Source: Candidatus Coproplasma stercoravium | Lineage (GTDB): Bacteria > Bacillota > Clostridia > Christensenellales > Borkfalkiaceae | Assembly: GCA_018713165.1 (NCBI GenBank) | Contig: DVFR01000021.1 | Location: 1 to 64,000, forward strand | Length of the DNA stretch: 64,000 bases | Direction of reading: 5' to 3' | In this document: one piece after another, positions 1 to 64,000 of the stretch | How the letters are laid out: each line of letters begins with the position of its first letter | Numbering within the stretch: the first letter of the stretch is position 1 | Notes under the pieces: generated by a model | The model's database searches: none | What the model saw: only the letters and a program-made list of their open reading frames with translations | Told to the model about the DNA's origin: nothing | Program-made: the position numbers and the translations under genes

Positions 1-299
1 CGAAACTGCGGCAGCAACCCGTAGCCGAGGTCATGACTTTCGTCTAAAGACACATTTACATAACCTATCGGCACGTTGTCCTCTTTAAGGCACACGGCGT
101 AGGCATATCCGCTGTCAGTGCGATAAACTTCAGCGCAGCGCTCCTTATAAAAAAGTCGGGCGTCGCTTAATTTTTCGAGCGAAAACCACGGCAAAAACCT
201 GTTAGTGTCTTTGTCGCTGAAAATTTTATATATATCATTTATGTCGCTTTCTTCAAATTTTCGCAAAATCAGCCTTTCGCTGTAAATCGCCTGATTCAT
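1..299 (-). CDS. GNAT-family N-acetyltransferase (RimJ/RimL-like), 3' part cut by window edge
   Basis: Reverse-strand translation from ATG at 299: MNQAIYSERLILRKFEESDINDIYKIFSDKDTNRFLPWFSLEKL...GYVNVSLDESHDLGYGLLPQF; typical ERLxLRxxxxxD start of GNAT proteins. Confidence 0.8.
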   Translation of the reverse strand, partial: MNQAIYSERLILRKFEESDINDIYKIFSDKDTNRFLPWFSLEKLSDARLFYKERCAEVYRTDSGYAYAVCLKEDNVPIGYVNVSLDESHDLGYGLLPQF

Positions 300-311
300 G
301 CAATCACAGCC

Positions 312-1061
312 CTAAATTTTGGCGGCGGTATCCAGCGCGGTGAGCGCGTTTAAACTGCGCGGATATCCGATATAAGGTATGCAGTGTGAAACTACCTTTA
401 CAAGCAGCTCTTTGCTGTTGCCCACCTTAATGTTGCCCATTGCGTGGCTTACAAGCTGAGGTTCGCACCCGCCCTGCGCGTAGAGATAGCAAAAAGTTAT
501 AAGTTCGCGCTGTTTATAATCGAGCGCGCCGCGCGTGTAATAGTCGCCGAAGCAGTTATCGGCAAGCCAGTAATTTACGTGCGCCCTGCCTTCGGGAGCG
601 TTCTTCCAGAATTCGCGCATACCTTCGCCGAAAATATCAACCTGCGCCTGATTGCCTGCCGTAAGTCTTGTTTCGGGCGTAGTCGTGCCCTTATTTTCAA
701 GCGGCAGCCTGATTCCGCGCGCGGCAAAAACTTCGTTCATGGCATTTATAAAGGGCAGCACCCTGCCGAGTCCCAGATACGCCGTCGCCTGATATACGAC
801 CTCCCTCGCCTCCTCGGGCGAAACGCCGCAGTTGAGAGCCGCAGGGAGCATTACCTTGAATTCATCGACTCCGCCACACCCCAACAGCACGGCGAGCACC
901 GAAATATAGCCCGTCTCTTCGTCGAGGTCGCCGAAGTTCTTAACCTCGTCGTAGGCGAAGTTATAGAAAAACTCGTAAAATTCGGGGTCGGTCTCCTTCA
1001 ACGGGCTGTCCGCCCCGAAAGCCTTTTTGATATAATTTTTTGCATTGTCTGTCAAAGCCAT
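312..1061 (-). CDS. Carboxymuconolactone decarboxylase (CMD) family protein, two CMD repeats
   Basis: ORF 249 aa; CMD-like segments ISVLAVLLGCGGVDEFKVMLPAALNCGVSPEEAREVVYQ and REFWKNAPEGRAHVNYWLADNCFGDYYTRGALDYKQRELITFCYL. Confidence 0.8.
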   Translation of the reverse strand: MALTDNAKNYIKKAFGADSPLKETDPEFYEFFYNFAYDEVKNFGDLDEETGYISVLAVLLGCGGVDEFKVMLPAALNCGVSPEEAREVVYQATAYLGLGRVLPFINAMNEVFAARGIRLPLENKGTTTPETRLTAGNQAQVDIFGEGMREFWKNAPEGRAHVNYWLADNCFGDYYTRGALDYKQRELITFCYLYAQGGCEPQLVSHAMGNIKVGNSKELLVKVVSHCIPYIGYPRSLNALTALDTAAKI

Positions 1062-1177
1062 AAGTCTGCCTCCTTTTTACAGATAAAATTGTAAAACTTA
1101 AAGCAAACTTCAAGTCAATCAAATATAAGAAAAAATTTTATTGTAAAAATATATTATCCTGCGTAAATCATTACATA

Positions 1178-1215
1178 AGCGGCGCACGGCGGCAAAATTG
1201 CCGCCGTGCGCCGCT
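1178..1215. terminator. Strong GC hairpin immediately after the methionine-gamma-lyase-family gene
   Basis: AGCGGCGCACGGCGGCAAAATTGCCGCCGTGCGCCGCT; followed by TTTT only on the + side, so terminator function for the minus-strand gene is not certain. Confidence 0.5.
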
Positions 1216-1218
1216 GTT

Positions 1219-2445
1219 TTATACAAGCTTATCTAAAATTTTCATAAGGGCGTATCTGCCGTGCTCGTAGGTGAGCCCGCCCTGGAAATAGGCGATATAG
1301 GGCGGTTTTACGGGCCCGTCCGCCGAAAGCTCTATCGAGGCACCCGAAACGAAAGTGCCCGCCGCCATTATTATCTTGTCGTCATAGCCCGGCATATCCC
1401 ACGGCTCGCAGGTGACAAACCCGTCTACGGGCGAGGCATACTGCACCTCGCGGATAAAATTGACCATCTTGTCGGCATCGCCGAACTCTATTGCGCGGGT
1501 TATATCGTGCGGGAGTTCGTCCGAAGGGGGATAATTTTTGTACCCCAGCCCCGCCATCGCCTCTCCTATAAGCAGACTGCATTTGAGCGCCTGTGCGACG
1601 GTATGCGGAGCCATAAAGAACCCCTGATAATAATACTGATACCCGAGCGCGTGCGAGCCGACCTCGGTGCCTATTGAAGGCGCGGTGAGCCGCTTGCCTA
1701 TCATATCGATATAATCTGCCTTTCCGCAGATGTAGCCGCCCGTCTGCGCAAGCCCGCCGCCCGGGTTTTTTATGAGCGACCCGACAATAATGTCGGCGCC
1801 GACTTCGGTGGGCTCCCTCTTTTCTACGAACTCGCCATAGCAATTATCGACGAAAATGCAGCCTTTAAAGCCGTTTTTGCGCACAAGCGCGCACGCCTCG
1901 GCAATCTCGTCTACCGAAAACGCGTCGCGAAGCTCATACCCGCGCGAACGCTGGATATATATGACATTCGCCTCCGCAAGCCCCGTTTTTATTGCCTGAT
2001 AATCGAATTTGCCGTCCGCAAGGTCACAGCAGCGGAACTTTATTCCGAAATCTTTCAGAGAGCCGTTGCCCTCGCCGTAGATAACGCCGCGGATAGTGTC
2101 GTAGGGCAGTCCGCTTATGCAAAACAGCGTATCGCCGGGGCGGAGAAGCCCGAAAAGCGCAACGGTAAGCGCATGCGTGCCCGAGAGAATGTGCGGGGAA
2201 ACTATGCCGTCCTCCGCACCGAAAGCGCGTGCGTATACCTTGCCGAGGCAATCCCTGCCCTCGTCGCCGTAGCCGTAACCTGTCGTTCCGGAAAAATGGC
2301 GGGCGGCAATTCTGTTTTCGGCAAACGCCTCGCAGACCTTTGCCTGGTTGTAAAACGAAATTTCGTCTATCGCCTTAAATTTATCGGCGAGCTTTTGCTC
2401 GCATTCTTTAACGTATTTTGTTTTATCGAAAATCTCTTCTGCCAT
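1219..2445 (-). CDS. Methionine gamma-lyase family (aluminum resistance-like) PLP enzyme
   Basis: 408 aa; FSGTTGYGYGDEGRDCLGKVYARAFGAEDGIVSPHILSGTHALTVALFGLLRPGD; common neighbour of mutS-mutL-miaA in Clostridia. Confidence 0.85.
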   Translation of the reverse strand: MAEEIFDKTKYVKECEQKLADKFKAIDEISFYNQAKVCEAFAENRIAARHFSGTTGYGYGDEGRDCLGKVYARAFGAEDGIVSPHILSGTHALTVALFGLLRPGDTLFCISGLPYDTIRGVIYGEGNGSLKDFGIKFRCCDLADGKFDYQAIKTGLAEANVIYIQRSRGYELRDAFSVDEIAEACALVRKNGFKGCIFVDNCYGEFVEKREPTEVGADIIVGSLIKNPGGGLAQTGGYICGKADYIDMIGKRLTAPSIGTEVGSHALGYQYYYQGFFMAPHTVAQALKCSLLIGEAMAGLGYKNYPPSDELPHDITRAIEFGDADKMVNFIREVQYASPVDGFVTCEPWDMPGYDDKIIMAAGTFVSGASIELSADGPVKPPYIAYFQGGLTYEHGRYALMKILDKLV

Positions 2446-2468
2446 AATCTTTTAAATTTATACCTTAA

Positions 2469-3380
2469 TCACTCGCGGGCAAGAAGGTTCAATACAGTTT
2501 CAGCCGTCGCCCGTTCGGGAGGAAGGTTTATAATGTTTGGTAATTTTTTAAAAAAAGTTATCTGTCTTTTAGCGTATCTGCGCGTATTTTGCTTGATTGT
2601 GTCACGCATAGTACTTTGCGAATCACTATTTTTTAAGCCTGCGATAACCTCTTTGTACCCGATAGCCTGCATACATTGGCAATTTTCACCGATTCCGCGC
2701 GCAAGGAGCGACTTCACTTCGTCTACGAGCCCCGCCTCAAACATTTTGTCGACGCGGGCGTTTATGCGCGCATAAAGCTCCTCCCTCGGAAAATCTATCG
2801 CGACCGCGAGATAATCAAATCTCGGCGTCAAATCGTCGCAGATGTCCGACTTCTTTCTCCCGCCCGCCTCATAAATTTCAAGCGCGCGGATAACTCTCTT
2901 CAAATCGTTGGGGTGAAGTTTTGCCGCAGTTTCGCCGTCTGCTTCCTTTAAAACTCCGTAAACGTATTCCCTGCCTCTCTCTTTGGCAAGTTTTTCGTAC
3001 TTTTCGCGGATTTCGCTGTTTGCGGCGACGCCGCCGTAACTGAAATCGAAGAGCAGAGAATTTATATAAAACCCCGTTCCGCCGCATATCACGGGCGTTT
3101 TACCCTCATTCAGCAGTTTTTCAACTATCGGCAGAGCCGCATTTTTATAATCGGAAACGCTGTATTCGCAGGTCGGCTCGGCTACGTCAATCATATAATG
3201 CGGAACGCCGAGCTTTTCTTCACCTGTCGGCTTTGCCGTGCCGATATCCAACCCCTTATACACGAGCTGGGAATCAGCGGAAATTACCGCACTCCCGAGT
3301 TTTTTTGCGCACTCTGCGGCGAGCGCCGTTTTTCCCGTCGCCGTAGCGCCGCATATTACAAGTACCCTGCCCACGCTCAC
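2469..3380 (-). CDS. miaA: tRNA dimethylallyltransferase
   Basis: CGATATGKTALAAECAKKLGSAVISADSQLVYKGLDIGTAKPT; VPHYMIDV. Confidence 0.96.
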   Translation of the reverse strand: MSVGRVLVICGATATGKTALAAECAKKLGSAVISADSQLVYKGLDIGTAKPTGEEKLGVPHYMIDVAEPTCEYSVSDYKNAALPIVEKLLNEGKTPVICGGTGFYINSLLFDFSYGGVAANSEIREKYEKLAKERGREYVYGVLKEADGETAAKLHPNDLKRVIRALEIYEAGGRKKSDICDDLTPRFDYLAVAIDFPREELYARINARVDKMFEAGLVDEVKSLLARGIGENCQCMQAIGYKEVIAGLKNSDSQSTMRDTIKQNTRRYAKRQITFFKKLPNIINLPPERATAETVLNLLARE

Positions 3381-5458
3381 ACTATCCTCTTGAACATTTT
3401 TTCAATCTGGTATTTTGTGAGTTTTACGGCGACAGGTCTGCCGTGCGGGCATTTGAGCCCCATATCTCCGTGCATTTCGGCCAAAAGCCCGTCTGCCTCC
3501 TGCCTGGTCAGTTCCATCCCGCCCTTTACCGCGTGTTTACAAGCCGACATTGCAATCTTGTCCTTCAAAAGGTCGGTCATTCTTACCGATTTCAGCCCCG
3601 AAATATCGGAGAGAAGTTCGTGAAAAAACGCGCCTATATCGAGGTCGCGCAGGTCGGCAGGCACTTCGCAAACCCTGTACGAATTTATTCCGAACGGCTC
3701 TGCGTCGAAGCCCATTTCGCGTATCAGCGAAAGATTTTCTTCAAAGAACGCATTCTCTTCGGGCGTGAGACTGAGAATATACGGAATAAGCATGCCCTGG
3801 CGGACGACGGCGCGCTCCTCTATCTGCTTTTTATATCTGTCGTAGATAAGCCTTTCGTGGGCGGCGTGCTGGTCGATTATATAAATGTTCCCCTCTATTT
3901 CATATAAAAGGTAAGTATTAAAGAGGTTGCCCTTATATGTGTACGTGCGGCAGGCGAACTTTTCCTGGCTGTCTTTAAGCCTTCTCTCCTCCTCGCTCGT
4001 GAGCTTTGAATCGGAGAGCACGAAGCCCGGGCTGCTTACGCCCAAAACGTTCTTTTCCTTCAAATCGCCGTAGTAGGCACATACGGGATAGGTGTGCTCC
4101 CTGTCCTCATACGCGGGCGCCTCGTAATTTTCGTACGCGGAGTAATCGGGCTTATTCCCCGGGTCCGCATACGGGTTTACGCTCTTTTCGGGCTGTTTCG
4201 CCGTGAACATCCCTTCGGGCGGCATTAATTCGTCGGCCGAAGGTAAAGTTTCCGCCTGCACTTCACTCTTTGAAACATTTTGTGCGTTTGCCGAATTGTT
4301 TGGCTTTGCGGCAAACAACTCTTCATACGGCACCGCATTCGCCTTTGCGGCGCTATCATCTTTCGACTGCGTATCTGCCGTTACGGTAAAAGTATCCGCG
4401 GAGAGCTGCTCTGCGGGCATGGAAGATTTGACTTCGGGAATGCGCGCATAATCAACAACAAAATCTGCCGCGTGCGCAGTTCCGTCGAGGATTCCGGATA
4501 TTACCGAATACACCGCGCCATACACCGCCCTGCCGTCGGCAAAACGCACGTCAGCCTTGTTGGGGTGCACGTTTACGTCGACAAGCTCGGCGGGGACGTC
4601 TACAAAGAGAACGTAGAATGGATATTGCCTCTTCATAAGATAGCTTGCATAGGCGTTCGTTATCGCCGAAGATATGATATTGTTGACAATATAGCGGCCG
4701 TTTAAAAAGAGGCTCTGATAGCTCTTGTTCGGCTTGAAGAAATTCTGGTTTCCAATAAAGCCGTGAATCTTTATCCCGTTCTTTTCGGCGTTTATCTTAT
4801 AGCAATTCGGAATGACCTTTGCGCCGTAAACCTGCGCGACAGCCTCGTCCAGCCCGTTGCCGAACGACTGCAATTTAAGTTTGCCGTCGGCATAATATCT
4901 GAACGAAACTTCGGGATTTCCGAGAATGAAGCGCGACATAAAGTTCTGGATGTCGCCCTCCTCCGCCTTGTCGGACTTTAAAAACTTTGCCCTCACGGGC
5001 GTGTTGTAAAAGAGTTCGTGAACGGAAATTTCCGTGCCCTTATCGAGCGCCGCGGGCTGGGTTTTGCCGGTAAGACCGCCGTCGCACTCCACGCGGCACG
5101 CCTGGTTGCCCTCGGTTACGGAGATTATCTCCGTGCGCGAGATGGAAGAGATACTTGCGAGAGCCTCGCCGCGGAAACCGAGCGTCGTTATAAGGTCGAG
5201 GTCCTCAACCTTTGCAACTTTGCTCGTCGCGTGCGGAATGAATGCCTTGCACATATCGTCGGGCTCTATTCCGCAGCCGTTGTCGCATACCTTTATAAGC
5301 TGTTTGCCGCCCTTTTCAATATAGACTGAAATTTCTGTCGCGCCCGCGTCGAGAGAGTTTTCAACAAGCTCCTTTACAGCCGAATACGGTCTGTCGACGA
5401 CCTCGCCGGCGGCAATTCTGTTGTATATGTCTTTGGTAAGTATATTAATCTTTCCCAT
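3377..5458 (-). CDS. mutL: DNA mismatch repair protein MutL
   Basis: IAAGEVVDRPYSAVKELVENSLDAGAT; GFRGEALASISS; DQHAAHERLIYD; CPHGRP. Confidence 0.97.
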   Translation of the reverse strand: MGKINILTKDIYNRIAAGEVVDRPYSAVKELVENSLDAGATEISVYIEKGGKQLIKVCDNGCGIEPDDMCKAFIPHATSKVAKVEDLDLITTLGFRGEALASISSISRTEIISVTEGNQACRVECDGGLTGKTQPAALDKGTEISVHELFYNTPVRAKFLKSDKAEEGDIQNFMSRFILGNPEVSFRYYADGKLKLQSFGNGLDEAVAQVYGAKVIPNCYKINAEKNGIKIHGFIGNQNFFKPNKSYQSLFLNGRYIVNNIISSAITNAYASYLMKRQYPFYVLFVDVPAELVDVNVHPNKADVRFADGRAVYGAVYSVISGILDGTAHAADFVVDYARIPEVKSSMPAEQLSADTFTVTADTQSKDDSAAKANAVPYEELFAAKPNNSANAQNVSKSEVQAETLPSADELMPPEGMFTAKQPEKSVNPYADPGNKPDYSAYENYEAPAYEDREHTYPVCAYYGDLKEKNVLGVSSPGFVLSDSKLTSEEERRLKDSQEKFACRTYTYKGNLFNTYLLYEIEGNIYIIDQHAAHERLIYDRYKKQIEERAVVRQGMLIPYILSLTPEENAFFEENLSLIREMGFDAEPFGINSYRVCEVPADLRDLDIGAFFHELLSDISGLKSVRMTDLLKDKIAMSACKHAVKGGMELTRQEADGLLAEMHGDMGLKCPHGRPVAVKLTKYQIEKMFKRIV

Positions 5459-5459
5459 A

Positions 5460-8042
5460 TTACTTCACCTTTTCGACAAGGTCGGAAAGCAGCAAAAACG
5501 CCTGCATGGGCGAGAGATTGTTCACGTCGGTTTCGCGCAGAATCTTTTCCGCCTCGCTGTATTCCCTCTCTTCGCTTTCGGAAGATTCCGCCTGCCTTAC
5601 GACCGCGCCCTCGCCGCGCTCAACTGCCTTTAAAATCTGTTTAGCCCTGTCGGTAACTTCACGGGGAACGCCTGCGAGCGCAGCCACTTCTATACCGAAA
5701 CTGCGGTTTGCGCCGCCGCGCATAATCTTCCTTAAAAATACGATGCTTCCGTTAAGTTCCTTTACGGCTATCTTATAGTTTTTAACGCCCGCCATTCTGC
5801 TTTCGAGCTCAGTCAGCTCGTGGTAATGCGTGGCAAACATGGTTTTGGCGCCTATTTTATTGGTGAGGTGCTCTATCACCGCCCACGCGATAGACAGGCC
5901 GTCGTACGTGCTCGTGCCCCTGCCCACTTCGTCGAGAATGAGCAGGCTGTTCTTCGTGGCGTTCTGTAAAATCGAAGCGACTTCAATCATCTCCACCATA
6001 AACGTACTCTGGTCGAGAATGAGGTTGTCGCTCGCCCCCACTCGCGTGAAAATCCTGTCGGTTACAGGTACTTCCGCCGACTTTGCGGGGACGAAACACC
6101 CCATGTGCGCCATGAGCGTTATAAGCGCGGTCTGGCGCATGTATGTGCTCTTGCCCGCCATGTTGGGGCCGGTTATAATCATGGTACGATTTTCGCCCTC
6201 GTCAAGGAGCACGTCGTTTGCCACGAAACGCTCCTTTGAAATAACCTCGACTACGGGGTGCCTGCCCTCCTTTATTATAAGCGGCCTGTCGCTTTCAACA
6301 ATCTCGGGGCGGACGTAGCGGTTGCTCTTTGCCACCTGGGCAAAGCTTATGAGCACGTCGAGGCGGGCAATCGCCGACGACAATTTTTTGAGATTGTTGA
6401 TGTTCGCGCTGAGCGTGTCTTTTATCTGCGCATACAGCTCGGCCTCCAGCCTGAGCGCCGATTCTTCGCTCGTTAAAATCTTTTCCTCAATCTCTTTGAG
6501 CTCGTCTGTCGTGTACCTTTCGGCGTTTGCAAGCGTCTGCCTGCGCTGGTAGTGAATGGGCACCTTGTCTTTGAACGACTTTGAAACCTCTATATAATAG
6601 CCGAATACGCGGTTATACCCTATTTTCAGCGTTCTTATGCCCGTTTCGTCGCGCTCGCGCGATTCAAGGCGGATAATGATATCCTTGCCGTGGTCTTTTA
6701 TGTCGCGCAGCTCGTCGAGTTTTGCATTGAAGCCCTTTTTTATGTATCCGCCGTCCTTTAAATTTACGGGAGTGTCTTCATCCGTTATAGCGCTACCTAT
6801 CAGCTCGGCGACGGCGCTGAGGTCGATAAGCCCGTCGGAAATGTCCCTCACCGCCTTCGACATAAAGCCCGAAAGCTGAAATTTTATATTCGGTACAACC
6901 GCAAGCGACGAAGCGAGCGCCAGGCAGTCGCGCGGCATTATGTTGTCGTTTGAAATTTTGCCCGACAGCCTCTCCACGTCTTTGACTTCGGAGAGAAGGT
7001 CGGCAACGGAGAGCATTACGACGGGCGCGTTGTAAAACTCCTCCACGCCGTCGAGACGGTAGTCAATCCTCTCCCTGTCTACAAGCGGCGAGAGTATAGT
7101 GCTCTGCATGAGCCTCGAACCCATACACGTCTTGGTCTTATCGAGAAGCCACAGGAGCGAGCCGTATTTTTTGCCCTCGGCGAGTGTTTTTACAAGTTCG
7201 AGATTTCTTATCGCCGTATTGTCGAGCTTTAAATAGCTGTCGGAGGAGACGTATCGGATACCGTCGATATTTTTCAGCACGTGCTTCTGCGTCTCTTTGA
7301 GGTACTCCACGAGCGCGCCCGCCGCGCATATCGCGCCGTCGTGCCCGTAAACGGAGAAGGCAGAGAGCGACTTTGCATTGAACTGCCCGCAGAGAGCCCT
7401 TTCGGCTGCGGTGCGCCCGTAAGCCCACTCGGGATAGGAGGAAAATTTGGGAAGCGACCCGCGCGCAACTTCGGGGAGCGAACGGGAAGCGAGCAAAAAT
7501 TCGTCGTTGCATATCACTTCCTTCACCCCGTTTTTTATCATCATCGCAACGGCCTGCGCGCAGGTTTTATCCCCCGCAAATTCCGCCGCGCAGAACTCGC
7601 CCGTGGTGATATCCGCCCATGCGAGCGCCGTATCCGAACCCGAGAGATAAGCGCTGCAAATGTAGCTCGCCGTGCGCTCGTCAAGGTGCTTTTCGTCGGT
7701 GATTGTGCCTGCGGTGACCACCCTTATAACGTCGCGCGCCACCATCTCCCTGCCGCTCTTTAACGCAGGGTCCTCGAGCTGTTCGCAGATTGCCACCTTT
7801 TCGCCCAGCCCGACGAGTTTTGCAATGTAGTTGTCGGCCGCGTGATAGGGTATGCCGCACATCGGCGCGCGTTTATCCAGCCCGCAGTCCCTGCCCGTTA
7901 AGGTAAGGTCTAAAAGCTTTGAAACCCTCTCGGCGTCGTCGAAGAACATTTCATAAAAGTCGCCCAGCCTGTAAAAGAGCACGCAGTCCTTATATTTCTC
8001 CTTTACCGAAAGGTAATGCTGCATCATTGGTGATAGTGCCAT
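5460..8042 (-). CDS. mutS: DNA mismatch repair protein MutS
   Basis: GPNMAGKSTYMRQTALI; DEVGRGTSTYDGLSIAWAV; FYRLGDFYEMFFDDA. Confidence 0.98.
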   Translation of the reverse strand: MALSPMMQHYLSVKEKYKDCVLFYRLGDFYEMFFDDAERVSKLLDLTLTGRDCGLDKRAPMCGIPYHAADNYIAKLVGLGEKVAICEQLEDPALKSGREMVARDVIRVVTAGTITDEKHLDERTASYICSAYLSGSDTALAWADITTGEFCAAEFAGDKTCAQAVAMMIKNGVKEVICNDEFLLASRSLPEVARGSLPKFSSYPEWAYGRTAAERALCGQFNAKSLSAFSVYGHDGAICAAGALVEYLKETQKHVLKNIDGIRYVSSDSYLKLDNTAIRNLELVKTLAEGKKYGSLLWLLDKTKTCMGSRLMQSTILSPLVDRERIDYRLDGVEEFYNAPVVMLSVADLLSEVKDVERLSGKISNDNIMPRDCLALASSLAVVPNIKFQLSGFMSKAVRDISDGLIDLSAVAELIGSAITDEDTPVNLKDGGYIKKGFNAKLDELRDIKDHGKDIIIRLESRERDETGIRTLKIGYNRVFGYYIEVSKSFKDKVPIHYQRRQTLANAERYTTDELKEIEEKILTSEESALRLEAELYAQIKDTLSANINNLKKLSSAIARLDVLISFAQVAKSNRYVRPEIVESDRPLIIKEGRHPVVEVISKERFVANDVLLDEGENRTMIITGPNMAGKSTYMRQTALITLMAHMGCFVPAKSAEVPVTDRIFTRVGASDNLILDQSTFMVEMIEVASILQNATKNSLLILDEVGRGTSTYDGLSIAWAVIEHLTNKIGAKTMFATHYHELTELESRMAGVKNYKIAVKELNGSIVFLRKIMRGGANRSFGIEVAALAGVPREVTDRAKQILKAVERGEGAVVRQAESSESEEREYSEAEKILRETDVNNLSPMQAFLLLSDLVEKVK

Positions 8043-8097
8043 AAAATAACCTGTAAATCTCCTGCCGCCACTCGCGGACGCAATTTTAAAATAGCCT

Positions 8098-9411
8098 TTA
8101 AACGATTTTTCCCATGAGCGAAACGCCGTTCGCCTCTTCGACGAACATATTCACAAATTCGCCGATAATATTTTTTTCGCTTGCAAAATAGCCCATTCTG
8201 CCGTATTCGTCCCTGCCGAGGAAGAGCCCGCGCTTGTCGTCGTAACCCTCGCACAGAATTTCGCAGGTCTTGCCAACGTACTTCGCGCTGTGTTCGCGCG
8301 TGAGAGAATTCACGAGGGCGACGAGCTCTATTATCCTCTCCTTGCACACCTCTTCGGGCACCTGGTCGGGCATCTTCGCCGCGACCGTCCCCTCTCGTTT
8401 TGAATACACGAACGTAAACGCCGACGAATAGCCGACTTCCTTTACGAGGTTGAGCGTAGCCTTAAAATCTTCGTCAGTCTCGCCGGGAAAACCCACTATA
8501 AGGTCGGTCGTCACCGCGCAGTCGGGAACGTACTTTTTTAAAATCTCTATCTTTTTGAGATAGTCCGCCGAGGTGTATTTTCTGTTCATCGCCTTTAAGA
8601 TTCTGTCGGAACCGCTCTGTACGGGCAGGTGAACGCAATGGCATATCTTTCTGTCTGAGGCAATCGCCTTTGCCAGCTCTTCCGAAAAGTCCTTCGGATG
8701 GCTCGTCATAAAGCGCAGCCTGAACTTCCCGTCAATCGCCGCAATCTTTTCAAGCAGAGCGGGGAAGCGGATATCGTCGCTGCCGTTCGCATATGAATTT
8801 ACGTTCTGTCCGAGAAGGGTCAGCTCTTTATACCCGTCGGATACGAGCGAGCGCGCCTCCTCTATTACGTTTTCTGAACGCCTGCTTCTCTCCCTGCCGC
8901 GCACGTACGGCACGATGCAGTAGCTGCAAAAGTTGTTGCAGCCGTAAGTTATGTTTATCCACGCGTTGGGATAACTCGTCCTCAAAGGGTGCTCGCCCTC
9001 GACTATTTCACCCTCCGAATCAAATATCTCGATGACAGACTTTTTGCCGCTCTGCTTTTCGAGTATGTAATCTTTAAGCTTGTTCAAGTTGTGCGTGCCG
9101 AAGATTACGTCGACGTAGGGAAATTTTTTGTGCAGAATATCCGCCTTGCCAATCTGTTGCGGCATGCAGCCGCCGACGGCTATTATCATATCCCTCTTTG
9201 CCGATTTCAGCTTTTTAAGCATTCCGATATTGCCGTAGGCATGATTTTCGGCATTCTCGCGTATGCAGCAGGTGTTAAAAACTACAACGTCGGCTTCTTC
9301 CATACTGTCGCACGAAGAATAGCCGAGCTCCGACAACATGCCCGCGATACGCTCGGAATCGTGCACGTTCATCTGGCAGCCATATGTCACTATATGGTAT
9401 CTCTTGTCCAT
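8098..9411 (-). CDS. miaB: tRNA-2-methylthio-N6-dimethylallyladenosine synthase
   Basis: TYGCQMNVHDSERIAGML; YGCNNFCSYCIVPYVRGRERSR; TRAM-like C-terminus. Confidence 0.96.
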   Translation of the reverse strand: MDKRYHIVTYGCQMNVHDSERIAGMLSELGYSSCDSMEEADVVVFNTCCIRENAENHAYGNIGMLKKLKSAKRDMIIAVGGCMPQQIGKADILHKKFPYVDVIFGTHNLNKLKDYILEKQSGKKSVIEIFDSEGEIVEGEHPLRTSYPNAWINITYGCNNFCSYCIVPYVRGRERSRRSENVIEEARSLVSDGYKELTLLGQNVNSYANGSDDIRFPALLEKIAAIDGKFRLRFMTSHPKDFSEELAKAIASDRKICHCVHLPVQSGSDRILKAMNRKYTSADYLKKIEILKKYVPDCAVTTDLIVGFPGETDEDFKATLNLVKEVGYSSAFTFVYSKREGTVAAKMPDQVPEEVCKERIIELVALVNSLTREHSAKYVGKTCEILCEGYDDKRGLFLGRDEYGRMGYFASEKNIIGEFVNMFVEEANGVSLMGKIV

Positions 9412-9503
9412 AATACTCCTTTATATAGACAATTATATAATTTTACAAGTTTTTTTTCAATCGAATTTGCAACAAAATCTTTATTTTATCGATACTATTT
9501 TAG

Positions 9504-11720
9504 ATGAGAAAGTTAGTTAAAGTAACGCTGATACTTCTGGCGCTTATCGCCATAGCCTTTGCGGCGGGCTACGCCGTGTATGCCTTCATAACAAAAGACG
9601 CCAAACTCGACGAGAGCAAGCTCACCGACTACGGCAGGTGCATAACGGTGTGCGACGCCGACGGGCGCGAGCTTACGAGCGCATCGCTCTCCGCGCGCAG
9701 AAAGAGCGTAAAGCTTGCCGATTTGAACAGCGACACCGTGCACGCATTCATCGCCTCAGAGGACAGAACGTTTTACAAGCACCACGGACTGAACTATGCG
9801 CGGATGGTAAAGGCGCTTGCAACAAACCTCACCTCCCGCTCCTTTAAACAGGGCGCCTCCACCATAAGCCAGCAGCTCATAAAAAACACGCACCTCTCGG
9901 GCGACAAGACGATAAAAAGAAAGCTCAACGAAATAAAACTTACGGGAAAGCTCGAAAAGAAATACTCAAAGGACGAAATACTCGAAATGTATCTGAACAC
10001 GATATATTTCGGACACAACTGTTACGGGCTGGAGAGCGCGGCGGAATTCTATTTCGGAACGACCGCTGACAAACTCACGCTTGAGCAGAGCGCGACCGTC
10101 GTCGGACTCTTATCCTCACCGAACAACTATTCCCCCTTCAAAAATCCCGAAAAATGCCTGCAAAAGCGCAATACAGTATTAAAATGCATGAAAGAATGCG
10201 GATATATCGACGAAGAAAGCTACAGTCAGGCAGTGAAAAGCCCGCTCTCAGCCGTGCAGTCTGCCGCGGGCGACGGCATGACGGCATACCTTTCGTGCGT
10301 GTTCGACGAACTTGACGGGCTGGATATCGGACTGTACGACGTGAAGGACATAAAAGTCGTGACCTACGCCGACGAGGAATTGCAGAAATCGGTCGACGGG
10401 CTGGAAACAGAATACGACGCGGCCATAATCGTAACCGATAAATCGGGCGGCGTGCGCGCGTACCGCTCCGACATAAACGGCGCGAGGCGTCAGCCCGGGT
10501 CGACGATAAAGCCTCTCCTTGTCTACAGCCCCGCGATAGAGGAAAAACTCGTATGCCCGGCCACCAAGATACTCGACGAAAAGGTGGACTACAACGGCTA
10601 CTCCCCCGAAAACCACGATAAAAAGTATCACGGCTACGTCACCGTTACGGAGAGCGTTATAAAAAGCTACAACGTCCCCGCAGTCAAAACCCTGAACGCC
10701 CTCACTCTGAAAAAGGCGGCCGCATACGCCAAAAAATTCGGAATAGACTTGGAGGACGAGGAAAAAAATCTGTCGCTCGCGCTCGGAGGAATGAAATACG
10801 GACTTTCTCTTTCCGAAATATGCGAAAAATACCGAGCATTTATGAACGGCGGCGCCTACACAAACACAAAGTTCATAAAGGAAATCAAACTTAAAAGCGG
10901 AAAAACAGTCTACCGCGCCGACGAGCAGAAAAGAAAGGTGTTTTCGGCGGGAACGGCTTCGCTTATAAATGACATCCTGTGCGAAACTGTCAAATCGGGA
11001 ACCGCGAAAAAACTCGGCTCGTTTCCCTTTGAAATAGCCGCAAAAACGGGCACCTGCGGAAACGAAAACGGCAACACCGACGGCTATTGCATAGCCTACA
11101 CGGCAAGCGACATGGTCGGAGTGTGGCTTGGAAGCGGTAAAAACAACCCGACAGACGTTACCGGTGGCGGAGATTGCTGCCGCACTGCGGGAACGATTCT
11201 GAAAAAAATATACGACGCCGCCACGCCTCCGCCCCTTGAAAAAAACGAAGGAACCAGCATAATAAATATCGACAAGGGCGAATTCAACGGCAACAATAAA
11301 ATAATGCTTGCCGACGACTGCTCGCCCAGGCTTGCAACCATGCAGATAAAAGTTTTAAAAGACGCCGTACCTTGCGAAAAATCAAGCAAATTTACAAGTC
11401 CGAGCATTAAAACGCCGCAAATCAATGTAAACAAAAACAATATTTGCATAGTATTATGTTACACAGATTACTACGCATATTTAGTATATAGAGAGGAAAA
11501 CGGTGAAAAAATACTGATATACGACGGCAGCTGGACGGAAAAAATAACGGATGAACCGGACGACGGATATATAGTATACAGCGTAACCCCCTACTACTTC
11601 GACGGGAAAACAAAACATTTCGGAAAGACGGTCGTTTTGCCTCCCATAACTTTCTCGGGAGGCAGTTCGCCACAACGCGACGCACCGAATATAACTAAAA
11701 AAGACTGGACAACTGAATAG
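9504..11720 (+). CDS. Class A penicillin-binding protein (transglycosylase/transpeptidase, PBP1a type)
   Basis: N-terminal TM; EDRTFYKHHGLNY, QGASTISQQLIKNTHL (GT51); RRQPGSTIKPLL, SYN, KTGT (transpeptidase). Confidence 0.95.
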   Translation: MRKLVKVTLILLALIAIAFAAGYAVYAFITKDAKLDESKLTDYGRCITVCDADGRELTSASLSARRKSVKLADLNSDTVHAFIASEDRTFYKHHGLNYARMVKALATNLTSRSFKQGASTISQQLIKNTHLSGDKTIKRKLNEIKLTGKLEKKYSKDEILEMYLNTIYFGHNCYGLESAAEFYFGTTADKLTLEQSATVVGLLSSPNNYSPFKNPEKCLQKRNTVLKCMKECGYIDEESYSQAVKSPLSAVQSAAGDGMTAYLSCVFDELDGLDIGLYDVKDIKVVTYADEELQKSVDGLETEYDAAIIVTDKSGGVRAYRSDINGARRQPGSTIKPLLVYSPAIEEKLVCPATKILDEKVDYNGYSPENHDKKYHGYVTVTESVIKSYNVPAVKTLNALTLKKAAAYAKKFGIDLEDEEKNLSLALGGMKYGLSLSEICEKYRAFMNGGAYTNTKFIKEIKLKSGKTVYRADEQKRKVFSAGTASLINDILCETVKSGTAKKLGSFPFEIAAKTGTCGNENGNTDGYCIAYTASDMVGVWLGSGKNNPTDVTGGGDCCRTAGTILKKIYDAATPPPLEKNEGTSIINIDKGEFNGNNKIMLADDCSPRLATMQIKVLKDAVPCEKSSKFTSPSIKTPQINVNKNNICIVLCYTDYYAYLVYREENGEKILIYDGSWTEKITDEPDDGYIVYSVTPYYFDGKTKHFGKTVVLPPITFSGGSSPQRDAPNITKKDWTTE

Positions 11721-11723
11721 TTA

Positions 11724-11760
11724 AAAAAACCTTGCGCTGCAGTTTGGGCGCAAGGTTTTT
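11724..11760 (+). terminator. Rho-independent terminator after class A PBP
   Basis: AAAACCTTGCGC-TGCAGTTTGG-GCGCAAGGTTTTT. Confidence 0.85.
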
Positions 11761-11949
11761 AAAATTAAATTTAAATTCTCGTCTGAACACAGGCTTTTTT
11801 GTTCCGCACACAAAAATTCATTCCGGCTCAGAGGCTTTAAACGGGTTTTATCATTCAGATATTTTTTAATATACTACAACCCGCCGCAGTCCGCCGCTAT
11901 CTTAGCTATTTTCCACCTCACAAAACATAATTGTCCGAACATCTTTAAA

Positions 11950-11965
11950 AGTTTCGCGTGAAACA
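11950..11965. promoter_or_regulatory. parS-like 16-mer (candidate ParB site)
   Basis: AGTTTCGCGTGAAACA, 14/16 match to parS TGTTTCACGTGAAACA; lies in an AT-rich noncoding gap. Confidence 0.45.
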
Positions 11966-12098
11966 TTTTTTTCTTTATCCATAAATATATCCGATTATAT
12001 TGCTGAATTTAGCTAAAATTTTTTATGCGCCTACTAAAAACCTTGTCATTTTGTGAAACATTTTGTAGAATTACAAAAATAGTTAAAATATTATTAAA

Positions 12099-13253
12099 TT
12101 AATATTCGTTAATTTCAAGCGTTGCGAAAGCATTGTCGAGCAGCTTTTCTACGTCGAGTTTTGCCTCCTCCGCGAGCACGTCGGCAAGTTTCGGCTTTAT
12201 TATGGGGTAATCGGGCAAAAATACCGTGCAGCAGTCCTCATACGGGCGGATTGAAACCTCGTACGCGCCAATATCGCGGCTCCTTTCGATAATTTCGTTC
12301 TTATCGAATCCGCAAAGCGGGCGCAGAACGGGCATACTCTCTATAACGCTGTTCGAAGATGTCATACCCTCTATCGTCTGACTTGCGACCTGTCCGAGGC
12401 TTTCGCCCGTTATAATGCACTGGTCGCCGTCCCGTTTCGCCAGCCTTTCGGCAAGGCGCATCATAAAGCGGCGCAAAAGCGTAACCATATATGCGCCGTT
12501 GCAATGCCTGTGTATCTCTTCCTGAATCTCCTTAACCGAAATTATCGAAAGTTTTATTCCGCAGTTGTATTCTGAGAGAATTTTGGCAAGGTCGATAACC
12601 TTCTGGCGCGCCTGCATATTCGTGTACGGATAGCTGTGAAAATGAAGGCAATCTATCTTCATGCCGCGTTTTGCTATCATATGTCCCGCCACGGGACTGT
12701 CTATACCGCCCGACATAAGCAAAAGTCCGCGCCCCGCCGTACCTACGGGCATCCCGTCGGCGCATTTTATAAACTTGTTGAACACGAGCGCCGTTCCGTC
12801 CTCGCGCACGTCGATATTTATTATAAAGTCGGGCTCGTGAACGTCTACCGTAAGATTTTTGTTGCTGTCTAAAAGCCTGCCGCCTATCTGTGCGCTAATC
12901 TGCGGCGAATTGAGATAAAAAGTTTTATCCGCGCGGTGCGTTTCGACTTTGAACGAGCCGAAACTGTCCGCCGCAGCCTGCGCGGCGTGGAAAATCTCGT
13001 CCATGTCGGCCTTGACTTTGTAGCCCACGCTGAGTGAATGTACGCCGAACACCTTTGAGAGCTTTTTTACAATCTTATCGACGTCGCCCTCGCCGAAGTT
13101 TTCAACCAGGTACCTGCCGCTTCTTCTTCGTATTTCGTGGCGTATTCCCTTTAACGATTTTTCCATATTTGCGGCAAAAACGCGTTCAAAATAGCCGCGG
13201 TTTTTGCCCTTTAAATGTATCTCCGCATAGCGGATAATTATAACGTGTTCCAT
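12099..13253 (-). CDS. thiI: tRNA 4-thiouridine synthetase ThiI (no rhodanese domain)
   Basis: THUMP region; GLLLMSGGIDSPVAGHMIAKRG; ITGESLGQVASQT. Confidence 0.95.
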   Translation of the reverse strand: MEHVIIIRYAEIHLKGKNRGYFERVFAANMEKSLKGIRHEIRRRSGRYLVENFGEGDVDKIVKKLSKVFGVHSLSVGYKVKADMDEIFHAAQAAADSFGSFKVETHRADKTFYLNSPQISAQIGGRLLDSNKNLTVDVHEPDFIINIDVREDGTALVFNKFIKCADGMPVGTAGRGLLLMSGGIDSPVAGHMIAKRGMKIDCLHFHSYPYTNMQARQKVIDLAKILSEYNCGIKLSIISVKEIQEEIHRHCNGAYMVTLLRRFMMRLAERLAKRDGDQCIITGESLGQVASQTIEGMTSSNSVIESMPVLRPLCGFDKNEIIERSRDIGAYEVSIRPYEDCCTVFLPDYPIIKPKLADVLAEEAKLDVEKLLDNAFATLEINEY

Positions 13254-13254
13254 A

Positions 13255-14382
13255 TTATTTCGTCATCTCTCTGTCTTTGCGCACGGCGCCGTTTAAAATT
13301 TCTGCCGCCCGTTCGGCTTCCGGTATAGTGCTGTTCGAGCAAAAACTTATGCGGAGAACTCCGTCTATAAGATTTTCCTTTATTCCGCAAGCCTGCATCA
13401 CGCGCGAATAGCGCTTTGCCGAATTGGACGAACATGCCGAGCCCGTGCCGATAATCAGCCCCTCGTCGTCGCACATATGAAGTATCGTTTCGCCGCGCAC
13501 GCCCTCCGCCGCAACAGTCAGAATATAGGGCGACCCGCCACCTTGCGATATACGGACGAACAGCTCCTTATCAAGCAGTTCCCACAGCCTGTTTTTTACG
13601 GCTGAGATTTTTTTATAATTATCCTCAATCGAGCCGTAAACCTTTCCGGCGGCAAATTCAAGCATTTTAATGCCGAATACGTTCTCTGTGCCGCTTCGCT
13701 GCCCCTTTTCCTGTCCGCCGCCCCAGATATACGGACTGAGTACGAGCTTTTTGCGCTTTATCAGCGCGCCCGTGCCCTTAACGCCGCCTATCTTGTGCGC
13801 GCTGAGCGAATACATATCGACGTTTTGCGAAAGTCTGAAAGGAATTTTCCCGTATGCCTGCACTCCGTCGGCATGAAAGAGTGTGCGCGGATTTTTCTTC
13901 TTTACCGCCGCCGCGATTGCGTTTATATCGTTTACCGCGCCCGTCTCATTGTTGACGTGTATGACGGATACGAGCGAAGTTTTGCCGTCTGTAAGCGATA
14001 AAAGCGAGTCAACGTTTACCCCTCCGTCGGGATTGAGCGCGGCAAAGCGCGCCTCAATTCCCCTGCGGGCAAGTTCGTTTGCCGCCGAAAACACCGCCGC
14101 ATGTTCGCCGTAAGTCGTGACGATATTTCCGCGCCTGCCGCCGCAGAAGAGAGCCTGGTTGTCAGCCTCAGTTCCGCATGAAGTGAGCACGGCCTCATAC
14201 TCGTCGGGGTCGGCTATATGTGAGACAATATTCCTTCGCGCCTCTTCGAGTTCGAGGTGCAAATTATATCCTTCCGCGTACAGCGCGGAAGGATTGTAAA
14301 ATTTTTCGGTAAGATATTTTGCGGCGGCGGAAAGGCAGTTTTCGTCGGGCTTTGTCGTCGCCGCATTGTCAAAGTATATCAT
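13255..14382 (-). CDS. Cysteine desulfurase (NifS/IscS family)
   Basis: IYFDNAATTKP; SLSAHKIGGVKGTGALI; GSACSSNS; adjacent to thiI as in the NifZ-ThiI pairing. Confidence 0.95.
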   Translation of the reverse strand: MIYFDNAATTKPDENCLSAAAKYLTEKFYNPSALYAEGYNLHLELEEARRNIVSHIADPDEYEAVLTSCGTEADNQALFCGGRRGNIVTTYGEHAAVFSAANELARRGIEARFAALNPDGGVNVDSLLSLTDGKTSLVSVIHVNNETGAVNDINAIAAAVKKKNPRTLFHADGVQAYGKIPFRLSQNVDMYSLSAHKIGGVKGTGALIKRKKLVLSPYIWGGGQEKGQRSGTENVFGIKMLEFAAGKVYGSIEDNYKKISAVKNRLWELLDKELFVRISQGGGSPYILTVAAEGVRGETILHMCDDEGLIIGTGSACSSNSAKRYSRVMQACGIKENLIDGVLRISFCSNSTIPEAERAAEILNGAVRKDREMTK

Positions 14383-17300
14383 TATATTTCAATCACGCCT
14401 TCATAGGACTGCTTAACGGAACCGTCGAGCACGAGGTCGCCGTTTTCGAGGTACTTTACGAAGAGGTCGCCGCCGCGAAGTTTTACGGTAATCACCTTAT
14501 CCTTCGCGCACCAGCCCACCTTTACCGCCGCCGCAACTACCGCCGCCGCAGCCGTGCCGCAAGCCATGGTTTCGCCGTTGACCTTGTCCCATACGCGGAG
14601 CTTGAGCGTGAGGTCGTTTACCACCCTCGCGCACTCGACGTATGCAAGTCCGGGGAATATTCCCGATGCCAGCACAGCCTGGCCGAGACTCTCGATATCG
14701 ACGTCGTCCACTTTGTCGCAGAAGATGATGCAGTGCGAATTGCCCACCCTTACGGCGGTCGTCTCATACGCCTTTCCGCCGAAAGTCATAAGCATGCACA
14801 CGATTTCGCTCTCAGTCTTTGCGGGAATCTCCTTCGGGTCGAACGTAGCCCTGCCGAGGTTTACCGAAACGGAGCTTGCAACACCGTTGAACGAAACAAC
14901 TTCGAGCGTTTTAACGCCGCCGCACGTTTCAACGGTAATCTTATCGGAGTTGACCATGCGCTTATCGAATACGTATTTTGCAACGCACCTCAAAGGATTG
15001 GCGGCAAGTCCGCCGCTGCTTCCGTCGCGGTTGAACACCCTCATCTTGCAGTCGGCCACGTCAGATTTTTCAATCATCACTATGCCGTCGCTGCCTATTC
15101 CGTAGTGCCTGTCGGAGAAATTTATCGCAAGCGATTCGGGGCAGGTTATCTTGTTGTCGAAATTGTTGAAGAATATATAGTCGTTGCCGCAGCTGTGCAT
15201 TTTGCAGAAATTGAGCTTCAATTTCTCCCTGCGCAGGTGGTTGATATCGACGAGTTCGGTGTTGAACTGCGTATATCTGCCCGCAATGCAGTCGGCAAGC
15301 GCGTTGGTCGTATCGAGCGAAGTGAGCACTGTTATGCCGAGCAGAATCGCATGGTGATGGAGCGAAATGTAGTTGGTTATCGACTCCATGTCCGTCTTGC
15401 CCGTGTACACGACGTAGTCGATTTTGCCCTCGTCCATGAGCTTGAATATGTCGTCGTTCGTGGAGAGGCGCGCAACTTCCGTGCACTCTATGCCGAGACT
15501 GCGGATGACGTTCGCCGTGCCCTTCGTGGCGTAGAACGTAAGCCCGAGGTCGGCAAACTTTTTGACGATATTTACTATTTCGTACTTATCCTGGTCGTTT
15601 ACCGTGAAGTAAATTCCCGAAGGGTGCTGCTTAGTGGGGTGTTTCATGTTGAAGCCCGCAGATACGAGCCCCTTGAAGAGCGCCTCCTCTATCGTCTTGC
15701 CTATGCCGAGGACTTCACCCGTGGACTTCATCTCGGGACCAAGCTGCGAGTTCACGTCGTTGAGTTTTTCAAACGAGAACACGGGCACTTTTACCGCCAC
15801 ATAGGGCGAGTTGGGATATAAGCCCGTGCCATAGCCGAGGCGCTTTAACTTTGCGCCTACGAGAATCTTGGTCGCAAGCTCAACCATGGGTACGCCCGTA
15901 ACCTTGGAGATATACGGAATGGTTCTCGACGCCCTCGGGTTTACCTCTATTACATAGAGTTCGTTGTGGTAAATGAGGTACTGTATGTTTATAAGCCCCT
16001 TCGTCTTTAACGAGAGCGCAAGCTCGATGGAGATATCCACCACCTTTTTGAGCATTGCGTCGCTCAGATTGTAGGGAGGATAAACGGCAATAGAGTCGCC
16101 GCTGTGAACGCCCGCGCGTTCGATATGCTGCATTATGCCGGGGATAAGCACATCCACGCCGTCGGATATCGCGTCGACTTCGAGCTCCGTGCCCATGAGA
16201 TACTTGTCGCAGAGAACGGGGTTTTCAATCTTCTGCGCGAGTATGACGTCCATGTACCTCTCGATATCGTTCTGCGTGAAGGCTATGGTCATGTTCTGGC
16301 CGCCTATAACATACGAAGGACGGAGAAGCACGGGATAGCCGAGCTTTTCGGCGGCAGAGATTGCCTCCTCCTTCGTCATTACGGTGAGCCCCTTGGGACG
16401 CGCTATGGAGAACTGTTCCAAAAGTTCGTCGAACCTCTCCCTGTCCTCGGCGAGGTCTACGCTGTCGGCAGGGGTGCCGAGAATGCGTATGCCCTTTTTA
16501 TCGAGGTAGCTGCACAGCTTTATTGCCGTCTGTCCGCCGAAAGTTATAACTACGCCGTAGGGCTTTTCGACGTCTATTACCGACTGAACGTCCTCGGGAG
16601 TGAGCGCCTCGAAATACAGCCTGTCGGCAGTGTCGAAGTCGGTGGATACCGTTTCGGGGTTATTGTTTATGATTATAACCTCGTAGCCCATCTCTTTGAG
16701 CGTCCACACGCAGTGAACGGACGAATAGTCGAACTCGATGCCCTGACCGATTCGTATGGGGCCCGAGCCGATAACTATTATCCTGCGCTTTTTGCTGCGC
16801 TTTACAAAGGGTTTGGCCTCGTCGTGGTCGGGCTCGTCGTAAGTTGAGTAGAAATACGGCGTCTGGGCGGCAAACTCCGCGCCGCAGGTATCTACCATCT
16901 TGAACACGGCGTCCCTGTGCATGGGAAGTTTGTTACCCGATATCTTTTCGAGCTCCTTGTCGGGATAGCCCATCTTTTTACCCTGCATATACTGTGCACG
17001 GGTGAGCGGCTTGCCGGCTATTTCGCACTCGAAATCGGAGAGATTTTTGAGTTTGTTCAAAAACCACTTGTCTATCTTGGTTATTGCGTGAATATCGTCT
17101 ACCGATATGCCGCGCTTTATCGCGCTGAATACGACGAACAGCCTCTCGTCGGTAAGTTCGTGCAGTTTAGCGCGGATTTCCTCGTCGGAAAACTCGGCCA
17201 TTTTGGGCATATTGAGCGTGCCGAGCGAAATTTCGGCGCCGCGCACCGCCTTCATTATAGCCATCTCGAAGGAAGTGCCTATCGCCATCACCTCGCCTGT

Positions 17301-18437
17301 CGCCTTCATTCTCGTGCCGAGCGTGCGCTTTGCATAGAGGAATTTATCGAACGGCCACTTGGGAAGCTTAACGACGACATAGTCGAGAGTGGGCTCGAAG
17401 CAGGCATAAGTTTTGCCCGTTACATCGTTTTTAATCTCGTCGAGCGTGTAGCCGAGGGCAATCTTGGTGGCAACCTTGGCAATAGGATAGCCCGTCGCCT
17501 TGGAGGCGAGCGCCGAAGAGCGCGAAACACGGGGATTGACTTCTATTACAGAGTATTCAAAAGAATCGGGATTGAGCGCGAACTGGCAGTTGCAGCCGCC
17601 TTCTATGCCGAGCTCGGTTATGATGTCGAGCGAAGCCGTGCGGAGCATCTGATACTCTTTGTCGGAGAGCGTAACTGCTGGCGCGATTACTATCGAGTCG
17701 CCCGTGTGTATGCCGACGGGGTCGAAGTTCTCCATCGAGCAGACGGTGAGCACGTTGCCCGCGCCGTCGCGCAGAACTTCGAACTCTATCTCCTTCCAGC
17801 CGCCGATGTACTTTTCAATCAGTACCTGCGTGATAGGCGAGAGCATGAGTCCGTTGTGGGCTATGATTTTAAGCTCCTCCTCGTCGTGGGCAACGCCGCC
17901 GCCCGCGCCGCCGAGCGTGTATGCGGGGCGCACGATTACGGGATAGCCGCCTATTTTATTTGCCACTTCGAGGCACTCTTCAACCGTGTAGGCAATATCG
18001 GAGGGAACGACGGGCTGGTTAATCTTCTGCATGGTCTCTTTAAAGAGCTCCCTGTCCTCCGCCCTGTCAATCGCGCTTAAATTTACGCCGATAAGTTTTA
18101 CGCCCCACTCATCGAGAAAGCCCTCTTTTGCAAGCTGGCAGCCGAGGGTGAGACCCGTCTGTCCGCCGAGAGAAGCAAGCAGGCTGTCGGGACGTTCCTT
18201 TATGATTATTCTCTTTAACGTATCTATGGTGAGCGGCTCGAGATATATCTCGTCTGCGAGCGCCTTGTCGGTCATTATAGTTGCGGGATTGGAGTTACAG
18301 AGAACTACGTCGAGCCCCGCGTCTTTAAGAACGCGGCATGCCTGCGCGCCCGCATAGTCGAACTCGGCAGCCTGGCCTATTACTATGGGGCCCGAACCTA
18401 TAACGAGTACTTTTTTGATATCCTCTCTCTTAGGCAT
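14382..18437 (-). CDS. carB: Carbamoyl-phosphate synthase large subunit fused to a C-terminal DapF-fold (diaminopimelate epimerase-like) domain
   Basis: One 1351-aa ORF. CarB part ~15222-18437 (two ATP-grasp halves, MGS-like domain ending ...AGRYTQFNTELVDINHLRREK). DapF-like part ~14385-15221: LKLNFCKMHSCGNDYIFF, SDRHYGIGSDGIVMI, MRVFNRDGSS, VGNSHCIIF, NGETMACGTAAAA. Confidence 0.93.
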   Translation of the reverse strand: MPKREDIKKVLVIGSGPIVIGQAAEFDYAGAQACRVLKDAGLDVVLCNSNPATIMTDKALADEIYLEPLTIDTLKRIIIKERPDSLLASLGGQTGLTLGCQLAKEGFLDEWGVKLIGVNLSAIDRAEDRELFKETMQKINQPVVPSDIAYTVEECLEVANKIGGYPVIVRPAYTLGGAGGGVAHDEEELKIIAHNGLMLSPITQVLIEKYIGGWKEIEFEVLRDGAGNVLTVCSMENFDPVGIHTGDSIVIAPAVTLSDKEYQMLRTASLDIITELGIEGGCNCQFALNPDSFEYSVIEVNPRVSRSSALASKATGYPIAKVATKIALGYTLDEIKNDVTGKTYACFEPTLDYVVVKLPKWPFDKFLYAKRTLGTRMKATGEVMAIGTSFEMAIMKAVRGAEISLGTLNMPKMAEFSDEEIRAKLHELTDERLFVVFSAIKRGISVDDIHAITKIDKWFLNKLKNLSDFECEIAGKPLTRAQYMQGKKMGYPDKELEKISGNKLPMHRDAVFKMVDTCGAEFAAQTPYFYSTYDEPDHDEAKPFVKRSKKRRIIVIGSGPIRIGQGIEFDYSSVHCVWTLKEMGYEVIIINNNPETVSTDFDTADRLYFEALTPEDVQSVIDVEKPYGVVITFGGQTAIKLCSYLDKKGIRILGTPADSVDLAEDRERFDELLEQFSIARPKGLTVMTKEEAISAAEKLGYPVLLRPSYVIGGQNMTIAFTQNDIERYMDVILAQKIENPVLCDKYLMGTELEVDAISDGVDVLIPGIMQHIERAGVHSGDSIAVYPPYNLSDAMLKKVVDISIELALSLKTKGLINIQYLIYHNELYVIEVNPRASRTIPYISKVTGVPMVELATKILVGAKLKRLGYGTGLYPNSPYVAVKVPVFSFEKLNDVNSQLGPEMKSTGEVLGIGKTIEEALFKGLVSAGFNMKHPTKQHPSGIYFTVNDQDKYEIVNIVKKFADLGLTFYATKGTANVIRSLGIECTEVARLSTNDDIFKLMDEGKIDYVVYTGKTDMESITNYISLHHHAILLGITVLTSLDTTNALADCIAGRYTQFNTELVDINHLRREKLKLNFCKMHSCGNDYIFFNNFDNKITCPESLAINFSDRHYGIGSDGIVMIEKSDVADCKMRVFNRDGSSGGLAANPLRCVAKYVFDKRMVNSDKITVETCGGVKTLEVVSFNGVASSVSVNLGRATFDPKEIPAKTESEIVCMLMTFGGKAYETTAVRVGNSHCIIFCDKVDDVDIESLGQAVLASGIFPGLAYVECARVVNDLTLKLRVWDKVNGETMACGTAAAAVVAAAVKVGWCAKDKVITVKLRGGDLFVKYLENGDLVLDGSVKQSYEGVIEI

Positions 18438-19503
18438 GATATCTGCCCTCCTTTATGTTGAGTATGAATTTATCGAAAAGGAAGGACGCGTCCATGGGAC
18501 CGCCGCACGCCTCGGGGTGGAACTGCACCGTGTATGCGTTGAGTTCGGGATATTCGAAGCCCTCGCAGGTGCCGTCGTTGGCGTTTACAAAGCTGAGCTT
18601 GCCGCCCTCTACGCTCGAGGAGATAACCTCATAGCCGTGGTTCTGGCTGGAGATATACACCCTGCCCGTGTCGAGATTTTTTACGGGCTGGTTCGAGCCG
18701 CGGTGTCCGTACTTCATCTTCTTGGTCTTGCCGCCCATCGCAAGCGCGAAGAGCTGATGGCCGAGGCAGATGCCGAATACGGGAAGCCTGCCTGCAAGTT
18801 TGCGGATATTGGATATAACTTCGGTATTTTCAGAGGGGTCGCCGGGGCCGTTGGTGAGCATAAGACCCTGCGGTTCGAGCGCAAGAATCTGCTCGGCGGT
18901 GTAGTACGAAGGCACCTTCATGCAATAGCAGCCGCGGTTTGCAAGCTCGCGCATTATGTTGCGCTTTGCGCCGAAGTCCCATACGGCAACCCTTATTCCA
19001 TCGGGGTCGCCGAGGTATTCAACCTCGCTGCAGGTAACCGATTTTACTGCGTCCTTTATCCTGTACGCGCAAACTTCCGTCAAATCTTTGAGCGGTTTTT
19101 TGGTTATGGCGGCATTCATAACGCCCGCCTCTCTCACAATTTTGGTGAGCTCGCGGGTGTCTATTCCGTAAATTCCGGGTATGCCGTTCTTTTTGAGGAA
19201 CTCGTCGATTGTTCCCCCGCACCTGAAGTTGGAGGGTGCGTCGCATTTCTCTCTCACGATGTAGGCAGTGACCCACGGCTTTTTGCTCTCCATGTCAGCT
19301 TCAATCATGCCGTAATTGCCTATGAGCGGGAATGTCTGCGTGACTATCTGCCCGTAGTAGCTCGGGTCGGTCAGAGTTTCGATATAGCCCGTCATGCCGG
19401 TAGTGAACACGAGTTCGCCAACGACTTCCTTTTCGGCGCCGAACGAATACCCCGTGAACTGTCTGCCGTTTTCAAGCGTCAAATAAACTTTGCTGTTTTT
19501 CAT
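18430..19503 (-). CDS. carA: Carbamoyl-phosphate synthase small subunit
   Basis: LENGRQFTGYSFGAEKEVVGELVFTTGMTGYIETLTDPSYYGQIV; VFGICLGHQLFALAMG; overlaps carB start. Confidence 0.96.
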   Translation of the reverse strand: MKNSKVYLTLENGRQFTGYSFGAEKEVVGELVFTTGMTGYIETLTDPSYYGQIVTQTFPLIGNYGMIEADMESKKPWVTAYIVREKCDAPSNFRCGGTIDEFLKKNGIPGIYGIDTRELTKIVREAGVMNAAITKKPLKDLTEVCAYRIKDAVKSVTCSEVEYLGDPDGIRVAVWDFGAKRNIMRELANRGCYCMKVPSYYTAEQILALEPQGLMLTNGPGDPSENTEVISNIRKLAGRLPVFGICLGHQLFALAMGGKTKKMKYGHRGSNQPVKNLDTGRVYISSQNHGYEVISSSVEGGKLSFVNANDGTCEGFEYPELNAYTVQFHPEACGGPMDASFLFDKFILNIKEGRYHA

Positions 19504-19677
19504 CTATACTTCCTTTTCATGCCTATCCGACGGTTGCCGTGCGGCAACCGCCTGATAAACGGATTTTTTTACGGGAGGTTAAATAAATAATCTGAGTAAC
19601 TGAATTTGCAAATGCCGCCTTTGGAGCTGGCTCAAACTATAAGCGCTCGGTTAAATAATTAACAACTGAGCGGCTTT

Positions 19678-20580
19678 TTATCTCATGAGTTTTACCATAA
19701 CAGCTTTCTGCGCGTGCAGCCTGTTTTCAGCTTCGTCGAATATCTCCTTGGCGTGCGCTTCGAGAACGCCGTCGGTAATCTCTTCGCCGCGGTGGGCAGG
19801 CAGGCAGTGCATGACCATAACGTCGTCCTTTGCCGCCTTTATGTTCTTTTCGTTTATCTGGAAGCCCTTGAACGCGTTCTCGCGCTCGGCCTTCTCCTTT
19901 TCCTGACCCATCGACGCCCACACGTCGGTATAGAGCACGTCGGCGCCCGATATCGCCTCTTCGACGTCGGAAGTTACGGTTAAAAGCCCGCTCTCCTTGC
20001 CCCATTTTACAAGCTCGGCGTCGGGCTCGTAGCCCTTCGGGCAGGCAACGGTAAAGCTCATTCCCGTTTTAACGGCGCCCACTATAAGGCTGTTCGCCAT
20101 ATTGTTGCCGTCGCCGACGAACGCCATTTTGAGCCCCTTGAACGTGCCCTTGTACTCCCTTATCGTCATAAGGTCGGCAAGCACCTGGCAGGGGTGGCAA
20201 TAGTCGGTAAGTCCGTTTATTATGGGAATGGAACCGTATTTTGCAAGGTCTTCGACTTCCTGCTGGGCGAAGGTACGAATCATTATGCCGTCGAGATAGC
20301 GCGAGAGGACGCGCGCCGTATCCTTTACGGGCTCGCCCCTGCCAATCTGCAGGTCGTTGCTCGACAAAAAGAGCGCGTAGCCCCCGAGCTCGTACATTCC
20401 CACTTCGAACGACACCCTCGTGCGGGTGGACGCCTTCTGGAAAATCATGCCGAGCTTTTTGCCCTTTAAGTAATCTTTCTGTATTCCGTTATTCCTTTCG
20501 AATTTGAGCTGGTCGGCGAGGTTGAGTATGGAAAGAATATCCTCCCTCGAAAGGTCGCCGAGTCTAAGTAAATGTTTCAT
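19678..20580 (-). CDS. argF: Ornithine carbamoyltransferase
   Basis: FQKASTRTRVSFEVGMYELGG; MHCLPAHRGEEI. Confidence 0.96.
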   Translation of the reverse strand: MKHLLRLGDLSREDILSILNLADQLKFERNNGIQKDYLKGKKLGMIFQKASTRTRVSFEVGMYELGGYALFLSSNDLQIGRGEPVKDTARVLSRYLDGIMIRTFAQQEVEDLAKYGSIPIINGLTDYCHPCQVLADLMTIREYKGTFKGLKMAFVGDGNNMANSLIVGAVKTGMSFTVACPKGYEPDAELVKWGKESGLLTVTSDVEEAISGADVLYTDVWASMGQEKEKAERENAFKGFQINEKNIKAAKDDVMVMHCLPAHRGEEITDGVLEAHAKEIFDEAENRLHAQKAVMVKLMR

Positions 20581-21743
20581 TCGCTTATAACCTCGCTTAA
20601 AATTTTGAGCGCAAAGTCAATTTCGTCTTTGCTTATATTCAGGGGCGGCAGAAGGCGCACTTTTGAGTGTGCCGTGAGCACCAGAAGCCCCTTATCGATG
20701 CATTTTTTTGCAATTTCGGAGGCGGGTTTTGCGGTTTTGATGCCTATCATGAGCCCCATGCCGCTCACTTCCTCCACGCCTTCAATCTTCTCCAATCCCG
20801 TCTTAAAATACTCGCCCTTTTCGCGCACGGAAAGCAGGAGCTTTTCGTCTATTCTTCCGATTATACTGCACGCGCCCGCGCAAACCACGGGGTTGCCGCC
20901 GAAAGTAGAACCGTGGTCGCCGAATCCGAACACGTTTTCACACTTATCAAAGAGCATGCACGCGCCTATCGGAAGTCCGCCGCCCAGTCCCTTTGCCGTG
21001 GTGACTATGTCGGGAGAAATGCCGTACGCCTGGTAGGCATACAGATAGCCCGTTCTGCCGTTGCCCGTCTGTACTTCGTCGCAGATAAGCAGGATATCGC
21101 GCTCCTTGCAGAGCTTTTCGACAGACTTTACGAAATCTTTATCGAGCGTATTTACCCCGCTCTCGCCCTGGATGCATTCAATCATTACGGCGCAGGTGTT
21201 TTCGTTTACGCACTTTTCAACGCCCTCCGTCGTGGGCTCGGCGTACACGAACCCTGCGGGGAAAGGGCCGTAATACTTATGGAACGCGTCCTGCCCCGTC
21301 GCGGCGAGAGTTGCGAGAGTTCTGCCGTGAAAGGAATCTTTTAAAGTAATTATCTCCTTTCTCTTTTCGCCGTGGTGAACTTCGCCGTATTTGCGCGCCG
21401 CTTTAATGGCACATTCGTTGGCCTCGGCGCCGCTGTTGCCGAAGAACACCTTCTTCGCGCCCGTCTTTTCGCACAAAAGTTTTGCAAGGCGCGCCTGCGG
21501 CTCGGTGTAAAAGAGGTTGCTCGTGTGCTGAACGCTGTTAAGCTGGGCAATAACCGCATTCTTCCACTCCTCGTCGTTTATGCCGAAAATATCCACCGCA
21601 ATGCCGCTGCCGCAGTCGACGTATTCCTTGCCGTCGTAGTCGTAGAGGCGGCACCCCCTGCCCTCTTTAAATGCCACGCGGAAGCGTGCGTATGTCCCCG
21701 CTATATATTGCTTATCCTCATCTATAATATTTTTTCCGTCCAT
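20577..21743 (-). CDS. argD: Acetylornithine aminotransferase
   Basis: FGNSGAEANECAIKAARKY; LICDEVQTGNGRTG; TTAKGLGGGLPIGA. Start moved to internal MDGKNII (track start 21782). Confidence 0.93.
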   Translation of the reverse strand: MDGKNIIDEDKQYIAGTYARFRVAFKEGRGCRLYDYDGKEYVDCGSGIAVDIFGINDEEWKNAVIAQLNSVQHTSNLFYTEPQARLAKLLCEKTGAKKVFFGNSGAEANECAIKAARKYGEVHHGEKRKEIITLKDSFHGRTLATLAATGQDAFHKYYGPFPAGFVYAEPTTEGVEKCVNENTCAVMIECIQGESGVNTLDKDFVKSVEKLCKERDILLICDEVQTGNGRTGYLYAYQAYGISPDIVTTAKGLGGGLPIGACMLFDKCENVFGFGDHGSTFGGNPVVCAGACSIIGRIDEKLLLSVREKGEYFKTGLEKIEGVEEVSGMGLMIGIKTAKPASEIAKKCIDKGLLVLTAHSKVRLLPPLNISKDEIDFALKILSEVISE

Positions 21744-21828
21744 CTCGTCACCGTAAACCAATAATTCGGCAAGGGGCGGCAATCGCCCCGAATACTAAAA
21801 TAAAGACTGATTTAAAAGGATAAATCAG

Positions 21829-22677
21829 TCAACTGTAAAACATGGTGCCGCTGCCTTCTTCAGACAAAATTTCCACCAAAATGGAATGGTAAACCCTGCC
21901 GTCGGTTATGAACACCTTGTTCACGCCGCGGCGTATGGCTTCCTTGCAGCAATCTATTTTGGGTATCATGCCGCCCGATATTATGCCCTGCTTTACGAGC
22001 GCGGGAATATCGGACACGTATACCTTTTTTATAAGGCTGTCGGGGTCGTCTTTATCCTCCATAAGCCCCTTTATGTCGGTCATTAAAATGAGGCTCTCCG
22101 CCCCAATCGCCCCGGCTATCGCCGCCGCGGCCGTGTCGGCGTTTATGTTATAAATATTTCCGCCGTCGTCGAAACCAATCGGGGAAATGACGGGAACATA
22201 GCCGAGGCTGAGCATATCCTTTATGACGCCCGCGTCGACATTTACAATCCTGCCCACATAGCCGAGGTCCTCGGAGACCTTTTCGCATTTAAGCATGTGT
22301 CCGTCTTCGCCGCAAAGGCCGATTGCTTTGCCGCCCGCCGCGCAGAGAAGGTCGACGAGCGATTTATTCACCTTGCCTGCAAGCGCCATGCGGGCTATTT
22401 CGGCAGTTTCGGCGTCGGTATAGCGCAGTCCGTTCACAAATTTGGGCGTTATGCCCATCTTTTTGGAAATATCGGAAATCTCGGGGCCGCCGCCGTGGAC
22501 GAGCACGACTTTGATTCCGAGGGCGCTGAGCACTGCGACGTCGTTCATTACAGCAAATTTGAGCTTGCCGTCGGTCATCGCGTTGCCGCCGTATTTTATA
22601 ACTATAATCTTGTTATAGTATTTTTTGATGTACGGCAGAGCCTCAACCAAAAACTCAGCCTGTTCCTGTTTATCCAT
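21829..22677 (-). CDS. argB: Acetylglutamate kinase
   Basis: IVIKYGGNAM; VLVHGGGPEIS; GGMIPKIDCCKEAI. Confidence 0.96.
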   Translation of the reverse strand: MDKQEQAEFLVEALPYIKKYYNKIIVIKYGGNAMTDGKLKFAVMNDVAVLSALGIKVVLVHGGGPEISDISKKMGITPKFVNGLRYTDAETAEIARMALAGKVNKSLVDLLCAAGGKAIGLCGEDGHMLKCEKVSEDLGYVGRIVNVDAGVIKDMLSLGYVPVISPIGFDDGGNIYNINADTAAAAIAGAIGAESLILMTDIKGLMEDKDDPDSLIKKVYVSDIPALVKQGIISGGMIPKIDCCKEAIRRGVNKVFITDGRVYHSILVEILSEEGSGTMFYS

Positions 22678-22741
22678 AGATTCTCCGAAATTCTGTGCCG
22701 TCTTTCCCGTTTTTGCTCTTTAATACTTAATGCGCCCCGCG

Positions 22742-23962
22742 TCAGGTGCGGTAGTCGCCGTTTATTTTAACGTAGTCGTAAGTCAGGTCGCAGCCCCACG
22801 CAGAGGCCTTGCAGCCTCCGAGTTTCAAATCGATGTTTATTTCGACTTCGTCCTTTAAAAGCACTTCCTTTGCGAATTGCTCGTCAAACGGAATTCCGCT
22901 GCCGTTCTCGCATACGGGAAGCCTGCCCTTCGAGGAACGGAAGCTTACGTCTATTCTGTTCACGTCTACGGGCTCGCCCGCATAACCTATCGCGCAAAGC
23001 ACCCTGCCCCAGTTGGCGTCGGCGCCGAACATCGCTGCCTTCACGAGCGAGGACTTGATTACGGATTTTGCGACGTTTTTTGCCATTTTGGCAGTTTTTG
23101 CGCCGCGGACGTTGCATTCTATAAGCTTCGTCGCGCCCTCGCCGTCCTTTGCAATCATCTTCGAGAGCTTTACCGTGCAGTAATGAAGAGCCTTTCTGAA
23201 CGCCGAGAAATCGGCGCCAGCCTCTTCAATCTTTTGGTTTTCCGCAAGCCCGTTTGCAAGTATGCAGCAGGTATCGTTCGTGGACTGGTCGCCGTCTATG
23301 CTGACCATATTGAACGACGTTTTTACGTCCTCGGAGAGTGCCTTTTGCAGCATCTGCGAAGATATGCTGACATCGGTGGTTATGAATATGAGAGTCGTCG
23401 CCATGTTGGGGCAAATCATGCCCACGCCCTTTGCAATCGCGCCGATGCGGCAGGTTTTGCCGCCAAGTTCAAATTCAACGGCAACCGACTTGGGAACGGT
23501 ATCGGTCGTCATGATGGCTTCGGCCGCGCTGTCGCTGTTTAACGAGAGCGAAGAATAGAGTTCGCCGATGGCGTTCGCCATGGGCGTTATATCGAGCGGA
23601 AGCCCTATCACGCCCGTCGAGGCGACTATGACGTCCGACGAATCGATGCCCGCAACCTTCGTAACGAGGGCGCACATCTTCTCCGCCACTTCCTCGCCGT
23701 CTTTGTTGCAGGTGTTCGCGTTGCCGCTGTTGCATATCACCGCCTGCGCCACGCCGTTTGCAATGTTGCGCTTTGTGACGAGCACGGGCGCGCCCTTTAC
23801 AAGGTTCTGGGTAAACACGCCGGCCGCCGCGCAGGGCACGTCGCTCACAATGAGCGCAAAATCTTTTTTATCCTTATTTTTCCTTATGCCGCAGTGTATG
23901 CCGCCCGCTTTAAAACCGAGGGGCGCGCACACTCCGCCGCTTGTCTCACGCAAAAATTTCAT
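22742..23962 (-). CDS. argJ: Bifunctional glutamate N-acetyltransferase/amino-acid acetyltransferase
   Basis: VICNSGNANTCNKDG; AIAKGVGMICPNMATTLIFITTD; IAKDGEGATKLIE. Confidence 0.96.
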   Translation of the reverse strand: MKFLRETSGGVCAPLGFKAGGIHCGIRKNKDKKDFALIVSDVPCAAAGVFTQNLVKGAPVLVTKRNIANGVAQAVICNSGNANTCNKDGEEVAEKMCALVTKVAGIDSSDVIVASTGVIGLPLDITPMANAIGELYSSLSLNSDSAAEAIMTTDTVPKSVAVEFELGGKTCRIGAIAKGVGMICPNMATTLIFITTDVSISSQMLQKALSEDVKTSFNMVSIDGDQSTNDTCCILANGLAENQKIEEAGADFSAFRKALHYCTVKLSKMIAKDGEGATKLIECNVRGAKTAKMAKNVAKSVIKSSLVKAAMFGADANWGRVLCAIGYAGEPVDVNRIDVSFRSSKGRLPVCENGSGIPFDEQFAKEVLLKDEVEINIDLKLGGCKASAWGCDLTYDYVKINGDYRT

Positions 23963-24038
23963 ATTAACAAATCAGAAGTGCCTTAAAAAAGTTATTACCA
24001 AAGCTTTTGCGACGGCTGCTTAGCCAAGATTTTTATAT

Positions 24039-24067
24039 ATTATATCCCAAAATTGCCGCGCCGTCAA
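24039..24067 (-). promoter_or_regulatory. Sigma-A type promoter upstream of argJ
   Basis: Minus strand TTGACG-17 nt-TATAAT (TTGACGGCGCGGCAATTTTGGGATATAAT). Confidence 0.75.
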
Positions 24068-24270
24068 TCGACTTGGTGAAATATTTATTCAAAACAACGC
24101 TTTTTAAAAACATGCCGCAACACGGGCGGCACATTCATAAACGCGGGCGGCGCTTTTATAAAAAATATAGCTGAAACCAGCCGCCGCAAATTGCAAATTA
24201 CAGCCGTTTGCCGGCCGTACCTGGCGATTAAACCGCCCGCAACGCCCGAGCCGGATTGAAAATTGCAATG

Positions 24271-25203
24271 TTATACGAGCGAGAACGTTTCGTCGAGCCC
24301 GAGCATTATGTTCATGTTCTGCACGGCCGCGCCCGAGGCGCCCTTGCCGAGATTATCGAACACGCTGCACATGAGTATCATATTGTTGTTGCCGCTTACG
24401 TAAATTTTTAAAAGATTGGTACCCGCCAGCTCATTTGCAGGCAAATACGCGGGAATTTCCTCTTTTTTTGCCACTTTTACGAAATTCTGCGACGCATAGT
24501 ACTCTGCAAAGTAGTTTCTTATGTCGTCTGCACCCATTTTTTTGAGCAACAGGCTTTTGTAAAGCGGAACGGTTACGCACATTCCGCAATAGAAGTCACC
24601 CACAATGGGATTAAAAATCGGGGCGTGTTCAAGCGCGCATTCCTTTACCATTTCAGGCAGGTGCTTGTGTGAAAGCGAAAGCGAATACTGCCTCGGGGAA
24701 GATAAGAGCACGCTCCTGCCCTCCGCCTCATATTCCGCTATCATCTTTTTGCCGCCGCCCGAATAGCCCGTTACAGAATGTGCGGTGAGAGGATAGCCCG
24801 CGCCGAGAATTCCCCCTTTCACGAGCGGCGCGACGAGCGTTATAAAGCCGGTGGCGTGGCAACCGGGATTTGCAACGCGCGGAGAGCGGGCAATCGCCTC
24901 TCTCCTCTCCGCCGAAAGTTCGGGAAGCCCGTACACCCAGCCGTCCGCCGTGCGGTGGGCCGTCGACGTGTCAATCACGCGCACCGACGGGTTCTCTATC
25001 AGAGAAACCGACTCTCTCGCCGCCGCGTCGGGCAGGCATAGAAAACAGATATCGGCGGCGTTCAGCCGTTCCTTTCTCGCAGAAACGTCTTTGCGAAGCT
25101 CTTCGGGAATGGTTATAAGGTTTATGTCGCCGCGCTTTGCAAGCCTCTCATAAATCTGGAGCCCCGTCGTGCCCTCGCGGCCATCTATAAATACGTTAAA
25201 CAT
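24271..25203 (-). CDS. argC: N-acetyl-gamma-glutamyl-phosphate reductase (short type)
   Basis: MFNVFIDGREGTTGLQIYERL; VANPGCHATGFI; AHSVTGYSGGGK. Start set at internal ATG 25203. Confidence 0.93.
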   Translation of the reverse strand: MFNVFIDGREGTTGLQIYERLAKRGDINLITIPEELRKDVSARKERLNAADICFLCLPDAAARESVSLIENPSVRVIDTSTAHRTADGWVYGLPELSAERREAIARSPRVANPGCHATGFITLVAPLVKGGILGAGYPLTAHSVTGYSGGGKKMIAEYEAEGRSVLLSSPRQYSLSLSHKHLPEMVKECALEHAPIFNPIVGDFYCGMCVTVPLYKSLLLKKMGADDIRNYFAEYYASQNFVKVAKKEEIPAYLPANELAGTNLLKIYVSGNNNMILMCSVFDNLGKGASGAAVQNMNIMLGLDETFSLV

Positions 25204-25366
25204 TTTAAATAATTTTCCGCCGTAACAAGCGGCCATGTATTATAAACCGGTTATGCAGTACAAAGCGGCAAACATTGCCGCTTGCCGCAGATACCGTTTT
25301 TTATTTGCCGCGCGCCGCTTTATTTTCGGCGCACGGTTTTTACCGTATAATTTTTTCCTTATAAAT

Positions 25367-26587
25367 TTATTTGAGTTTTTTCTCGTCGAGGAGAGCCTTT
25401 ATCTTGATGGGCAGACCGAACAGGTTGATAAAGCCTGCGGAATCGGTCTGGTCGTAGCAATGGTCCTCGCCGAACGTTGCGATATCTTCGCTGTAAAGCG
25501 AGTGAGGCGAAGTTATGCCCGCGGGAATTATGTTGCCCTTGTAGATGCGAAGCTTTACGTCGCCCGTAACGTTCTCCTGGGTCTTGTCGACAAACGCGTC
25601 GAACGCCTCCCTGAGCGGAGTGAACCACTGACCGTCGTACACCATCTCGCCGTATTTGATGGCAATGAGCTGCTTATAGTGCGCAGTCGCCTTGTCGAGG
25701 CAGATAGATTCGAGAAGTTCGTGCGCGGTATATAAAATTGTGCCGCCGGGAGTTTCGTATACGCCGCGGCTCTTCATTCCGACAAGGCGGTTTTCCACCA
25801 TATCGATAATGCCCACGCCGTTTTCGCCGCCGACTTTGTTGAGCTTTTCAATCAACGAAACGCTGTCGAGCTCTTCTCCGTCTATCGCGGTGGGAATGCC
25901 CTTTTCAAAATGGATGGTTATATAGGTGCTCTTGTCGGGCGCTTTCCAGGGGGATACGCCGAGTTCGAGTATCTTATCGTACTGCGGCTCGTTCGCAGGG
26001 TCTTCGAGGTCAAGCCCCTCGTGCGACAGGTGCCAGAGGTTCTTATCCTTGGAATAGTTGGTTTCCCTGTTTATTTTAAGGGGAACGTTGTGTGCCTCGG
26101 CGTAGTCAATCTCCTCGTCGCGGCTCTTTATGTTCCATATGCGCCAGGGCGCGATTATGGGCATTTCGGGCGCGAAAGCTTTGATTGAAAGCTCGAAACG
26201 CACCTGGTCGTTACCCTTGCCCGTGCAGCCGTGGCAAATTGCGTCGGCGCCCTCTTTTTTGGCTATCTCAACTATCCTCTTTGCGATTACGGGACGGGCA
26301 AACGAAGTGCCGAGAAGGTACCTGTTTTCATATACCGCTCCCGCTTTCATCGTGGGATAGATGTAATCTTCGATAAATTCCTTGCGAAGGTCCTCTATAT
26401 AAAGTTTGGATGCGCCCGTTTTAAGCGCCTTTTCTTCAAGCCCCTCAAGCTCCGATTCCTGACCTACGTCGGCGGAGACGGCTATAACCTCGCAATTATC
26501 GTAATTTTCTTTGAGCCAGGGAATGATAATCGACGTATCAAGCCCGCCCGAATACGCAAGAACTACTTTTTTAATCTTCTTTTCCAT
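25367..26587 (-). CDS. argG: Argininosuccinate synthase
   Basis: [39 protein letters not shown]. Confidence 0.97.
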
Positions 26588-26643
26588 TACTTTTTTCGTC
26601 CGCTTTAATATATTTGAAGCGTTCTTTGAGCTTCATCGCGCAA

Positions 26644-26672
26644 ATTATACAATATATACAAGTTCAAGTCAA
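26644..26672 (-). promoter_or_regulatory. Sigma-A type promoter upstream of argG
   Basis: Minus strand TTGACT-17 nt-TATAAT (TTGACTTGAACTTGTATATATTGTATAAT). Confidence 0.85.
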
Positions 26673-26712
26673 GCGTTTCTTGTGTATATTTAAAAAAATT
26701 TAAGGAAATTTT

Positions 26713-26767
26713 TGCATAAATATTCACATTTTATTCATTTTTAAAGAATAATTGCATAAATATGCAA
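26713..26767. promoter_or_regulatory. Two ARG-box-like palindromes upstream of argG
   Basis: TGCATAAATATTCA (26713-26726) and TTGCATAAATATGCAA (26752-26767), centres 40 bp apart; both fit TGMATWWWWATKCA. Confidence 0.6.
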
Positions 26768-26836
26768 AATTTATCCATAATTTGCACACAATACGCGCGG
26801 CAGAGGGTTTTGCCGCGCAAAAACGCGCGAAGGGTT

Positions 26837-27478
26837 TTAATAGAGCCTTATGAGAAAGGTGTATTTTTTAAGCTCGGCGCGATATCTCTTCCAGTCGGGC
26901 ATAAAGCGCGAAACGAGCTGCCAGAATTCCTTTGAATGGTCATGGTGAACGGTGTGGCATAGCTCGTGAACCATAACGTATTTCTGCACGGACTGCGGGA
27001 GCATGAGCAGCTTGAAATTAAAAATTATATTGCAGTTGCCGTCGCAACAGCCCCACCTTCCCGTGTAAGAGCGAAAGGATACCGAAGCAGCCTTTAAATT
27101 GCACGCCCGCTCGACCTCGCGGAATTTTTCGGTAAAGTATCCGCCGAGAGTGCCGACGTAAGCCGATTTAAAGCCCCTTTCGCCCGTAACGTGCACCCCC
27201 GCGCCGTCGATAAAGTTACGCGTGCTCTTTATTACGGGCACGAGGTCGCCGCCTACATATGCCATGCGGTAATCTCTAACGCTCTGCCTTGCGAGATTGT
27301 TTGCGCTGTTGAACGCCATTGCGCGCTCTATCCACCCGCGCTTTCCGGCAATCACGTTTTCGACGTCGCGCAGGCTCGCGCGCTGCGGCGCGCGCACGAT
27401 AATTTTGTTGTCCTCGGTAACCTTTATGGTGTACGTTTTTCTGTCGCTCTTTATAAGCGTATATTCATATTTAGGCAT
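26837..27478 (-). CDS. YgjP/SprT-like M48-family zinc metallopeptidase (WSS/DUF45 type)
   Basis: YVMVHELCHTVHHDHSKEFWQLVSRFMPDWKRYRAEL (HExxH). Confidence 0.88.
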   Translation of the reverse strand: MPKYEYTLIKSDRKTYTIKVTEDNKIIVRAPQRASLRDVENVIAGKRGWIERAMAFNSANNLARQSVRDYRMAYVGGDLVPVIKSTRNFIDGAGVHVTGERGFKSAYVGTLGGYFTEKFREVERACNLKAASVSFRSYTGRWGCCDGNCNIIFNFKLLMLPQSVQKYVMVHELCHTVHHDHSKEFWQLVSRFMPDWKRYRAELKKYTFLIRLY

Positions 27479-27580
27479 AACTGATTTCCGGTCTCAAGCT
27501 TAAAGCCGGTAATCCGGCTTTCCGCATACTTTAAACTTGCCCGCCGCGGCATACGCCGCGCGGGCAATTCAAAACAAAAA

Positions 27581-28309
27581 TTATATTCTTCTGAACTCAA
27601 CCTTAATTCTTACGCGCGCCTCGTCGCCGACTCTGCCCTCAATGAGTGAAACGTCGCCGTCGTCGGCACGGAAAAATTCAAGTTTTTCGCCGTATTTGCA
27701 CTGCTTTACGTATGTAATCAGAACGTTTTTAACGCTCCTTGTGCCGAGCTCGTCGACGCTGAACGTATCGAGGCACAAATCGGCGTATTTGGTGTTGTTT
27801 ACGTGGAAATAATGGTCGTAATCGGAGGCCGAAACGATTTTTTCGTACTTCTTTTCGCCCACTTTCAGCGGCGCAATGCGCCACGAGTTATAGTCGATTG
27901 CGCGGAAATCGTTATATTCGCGCGTGTCACCCTCGAAAAACGCGCTCGTCGGGAGAATGGCAAAAGTCTTCAGGTCGACCATGCACCAGCGGGTCGTCGC
28001 AACGCACACTTTTTCATCCCCGGAATACACTTCAAACTCCCTTAAAAAGATGGTGTTTTTCGGCTTGATGGGCCACGTGTGCACCGTGAGCTTTTCTTTA
28101 AGTTTAATAGGACGGTAAATTTCTATGTACCAGTTTGCGAGAATGAAACCTATGCCTCTCGGGGCTATGTCGTCATAGCCGAAGCCGAGTTCGTCGGCAG
28201 AAAGACAGGCCGACTCTTCGAGCACCGACATGAGCGACGAGAGTTTGAGCTCGTCTTTGAAATCCACGTCGGTATAACGGATATCGTAATCCCTTATATT
28301 CCTGTACAT
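27581..28309 (-). CDS. Acyl-ACP thioesterase
   Basis: IRYTDVDFKDELKLSSLMSVLEESACLSADELG; LTVHTWPIKPKNTIFLREFEVY; SDYDHYFHVNNTKYADL. Confidence 0.85.
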   Translation of the reverse strand: MYRNIRDYDIRYTDVDFKDELKLSSLMSVLEESACLSADELGFGYDDIAPRGIGFILANWYIEIYRPIKLKEKLTVHTWPIKPKNTIFLREFEVYSGDEKVCVATTRWCMVDLKTFAILPTSAFFEGDTREYNDFRAIDYNSWRIAPLKVGEKKYEKIVSASDYDHYFHVNNTKYADLCLDTFSVDELGTRSVKNVLITYVKQCKYGEKLEFFRADDGDVSLIEGRVGDEARVRIKVEFRRI

Positions 28310-28511
28310 TTTTCAACTCCTGAACAAAAAACATCGCAGCGCAGCAGGCTCATACCCGCTTGCACAGCGATATAATTATATCACGGCGCAAAAAAAATGT
28401 CTAACGAATGACGGCCCAAAAATACAGGCAAAAAATACAGGCAAAAAATACGGCAAATTGCCCGAGTCCGTCAATTATGTTTGACATAGTACTATAAATA
28501 TTACCAAACTA

Positions 28512-28552
28512 TTGACATTCAGCCGCAATTTATGTTATAATTTTTATAACAT
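28512..28552 (+). promoter_or_regulatory. Promoter with operator-like inverted repeat over the -10 of the PadR gene
   Basis: TTGACA (28512) -18 nt- TATAAT (28536); perfect inverted repeat ATGTTATAA-TTT-TTATAACAT at 28532-28552. Confidence 0.75.
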
Positions 28553-28566
28553 ACGGGAGAAATACC

Positions 28567-30423
28567 ATGGATAACAACACCGAAGAATTTGAAGGCGGTC
28601 AGGGCAAGAGCTCGATAAGCGCCGACCTCATACGCGGACACATAAACACCATCATTCTCCGCTCGCTGTACGATAGAGACAAGTACGGCTACGAGATAAT
28701 CAATGAAATAAACGAAAAGAGCCACGGGCAGTACACGCTTAAGCAGCCCACGCTTTACAGCGCCCTTAAAAGGCTGGAAAACCAGGGCTATATTCAGGCT
28801 TATTGGAAGAACGACGAAGTTTCGGCGGGCGGCAGACGAAAATATTTCCGCCTCACCGAAAGCGGGCGCGAAATAACCGAGCATAACCAGGCAGAATGGG
28901 AATATTCGAGGACTGTCATCGATAATCTCATCTCAGACCGCAACTTCGACTTCAACCAGCCCGCCCCCACGCCCGTCGACTTCAAAATTCTGAAACAGGC
29001 GACTTCGCGCGTACCCGTAATTCACGGCGAGGACGGCGAAGAACAAAAAGAAGAAAAACCCGACAAGACGGATGAGACAGGAATGCCCTCGGTTGAGGCA
29101 CGCACCTACACCGTATCGGAAGACGTTCAGACAATATATATCGACGACCCCACAAAGAAACCCGAGGAAAAACCTGCGGAAGAAAAAAAGGTCGACGATA
29201 CCCCCGCCGTCACTTATACCGCCGAAACGGAAAAGCCGCTTACATACTCCGAACAGCTCTTTGAAAGCGGAATGACCGCGAGCGCGCAGCCAGCAAGCGG
29301 CAATGCCGACACTGCGCCCGCGACACAGGAGCCTGCGCCGACGCAGGTACAGGAACCCGTGCAGCAGCCTAATCCGCAGGTTATGAATAACAGCGAGCCT
29401 GCGCACGAATACATTGCACAGCCCGCCGAAACGCAGCAGACGACTTACAGCGAGCACACGGAAAGTTATAACGAAAGCTACGACGTCCGCCGCGGGGAAC
29501 ATGCGGGTCAGCAAGACAATTATGCACGGCAAAGCCCCTACTCCGACGAAGAAATTGACGCCGAGAGAGCGAGATACACTTCACAACTCGGCCGCTCGGC
29601 CGAAGAAGAGAGCCGCAGACGCGCACACGAAAACTACCTCAAGCTCATCTCTGGCGACGACGATAAAAAGCGCAGCAAGCCAGAGGATACCGAGCAGAAT
29701 ACCGACAGACTTATTTATAACGCGCGCCCCGAACAGGAACGCGACTACAAGAATCTGATAGATAAACTCTTCGACAGTACTCTCAAAAATACCGAACCTG
29801 CGCCCGTACAGCAACCTGTTTACGCACAGCCACAGCCGCAGGTTACGCCCCAGCCAGCCGAACCCGTATTTGAACAGGTGCAGGCGCCCGCGCAGGAAGA
29901 ACAGGTAAGACATCCGGTGAGATACGGCGGCTATCTCGACGCAAGCAAAAAAGCGGCTTCCGACGGACTTAAAATAAGCACGTCCGACGAAGCTTTCGCC
30001 GCAGGCGCGGCACGGCAGACGACGTATAACAAGGGCGCAACGCTCTTTAAGTGCTCGCTGATTATCGGCGTGATAATGCTGTTGGAATTTACGCTCACAC
30101 TCCTGTTTATGGACGAGCTGAACGTTTCGATAGCCTACCCCATCATCATACTTGCGCTCGGCGTTGCAACCGTGCTCGTATGCGGAATACTCTTCGGCGC
30201 GCGCTACGGCAACCATATTCGCAAGCCGACGAGCCTCAGATACGTCTCAACGGCGTGCATTATAACCGTTCTTCTGATTATCATAATATTCATCTTTGCG
30301 TTTATTTTAAGTACCGACTGGTCGTCGACTACCGAAGTGCTCTCGCACGTGGTTATACCATGCATAATAGCGTTGAATATTCCGATATTCACTTTAAGCT
30401 TTTATCTGTTTACCAAAAATTAA
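28567..30423 (+). CDS. PadR-family transcriptional regulator with long disordered linker and C-terminal multi-pass membrane domain
   Basis: N-term GHINTIILRSLYDRDKYGYEIINEINEKSHGQYTLKQPTLYSALKRLENQGYI; P/Q/E-rich linker; four hydrophobic segments from CSLIIGVIMLLEFTLTLLF to IIALNIPIFTLSFYLF. Confidence 0.88.
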   Translation: MDNNTEEFEGGQGKSSISADLIRGHINTIILRSLYDRDKYGYEIINEINEKSHGQYTLKQPTLYSALKRLENQGYIQAYWKNDEVSAGGRRKYFRLTESGREITEHNQAEWEYSRTVIDNLISDRNFDFNQPAPTPVDFKILKQATSRVPVIHGEDGEEQKEEKPDKTDETGMPSVEARTYTVSEDVQTIYIDDPTKKPEEKPAEEKKVDDTPAVTYTAETEKPLTYSEQLFESGMTASAQPASGNADTAPATQEPAPTQVQEPVQQPNPQVMNNSEPAHEYIAQPAETQQTTYSEHTESYNESYDVRRGEHAGQQDNYARQSPYSDEEIDAERARYTSQLGRSAEEESRRRAHENYLKLISGDDDKKRSKPEDTEQNTDRLIYNARPEQERDYKNLIDKLFDSTLKNTEPAPVQQPVYAQPQPQVTPQPAEPVFEQVQAPAQEEQVRHPVRYGGYLDASKKAASDGLKISTSDEAFAAGAARQTTYNKGATLFKCSLIIGVIMLLEFTLTLLFMDELNVSIAYPIIILALGVATVLVCGILFGARYGNHIRKPTSLRYVSTACIITVLLIIIIFIFAFILSTDWSSTTEVLSHVVIPCIIALNIPIFTLSFYLFTKN

Positions 30424-30439
30424 AATAACGGAGCGCGCA

Positions 30440-30916
30440 ATGAAACTTCTTGCAGTAGTAAGGTCAACTCATATGGGAAACACGATGCAGATAGCCGAGG
30501 CTATGGCGGAAGTTGCTCCCCTCACCATCGCCGATTTCGACGACATTGGGAAATACAATCTGTCGCAGTACGACGCCGTCGGGTTCGGCGGCGGAATAAA
30601 TGCGGGCAGCCACGACCCGAAACTTATAAAGTTCGTCGAAAAGCTCCCCGCCGCACCTAAGTATTCGTTTGTATTCTCCACGAGCGCCACGGGCAAATAC
30701 CAAAAATATAACAAAAAACTTATCTCCCTGCTCGAACAAAAGGGCAGCAAAGTTTTGGGCTCGTTCGGTTGCAAAGGCCTGTGCAAGTTCTTTATATTCG
30801 CGCTTGCGGGCGGCATAAACAAGGGCAGACCAAACATAGACGACTTCGACGCGGCGCAGAGCTTTATCGAAGATGTGATGAAAGACCTCGAAAAAGAAAA
30901 ATCGGCAAACAAATAA
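30440..30916 (+). CDS. Flavodoxin family protein
   Basis: LLAVVRSTHMGNTMQIAEAMAEV; YDAVGFGGGINAG; SFGCKGLCKF. Confidence 0.82.
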   Translation: MKLLAVVRSTHMGNTMQIAEAMAEVAPLTIADFDDIGKYNLSQYDAVGFGGGINAGSHDPKLIKFVEKLPAAPKYSFVFSTSATGKYQKYNKKLISLLEQKGSKVLGSFGCKGLCKFFIFALAGGINKGRPNIDDFDAAQSFIEDVMKDLEKEKSANK

Positions 30917-31015
30917 TTATAATGCAGCGTCGCGGAAAATTTCCGCGCCGCTTTTGCAGTCGTTTTCGTTGCCGTAACGATACAAAAATATAACTGTAGA
31001 TACATATAATTTCAA

Positions 31016-31049
31016 TAAAAATGCGGAGGCGTTTGCCTCCGCATTTTTT
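31016..31049. terminator. Bidirectional terminator between flavodoxin gene and rny
   Basis: AAAAATGCGGAGGC-GTTT-GCCTCCGCATTTTTT. Confidence 0.88.
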
Positions 31050-31074
31050 CCGCCATATGGCGCTGTTTGCTTTT

Positions 31075-32700
31075 TTATTTTGCGTATTCGACGCTTCTGA
31101 ACTCGCGTATAACGTTTACCTTAATCTGTCCGGGATATTCGAGTTCCGATTCTATCTTCTTTGCGATATCCTTTGCAAGGAAGAGCGCCTGGGCGTCGTC
31201 AATCTGTTCGGGCTTTACCATAACGCGTATTTCCCTGCCCGCCTGGATTGCGTAGCTCTTGTCTACGCCGCTGAAGCTTGAGGCAATCTCTTCAAGCTTT
31301 TCAAGGCGCTTGACGTAGTTTGTGCCCGTCTCCCTTCTTGCGCCCGGTCTTGCGCCCGAAATCGCGTCGGCGGCAGCCACGAGCACAGCCTCAACCGTTT
31401 TAGGCTCCACGTCGCCGTGGTGCGCCTCAATCGCGTTTACGATGTTAGCATTCTCTTTATACTTCTTCGCAAGGTCGGCGCCGAGCCTTATGTGGGTGCC
31501 TTCCTGTTCGTGGTCGACTGCTTTGCCTATATCGTGCAGAAGTCCCGCGCGCTTTGCAAAGTTTACGTCGAGCCCGAGCTCCTGCGCCATAAGACCTGCA
31601 AGGAGCGCAACTTCTATGGAATGCTGATATACGTTCTGCCCGTAACTCGTCCTGTATTTGAGCCTGCCGATAAGTTTTATGAGCTCGGGGTGAAGCCCGA
31701 ATATTCCGACTTCGAACATGGCGGCTTCGCCAGCCTGCTTAATCTCGTTGTCGAGTTCCTTTTTAACCTTTTCGACAGTCTCCTCTATGCGTGCGGGATG
31801 GATTCTGCCGTCGGCAATCAGTCTTTCAAGGGCAAGCCTTGCAACTTCCCTTCTCATAGGGTCGAACCCCGAGAGAATTACGACTTCGGGAGTATCGTCG
31901 ATGATAAACTCGATGCCCGTAGCATTTTCGAGGGCGCGGATATTTCTGCCCTCCCTGCCTATTATCCTCGCCTTCATATCGTCGCTGGGAAGGGAAACCG
32001 TGGAAACGGTGACCTCCGACGTATGGTCTGCCGCGCAGCGCTGAATGGCTAGCGTGATAATCTTCTTCGCCTCGTTTGTCGCCTCTTCCTTTGCAGTCTG
32101 CTCGATGTTGCGCACCTGCAGCGCGACGTCGTGGCGCGTTTCGTCGAGAATCTCGTTGGAGAGGAGCGTTTTAGCCTCTTCCTTGGTGAGCTGAGCCACC
32201 TTTTCGAGTTCCTGAATCATCAGCTCGTGCTGGTGATTGATTTTGTCCTGCGTCTTTTTGATTTCCTGCTCTTTGTTGGCAAGTTCCTTCTTCTGCTGTT
32301 CGAGCGCGTCGCTCTTTTTGGTTAAGGAATCTTCCCTCTTGTCGAGGTTGTCCTCCCTTTGGGTTAAACGCTGTTCCTGCTTTGCAAGTTCAGCCTTTTT
32401 CTCCTTGCTTTCGCGTTCAAAGTCGTTTCTTAATTTAAGTTCCTGTTCCTTTGCCTCTAAAATGGCTTCCTTTTTTAGCGCTTTGCATTCAGCCTGAGCT
32501 TCGGCAACCATCTTCTGCGCCCTTTCAGACGCTTCGCCGAGTTCTTTATTTGCCTGGTCGACTTTCTTTTTGTGATTGAAGAAAAGCACGAATCCGGCTA
32601 TCGCAGCCGCAATAGCCAATACGGCAACAACTATTGCAACTATCATGCCTATTGTTTCGCCGCTTGCAAGAAACAGGGAGCTTATGCCGAGTAGATACAT
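31075..32700 (-). CDS. rny: Ribonuclease Y
   Basis: N-term TM, long coiled coil, KH ([29 protein letters not shown]), HD domain ([17 protein letters not shown]). Start at ATG 32700 with GGAGG upstream. Confidence 0.96.
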
Positions 32701-32794
32701 GTAAGCCTCCTGATTATTTTGTAAATATATACGACCCCACAAAACGCCTGCGTAAAAGAAGCGTTTTAACGCAGGGTAAGTAATATCCTTATTA

Positions 32795-32823
32795 ATTTTA
32801 CAACATATTCGCAGTAAAGTCAA
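32795..32823 (-). promoter_or_regulatory. Promoter of rny
   Basis: Minus strand TTGACT-17 nt-TAAAAT. Confidence 0.75.
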
Positions 32824-32908
32824 CGGATAGCAGTTTTTTTGTTAAAATACTTTAAAATTGCATTAAAAAAGGGCGGTTAAGGCCGCCCTTTTTTATATTC
32901 TGTAACTC

Positions 32909-34828
32909 TCAGTCCGAAATTTCCGAAAGCCATAACGAGACCGAAGCGTCGGAAGGCATCCGCCAGTCGCCGCGCGGCGAGAGAGTTACGGTACCAACCT
33001 TTACGCCGTCGGGTATGCACGAACGTTTGAACTGCTGCGAGAAAAATCTCTTATAAAAGTTTTTGAGCCACTTGTCTATGACTTCTTCCGAAAAGTCGTC
33101 TTTAAAGGTTTTACGCGCGACATAGCGCACCTTTTCGGGCGAAAAGCCCCAGCGCACCGCGTAATACAGGAAAAAGTCGTGCAAAACGTAGGGGCCGACT
33201 ATATCCTCGGTCTTTTGCGCGATATTGCCCGCTTTGTCGGGAGGCAGCAGTTCGGGGCTTATCTCGGTGGATAAAATGACTTCCAGCGTCTTTTGCGCCT
33301 TGCCGCCAAGCCTTTCCGCCTCGAACTTTATAAGGTGCTTTACGAGCGTTTTGGGCACGCCCGAATTTACGGCATACATAGACATATGGTCGCCGTTGTA
33401 GGTCGCCCAGCCAAGCGCGAGTTCGCTCAAATCGCCCGTGCCGATAACCAGCCCTCCCGTCTTGTTCGCCGTATCCATGAGAATCATGGTGCGCATGCGC
33501 GCCTGCGAATTTTCGTAAGTGACGTCGAGCACTTTCGGGTCGTGCCCGATATCTTCGAAGTGCTTTAAAACGCTGCCCGTAATATCGACGGTTTTAAGCG
33601 TTACGCCGAGCGCCGACGAAAGCTCTTTGGAGCTGTTGAACGTCTTGCCCGTGGTACCGAAACCGGGCATGGTAATGGCTATTATATCTGTGAGCTCTTT
33701 GCCGAGCTTTTTGAACGCACGGCAGGTGACGAGCAACGCCAGCGCCGAATCAAGTCCGCCCGAAATGCCTATGACCGCCGTCTTTGCATTCGTATGTTTA
33801 AGGCGCTTTACAAGCCCCATCATCTGCAAATTCAAAATAAGTTCGGTGCGCTCTGAAAGGCGCGTTCCTTCTTTTGGCACGAAGGGATACTTTGCAAAAG
33901 TCCTGTTCGTATCACCGTTGCATTTGCACACGTTTACAGGTATAAACACGGCATTGTTGTCATTATATCCTTCGTAAAAGGCGCTTGCGCACCTCTTCCT
34001 CTCGTTATCGAGTTTATCGACGTCGATATCCGCAAACAAAAGACCGTTCTCAAACAGTTTGCTCTCGGCGAGCACAGAGCCGTTTTCACAGATAAGATTG
34101 TGACCTGCAAATACCATGTCGGTAGTGCTTTCGCCGTCGCCCGCGTCGCAGTAAACATAGCCGCAGATAAGCTTTGCCGACTGCATTTTAACGAGGTTTC
34201 TTCTGTATTCCGCCTTGCCCGCAATCTCATCGCTGCACGAAAGATTTACTATTATATTCGCTCCCGCGAGCGCCTGTTTTACAGAAGGCGAATCGGGCAC
34301 CCACAAATCTTCGCATATCTCGGCGGATACCGTGAGATGCGGCATCTTCCTATCGTAAAATACGACGTCTCCCGTAAAATAGACTACTTTGCCGCCCCGC
34401 CACTCGGCATGATTCCTGCCAACCTTTTCGCCGGGACAAAAGTGCCGCTGTTCATAAAATTCCCCGTAGTTGGGTAAATGTTTTTTTGGGATAAATGCCT
34501 CTATCCCGCCCCCGTTGAACGCAACAGCACAGTTATAAAGCCTGCCGTATACCTCCACGGGAGCGCCAACAAAGATAAGCGGACCTTCGGGCAAGTTTTT
34601 GGCAAGGTATTCTATGGCGTCAGCGGCGGCGTCTATGAGGGCGCGCTGGTTGAAAAGGTCGCCGCAGGTATAGCCCGTTATGCAAAGTTCGGGAAACACG
34701 ATTACCTGCGCACCCTTTTCAGCCGCCTCTTTCGCGGCGGAAAGTATGTTTTTTACGTTGAAGTCAACATCGCCCACCCTTATTTCGGGAGTGGCGGCGC
34801 ATACCCTCACGAAGCCGTATTTATTCAC
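32909..34828 (-). CDS. nadE: Glutamine-dependent NAD+ synthase (nitrilase + NadE)
   Basis: [73 protein letters not shown]. Confidence 0.95.
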
Positions 34829-35832
34829 GCCTTTTTCTCCTGAATGAGTTTATATTCCTGCCTGATTGCCGCTTCGATTTCGTCCCTTACTTCGGGATTG
34901 GCTACGAGGTATTCCCTCATCTTCTCTCTGCCTTGGGCAACCTTGTCGTCCTTGTAGCTGAACCATGCGCCGCTCTTTTTGAGCACGCCGAATTCTACGC
35001 CGAGGTCGATAAGGCAGCCCTCCTGCGAGATTCCCTTGCCATAAATTATGTCGAATTCAGCAACCCTGAACGGGGGCGCAACCTTATTTTTAACGACCTT
35101 GCACTTCGCCCTGTTGCCTATAATGCCGTCGCCGTCTTTGAGGGTATCCGACTTGCGGATATCCAGCCTGAGCGACGCAAAGTATTTGAGCGCCTTGCCG
35201 CCCGGGGTGGTTTCGGGGTTGCCGAACATAACGCCCACCTTTTCGCGAAGCTGGTTTATGAATATTACGCAGGTTTTGGAACGGCTGGTTATCGCCGTGA
35301 GCTTTCTCAGCGCCTGCGACATGAGCCTTGCAAGCAGACCCACGTGCGTATCGCCCATATCGCCCTCTATCTCCGCCTTCGGCGTGAGCGCCGCAACGGA
35401 GTCCACGACGATTACGTCGACCGCGCTCGAACGAACGAGCGACTCGCATATATCGAGCGCCTGCTCGCCCGTGTCGGGCTGGGAGATATAGAGCTCGTCG
35501 ATATTTACGCCGAGGTTTGCGGCATAAACGGCGTCGAGAGCGTGCTCGGCGTCGATAAACGCGGCTATGCCGCCGCGCTTCTGCGCTTCGGCGATTATGT
35601 GCAGTGCGACGGTGGTTTTACCGGAAGATTCGGGGCCGTAAATCTCCATTATTCTGCCGCGGGGCACGCCGCCCACGCCGAGCGCCAAGTCGAGCGAGAG
35701 GCAACCCGTGGGAATAACTTCGAGGTCGGTGTTTACCGTGGCGTCGCCGAGCTTCATTATTGCGCCCTTGCCGTACTGCTTTTCAATCATTGCAACGGTA
35801 GAGTTCAGAGCTTTGAGTTTTTCTTCGTTCAT
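34825..35832 (-). CDS. recA: Recombinase RecA
   Basis: [63 protein letters not shown]. Start at [10 protein letters not shown]. Confidence 0.98.
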
Positions 35833-35858
35833 TATGTTCTCCTGAAAAGGTTTTTTCA

Positions 35859-36932
35859 CTATTTGATATGTTTATAAACGAGGAACAGCGCGTAGTTTAT
35901 CGCCGTCTCGGTTATCGTTTTTCTGTCACCCGTAAAGTTGTATTTATACACGGTTGCTCCGTCTTTGAGCCCGACTGCTATATAGCACAGGCCTACGGGC
36001 TTTGAGGTATTGTCTGACCTAGGCCCGGCAATCCCCGTGGTCGCAACCGATACGTCGCAGTGCCCCTGCGCAATCAGCCCGTCCGCCATCTGGTAAGCTG
36101 TTTCCGCAGATACGGCGCCGGTCGATTTTATCGTCATTTCGTCGACGCCGAGCCTTGCTATCTTCGCCTCGTTGGAATAGGTATTCAGCCCCTCGAAATA
36201 AACTTCGCTTATCCCCGGTACTTCCACAAGGCGCTGCCCTACCCCGCCGCCCGTGAACGACTCCGCACAGGAAATTTTCATTCTGCGCAGCTTTAAGAGC
36301 TGATAGAGCCTCTGCGCGAGCGTTATGTCTTCGAGCGCGTATACATATTTATCGAGCGCGGAAACGAAGGTGCGCACAACCTCGTCCACCATCATCTTCG
36401 GGTCGCTCTCCGAATACACAATCTCTATCGTACAGTCGCCGTAACTGTCGTAAATGTTACATTCAAGCGCGGGGTTAATCTTCTTCGCGCTCTCCGCCGC
36501 CTTTAAAATTTCCGCGGGTGGCGCGCCCACCGTTTTTACGTACGCCCTTCCGAACTTTTTTCCGTGCTTTTCGCTTATATAACGGGCAAAACGGTTGCAG
36601 TCGGCGGCGTTCCCGCCGTCGGAAAAATATAAAAATACCGTGCGCGTCCCGTTATCGAGCGTCTCCGCCATATCAAACGCCGAGCCGTAGAGCGGCTGCA
36701 AAAAGTCCCTCAGCGTTTCGCGCATCGAACGGGGGCAGTATATCAGAGTGTTGTCGTAACTCTCGCGGCACTCTTTGAGCTGCGCGACGATATCGCGCGG
36801 ACTGTCGTACGCGATGACGGCAATTTTATCGAAATACAGCCCCTCCGTGGCAAACGCGCGCACGCAGGGCGCATATTCGGCCGAATCGGGGCACAGTTTT
36901 TTATTTTTTAAAACAACGAGACAATTTCTCAT
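35859..36932 (-). CDS. cinA: CinA-family protein, conserved C-terminal domain, divergent N-terminal half
   Basis: C-term [29 protein letters not shown]...VATTGIAGP; located before recA. Confidence 0.85.
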
Positions 36933-36942
36933 TTTTCATGCG

Positions 36943-37668
36943 CTATTTTTTTAATACGTCGATATTTTTAACTATATAATTTATTCCCGAAAGCACCGTT
37001 AGAACTATGGCGGCGGCGAACAGAACGAGGCCGATATAGTTTATGACCTGCGCCGCGGTGTAAAACGCCTGCGAATAGTTGGCCATCATAAGCTCGGTAA
37101 TGCCCGCGCTTATCAGAAGAACGACAATCGATGCGTCCTGGAATACCGTTTTATACTTGCCGAACATATCGGCGGCGATAACTTTGCCCGCATCGGCGGC
37201 AACCATGCGGAAGCCGCTGATTATTATCTCCCTTGCTAAAATGAGCGCGACGCCGCAACCCGCAACAATGAGCGCCCAGCTGCCCGTAAACAACGTGAAC
37301 ATGCCCGACATGGTGAGCATGAGGATAAACGCCGTTGCAACGAGCACTTTGTCTGCAATCGGGTCGAGGAACTTGCCGAGGTTGGTTACAAGATGGTATC
37401 TGCGCGCAATTTTCCCGTCGAAAAGGTCGGTGAGCGACGCGACGGCAAACACGACGAGCGCAACGAAAAAGTGACCCGTGAACTGCAGATAGAAAAAGAG
37501 CGCAAACACGGGAATGAGCACCATCCGGCTTATCGTGAGTTTGTTGGGCAGGTTCATGATTCCCTTACCCTTCGCAAATTTATAAAATTTATCGTCTTTA
37601 AAGCTCTCGTCCTCCGCCGCGCCTTCGGCAACTTCGCCTTCGCGCTCGTTTACGGGTTCTTCGTTCAT
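36943..37668 (-). CDS. pgsA: CDP-diacylglycerol-glycerol-3-phosphate 3-phosphatidyltransferase
   Basis: LPNKLTISRMVLIPVFALFF; DLFDGKIARRYHLVTNLGKFLDPIADK (CDP-OH-P motif). Confidence 0.94.
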   Translation of the reverse strand: MNEEPVNEREGEVAEGAAEDESFKDDKFYKFAKGKGIMNLPNKLTISRMVLIPVFALFFYLQFTGHFFVALVVFAVASLTDLFDGKIARRYHLVTNLGKFLDPIADKVLVATAFILMLTMSGMFTLFTGSWALIVAGCGVALILAREIIISGFRMVAADAGKVIAADMFGKYKTVFQDASIVVLLISAGITELMMANYSQAFYTAAQVINYIGLVLFAAAIVLTVLSGINYIVKNIDVLKK

Positions 37669-39011
37669 TCTGCGTAGTCCTCCGTTCTGCCGTATAAATT
37701 ATAGTTGTCGCAATCCTCTATAATAACGTCGTAATATTTGCCCTGTTCGGCAAAGGCGGCGTTAAAATATACGTTTCCGTCGATATCGGGCGCCGAAAAA
37801 TATGCCCTGCCGTAAAAGCAACCGTTCTCTTCGCTGATGCCGTCGCAGAGCACCTTTAACGTTTTGCCCACGTGCGAGTGCATTTTTTTGAGAGAAACGC
37901 TCTTTTGTATGGCGTACATATTTTTTACCCGCCTGTTTTTTACCGCGGCGGCGATCTGACCCTTTATCTTGTATGCAGGAGTGTCCTCCTCCCGCGAGTA
38001 GGCAAAAAAACCGCAGTTATCAAGCTCGGCCTGTTTTAAAAATTCGCCGAGAGCCGCGCTCTCCTCCTCCGTTTCGGTGGGGAATCCGCAGATAAAGGTC
38101 GAGCGGATTGCAACGCCCGGAATCTCTTTTCTCAGCTTTGCGATAAGGTCGAGGTACGACTGCCTCGTCCCGCGCCTGTTCATCATTTTAAGAATGCGGT
38201 CTTCGCTGTGCTGGAAGGGAATATCGAGATATTTTATTATCTTTTTGTTGTCGCGTATCTCCGAAATGAGCGTGTCGTCTATCATCTCGGGATAGCAGTA
38301 CAGCAATCTTACACTATTAATGTTGTCAAGCGCTGTCAACTTTTGCAAAATTTCACAAAGTTTTTTTTCGCCGTACAGGTCAATGCCGTAGCGCGTGACG
38401 TCCTGTGCGACGAGAATTAGCTCGGCTACTTCACCAAGCCCTTCAGCCTCTTTAACAAGCTCCTCCATGGGATAGCTGAAATACGCGCCGCGTATTTTGG
38501 GAATGAGGCAGTATGTGCAGCGGTTGTTGCAGCCGTCGGCAATTTTAAGATAGGCGTAGTGCAGAGGCGTCGTTACGACCCTGTCGCATATGAGCGGGTT
38601 TTTGCCTTCGCCCACCATATTGCACCTGCCATCTTCATATGCGCGCGAGAGCGCGTCGAAAAACACGTCGTAGTCGTAAGTGCCGAGAAAGACGTCCGCC
38701 TCGGTGAGCTCTTCATAAATATCGCCGATAAATTTTTGTGGCAGACAGCCCGTTACGACAATTTTTTCAAGCCCGCCCTGCTCTTTATAGGAGGCGCATT
38801 CGATAATCGTTTCGATAGCCTCCTTCCGGGAAGCTTCGAGAAAGGAGCAGGTGTTTATGATAAGCACCTGCGCCTCCTCTATGTCGTTTGTTATCGCGCA
38901 GCCGCGCGCCTTAATCTGCGCGAGCAGCTTTTCGGCGTCTACCCTGTTTTTATCGCATCCGAGCGAGATAAGCCCGAACTTCTTCTGCGTAAAATCAGTC
39001 ATCGACGTCAC
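37665..39011 (-). CDS. rimO: Ribosomal protein S12 methylthiotransferase
   Basis: GLISLGCDKNRVDAEKLL; IADGCNNRCTYCLIPKIRGAYFSYPME. Confidence 0.95.
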   Translation of the reverse strand: MTSMTDFTQKKFGLISLGCDKNRVDAEKLLAQIKARGCAITNDIEEAQVLIINTCSFLEASRKEAIETIIECASYKEQGGLEKIVVTGCLPQKFIGDIYEELTEADVFLGTYDYDVFFDALSRAYEDGRCNMVGEGKNPLICDRVVTTPLHYAYLKIADGCNNRCTYCLIPKIRGAYFSYPMEELVKEAEGLGEVAELILVAQDVTRYGIDLYGEKKLCEILQKLTALDNINSVRLLYCYPEMIDDTLISEIRDNKKIIKYLDIPFQHSEDRILKMMNRRGTRQSYLDLIAKLRKEIPGVAIRSTFICGFPTETEEESAALGEFLKQAELDNCGFFAYSREEDTPAYKIKGQIAAAVKNRRVKNMYAIQKSVSLKKMHSHVGKTLKVLCDGISEENGCFYGRAYFSAPDIDGNVYFNAAFAEQGKYYDVIIEDCDNYNLYGRTEDYAE

Positions 39012-42000
39012 CGTATGTATTGAAGAACTCCTCCTGCGACAGGAGAACCTTTCTCGATTTGGAGCCTTCGGACTTTGTTATGTAGTTCATGTTTTCCATC
39101 CAGTCGATTATCTTGCACGCCTTGATGTAACCTATCGGGAAGCGCCTCTGTATCATCGAAACAGACGCGGCGTTCGACATTACGCAGTATTTGAGCGCCC
39201 TTATGAAGGTATCGTCAATCTTGGTCTCCTCAGTGCTTTCGGAGTCGGAAATGCCTGCCGCCTGCTCGGGCTCCTCAACCTTGTTGATAAAGTCGGAAAC
39301 GCTTTGGTCGAAATAGGTTTCGTTGTTCTGTTTGATAAAGTCGGTAACCCTCTGCACTTCGGGGGTATCGACGAAACAGCCCTGGATACGCATGAGCTCG
39401 GGGCGCTCCGCCGAACGGAAGTACATATCGCCCTTTCCGAGGAGTTTTTCGGCGCCGCCGACGTCGAATATCGTGCGGGAGTCGTCGAACGAGCCTACTT
39501 TGAAGCCTATACGCGTAGGCAGGTTGGATTTTATAAGACCTGTAATGCAGTCTACCGAGGGGCGCTGTGTGGCGAGAATGAGGTGAATGCCCGCCGCGCG
39601 CGCCTTTTGCACGAGCTTTATAATTCTGCTCTCTATATCCTTCTTTGCCTGGAGCATCAAATCGCCGAACTCGTCGAGCACTATCACGATTTTGGGGAGC
39701 TTCTCCTGCCCCTCCTCCAAGTGGCTGTTGTACTCGTTGATGTCTTTGGTGGCAATCTTGATATGCCCCTTTGCGTTTGCGCCCGTTTCGGTCATGTCCT
39801 TGAACAGGGTATATCTGCGCTCCATCTCCTTTATTGCCCAGTTGAGCGCTTTTATTGCCTTGTCTACGTCGTAGATAATTTCGTTTATCATGAGGTGGGG
39901 CAGCTTGTCGTAGCTTATGAACTCAACCTGTTTGGGGTCGACAAGGATAAAGCGGAGCTCTTCGGGGCCGTACTTATACAAAAGACTGATAAGGAGCGAG
40001 CTTAAACATATCGATTTACCGCTGCCCGTAGTACCTGCGACGAGCAGGTGGGGCATCTTTGTTATGTCGGGGCAGATGCAGGCGCCTTCGACGTTTTTGC
40101 CGAGCGCAAAGGTGAGCGAATTTGTCTTTGCGTTGGAATATGCCGTAGAGCGCATCATCGTTTTGAGCCCGACCGTTGCGCGCTTTGCGTTGGGCACCTC
40201 TATAGAGAGCGCGCCCTTGGAATAGTTGAGGTAGGCGTTCACGTTCTCCTTTTTCAGCGCCATGGCAATGGACTCCCTGTAACGCAGGGAGGTCTTTATG
40301 TTGGTTCTGTCGAGAATTATTACGTCGAAACGTGTTATGGCAGGGCCTACCACCACGTCGGAAATTTCGCAGCCTATTCTGAATCCTTCGAGAGTTTCGA
40401 CGATTATGCGCTTGCTCTCCTCAATTTCGGCGGTATCCGCCGCGTTGTATTCGGGGTAGTCGTCGAGAAGGTCGAGCGAAGGGCGCACGTATTTCTTCCA
40501 TACATGGGGCGGCTTTTTCTCCTCCTCGGGCTGTGCCGCCGCAGGTTCCGCAGGCTTTATATCGCGCGGTACGGAAGGCTGAACGGGCGCCGCGGAGTCG
40601 CGCATTGCAGGCTCGCGGACTATTTGTTCGCGCAATACGGGTTCGGAAGGAGTCGTACTCTGAACAGGGGGCTCCTCTCCCCTTCTGCCGCCGAATATGG
40701 GCGGCTCGCCCAAGCTGCTTTCGTCGTCAAACAGGTTGGCGTTGCTCCTGCGCGAAGATAGCCTGGATATGTCGGGCTCGATTCTGTTATCCCCGCCCAG
40801 ACGGGAATTAGACGAAGAAAAGAGCGAAGAAATGTCGTTGGAAGGCGCGGCATTGTCGGAAAAGCTTTCGCCTCTGCCGCGGCCGAAATCGGACAGTTCC
40901 CTGCCTCTGGATAAATCGGATGAGGGCTGCGCCCCGCTCTCGGCAGGGGGAGAAACCTCATCGCTCCTGTAAGAGATATCGTCGGAGGGTTCGCCGAAGC
41001 CGACCACCCTGCGTTCGGTATCGCCCCGCCTCAAATCGCCGTCGACAGATGAATCTCCGACGGACGAATCGTCGGTGCGCGCGTCGTTTTCTTCGTTCCC
41101 GCGTGAAAAATCGAGTCTTGAAAAATCGGTGCGGGCGCGCTCGGAATCGTCGCGGGACATATCGGAAAGAAAACTGTCCCTGCGGGAGAGCTCGGAATCG
41201 GAACGGCGGTCGGAAGAGGGAAAGAGCGTATCGTCGAGCCTGCGCGAATCGCGACGGCCGAACTGCTCCGCGGGGGCGTCAGACGAAGGCTGTACGCTCT
41301 CCGTCGTACCGCCAAGCGGTTGCGTTCCGCCGAAAGAAGGCTCGCCGTAATCGAGTTCGTCGCGCTGGTCGAACTCCGTTTCGGGCGCGCCGAAATCGGG
41401 TTCTTCGGAAGAATAACTTCCGCTTTCGGAAACGTCCGCCGCAGGGTACGAATCTGCGGACGGCGTCTCGGGCGCGGTATATGGCGAAGTCGTCTGAGGA
41501 GCCTGCGCCGCATTCTGCGCGCTGTCGTCCTCGAGCTTCTGCGCGGGCGCCGCGCCGTAGAGCACGTCGGGCACGGAGTTAGTCTGCCGCTGAACGCTCT
41601 GCTGGTATGCCGAGGTATAAGTCGTCGGCTCTATGGTCGTCCCCTTCGGCTTTGACTTGCCGTCGGAGAAACCTCTCAGATAGTCGTTATCGTTTCTTAT
41701 GGGATGATTGAAATAAGAATTTTCGTCGAAAATGCCGTTCCTTCTGTAACTTTCTGCGGCAAATTCGTCGCGCTCGAATAAAATTTTCCTGCCGAGCTTT
41801 TTGGGAGAGAACTTGTCCTCTTCCTCCTCTTCTGCAGCATTACGCTGCGCATAATACTGCGCGAACGGGTCGGAATAAGTCTGCGCGGGCTGGGGTACGG
41901 GCTCCGCACGCGAAGGAAACTGCTCCTGCCCGGGCTGAACATACCCCTGCGAATGGTCGGCGTAGTTGTTCGCATAGTCGTTTGAATAAGCTCCGTCCGC

Positions 42001-42711
42001 AGGAGCGTACTGCGGCTGAACGGGACGGGCGGGATACTGCTGACCCGAAGGATATGCGGTATCCTGATACTGCTGCGCTTCGGGGCTTGCGGCATAATTT
42101 TCATTGCCGTAACCCGTATCGGAACGGTCGGCAGCGACCTCGTTTGCGGCATATGCCTCCGCATTGCCCTTTACGCTTTTGCCGTAGTGTTTGCGGAAGG
42201 ACTGCACGGTGAAATACCCGCCGAGCACGGCGAGAATGGCGAAAATTATATATGCGCCCACAAACGTAGTGACGAGCGCTACGGGATAGACGAGTATCGC
42301 CGACAGCACGCCGCCTAACGTGTATGAGGGGAATCCCTCCGCCGCAATAAGATAGCACTGCGATATGTAGCTGCCGTCGAGCACGAAATTGCGGGTGGAA
42401 ACGGCGTGGAAAAGCAGAAAGAGCGCGTACACGGTGAGAGAAAGCATCACCGCGGGGCGCGCCTTTACTTTTATTTTCTTTTCAAATGCCAGCCATACGC
42501 CGAGATACGCAAGGAGAGCCACGACCAGAAAGCAGCCGTAGCCGAAAGTACCGTACATAAACGTGCAGATGGCGCTGCCGAATCCCGCAAATATCGCGCT
42601 CCCGCTGAAAAGCGCCAGAAGCACGATAAAGCAGAACAGAAGCACCGTCATGCCGAGGGTCTCCCTCGTAAAAATCAAAGAATTTCTGTTGCCTGATTTT
42701 TTATCTTTCAC
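38995..42711 (-). CDS. ftsK: DNA translocase FtsK/SpoIIIE with ~550-aa low-complexity linker
   Basis: N-terminal TMs; HLLVAGTTGSGKSICLSSLLISLLYKY; ATQRPSVDCITGLIKSNLPTRIGFKVGS; C-terminal winged-helix region. Confidence 0.95.
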   Translation of the reverse strand: MKDKKSGNRNSLIFTRETLGMTVLLFCFIVLLALFSGSAIFAGFGSAICTFMYGTFGYGCFLVVALLAYLGVWLAFEKKIKVKARPAVMLSLTVYALFLLFHAVSTRNFVLDGSYISQCYLIAAEGFPSYTLGGVLSAILVYPVALVTTFVGAYIIFAILAVLGGYFTVQSFRKHYGKSVKGNAEAYAANEVAADRSDTGYGNENYAASPEAQQYQDTAYPSGQQYPARPVQPQYAPADGAYSNDYANNYADHSQGYVQPGQEQFPSRAEPVPQPAQTYSDPFAQYYAQRNAAEEEEEDKFSPKKLGRKILFERDEFAAESYRRNGIFDENSYFNHPIRNDNDYLRGFSDGKSKPKGTTIEPTTYTSAYQQSVQRQTNSVPDVLYGAAPAQKLEDDSAQNAAQAPQTTSPYTAPETPSADSYPAADVSESGSYSSEEPDFGAPETEFDQRDELDYGEPSFGGTQPLGGTTESVQPSSDAPAEQFGRRDSRRLDDTLFPSSDRRSDSELSRRDSFLSDMSRDDSERARTDFSRLDFSRGNEENDARTDDSSVGDSSVDGDLRRGDTERRVVGFGEPSDDISYRSDEVSPPAESGAQPSSDLSRGRELSDFGRGRGESFSDNAAPSNDISSLFSSSNSRLGGDNRIEPDISRLSSRRSNANLFDDESSLGEPPIFGGRRGEEPPVQSTTPSEPVLREQIVREPAMRDSAAPVQPSVPRDIKPAEPAAAQPEEEKKPPHVWKKYVRPSLDLLDDYPEYNAADTAEIEESKRIIVETLEGFRIGCEISDVVVGPAITRFDVIILDRTNIKTSLRYRESIAMALKKENVNAYLNYSKGALSIEVPNAKRATVGLKTMMRSTAYSNAKTNSLTFALGKNVEGACICPDITKMPHLLVAGTTGSGKSICLSSLLISLLYKYGPEELRFILVDPKQVEFISYDKLPHLMINEIIYDVDKAIKALNWAIKEMERRYTLFKDMTETGANAKGHIKIATKDINEYNSHLEEGQEKLPKIVIVLDEFGDLMLQAKKDIESRIIKLVQKARAAGIHLILATQRPSVDCITGLIKSNLPTRIGFKVGSFDDSRTIFDVGGAEKLLGKGDMYFRSAERPELMRIQGCFVDTPEVQRVTDFIKQNNETYFDQSVSDFINKVEEPEQAAGISDSESTEETKIDDTFIRALKYCVMSNAASVSMIQRRFPIGYIKACKIIDWMENMNYITKSEGSKSRKVLLSQEEFFNTYGDVDD

Positions 42712-42845
42712 TTTAAAAAAACTCCGTAGCGGGAACGCGACGCCCCGCGTTTGAACGAATAATATATACTCTTGATTATTATATCATTTTGGTTTGTTCA
42801 GGGCAACAAATTGAGCATTATTTTTAAGAAATTATATTTTTAGTT

Positions 42846-42909
42846 ATGCGTGCGCGCATATGTGCGCGCACGCATAAAAATTAAGGCGGACTGCATGCAG
42901 TCCGCCTTA
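42846..42909 (-). terminator. Tandem perfect palindromes 3' of ilvC (terminator plus second hairpin)
   Basis: TAAGGCGGACTGCA/TGCAGTCCGCCTTA (42882-42909) followed on minus strand by ATTTTTA; then ATGCGTGCGCGCA-TATG-TGCGCGCACGCAT (42846-42875). Confidence 0.8.
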
Positions 42910-42928
42910 TCGCGCTTAATATATGCGA

Positions 42929-44092
<1,164 letters not shown>

Positions 44093-44112
44093 TCACACAA
44101 AGACGGTTTTTT

Positions 44113-45300
44113 ATGGAAGAGAACAATATACTGTCGCTCACGGTTTTAAGAGGTCTGCTCGACGATAATCTCTTTTCGGCATTTTACGCGGCAAGAGAAA
44201 ACGGGGACGAACGGTACGCCTGTTCGCTCTACGGCGAGTTTCTGAACACCCTCTACTCCGAAGGAGCCGAAACAAACTTCATGCAGTACGTTTGCAACGC
44301 GGTTTTGTACGACGAAAACGCATTTTCGGTATGCTGCGCAAACGGCAAAACGCCTTCGCCATTCCTTATAAACGCGTATCTGCGCGACATTAAGCTGATA
44401 CTTAAATACGTTTCCGAACCCGCGTGCGGGCAGGGCAAATATTTTGCGGCCGGAAAGCCTGCGCCGCTGTTCGACCTTTCGCAGGGCGAAGAGAAATTTA
44501 TTGCGCGGATAAAAAAGTTTTATAAGAGATACGGCTGCGGACAGTTTATAAAATACCGCGCGTTCGGCTATGAAAACGGCGGGCTGGTGCCCGTCGAAAA
44601 CCCCTCCTCGATTACTCTTGCCGAACTTAAAGGTTACGAACAGGAAAAATCTGCGATAGATTCGAATATCGTAAACTTTTTAAAGGGGCTTCCCTTCGGC
44701 AACATGCTTCTGTACGGCGACAGGGGCACGGGCAAGTCCTCCACCATTCACGCAATGCTGAACAAGTACTGGAAGGACGGGCTGAGGATAATCGAACTCA
44801 ACAAGGAAAACATGCTCGACCTTCCGAAGGTGAGGCAGCTCATACTCAAAAACCCGCTCAAATTCATAATTTTTATCGACGACCTCTCATTGAGCGAGAG
44901 CGACGACAAAATCTCGGGACTCAAAGCCGCGCTCGAAGGTTCTGTTGCCGGGAACACCACGAACACTATGATTGTAGCCACTTCCAACAGGCGGCACATA
45001 GTAAAAGAGAGCTTTTCGGACAGGGACAATTCCGTGCACGTGAACGACTCTCTCCAGGAACAGCTCTCCCTTTCGGACAGATTCGGGATAACGGTGCTCT
45101 TCTCCTCCACGGGAAAGAACGAATATCTCGAAATAGTAAAGAGCCTCGCGGCCGACGAAAAGCTCGACGCCGACGAAAAGCTGCTCGCACTTGCGGAGCG
45201 CTGGGCGCTTTCAAAGGGCGGACGCTCGCCGAGAAGGGCAAGGCAGTTCATCGACCTGGCAGTTTCGTGCAAAAAGAAGGGAACCGAAATAGATTTCTGA
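44113..45300 (+). CDS. DUF815-family AAA-type ATP-binding protein
   Basis: LKGYEQEKSAIDSNIVNFLKGLPFGNMLLYGDRGTGKSSTIHAMLNKY (Walker A); FIIFIDDLSLSESD (Walker B-like); VATSNRRHIV. Confidence 0.88.
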   Translation: MEENNILSLTVLRGLLDDNLFSAFYAARENGDERYACSLYGEFLNTLYSEGAETNFMQYVCNAVLYDENAFSVCCANGKTPSPFLINAYLRDIKLILKYVSEPACGQGKYFAAGKPAPLFDLSQGEEKFIARIKKFYKRYGCGQFIKYRAFGYENGGLVPVENPSSITLAELKGYEQEKSAIDSNIVNFLKGLPFGNMLLYGDRGTGKSSTIHAMLNKYWKDGLRIIELNKENMLDLPKVRQLILKNPLKFIIFIDDLSLSESDDKISGLKAALEGSVAGNTTNTMIVATSNRRHIVKESFSDRDNSVHVNDSLQEQLSLSDRFGITVLFSSTGKNEYLEIVKSLAADEKLDADEKLLALAERWALSKGGRSPRRARQFIDLAVSCKKKGTEIDF

Positions 45301-45322
45301 TAAAGATAAAATAACGATAAGT

Positions 45323-45357
45323 TTTCCGCCCGCCTGAAAAATTCAGGCGGGCGGAAA
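45323..45357. terminator. Strong hairpin after DUF815 gene
   Basis: TTTCCGCCCGCCTGAAAAATTCAGGCGGGCGGAAA. Confidence 0.7.
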
Positions 45358-45371
45358 TATTTCATCGGAGG

Positions 45372-45398
45372 AAAACGCGCAAAAAAGCGCGTTTTTTT
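45372..45398 (+). terminator. Second hairpin with T-run
   Basis: AAACGCGCAAAAAAGCGCGTTTTTTT. Confidence 0.7.
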
Positions 45399-45441
45399 GC
45401 TTTAATTCGCTTAAATTTTACAACTTTTTTACAATTTCGGT

Positions 45442-46785
45442 TCATCTGCCCGCACAGTCCCCACTAACTGAGACGATGTCGCGCGCAATAAAATATATGT
45501 CGCCCGCGCCGAGAAAGAGCACAGTATCTCCCTCGCCCGCCGCGGAAATGAATCGCTCGATATCCTCCGGCCTGTCGCCGTAGCGGCTCTTTTTAACCGC
45601 ACGGGAGAGAGTGAACGCGCACCCCTCCTCATCGAAATATTCCCGCGCGGCAAACGTGCGGTAAATCATAAGCCTTCGCACTCCCGAAAGAACATTGACG
45701 AACTGGCCGAACAGATTTTTCGTCCTCGAATATGTATGCGGCTGAAAGACGACGAAAAGTTTGCCTTCGGTAATCTTTTCAGCCGTTTTAAGCGCGGCGG
45801 CAATCTCCGTGGGGTGATGGGCATAATCGGCAACGCACCTCGCGCCGCCGTACTTTCCCAAAAGCTGCATGCGCCTCTCCACTCCTTCAAACTGCTCCAA
45901 ACCGCGCACTATATCTTCGCCCTCCACTCCCGAACAATATGCCGCGGCGGCCGCCGCAAGCGCATTGAAAACATTGTGCCTGCCTAAAACTCTGAGATTG
46001 ACTCTGCCCGTCTCCCTTCCGAAAGCTGACAAGGTAAAGGAATACGCGCCTTTTCCGCCGCTTATTTCCGCAGCGGAAAAATCAGCGTTTTCGTCGCCGC
46101 CGAAGGTTACCGCGCCGACCTCACCTGCTAGCCTGTCGCAGTACATGGCCACGGCGCTGCGCGCGCGGGAGGCAAATTTACGGTAACACGAAAAGAGGTC
46201 GTCTGCGCCGCCGTAACACTCGAGATGGTCGGGCTCCGTGCTCGTAACGACGGCAATATCGGGGCGGAGCGCAAGAAAATTCTTTTTATATTCGCACGCT
46301 TCGGTAATAAACCAGTCGTTTCCGAACGAACAGAAGTTGGAAAACTGAACGGAATTTCCTCCGATGTGCGCGGAAAATCTTCTGCCCGCAGAAGAAAAAA
46401 TCGAAGCGAGCATTGCCGTGCAAGTCGTTTTGCCGTGACAGCCCGCCACTGCAACGACCTGCGAAAAACAATCCGCCACGGCCGCAAGAAATCTGGCGCG
46501 GGGAATGACAGTCTTTTTCAGCGCGCGGGCAAGTTTAAGCTCCTCGTCGCCTCTTTCTATAGCGTCGGTGTAAACGACGGCGTCGTAGCCGGCAAGCGCG
46601 GTCGTTCCAGATGGAAAAACCTTTATGCCGAACTGCCTCAGAACATCCGCGCCCGACAAGTCGCGGTCGCTCCCGCCCGTTTTCTTTTTATTGAGAACGC
46701 AAAATCTGGCGAGCGCGCTCATGCTCACTCCGCATATTCCGATGAAGTAAAAACTGCCAAAATGAGACAAAAAATTATCGCTCAT
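45442..46785 (-). CDS. murC: UDP-N-acetylmuramate-L-alanine ligase
   Basis: FYFIGICGVSMSALARF; VAVAGCHGKTTCTAML; DYAHHPTEI; FQPHTYSRTK. Confidence 0.94.
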   Translation of the reverse strand: MSDNFLSHFGSFYFIGICGVSMSALARFCVLNKKKTGGSDRDLSGADVLRQFGIKVFPSGTTALAGYDAVVYTDAIERGDEELKLARALKKTVIPRARFLAAVADCFSQVVAVAGCHGKTTCTAMLASIFSSAGRRFSAHIGGNSVQFSNFCSFGNDWFITEACEYKKNFLALRPDIAVVTSTEPDHLECYGGADDLFSCYRKFASRARSAVAMYCDRLAGEVGAVTFGGDENADFSAAEISGGKGAYSFTLSAFGRETGRVNLRVLGRHNVFNALAAAAAAYCSGVEGEDIVRGLEQFEGVERRMQLLGKYGGARCVADYAHHPTEIAAALKTAEKITEGKLFVVFQPHTYSRTKNLFGQFVNVLSGVRRLMIYRTFAAREYFDEEGCAFTLSRAVKKSRYGDRPEDIERFISAAGEGDTVLFLGAGDIYFIARDIVSVSGDCAGR

Positions 46786-46870
46786 ACTAAATTTTATTAA
46801 AAAAACTGCCCGATTAGCACGCTTTGTAAAATTTTATCTCGAAAAATATTAAAAATTAACGAAAAAGCTA

Positions 46871-46899
46871 TTGAAATTTTCAATTATTTATTGTAAAAT
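46871..46899 (+). promoter_or_regulatory. Promoter of spoVG
   Basis: TTGAAA-17 nt-TAAAAT. Confidence 0.6.
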
Positions 46900-46936
46900 G
46901 ATTTTCATAAAAAAGTATAGTCTGGAGGTAAGCGCT

Positions 46937-47200
46937 ATGAAAATCTCAGACATACGAATCAGATTAGTCAGCAAGGAGGACAATAAATTAAAGGCGGTAG
47001 CCTCGATAACAATCGAAGATTGCTTTGCAGTTCACGATATAAAGATTATCGAAGGCAACGACGGCGTATTTATTGCCATGCCGAGCAGAAAAACTAATGA
47101 TGGCGACTATAAGGATATTGCGCATCCGCTTAATACCGAGACCCGAGACAAGATAAAAGAGGCAGTCCTTACGGCTTACTTTGACGCACTCAACAAATGA
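46937..47200 (+). CDS. spoVG: SpoVG family protein
   Basis: MKISDIRIRLVSKEDNKLKAVASITIEDCFAVHDIKIIEGNDGVFIAMPSRKTNDGDYKDIAHPLN; RBS GGAGG at 46924. Confidence 0.96.
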   Translation: MKISDIRIRLVSKEDNKLKAVASITIEDCFAVHDIKIIEGNDGVFIAMPSRKTNDGDYKDIAHPLNTETRDKIKEAVLTAYFDALNK

Positions 47201-47241
47201 GCTTTCTTTGGTTTGAACAGACAAAACTTGATTTGTAGGGG

Positions 47242-47273
47242 AAAAATGCGACCGAGCAATCGGCCGCATTTTT
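47242..47273. terminator. Bidirectional terminator between spoVG and ftsZ
   Basis: AAAAATGCGACCGAGCAATCGGCCGCATTTTT. Confidence 0.8.
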
Positions 47274-47357
47274 CATTTTATCGATTTTCTTTTTGCGAAG
47301 TTTTATAACCGAACATAAAAAGGGGCGCAAACTGCGCCCCTCAAATTGCATATGAAA

Positions 47358-48749
47358 TTATTCCCTTCTGCCGAGATTTTTTAAAAGCTGGGCAAATCTG
47401 GGCACGTTCTTCTCGGCGGGACGCTCGATGGTGTCCTGCGCGGGAGCCTGCTGGGGCTGAACGGGCGCCTGCTGCTGCACAGGCTGCTGTGCATATTGGG
47501 GCTGCTGGGGATATTGCTGACCATACTGCTGGGCGTACTGGTTCTGCGCATACTGCTGCTGGGCATACTGCGGCTGAACGGGCGCCTGCTGGGGTGCGGA
47601 CTGCTGAACGGGCTGCTGCGCCTGGACGGGTTGCTGAACGCGTGTAGGCTGTGCCGTCTGCTGGGGATAAGCGGGTTCGGAAACGGAGAGGCGCGAACCG
47701 CCGTATGCAGGCTGGGAATAGTTGCTGCGGTACGTACGCTGAACGTCGTCCTCGCGCTTGCTGCCGCTGCCGTCATAGCCGGGGAATCCCGTCGCGATTA
47801 CGGTGATTTCAACTTCGTCCTGAACGTTCGGGTCGATTCTCGCGCCGAAAATTATGTTCGCCGACGCGTCGACAACGCTCTTTACAAGCTCAGCCGCGTC
47901 GTTAACCTCGTCGAAAGTGAGGTCTTCGCCGCCTACCACGTTTAAAATTACGCCGCGCGCGCCCTCAATCGTGGTCGTAAGGAGCGGGCAGTTTACCGCT
48001 ACCCTCACCGCCTCTATTATTCTGTTTTCGCCCTTTGCCACACCTACGCCGAGATGGGCAACGCCCTTATCTTTGAGTATGGTTTTAACGTCGGCGAAGT
48101 CGAGATTGATGAGAGCGGGGTTGACTATAAGTTCGGCAATGCCCTTTATACCCTGTTTAAGAATCTCGTCCGCAACGCGGAGAGCTTCCTTCATGGGCGT
48201 ATTTTTGGCAACTACCGTGCGAATCTTGTCGTTGGGGATAACGACGAGGGTATCTACGTACTTTTTAAGATTTTCAAGACCCTTAACGGTATTCTCCATG
48301 CGCTTTTTGCCCTCGAAGGCGAAAGGCTCGGTTACAACCGCAACGGTTAAAATCTTCATGTCGCGCGCAATTTTTGCGATTACGGGAGCGGCGCCCGTAC
48401 CCGTGCCGCCGCCCATGCCGGCGGTTATGAACAGAAGGTCGGTATCTTTGACCGCTTCGGTAAGCTCGTCCTTGCTCTCTTCCGCCGCCATTCTGCCCAC
48501 GTCTGGTTCGGCGCCAGCGCCGAGTCCCTTCGTGAGCGCGCCGCCTATCTGGATTTTATTTTCGCAGGGCGAAAGCGCAAGAATCTGACTGTCGGTATTT
48601 ACCACGTAATATTCCGCGCACATAATGCCCGCTTCGAGCATTCTGTTTACGGCGTTATTGCCCGCGCCGCCGACGCCGATTACCTTAATTTTTGCGCGGC
48701 CCGCGATGTTGCTGACTGTGTCGTTAGCGTTAAAATTGTCGCTGAACAT
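47358..48749 (-). CDS. ftsZ: Cell division protein FtsZ with long Q/P-rich C-terminal linker
   Basis: KVIGVGGAGNNAVNRM; ITAGMGGGTGTGAAPVIAKIAR; C-terminal peptide NVPRFAQLLKNLGRRE. Start at ATG 48749 after GGAGG. Confidence 0.97.
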   Translation of the reverse strand: MFSDNFNANDTVSNIAGRAKIKVIGVGGAGNNAVNRMLEAGIMCAEYYVVNTDSQILALSPCENKIQIGGALTKGLGAGAEPDVGRMAAEESKDELTEAVKDTDLLFITAGMGGGTGTGAAPVIAKIARDMKILTVAVVTEPFAFEGKKRMENTVKGLENLKKYVDTLVVIPNDKIRTVVAKNTPMKEALRVADEILKQGIKGIAELIVNPALINLDFADVKTILKDKGVAHLGVGVAKGENRIIEAVRVAVNCPLLTTTIEGARGVILNVVGGEDLTFDEVNDAAELVKSVVDASANIIFGARIDPNVQDEVEITVIATGFPGYDGSGSKREDDVQRTYRSNYSQPAYGGSRLSVSEPAYPQQTAQPTRVQQPVQAQQPVQQSAPQQAPVQPQYAQQQYAQNQYAQQYGQQYPQQPQYAQQPVQQQAPVQPQQAPAQDTIERPAEKNVPRFAQLLKNLGRRE

Positions 48750-48788
48750 TTTCAACCTCCGTTGTACATTGACGGCCGTTTTGAGCCG

Positions 48789-49940
48789 TTATTTGAAAAA
48801 TCTTAAAAAAGAACTGTTTTCTTTGTCTTTGAGCGCCGTGTCCAGCAGGCTGAAAAGCGAACTGAACTGCGGCTTGTCGTAATAAGGAATCTGCGGGGAT
48901 ATTACGCTCACCGTGCGCACGAGCCTGCCGCTTATGTGGTCGGCCGCCCCGCGCAGCGAAAGCGCGCTTTCGCCCGTCATATATAAAGTTTTATAATCGG
49001 TATTCTTTTCGGTAAATCCCCTGCCGCACTCCTCTATCGCCTCGCAGATGCCGTCGAGCCCTTCGCGAAGCTTTTCTTTGAGTTCCGACGCGGGGAAACG
49101 GTACGTTTTGCCGTCGCCGCCCTGCTGTTCGACCATGGCCGCCGCGCCCTCTCTGGCGTTTAAATTGACCTTGCCGAGCATGGAGAGAGCCACGTCGTAG
49201 GGGACGTCAAGCGTCTCCATGAGATAGAGCGCGAGATGACCAATTCCGAGCGAAAAACTTTCGCTGAAAACGACGCCGTTGCCGCAGATTACGCTGTATG
49301 TCGAGGAGATAAATCCGAAATCGAACAGCACTGCATACTCGTCCCTCTTTTCGGGCGGAACGAGATACATTGCCTCCGCATGGACGGAGGGAATAAAATT
49401 AATTTTTGTTATTCCGCCAAACTGCTCCAATGCGTTTTCCACACATTCGCAGAACGCCGAAGAACAGAGATAATGGCACAACCTGCCGCGCAGACTGTCG
49501 GTGAGCATGCCGACGGGCTCAACCACCCTGCGCATATCGGAGAGAACGTAGTAAAGACAGCCCGAGCGGACGAGCCTCCACCCCTTCTTCTGCGGCGGGA
49601 CGGAACTGGCGCCGAGCGCCTTCACGTCGGAGGAGCCCACTTTTTTCATTGAAGAAAAACTAATCACGTTATCGGTGACGACGACGTTGGTGAATTCGCC
49701 GGGAACGCCCACATAGAGCGCCCTGACCTTGTCGCCGCAGGCGTTTAGCGTGCTCTTTACAACAAAGCGGAGCGCGTCTGAAAAACTGCGCACGTCAATG
49801 AGCTGACCTTCGGCATAGCCGTCGTATCCCGAAGAAAATTTACTTTTTATTACGAACGTTCCGTTCACTCCCCTCTCGGCGACGACCGCCGTAATTTCGG
49901 AAGAGCGCACGTCGACGACAGCGACGCTTTTGTTGAGCAT
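48789..49940 (-). CDS. ftsA: Divergent FtsA-like actin-fold cell division protein
   Basis: Immediately upstream of ftsZ; SHS2-like VRALYVGVPGEFTNVVVTDNVISF; DFGFISSTYSVICGNGVVFSESFSLGIGHLAL. Nucleotide motifs weak. Confidence 0.72.
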   Translation of the reverse strand: MLNKSVAVVDVRSSEITAVVAERGVNGTFVIKSKFSSGYDGYAEGQLIDVRSFSDALRFVVKSTLNACGDKVRALYVGVPGEFTNVVVTDNVISFSSMKKVGSSDVKALGASSVPPQKKGWRLVRSGCLYYVLSDMRRVVEPVGMLTDSLRGRLCHYLCSSAFCECVENALEQFGGITKINFIPSVHAEAMYLVPPEKRDEYAVLFDFGFISSTYSVICGNGVVFSESFSLGIGHLALYLMETLDVPYDVALSMLGKVNLNAREGAAAMVEQQGGDGKTYRFPASELKEKLREGLDGICEAIEECGRGFTEKNTDYKTLYMTGESALSLRGAADHISGRLVRTVSVISPQIPYYDKPQFSSLFSLLDTALKDKENSSFLRFFK

Positions 49941-50096
49941 AGCAACTCCGTTAATCTTATTTGCGTAATTTTTTCTTATGCCACTATATATCGATTATAT
50001 AATAAGGTCGCGCAAAAGTCAAGAAAATAATTTAAAAAAGTAAAGTTTGGGGCGGGGATATGCCGCAAATACCGCATTTTTTTATGTTTTTTAAAA

Positions 50097-50130
50097 AAAA
50101 CGGGCGCATGCAGCCGCATGCGCCCGTTTA
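50097..50130 (-). terminator. Rho-independent terminator after ftsQ, end of dcw transcript
   Basis: Minus strand CGGGCGCATGC-GGCT-GCATGCGCCCG followed by TTTTTTTT. Confidence 0.88.
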
Positions 50131-50151
50131 AACCAAAGAAAAATTATTTAT

Positions 50152-50928
50152 TCATTCAACCGTACCGTCGGGAAGAACCACGCGCAGCGCGCCCGATTCG
50201 GTATCCATGCAGTACATGGTTCCGCCGAGCTTCAAATAGTCGGCCATGGAATCGAATGCCGAAAACAACCTTTCGGCCTTTTCCTCCGCGCGCTCTTTAT
50301 ACTCGCGTATCTCCATGGTAACGCCGCAGCGGAGCTTTATTAAAAGGCTCTCGCCGAGCATTGCGTCGGAAGTCACCGAGATACTCTCGGCAAATGCGCG
50401 GACAGAAAGATATTTTTGCGCCATTGTGTTGCAGAGCGAGGTTACGAGCGTATAATCTTCGGCGGGAACGCCGGAGAGAACGACGTTCGGGGAACCGTCG
50501 ATATTGTTTGCGTTGGATTGCTTCGTCGAAATGGCGCTGCAGTTGCCGTCGAGCATGGTATAATAAGAACCGTCGTCAGCGGGAACGGCAAAAACTTCCA
50601 CCCTCTCCCTGACTGTGACGTTTATCGTGCAGGGATAAATTCTCTCCGCAGAAACAAACTCGGCATAACCGCTCGCATTCACGACGGCGGCAATATCGTC
50701 GTCGCGCACCGAAGTTATCGTTTTGCCCTCGAAGTCGGAAAGCCCCGCTTTTATTGAGGCAACCGCCTCGGCAAATTCGTCGGTACCGTCGCAGTCGCTC
50801 TCCGTCGCATAATCGACCGTGAAGACGTTTACGTTGCGCACGGCAAATATCACGCTCAGCCCTATCGCAACCGCGGCGATGAACACCGCGATGAGCACGA
50901 GGGCGATAGCTTTTCTTATGTACTTCAT
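50152..50928 (-). CDS. ftsQ: FtsQ/DivIB-type cell division protein (POTRA)
   Basis: Single N-terminal TM, FAVRNVNVFTVDY, ISAERIYPCTINVTVRERVEVFAV-like POTRA pattern; dcw context. Confidence 0.82.
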   Translation of the reverse strand: MKYIRKAIALVLIAVFIAAVAIGLSVIFAVRNVNVFTVDYATESDCDGTDEFAEAVASIKAGLSDFEGKTITSVRDDDIAAVVNASGYAEFVSAERIYPCTINVTVRERVEVFAVPADDGSYYTMLDGNCSAISTKQSNANNIDGSPNVVLSGVPAEDYTLVTSLCNTMAQKYLSVRAFAESISVTSDAMLGESLLIKLRCGVTMEIREYKERAEEKAERLFSAFDSMADYLKLGGTMYCMDTESGALRVVLPDGTVE

Positions 50929-50994
50929 TTTATCTCCGTTTACCCGAACTTATGCGGGAATGTTACGGTTTTCCGAAGCCGGTACCAACGCGCT

Positions 50995-52251
50995 CTAAAC
51001 TGCCATCCGCACGATATCCGCGCCGAGCGCGCGGAGCTTGTATTCGAACATGCCGTAGCCCCTGTCGATATGCGAAAGGTCCAGAACTTCGCTTCTGCCT
51101 TCGGCGGAGAGCGCCGCAAGCACGAGAGCCGCGCCGCCGCGCAAATCGCACGCGACGACCGTCGCGCCGTTGAACTTTTCGACGCCGCGCACAAAGGCGT
51201 TCCTGTCGACGACGGTGATGTCGGCGCCCATCTTTCTTAGTTCGGGAACGTACTTGAAGCGCGTTTCGAAGAGGTTTTCGGTTACAATCGACTGACCGCG
51301 GCATATGCAGCACAGCGCAGTCATCTGCGCCTGCAGGTCGGTGGGAAAACCGGGGTATGGCTGCGTTTCGATTGATTTTACCGAAACAAGCCTGCCCTCT
51401 CTTTTTAAATATATTTTATCATTTTTCGCATATATTTTGCAACCGTTTTCCCTAAGTTTATGTAAAAGCGAGCTTATATTTTCGGCGCTGACGCCGTTTA
51501 AGCATATCTCTCCCCCGCACATGGCGGCAGCTATGAGAAAGGTGCCCGCCTCTATCCTGTCGGCCATGGGCTGGAACCGCCCGCCCGAAAGGCTGTTTAC
51601 ACCCTCCACGACTATCGTTCCGCTGCCCGCGCCGCGCACTCTGCCGCCTATCGAATTGAGAAATTTTTGTAAATCTTCTATCTCGGGTTCGCGGGCGGCG
51701 TTTTTTATAACAGTTTCCCCCTCCGCCTTTACCGCGGCGAGCATTATGTTTTCGGTCGCGCCCACGCTCGGGCAGTCGAGCATTATCTCGTTGCCGACGA
51801 GCTTTTCGCAACTGCACAGAATATAGCCGTTGCTCTCCCTGATTTTTACGCCCAGCCTCTTTAAGCCGTTGAGATGCAGGTCGACGGGACGGAGCCCTAT
51901 GTCGCAACCTCCCGGATACGCAATCTTAGCCCTGCCGAAGCGCGAAATGACGGGCCCGAGCAAAAACACCGATGAGCGGAGTTCGTGCGCGAGCGCGCGA
52001 GGAATTTCAAAACTGTCGGCAGGCGAAGAATTAATAACGATATCCTCCCCGTCGTACACGGCGCGGCAACCGAGGCAGGCAAGTATTCTGACCATATTTT
52101 TAACGTCGGAAATATGCGGCGCGTTTAAAATTCTCACCTCGCCGTCGGTGAGCACTGCGGCGGCGAGAATGGGCAGAACGGAATTTTTTGCCGTCTGCAC
52201 GCCTATTTCGCCGTATAACTTATTCCCTCCGTTCACGATATACTTATCCAT
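50995..52251 (-). CDS. murA: UDP-N-acetylglucosamine 1-carboxyvinyltransferase
   Basis: MDKYIVNGGNKLYGEIGVQTAKNSVLPILAAAVLTDG; FPTDLQAQMTALCCICRGQSIVTENLFETRFKYVPELRKMGADI. Start placed at 52251. Confidence 0.95.
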   Translation of the reverse strand: MDKYIVNGGNKLYGEIGVQTAKNSVLPILAAAVLTDGEVRILNAPHISDVKNMVRILACLGCRAVYDGEDIVINSSPADSFEIPRALAHELRSSVFLLGPVISRFGRAKIAYPGGCDIGLRPVDLHLNGLKRLGVKIRESNGYILCSCEKLVGNEIMLDCPSVGATENIMLAAVKAEGETVIKNAAREPEIEDLQKFLNSIGGRVRGAGSGTIVVEGVNSLSGGRFQPMADRIEAGTFLIAAAMCGGEICLNGVSAENISSLLHKLRENGCKIYAKNDKIYLKREGRLVSVKSIETQPYPGFPTDLQAQMTALCCICRGQSIVTENLFETRFKYVPELRKMGADITVVDRNAFVRGVEKFNGATVVACDLRGGAALVLAALSAEGRSEVLDLSHIDRGYGMFEYKLRALGADIVRMAV

Positions 52252-52402
52252 ATTATCTCCGGGTATGTAAAATCGGGCGCGCCGCGCGCTGTGGCATAAA
52301 AGCGCGCGGCGCGCCCCGTATCCCGGCGGGCAGAACAAAAAAGCGCGCCCGCCGCCGCAAGCCGCGCAATGCACGCGCGGCCTGCGTTTATCAGATATTT
52401 TA

Positions 52403-53590
52403 TTATACGGCGGCGGAATTTTTATTGTTAACGGCGGGCATTCCGTCCTCTTTTGCAAGCGGCAGCGCCTCCCCGCCCGAACGGGAAATATTGAAGAGCA
52501 CTCCCATTGACGCCATGGTTATTATGAGCGAAGTATTCCCGCTCGATATGAGCGGCAGGGGAAGCCCCGTCGGAGGAATTGTGCCGCTCACGACGAGCGC
52601 GTTTATCACCACCTGTATTCCGTAGACGAGCGTAAAGCCCGCCGCGAGCAGATAGCCGAACGGCTCCGAACACCTCCGCGCAATGCGGAAACCGCGCCAC
52701 ACTATAAAGGCGCACGCGGCAAAAAATACACAAAGCCCTAAAAAGCCGAGCTCCTCTCCCATCACCGAAAGAATGAAGTCGCTTTCGGCAAAGGGCAGAA
52801 AGCGGTACTTCTGCGTGGAATTGAATAGTCCCACGCCGAACAGTCCGCCGTTGCCGAGGGCATACAGCGACTGTATGAGCTGGTACCCTTCGTCGAGCGG
52901 GGACGACCACGGGTCGAGAAACGCCGAGAGCCGCTCAAGCCTGTAAGGCTCGGCAATGATGAGCGCGGGCACGGCGAGCGCGCACGGCACGAGCACAACG
53001 GCAAAGGTTTTTAGGTTTGTTCCGCTTAAAAACACGAGCGCGAGCATGAGTATGCCTATGCACATGGTGATTGACATATTAGGCTCCAGAATTACGAGTA
53101 CGCAGAAAAGAGCGCCCACCGCGAGCACGGGTAAAACGCCCCTCACCGTTTTAACCTTTCTGTAATTTTTTGCAAAATATGCCGCGGCAAAGAGCGCGAA
53201 GGCGTATTTGGCGACCTCCGACGGCTGGATTGTGAAAGAGCCGAAACCTATCCAGCGGGTCGCGCCGTAGTTGGTAACGCCAACCCCGGGCACAAACACG
53301 AGCACGAGCAACACCGCCGCGATAACCACGGCGGCATACCTGAATTTATACAGCTTTCTGTACGGAAAGAAACAGAAAAACGCCATTACGGCGCCGCCCG
53401 CCACGGCGCCGATGAGTTGTTTTTTTACGAAGTACAGACTGTCGCCGTACTGTACCTTTCCGACGTAACTGCTCGCCGAATATATCATAAGACAGCCGAA
53501 GCAGACCATCAGGCATACGCAGACGAGCAGCGGAATATCCCCGCGGACGGCGCCCCTTTTGCGGGGCGCCGAAATTTTAAACGCTTTCAT
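52403..53590 (-). CDS. ftsW: SEDS glycosyltransferase FtsW
   Basis: Multi-TM; ATRWIGFGSFTIQPSEVAKYAFALFAAAYF; SDFILSVMGEELGFLG; GLPLPLISSGNTSLI. Confidence 0.95.
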   Translation of the reverse strand: MKAFKISAPRKRGAVRGDIPLLVCVCLMVCFGCLMIYSASSYVGKVQYGDSLYFVKKQLIGAVAGGAVMAFFCFFPYRKLYKFRYAAVVIAAVLLVLVFVPGVGVTNYGATRWIGFGSFTIQPSEVAKYAFALFAAAYFAKNYRKVKTVRGVLPVLAVGALFCVLVILEPNMSITMCIGILMLALVFLSGTNLKTFAVVLVPCALAVPALIIAEPYRLERLSAFLDPWSSPLDEGYQLIQSLYALGNGGLFGVGLFNSTQKYRFLPFAESDFILSVMGEELGFLGLCVFFAACAFIVWRGFRIARRCSEPFGYLLAAGFTLVYGIQVVINALVVSGTIPPTGLPLPLISSGNTSLIITMASMGVLFNISRSGGEALPLAKEDGMPAVNNKNSAAV

Positions 53591-54941
53591 CGGCGCCCTT
53601 CACCATCTCGGCGAACCTGTCGCCCCTCTCCTCGTATCCCGAAAACTCGTCGAAGCTCGAACTTGCGGGACTTAAAAGCACGTTCTGCCCCGATTTTGCC
53701 ACATGGTCGGCAATTTTTACCGCCATAGCGAAGTCGGCGCAGAGAGAGAACGAGCCGAAACCTGCCTCCTGCGCGCCGGCAAGCAGCCTGAACCTGTTTT
53801 CACCGTACAAAACGGCGTGCACGACGCGGCTCTCTTTAAGCTTTTTGAAGAGGGGATAATACTCATAACCCTTATCCTTGCCGCCGAGAAGAATTACCGT
53901 TTCGCGGCGCATGCACTCCACCGCCTTTATCGCCGCGTCGACGTTGGTGCCCTTGCTGTCGTCTATGTATGTTTTGCCGCCGCGTTCGCATACAGTTTCT
54001 ATCCTGTGGCGCACGCCCCTGAACGAGCACACCGCCTTTGCCGCGACGGCTAAATCGACGCCGAGAGCCTTTGCGACCGCAACCGCCGCGAGGGCGTTAT
54101 ATACATTGTGCGTTCCGCCCGCCTTCATATCGTTCACCGCAAACAGCCTCTCGCCGTCGCAGTAAACGGCGCCGTTTTCGCACCACACCCCGTCGGAGCG
54201 CGGCTCCATGGAAAAGAAGATGACCCTGCACCTTATCTTTTCGGCAAAGGCGCTCACAGTTTTGTCGTCGGCGTTTAAAACGGCGTATTCGCTCCCGCGC
54301 AGGTTGCGCAGGATTTTACTTTTGAGGAATACGTAGTTCTCCATGTTGTAGTGCCTGTTTAAGTGGTCTTCGGTAATATTTGTTATCACCGCCACGTGCG
54401 GGCGCAGGCTGGAGAGCGTTTCGAGCTGAAAGGATGAAATTTCTATCACGGCGAAGTCGTCGAAGCCGAGATTTTCAACCTCGCCGACGAGCGGATTGCC
54501 GACGTTGCCGCAGAGCACCGAATTTTTGCCCGCCGCGCGGAGTATGTCGTTGACCATGGAAACGGTCGTTGTTTTGCCGTTCGTACCGGTAACGGCGACC
54601 GCCGTAGCGCGCAGATAGAGCGCGCCCAGCTCCTCCTCCCCGATTATACATTTTCCCTGCCGCCTGAACGACACGGGCAGGGAATTATCTATCGGTATCC
54701 CCGGGCTTAAAACGAGCACGTCGCACATATTTACCGCGCGTTCCAGCCCGTCTTCCTCCACCGCGTGCGCACCGAGAGCGGAGAGCTCTTCGACGACCTT
54801 TAAAATTTTATCGCTCACGACGTCGTCGTAGAGATACACGTCGGCGCCCCGCCTTAAAAGAAAACGGGCGGAACTTTCGCCCGACTTCGACATTCCCGCA
54901 ACGAGAAACTTCTGGTTTTTGAAATACAATGCCCACCTCAC
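53577..54941 (-). CDS. murD: UDP-N-acetylmuramoylalanine-D-glutamate ligase
   Basis: FLVAGMSKSGESSARFLL; AVTGTNGKTTTVSMVNDIL; GVRHRIETVCERGGKTYIDDSKGTN. Confidence 0.95.
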   Translation of the reverse strand: MRWALYFKNQKFLVAGMSKSGESSARFLLRRGADVYLYDDVVSDKILKVVEELSALGAHAVEEDGLERAVNMCDVLVLSPGIPIDNSLPVSFRRQGKCIIGEEELGALYLRATAVAVTGTNGKTTTVSMVNDILRAAGKNSVLCGNVGNPLVGEVENLGFDDFAVIEISSFQLETLSSLRPHVAVITNITEDHLNRHYNMENYVFLKSKILRNLRGSEYAVLNADDKTVSAFAEKIRCRVIFFSMEPRSDGVWCENGAVYCDGERLFAVNDMKAGGTHNVYNALAAVAVAKALGVDLAVAAKAVCSFRGVRHRIETVCERGGKTYIDDSKGTNVDAAIKAVECMRRETVILLGGKDKGYEYYPLFKKLKESRVVHAVLYGENRFRLLAGAQEAGFGSFSLCADFAMAVKIADHVAKSGQNVLLSPASSSFDEFSGYEERGDRFAEMVKGADESV

Positions 54942-55879
54942 GCAAAACTCAGACAGAGCATGCCGACGGCGGCGGTTATCGCCGCATAGGCGTACGAAAT
55001 CTTGCTTTCGGCATAGCCCTTCATCTGAAAATGATGATGGACGGGCGCCATTAAAAAAATTCTGCGCCTTGTCCGTTTATAGTATATTACCTGGACTATT
55101 ACGGATATTCCCGAAACGACGAACATTATGCCGATTACGGGAATATAGAGCGCGTTTCCCGAGAAAACCGATACGCAGCTTATAAAACTGCCGAGGGCGA
55201 GCGAACCTGTGTCGCCCATAAACACGGAGGCGCGGTTTGTATTGAAAACAAGGAACGCCGCCACCGCGCCGCACATTACAAACGCCATTATGCCGAAGTC
55301 GGTCTCCGACGAAAAGATAAGCAGCCCGAAGAACAGCAGATAGGAAACGGTCGTCCCGCCTGCAAGTCCGTCGAGCCCGTCCGTGAGGTTGACGCAGTTT
55401 ACCGTTGCGAGAAACACGAAGAGCACGAGCGGTATTATGCCCCAGCTTATATCGACTCTGAGCGACGTAAACGGAATATTCAGAAAGGTGAGCCCGTTCA
55501 TGTAGCAGTATACGGCGGCTATCGCCGCGATTGCCAACTGGAAAATTATTTTCTGGTATGGTTTTAAACCGAGATTGTCCTTCCTGTATATCTTTAAAAA
55601 GTCGTCGGCAAACCCCACGAGGCAAAAGCCTGCGGTGATTACGAGCGTTAAGTTTACCCTGCTCTTTGTAACGCCGCAGAACACTAGGCACACAACCACC
55701 GCCGCGCACACGAAGGCAAGCCCGCCCATAGTGGGCGTGCCGCTCTTGTTTTTATGCTCCTTTACGTACCCGAGAATGTACTGCCCCGCTTTGAGCCGCC
55801 TTAAAAGCGGCATTATCAGAAGACAGAGAAGGAGCGAGAATAAAAACGCCGCGAGCGCGGCGGCAGATGCCGTTTTCAT
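54938..55879 (-). CDS. mraY: Phospho-N-acetylmuramoyl-pentapeptide-transferase
   Basis: KSGTPTMGGLAFV; VNCVNLTDGLDGLAGG; MAPVHHHFQMKG. Confidence 0.97.
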   Translation of the reverse strand: MKTASAAALAAFLFSLLLCLLIMPLLRRLKAGQYILGYVKEHKNKSGTPTMGGLAFVCAAVVVCLVFCGVTKSRVNLTLVITAGFCLVGFADDFLKIYRKDNLGLKPYQKIIFQLAIAAIAAVYCYMNGLTFLNIPFTSLRVDISWGIIPLVLFVFLATVNCVNLTDGLDGLAGGTTVSYLLFFGLLIFSSETDFGIMAFVMCGAVAAFLVFNTNRASVFMGDTGSLALGSFISCVSVFSGNALYIPVIGIMFVVSGISVIVQVIYYKRTRRRIFLMAPVHHHFQMKGYAESKISYAYAAITAAVGMLCLSFA

Positions 55880-55895
55880 CTATCGTTCAGCCAGC

Positions 55896-57344
55896 CTATC
55901 CGATGATATTTTTTATAACCGTATTGTCATTATAGCTGTGTTTTATACCCATCACTTCCTGATAAGTTTCGCCGCCCTTGCCCGCAACGAGGAGCACGTC
56001 GCCCTCCTTTAAAAGGTGCACGGCGTATTCGGTCGCGGTCTCCCTGTCGGTGACGGTGATATACGCCTTGCCCGAAGGTTTTACACCCTCCTCTATCTCG
56101 CGGATTATGTCGAACGGGTCCTCGTACCGCGGATTATCGGAGGTGATTATAAGAAAGTCGGCATATTTAGCCGCGATTGCGCCCATGAGCGGGCGTTTGC
56201 TCCTGTCCCTGTTGCCGCCGCAGCCGAAGAGGCAGTACAGCCTGCCTTTGCACAGTTTTTTGAGCGACTGCAACGACTTTTCGAGCCCGTCGGGCGTATG
56301 CGCAAAATCAACGAAGATGTGTGCGCCGTTAAAACTGCCCGCGCACTCCAGCCGTCCGGGCACGCTCTTCAAAGACGAGAGTCCGCCCGCAATGGTGCCG
56401 ATGTTTATCCCGAGCAGTTTTGCGCAGGTCGCCGCCGCCATGGCGTTGTAAACGTTGTGCACCGCGGGCATTTTAAGCCTAATCTCATACAATTCGTCGA
56501 ATAAATTTAAAACAAACGACACGCCCGTGATACGCTCTTCGACGTCGACGGCGAACACGTCGGCTGGATTTTTTAGCCCGTACGTTACGGGAGAGGGCGC
56601 AAACCGCGCAATCTCCCTGCCCGCGGCGTCGTCGGAGTTAAGCACGGAAAAGCGGCACCTTCCGCCCTCGAACAGTTTCTTTTTCGCGGCGGCATACTCC
56701 TTCATATCGGCAAAAAAATCGAGGTGGTCCTGCGTGCAGTTGGTAAATATGCCCGCCTCGAATTTCAGCCCGGCAATCTTATCGAAATAGAGCGCGTGCG
56801 CCGAAACTTCCATAAACACGTACTCTACTCCGCAGTCCGCCATATCGCGGAACACCGAATGAAGATAGACGGGGTCGGGCGTGGTGAGTTCGGGCGCGAT
56901 GAACCTGCCCGCATACGAAATGCCGAGCGTGCCGATTATCGCGCACTTTTTTCCCGCCGCGCGGAAGATGGAATCGAGCATATAGGTCGTTGTCGTCTTT
57001 CCGTTGGTGCCCGTCACCGCCACAAGCTTGAGGTTTTTGTCCGCCTCGCCGTAGAATGCGCGGGCGGCTTTTGCCACCGCCGCCCTGCCGTCGGGTATGA
57101 TTATCTGCGGAAGCGGACAGCCGAGCTTTTTTTCGCACACGAGCGCCGCGGCGCCGACAGCCGCAACCTGTGCCGCGCAGCTGTGAGAATCGAATTTTTC
57201 ACCCTTGTAACAGAAAAACAGGTCGCCTTTTTTAACTTTGCGGCTGTCGGCGCACAGCCCGCTTATTTCAACGTCGGTATTGCCCACGGCGCTTCCGCCG
57301 AGGAGTTTTGCAATTGTTTCAAGCCTCATATCGTCCTCCGTCAT
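55896..57344 (-). CDS. murE: UDP-N-acetylmuramoyl-L-alanyl-D-glutamate ligase
   Basis: AVTGTNGKTTTTYMLDSIF; VFVDFAHTPDGLEKSL; ITSDNPRYEDPFDII. Confidence 0.94.
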   Translation of the reverse strand: MTEDDMRLETIAKLLGGSAVGNTDVEISGLCADSRKVKKGDLFFCYKGEKFDSHSCAAQVAAVGAAALVCEKKLGCPLPQIIIPDGRAAVAKAARAFYGEADKNLKLVAVTGTNGKTTTTYMLDSIFRAAGKKCAIIGTLGISYAGRFIAPELTTPDPVYLHSVFRDMADCGVEYVFMEVSAHALYFDKIAGLKFEAGIFTNCTQDHLDFFADMKEYAAAKKKLFEGGRCRFSVLNSDDAAGREIARFAPSPVTYGLKNPADVFAVDVEERITGVSFVLNLFDELYEIRLKMPAVHNVYNAMAAATCAKLLGINIGTIAGGLSSLKSVPGRLECAGSFNGAHIFVDFAHTPDGLEKSLQSLKKLCKGRLYCLFGCGGNRDRSKRPLMGAIAAKYADFLIITSDNPRYEDPFDIIREIEEGVKPSGKAYITVTDRETATEYAVHLLKEGDVLLVAGKGGETYQEVMGIKHSYNDNTVIKNIIG

Positions 57345-59032
57345 TCATAGGGCTGTATATTTTTTATCGTTATGATGTCCTGAAAAATCTCTTTAGCCAC
57401 GGGCGCCGCAACCGCGCTGCCGTAGTATGTGCCCTGCGGCTCGTCGACGGTTATGAGAGCGAGATAGCGGGGGTTATCAGAAGGGAAAAAACCAACGAAC
57501 GAGGAGACGTATTTGCCCGCGGCAATCTTTCCGTCCTCATACTTCTGCGCGGTGCCCGTTTTGCCGCCCACTTTATAGCCTTCGATATATGCATTCTTGC
57601 CGCTGCCCTCGGTTACGACGCCTTCGAGCATCTGCGCAAGCATGCGCGAAGCCTGCTCGCTTATCACTTCGGTTTTAAGCACAGTTTCAATCTCCTCCAC
57701 CGTTCCGTCGGGGGAAACCACCCCGTCGAGCAGGCGGGGAACATAGTAATTGCCGCCGTTTACCGCCGCCGCGACGGCGCAAGCGAGCTGAAGCTGGGTT
57801 ACAGCTATCGTCTGCCCGAACCCGATGCGCGCAAGGTCGCACAAGCGCACCATCGACTGCGGAAGCAGCATTCCCACCGCCTCGCCCGAAAAGTCGAGCC
57901 CTGTAACGTTTCCGAAGCCGAACGCCGACAAATATTCGTAAAATGTATCCGTCCCGAGCGCAAGCGCAATATCGGTAAAACAGGGGTTGCAGCTGTTGTT
58001 CAACGCCTGCGCGAGAGTCTGGTTGGAATGTTTTCCATTCCTGTGGTCAGACCAGCACTTTATCGTCGTGCCGTCGACCGAACGGGTGCGCGAGGAATTG
58101 AAAACATAGCTCGGGGAGAAAGCGGACGCGTTGCCCTGCAGATACTCTTCGAGGTTTGCCGCGGCGGTGATGACCTTGAAAGTCGAACCTGGCTCGTAGA
58201 TATCGACCACCGCCTTGTTGCGCGAGAGGGAATTGAGCGTTTCGGTATCGTCGCGCGGGACGTCGTTCAAATCGTACGAAGGATAGTTCACGAGCGCGAG
58301 AATTTCAAAACTCTGCGGGTCGAGCACTATGCACGATACAGATTTTGCGCCGCTCGAAGTATAGACCTCGCGCATTGCCTGTTCCGCCGCAAGCTGGATT
58401 TCGGCGTCTATCGTAAGCATTATACCCGAGCCGTCGGTTGCGGGAGAATATACGATTGCAGGGTCTTCCGTCTCAACGCCCACGATGTCGGTGCTGTACA
58501 AAATCTCCCCGTTTGTGCCAGCAAGCAGGGAATTATAGTACTTTTCAAGCCCCGAAATTCCCGTCCCGTCGACGGAAGTAAAGCCGAGCACCTGGCATAA
58601 AACATCGCCGTAAGTATATTCGCGCGTGTTGTCGCGCGCATAGTACACGCCGTCGATATCGTACGAAATCATTGTGACGATATCTTCGTGCGAGGCATGC
58701 CGTACGACCGTCACTTCCGAAACGCCCGTCTTTGATATTTTTGCCAGAACCTCGTTCACGTCCAGCCCGAAAATTCCCGCAAGCACCGTCGCGCAGAAAG
58801 TTTTGTCGACGACGGCGTTGGGGCGGACGAACACGCTGTAAGTATTTTCATTGCCCGCAAGCACTATACCGTTGCGGTCGTAAATTTCTCCGCGGGCGGC
58901 GATTACGGGCACTTCCCTGTTCCACTGGTCGGCGGCCATTATTACGAGGTCGGAACCCCATACGGCCTGAATATAGAAGAATCTGCCGATAATCACGCAA
59001 AAAATAAAGGCTATTGCCAGACTTACCGACAA
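57341..59032 (-). CDS. Class B penicillin-binding protein (FtsI/SpoVD type, no PASTA)
   Basis: AARGEIYDRNGIVLA; YEPGSTFKVITAAA; KTGTAQKYEDGK; dcw position. Confidence 0.93.
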   Translation of the reverse strand: MSVSLAIAFIFCVIIGRFFYIQAVWGSDLVIMAADQWNREVPVIAARGEIYDRNGIVLAGNENTYSVFVRPNAVVDKTFCATVLAGIFGLDVNEVLAKISKTGVSEVTVVRHASHEDIVTMISYDIDGVYYARDNTREYTYGDVLCQVLGFTSVDGTGISGLEKYYNSLLAGTNGEILYSTDIVGVETEDPAIVYSPATDGSGIMLTIDAEIQLAAEQAMREVYTSSGAKSVSCIVLDPQSFEILALVNYPSYDLNDVPRDDTETLNSLSRNKAVVDIYEPGSTFKVITAAANLEEYLQGNASAFSPSYVFNSSRTRSVDGTTIKCWSDHRNGKHSNQTLAQALNNSCNPCFTDIALALGTDTFYEYLSAFGFGNVTGLDFSGEAVGMLLPQSMVRLCDLARIGFGQTIAVTQLQLACAVAAAVNGGNYYVPRLLDGVVSPDGTVEEIETVLKTEVISEQASRMLAQMLEGVVTEGSGKNAYIEGYKVGGKTGTAQKYEDGKIAAGKYVSSFVGFFPSDNPRYLALITVDEPQGTYYGSAVAAPVAKEIFQDIITIKNIQPYE

Positions 59033-59145
59033 TAACCTCTTTTGTAAAACCGTCAGGGAGAACCCCGACTTTTGGGTTTTTATTCTGTTTTTGATAGCAG
59101 TTTTCTCCGCTTATTTTATTGTTTGCGCATATGCGCAGACGGCCG

Positions 59146-60042
59146 TCAGCCCGTTATCAGCCCGTTCTCTAAAGCGAACCTGTAAACGTTGCCGTACGAG
59201 GTAGCTTCGCTCAGCTGTGCGCTCACGTTTTCAAACGCGGTGCGCGCAGATTCCGCCATGCCTTCGAGCACGCTGATTTCGGTGTTGAGGTTGGAGATTA
59301 TCGCGGAGTTCACTATTATAAGTGCAAACACCGCAACGATTAAACCGACGATAACGCCGATGATAATTTTATCGCGCTTTGTAATGTTGAGCTTAGCCGC
59401 CTTTTCCTCATGCTCTGCGGGACGGCTTATTTCGCCCTCCTGCATGGTGCGCGCGGCGCTGTTTATAACCACGGTGCCGTCGGCGCCTATGGTCTGATAC
59501 TGTATCGTCGTAGGCGTGGGACGGAGGTCTTCGCTCTCCTCCTCTTCAACGGCGGGGGCAGCGTTTGCAGCCGCAATCGCCTTTGCCGCAGCAAACGCCT
59601 GTGCGGGCGTAGACGCGAATGCCTGCGCGGGGCGGTTTACGGGACTGTCGGCACGGAAGATGTCGGCGTTTGCACGTGCGTTTTTAACCACATATACGGG
59701 CTGCGCCGCAGGCTGTGCGGGCTGCTGATATACGGGTGCCTGCACGGGAGCAACGCTCTGTGCGGGACGCGCTATTATGCCGTCGGCGCCATATACGGCC
59801 GCGGGAGCGGCGTTCTGCACGGGGGCTTCAACGGCGGGAGCCGCAGTTATTACCTGCGCCCCGTCGGCGTCGATGCTCGCCACTACGTCCTTTATTTTAT
59901 ATTCGGGATTGAGAAGACGCGCAAGGTTATCCTTCATGCGGGCGTTGTGAAGCTCGTCGGCGGTCATGCCGGCGGCTGCTTCTCTCTCTTTTGTCTGTTG
60001 TGCAAACGTGTTTCTTTCGATTACAGGTGTTGCGACTGCCAT
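59146..60042 (-). CDS. FtsL-like septum protein candidate: Ala/Pro/Gln-rich cytoplasmic region, single TM, short coiled coil
   Basis: Sits between rsmH and PBP (ftsL position); TM KIIIGVIVGLIVAVFALIIVNSAII followed by NLNTEISVLEGMAESARTAFENVSAQL. Confidence 0.6.
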   Translation of the reverse strand: MAVATPVIERNTFAQQTKEREAAAGMTADELHNARMKDNLARLLNPEYKIKDVVASIDADGAQVITAAPAVEAPVQNAAPAAVYGADGIIARPAQSVAPVQAPVYQQPAQPAAQPVYVVKNARANADIFRADSPVNRPAQAFASTPAQAFAAAKAIAAANAAPAVEEEESEDLRPTPTTIQYQTIGADGTVVINSAARTMQEGEISRPAEHEEKAAKLNITKRDKIIIGVIVGLIVAVFALIIVNSAIISNLNTEISVLEGMAESARTAFENVSAQLSEATSYGNVYRFALENGLITG

Positions 60043-60079
60043 AATCCACTCCTTAAAAAATGCGCCACTTGTCTATCGC

Positions 60080-61021
60080 TCAGATTATTCTTTCGGCAAC
60101 TCTCAGCTTAGCCGAGCGCGAACGGCTGTTTATAACCGTCTCTTTCGGGCTTGCCGTAATTGGTTTTTTCGTTATTACCTCTATTTCTTTTTTCTTTCCG
60201 CATACGCAAACGGGCAGCTCCTTCGGGCAGATGCAGTCCGTTTCGAGATATCTGAATGCGTTTTTTACTATCCTGTCTTCCAGCGAATGAAAGGTGAGTA
60301 TTGCTATCCTTCCGCCCTTTTTAAGCCTTCGGGTAAGACCTAAAACGGCTTCGTACAGCCCGTCGAGTTCTCCGTTCACCTCTATGCGGACCGCCTGAAA
60401 ACTTTTACGGGCGGCGGGGCCGTTCTGCTGAAACTTTTTGGGGATACTCTCTTCTATTATTTTTACGAACTCTCCGCAGGTGGTGATTCGCGCGCGCTCC
60501 CTCGCCTTAACCACGTTTGCGGCTATCTGGGGGGCGAAACGCTCTTCGCCGTACTGCTTTAAAATTCTTATGAGTTCTTTCTGCGGATATTCGTTTATTA
60601 CGTCCTCAGCCGTAAGGGACGCGCTTTTGTCCATGCGCATATCCAGCGGCGCTTCGGGCGACATATACGAAAACCCGCGCTCGGGTTCGTCTATCTGATG
60701 GCTGGATATGCCGAAGTCGAGCATTACGCCGTCGAGCCCATCCACGCCCTCTTTATCCAGAACTTCGCCGTAATTTTTGAAGTTCGATTTGTGTATGAAA
60801 AATCTGCCTTTAAACGGGGAGAGCCGCTCCGTCGCCGCCGCTATCGCCTCGTCGTCGAGGTCGGTGGCAATCAGCTTTCCGTCGGGCGACGACCTCTTTA
60901 AAATTTCGTAAGAGTGTCCCGCGCCGCCGAGCGTCCCGTCGAAGTAAATCCCTCCGCTCTTTACGTCAAGGCCCTGCATGCACTCTTCGAGCATTACGGG
61001 AAAATGTGAAAACTCGCTCAT
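60080..61021 (-). CDS. rsmH: 16S rRNA (cytosine(1402)-N(4))-methyltransferase
   Basis: FPVMLEECMQGLDVKSGGIYFDGTLGGAGHSYEIL; LDFGISSHQID; RVEVNGELDGL-like IRIEVNGELDGLYEAV. Confidence 0.96.
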   Translation of the reverse strand: MSEFSHFPVMLEECMQGLDVKSGGIYFDGTLGGAGHSYEILKRSSPDGKLIATDLDDEAIAAATERLSPFKGRFFIHKSNFKNYGEVLDKEGVDGLDGVMLDFGISSHQIDEPERGFSYMSPEAPLDMRMDKSASLTAEDVINEYPQKELIRILKQYGEERFAPQIAANVVKARERARITTCGEFVKIIEESIPKKFQQNGPAARKSFQAVRIEVNGELDGLYEAVLGLTRRLKKGGRIAILTFHSLEDRIVKNAFRYLETDCICPKELPVCVCGKKKEIEVITKKPITASPKETVINSRSRSAKLRVAERII

Positions 61022-61022
61022 C

Positions 61023-61451
61023 TTATATTCCGAGGGAATCGAAGTATTCGTTGTAGTTGGAGTCGTCGTCGGCGAAGTATTCGTCGTAGACCTCCTTAGC
61101 CCAGAGCTCCGCCCTGTTGCCCACCCCGCAGAACACGACGTCCTTTTTGATGTGAGCGAATTCCCTTAAATTTGCGGGAAGAACTACCCTTCCCTGATTG
61201 TCCTCTTCCGCCGCCGTGAACGATTTGGTAAAAGCTCGTATGCCGCGGCGCTTTTCCGCGTCGGACATCTTCACCTCTTCAATCTTGGCGAACTGTTCTT
61301 TCGCAATCTCCTCGGGGAATATAAAAATACATCCGTCGGTACCCTTGGCGAAATAGTAATTTTCGCCCAGCTCTTTTTTGAGCTTGAAGGGAATGCGTAT
61401 TCGGTTTTTCGCGTCCAACTGATGGTTGTATTCGCCCGTGAGAAAAAACAT
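61023..61451 (-). CDS. mraZ: Transcriptional regulator MraZ
   Basis: MFFLTGEYNHQLDAKNRIRIPFKLKKELG; QGRVVLPANLREFAHI. Confidence 0.96.
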   Translation of the reverse strand: MFFLTGEYNHQLDAKNRIRIPFKLKKELGENYYFAKGTDGCIFIFPEEIAKEQFAKIEEVKMSDAEKRRGIRAFTKSFTAAEEDNQGRVVLPANLREFAHIKKDVVFCGVGNRAELWAKEVYDEYFADDDSNYNEYFDSLGI

Positions 61452-61481
61452 CTTTACTACCTTTTATAAAACCGTGTTTTT

Positions 61482-61517
61482 ATACTAACATAAATTTTGC
61501 CCACTGTCAACCACCAC
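61482..61517 (-). promoter_or_regulatory. mraZ promoter with GTGG repeats (MraZ-box-like)
   Basis: Minus strand GTGGTTGACAGTGG: GTGG repeats 10 bp apart around -35 TTGACA; -10 TAGTAT after 17 nt. Confidence 0.65.
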
Positions 61518-61606
61518 GGCAATAAAATTTTGAATTTTTTTTATTTTTTTGCAATTTACCAAAAATAGTCCATAGGGCAACGCACGAAAAATATCATTAA
61601 AAATTG

Positions 61607-62338
61607 TTAAAATCTTTCAAAAACAGCCTTATTTTTTGTGAAATCACCGCCAAAAAATCGGATTTTTCCTCTTTCAGACGAAAAGTGGTCAGAATTCCCT
61701 AAAATTGTCGCCAAGTGGTCAGCCGTCCCTGCCATACCGTCAAAAACGGGACAGCGATATCTCTTTTCTATCTCGTCACGGATAAAAATATAGTGCGTGC
61801 AGCCTAGCACGACCGAGCTGAAATTCCCCTGCGGGAGCCGTGACGCGAGCGCGGCTTTGTCGAGGGAAAAAATATTCCGCTCTATATCGCCCGCGAGCGA
61901 TTTCATCGCGTGCACCTCCGCGCCCTTGCCGTACTTTGAAAGAAGTTTAAAAAAAGCCGCGCTTTTGCAGGTCGCCTCCGTGGCGAGAACGAGATATTTC
62001 CCGCCGTATTCAAACGCCTGTTTGACCGCGGGCTCCACTCCCACGACGGGAAACGGAAATACGCGGCGGAGCTCGTGCACGCACTCCGCCGTTACGGTAT
62101 TGCACGCTACGGCCGCGGCGTCGGGACAAAGAGCGGCAATCTGCGAAAACGCCGAAAAGACGAGGCGGCGTATCTCCCCCTCGCAAAGATTGCCGTACGG
62201 CACGTTATAGTTATCGGCAAAATAACAAAAATTTACATAGGGCATGCGCACGGAACACGCCCTGAGAAGATTGAGGCCGCCTATTCCGCTGTCGAACAGG
62301 CAGACGAGCGGCGCTTTGCCGCGCGGTTGGTTCTCCAT
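61607..62338 (-). CDS. murI: Glutamate racemase
   Basis: LVCLFDSGIGGLNLLRA; AVACNTVTAECVHELR; VVLGCTHYIFI. Start placed at MENQPRG (track start 62446). Confidence 0.9.
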   Translation of the reverse strand: MENQPRGKAPLVCLFDSGIGGLNLLRACSVRMPYVNFCYFADNYNVPYGNLCEGEIRRLVFSAFSQIAALCPDAAAVACNTVTAECVHELRRVFPFPVVGVEPAVKQAFEYGGKYLVLATEATCKSAAFFKLLSKYGKGAEVHAMKSLAGDIERNIFSLDKAALASRLPQGNFSSVVLGCTHYIFIRDEIEKRYRCPVFDGMAGTADHLATILGNSDHFSSERGKIRFFGGDFTKNKAVFERF

Positions 62339-62401
62339 ATAGTTATTTATATTTGCGCCTAAAAAATATATGAAAAAAATGCGAAAGACGATAAAAATTA
62401 G

Positions 62402-62430
62402 TTTACAATGCCATTTTTTTATGATAAAAT
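62402..62430 (+). promoter_or_regulatory. Promoter of rpsT
   Basis: TTTACA-17 nt-TAAAAT. Confidence 0.6.
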
Positions 62431-62472
62431 TACTCAAGAATTTCAAAGATAACGCTTAAAGGAGAGTTTGAA

Positions 62473-62736
62473 GTGCCTAACATAAAGTCAGCGAAAAAGC
62501 GCGTTCTCGTAACCGAAAAGAAGACCATAAGGAACAGAGTAGTTAAAACCCAGGTTAAAAACGCCATAAAGAAGTTCCTTGCTACAGTTGAAACGGGTGA
62601 CAAGGAAGCCGCAACGGCTATGTTCCCCTCCACCTGCTCGGTTATCGACGGCGCAGTTTCTAAGGGCGTTCTTAAAAAGAACACCGCCGCCAACAAGAAG
62701 AGCGGTCTTGCCAAAAGGCTCAACGCAATGGCGTAA
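62473..62736 (+). CDS. rpsT: Small ribosomal subunit protein bS20 (GTG start)
   Basis: (V)PNIKSAKKRVLVTEKKTIRNRVVKTQVKNAIKKFL...KGVLKKNTAANKKSGLAKRLNAMA; RBS GGAGAG. Confidence 0.96.
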   Translation: MPNIKSAKKRVLVTEKKTIRNRVVKTQVKNAIKKFLATVETGDKEAATAMFPSTCSVIDGAVSKGVLKKNTAANKKSGLAKRLNAMA

Positions 62737-62767
62737 AGAGCAGGCTGTTTTTAATTTTAATTGAATC

Positions 62768-62796
62768 AGGTCGGGCTTTTCAAGCCCGACCTTTTT
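62768..62796 (+). terminator. Terminator of rpsT
   Basis: AGGTCGGGCTTTTCAAGCCCGACCTTTTT. Confidence 0.9.
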
Positions 62797-62802
62797 GCGT
62801 TT

Positions 62803-63886
62803 GGTGAATTATACTATTAAGTGCAACAGATGAGGGAGAAAAAAAGTAGTTCATACAAATCTGTGGTAAAATAGAGTTGCGAAACCAATTTACGCCAAAG
62901 GAGATCTGTATGAACTATCACCATTTTACCATAGAAGAGCGTTGTTGTCTACGGGAATACTATGTCAAAGGAAAAAGTTATAGAGAAATCGCAAGACTTT
63001 TGGGCAGGAACGCAAGTTCGGTATCGAGGGAATTGAGACGGAACTGTACGTTTTTTAGAGATGTGCCGAGATACTACCCGTATACAGCGCAAAAGAAAAG
63101 TGATTTAAGAAACAGTTACCGCCACCGTGGGATGTTTTGGAAGCAGGAGGTATTGGATTACATAGACGAGAAATTGTCCCGGACGTGGTCTCCGGAACAA
63201 ATAGCAAATACCCCGTGCGGGATGAAGATGCCGTCTTTTAGGACGATCTATCGTTGGATAGATCAAAGATATTTACGATCAACATTAAAAAGACTGCGGA
63301 GGAAAGGAAAGACGCGCAAGCGTTTGGGTAACGGAGGACGATTTACGACGGGGAAAAGTATACGCAAGAGAGATAAAAGTGTATATAACCGCAAAGAGTT
63401 CGGGCATTGGGAAGCGGACACGGTGGTATCGGGGCAAGGGAAAAGCAAAGTATGCTTTGCGACACTTGCGGAGAGAAAGACGAGATATTATATTGCAATT
63501 AAAATACCGGACAGGAAAGGAGAGACGATGGCAAAAGCGATCATCGATACGCTTTCCAAGTATCCCAAAGGATCGGTAAAGACGATCACCTGCGACAGAG
63601 GCAGTGAGTTTGCCTGTTGGCGGGAGATCGAAAAAGCCCTGCACTGTGATATGTATTTTGCCGACCCGTACTGTGCATGGCAGAAAGGAACGAACGAGAA
63701 CCTGAACGGACTCTTGCGTGAATTTTACCCAAAGGGACGAAACCTCTCAAGAGTGAGTCCTGCAACACTAAAAAAGAATCTGGCGCTTTTAAACGCCAGA
63801 CCCAAGAAGGTTTTACATTACCATACACCACAAGATTTGTTTGATCAAAATCTTTCTAACTGTTGCACTTAAGTTGACAATTCACC
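62803..63886 (+). mobile_element. Intact IS30-family insertion sequence
   Basis: 29-bp imperfect terminal inverted repeats GGTGAATTATACTATTAAGTGCAACAGAT (62803-62831) / GGTGAATTGTCAACTTAAGTGCAACAGTT (63886-63858, complement); flanked by CGTTT on both sides. Confidence 0.88.
62910..63872 (+). CDS. IS30-family transposase
   Basis: MNYHHFTIEERCCLREYYVKGKSYREIARLLGRNASSVSRELRRN (HTH); DDE-type GHWEADTVVSG, ITCDRGSEF, QKGTNENLNGLLREFYPKG. Confidence 0.95.
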   Translation: MNYHHFTIEERCCLREYYVKGKSYREIARLLGRNASSVSRELRRNCTFFRDVPRYYPYTAQKKSDLRNSYRHRGMFWKQEVLDYIDEKLSRTWSPEQIANTPCGMKMPSFRTIYRWIDQRYLRSTLKRLRRKGKTRKRLGNGGRFTTGKSIRKRDKSVYNRKEFGHWEADTVVSGQGKSKVCFATLAERKTRYYIAIKIPDRKGETMAKAIIDTLSKYPKGSVKTITCDRGSEFACWREIEKALHCDMYFADPYCAWQKGTNENLNGLLREFYPKGRNLSRVSPATLKKNLALLNARPKKVLHYHTPQDLFDQNLSNCCT

Positions 63887-63917
63887 CGTTTAAGCCAAAC
63901 AATATTTCTGATATTCG

Positions 63918-63951
63918 GCCGTGCCGCGACAAATCCGCGGCACGGCTTTTT
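63918..63951 (+). terminator. Hairpin with T-run downstream of the IS
   Basis: GCCGTGCCGCG-ACAAATC-CGCGGCACGGCTTTTT. Confidence 0.75.
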
Positions 63952-64000
63952 GTTTTCACCGTTTTTGACCACCGCCCGGACATTTCATCGTTTCAGGCTG

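Follow-up and report, generated by a model that had tools for sequence, protein, structure and literature searches.

Inspection of the window (the whole stretch of 64,000 nucleotides that was analysed) revealed an uninterrupted reading frame on the + strand, running from an ATG at 28567 to a stop at 30423 and preceded by an RBS-like GGGAG, which encodes a 618-aa protein composed of a PadR head, a disordered linker and a four-TM domain and is referred to here as padR-TM. The PadR winged-helix domain (aa 30-102; 28654..28872, +) matched the Pfam family PF03551 with E=2.1e-18 and 66.5 bits against a curated cut-off of 27, and it was the sole family above cut-off in the Pfam scan of the protein, in which neither a MatP family nor an FtsK ATPase motor was detected. 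The AF2 model of the head is that of an ordinary PadR, with 9qbc as its best match in the PDB (E 1.7e-10) and with LmrR entries also matched. PadR proteins are usually small and soluble, a trait that is not strictly defining and that padR-TM, with 618 aa and four TM helices, does not share.

The linker (aa 146-490; 29002..30036, +) has 345 aa, of which P/E/Q/T/S/A make up 54% and ILVFWM 13%. The initial annotation had described it as a P/Q/E/T-rich, disordered stretch without globular character; the composition agrees with the disorder, while the featureless part of that description has to be amended, as two short motifs are conserved, namely the patch ESRRRAHENYLKLIS (aa 348-362; 29608..29652, +), kept in homologues at the level of the genus, and the motif ERDYKNLIDKLF (29737..29772, +), conserved across the order and centred on Tyr394, which is at least 90% conserved there while the rest of the linker is variable. 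The Tyr-centred motif, YKNLIDKLF (29737-29772), is perhaps a partner-binding helix.

Kyte-Doolittle analysis and AlphaFold both place four transmembrane helices on the + strand at the end of the gene, TM1 (aa 496-514; 30052..30108), TM2 (aa 526-544; 30142..30198), TM3 (aa 563-581; 30253..30309) and TM4 (aa 595-613; 30349..30405), with the C-terminus five residues past TM4 and pLDDT values of about 88-98 over the helices. The charged residues of the loops predict an N-in/C-in topology and, thus, a cytoplasmic DNA-binding head. The membrane-tethered PadR proposed in the initial annotation is upheld, its insertion in the membrane being predicted. No PDB structure matched the fold of the four-TM domain (best E 2.1), and in Pfam this domain gave weak leads to DUF1129 and DUF6773.

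The PadR, linker and TM architecture was detected in nearly all genomes of the window's genus, and three-part homologues are present in the families f3, f6, f8, f10, f14, f16, f18, f19, f20, f24, f29 and f32 of the order, all genomes compared being draft or metagenome-derived. Among the relatives in this order of the Clostridia, Candidatus Coproplasma is the nearest named one and Borkfalkia is more distant. Reduced f28 genomes (0.9-1.1 Mb) retain long reading frames matching the membrane domain, for which nothing convincing was found outside the order among 245 genomes of the class. The intact frame and the retention of the membrane part, both among members of the genus and in roughly a dozen families besides, exclude an artefact of gene fusion or frameshift, which had been considered when the architecture was first noted. 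Judging from these sequence comparisons, padR-TM has long been part of the core gene set of the order and is no oddity of one genome.

The neighbours of padR-TM are housekeeping genes (lexA, mutS/mutL, miaA, RNase HI, proC, rny, recA and cinA), whose names, lexA excepted, were assigned by eye from sequence. Directly 3' of padR-TM lies a flavodoxin-domain gene (30440-30916, +; Pfam Flavodoxin_5, E 1.2e-12), and an acyl-ACP thioesterase gene (27581-28309, -) is divergent from padR-TM genus-wide and at some f18 and f32 loci; co-regulation with the latter was considered and rejected, since this neighbour is conserved merely in f1 and at a few other loci. Regarding gene orientation, padR-TM lies at a convergence of gene strands in 14 of 26 loci and at a divergence in none of the 26. 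At 19 loci one neighbour of padR-TM is a tyrosine recombinase, about 356 aa long, for which XerS ranks first in NCBIfam (E 9.5e-51), yet this match is under the cut-off of the XerS model itself.

Upstream of padR-TM, a promoter of the form TTGACA-N18-TATAAT was read from the sequence (28512..28541, +) and is conserved in homologues. A perfect 10-bp inverted repeat, TATGTTATAA-TTT-TTATAACATA (28531..28553, +), spans the -10 box and was absent from the homologues compared. Just 5' of the -35 element, at a distance of 19 bp, lies the conserved box TATGYNNNRCATAGTAC (28476-28492), read on the + strand as the site TATGTTTGACATAGTAC (28476..28492), a perfect copy of which is found within 500 nt upstream in 61 of 78 related padR-TM loci, while a site is also present at the padR-TM gene in f19. 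Its conservation at the gene's own promoter suggests autoregulation, and a ter site likewise lies in the promoters of tus and rtp (PMC10331603).

The box is not confined to the padR-TM locus. At one mismatch or fewer, the window's own genome has 26 occurrences and three relatives have 13-18 each, the reversed pattern giving 0 and 0-1, respectively; the site pattern was widened once (YNNNR) after inspection of the own-genome matches, and genomes of the sister genus have 13-24 matches each. Genomes of f19 have 19-37 copies of the form TACTAT-N7-ATAGTA against 0-7, and this form was not enriched in 18 genomes that are reduced or come from a family or genus lacking a long padR-TM. The f19-type palindrome was not clearly enriched in f3, f6, f14 and f18 either, so that the system either relies on another site in these families or does not extend to the whole order. 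Within the window, two further sites with one mismatch (2598..2614 and 24486..24502, both +) have the same orientation as the site at 28476.

These data also bear on whether another protein reads the sites, their overlap with the padR-TM promoter arising merely from the position of this gene near the terminus. The genome G020 (97% complete, about 300 contigs) would fit such a reader, as it keeps five sites and padR-TM was not detected in it. However, the site is fixed shortly 5' of the promoter in most f1 homologues and is present at the f19 gene, its ATGT/ACAT arms are those of LmrR operators, albeit with a shorter spacer, and sites and padR-TM are absent together from several families and from G066, which belongs to the same family as the window and yielded no PadR and 0 sites of the f1 form. 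We therefore regard a different reader as highly improbable.

For mapping of the terminus, three long contigs of same-genus relatives and the f19 genome G146 were used, giving four contigs from two families. On each of the three same-genus contigs, both the GC skew and the prevailing strand of the genes reverse at a single point that coincides with the maximum of the cumulative skew, and this point was thus taken as the terminus. The sites are concentrated around it, with 13/17, 12/15 and 11/13 lying within 150 kb (p 2e-7 to 1e-6), a dispersed and terminus-restricted distribution of the kind known from MatP/matS. Their orientation flips at the terminus for 36 of the 40 sites on these contigs (p=9e-8), including 15/15 intergenic and 21/25 coding sites, strand and coding status being based on mechanical ORF calls. 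In G146 the asymmetric variant sites flip in the same manner (14/16), so that over both families 50 of 56 sites are polar (p 5e-10). As the sites had been defined from the padR-TM promoter before the terminus was mapped, clustering and polarity constitute independent tests. In the window, the sites at 2598, 24486 and 28476 are all on the + strand, opposite to the leading strand, as predicted, while a crude first test by local 3-kb gene strand across the whole of that genome gave 17/26, which is not significant. Mutational strand bias was rejected as a source of the polarity, because in the weak half of the f19 site an A stands in place of G on the very strand where the skew would tend to preserve G. 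A site TATATSTGGCATAGTAC within a gene of about 180 aa (G175:C1:646920, G177:C1:256016 and others) is found again in many genomes and forms a recurrent exception to the polarity.

The placement of the sites also bears on the role first proposed for padR-TM, that of a membrane-tethered transcription regulator that senses the state of the envelope or a lipophilic ligand or whose head is released by proteolysis. The PadR head, the four TM helices and the conserved site at its own promoter, with the autoregulation that it suggests, are what such a regulator would have. Its sites would be expected mainly at regulated promoters, whereas 25 of the 40 predicted sites on the three mapped contigs lie in predicted coding sequence and the intergenic ones are often placed after terminators or between genes. 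Inference of a regulon from the genes downstream of the sites was ruled out for the same reason, no conserved regulon was seen, and nothing was found to suggest that padR-TM senses envelope stress or a ligand or that proteolysis frees its head, the sites being dispersed, often intragenic, clustered at the terminus and oriented around dif. A tethered regulator in this sense is very unlikely; sensing and repression are probably not the main role of padR-TM, which is probably no ordinary gene switch. The recurrence of the promoter box at dispersed, terminus-oriented sites points instead to terminus organisation, autoregulation being of secondary importance.

Regarding chromosome dimer resolution, motif search around the XerS-like genes revealed a candidate dif, ACTATTCGYAAAA-N6-TTTTRCGAATAGT. 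On the four mapped contigs, the fourth being G146:C2, it lies at 264129, 592341, 280097 and 184392, against skew maxima at 264000, 595664, 280000 and 185000. In f6, f8, f10, f16, f19, f24 and f32 the candidate dif is 0.15-8 kb from the padR-TM start, and in many families padR-TM adjoins both an XerS-like gene and a candidate dif. The candidate dif with its 6-bp centre stands beside a single XerS-like recombinase in several families (L043, L056, L039, L055 and others). An xerS gene next to its own dif site is also known from Streptococcus and Lactococcus (PMC5357621). No description of such a dif/XerS-like module was found in the literature for this order.

Polar, dif-centred sites are also a feature of FtsK/KOPS, a comparison to which the Xer/dif linkage adds, and the parts of padR-TM resemble an FtsK without its motor, with a membrane domain, a Q/P-rich linker and a DNA-reading domain; the linker of FtsK is unstructured and rich in Q/P, and KOPS increase towards dif on the leading strand (PMC5357621). 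The sites might, by way of padR-TM, orient or load FtsK/SpoIIIE towards dif. We consider this quite improbable, since padR-TM is devoid of a motor domain, has the reverse domain order, and its sites are 17-21 bp long, low in copy number and confined to the terminus, whereas KOPS are 8-mers found genome-wide.

A replication fork trap, in which a bound PadR dimer would stop forks that have passed the terminus in the manner of RTP in Bacillus, with the membrane anchor as a secondary feature, accounts for the polarity of the sites around dif. PadR dimers share topology and dimer organisation with the winged-helix dimer of RTP (PMC3506622), which speaks for a fork trap, and both systems have a site in the promoter of the gene itself. 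Known fork traps number just two unrelated proteins, distributed over four clades (PMC6549158). However, RTP is a soluble protein of 122 aa that belongs to a different Pfam family, PF02334, which was absent above cut-off in 21 genomes, the B. subtilis control being positive. The RTP profile match was weak (E 0.079), and no RTP chain was among the best 60 matches listed in the PDB profile search with padR-TM. In both families, TACTAT, the strong half, is the first to be encountered by a fork heading for the terminus, and with RTP it is the forks meeting the strong B site first that are blocked; the strong half thus faces the approaching fork from the side that RTP blocks, and the RTP analogy does not map simply. 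As the membrane domain would moreover be superfluous for a trap, we regard this explanation as unlikely.

On balance, we consider it probable that padR-TM binds the terminus while anchored in the membrane and so tethers or organises the end of the chromosome, a role that would draw together its computed architecture and conservation, the enrichment, clustering and polarity of the sites and the dif/Xer linkage. A PadR dimer would bind about 15-25 asymmetric sites per chromosome with the core GTAYTATGYNNNRCATARTAC, which cluster around dif and are oriented relative to it, and the flexible linker of roughly 345 aa together with the 4-TM domain would fasten the terminus DNA to the membrane, presumably close to where the cell divides, so that the terminus could be positioned or organised for segregation and Xer/dif resolution. 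Expression of padR-TM may be autoregulated through the site at its own promoter, as that of tus and rtp through theirs. A pure tether has no need of polar sites, which weakens the tether reading. The wider proposal of a third, independent bacterial terminus system, in which a single integral-membrane PadR would bind polar sites flanking dif and link Xer/dif resolution and the division membrane with either the arrest of forks or the capture of the terminus, is less likely than not. A terminus binder embedded in the membrane and conserved in an order of gut Clostridia would represent a new means by which the envelope and the chromosome ends are coupled, and the predicted sites make terminus binding testable at once.

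In function, padR-TM would probably be comparable to MatP/matS or RTP/Ter and a member of neither. MatP/matS of enterobacteria and Vibrio also combines a protein with about 20 dispersed, terminus-specific sites and links the terminus with the machinery of division. MatP, however, is soluble, acts via ZapB and ZapA and has a fold unlike PadR, and matS is a non-polar palindrome. MatP/ZapB have been described as enteric, while ZapT of Caulobacter shows terminus-biased DNA binding, often within ORFs, and is coupled to the divisome (PMC7188993); a consensus site is unreported for ZapT, for which no relation to padR-TM is known. With the PadR/LmrR regulators, padR-TM has the DNA-binding domain, the fold and the ATGT/ACAT arms in common, whereas those proteins lack its linker and 4-TM domain and its sites are not mainly at promoters. 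Regarding the context of the sites, A/T tracts recur with a phase of about 10.5 bp on both sides, over roughly 90 bp, in 121 distinct contexts from f1 genomes (Fourier power 63; maximum in random windows 1.2), which suggests curved DNA or protein oligomerisation.
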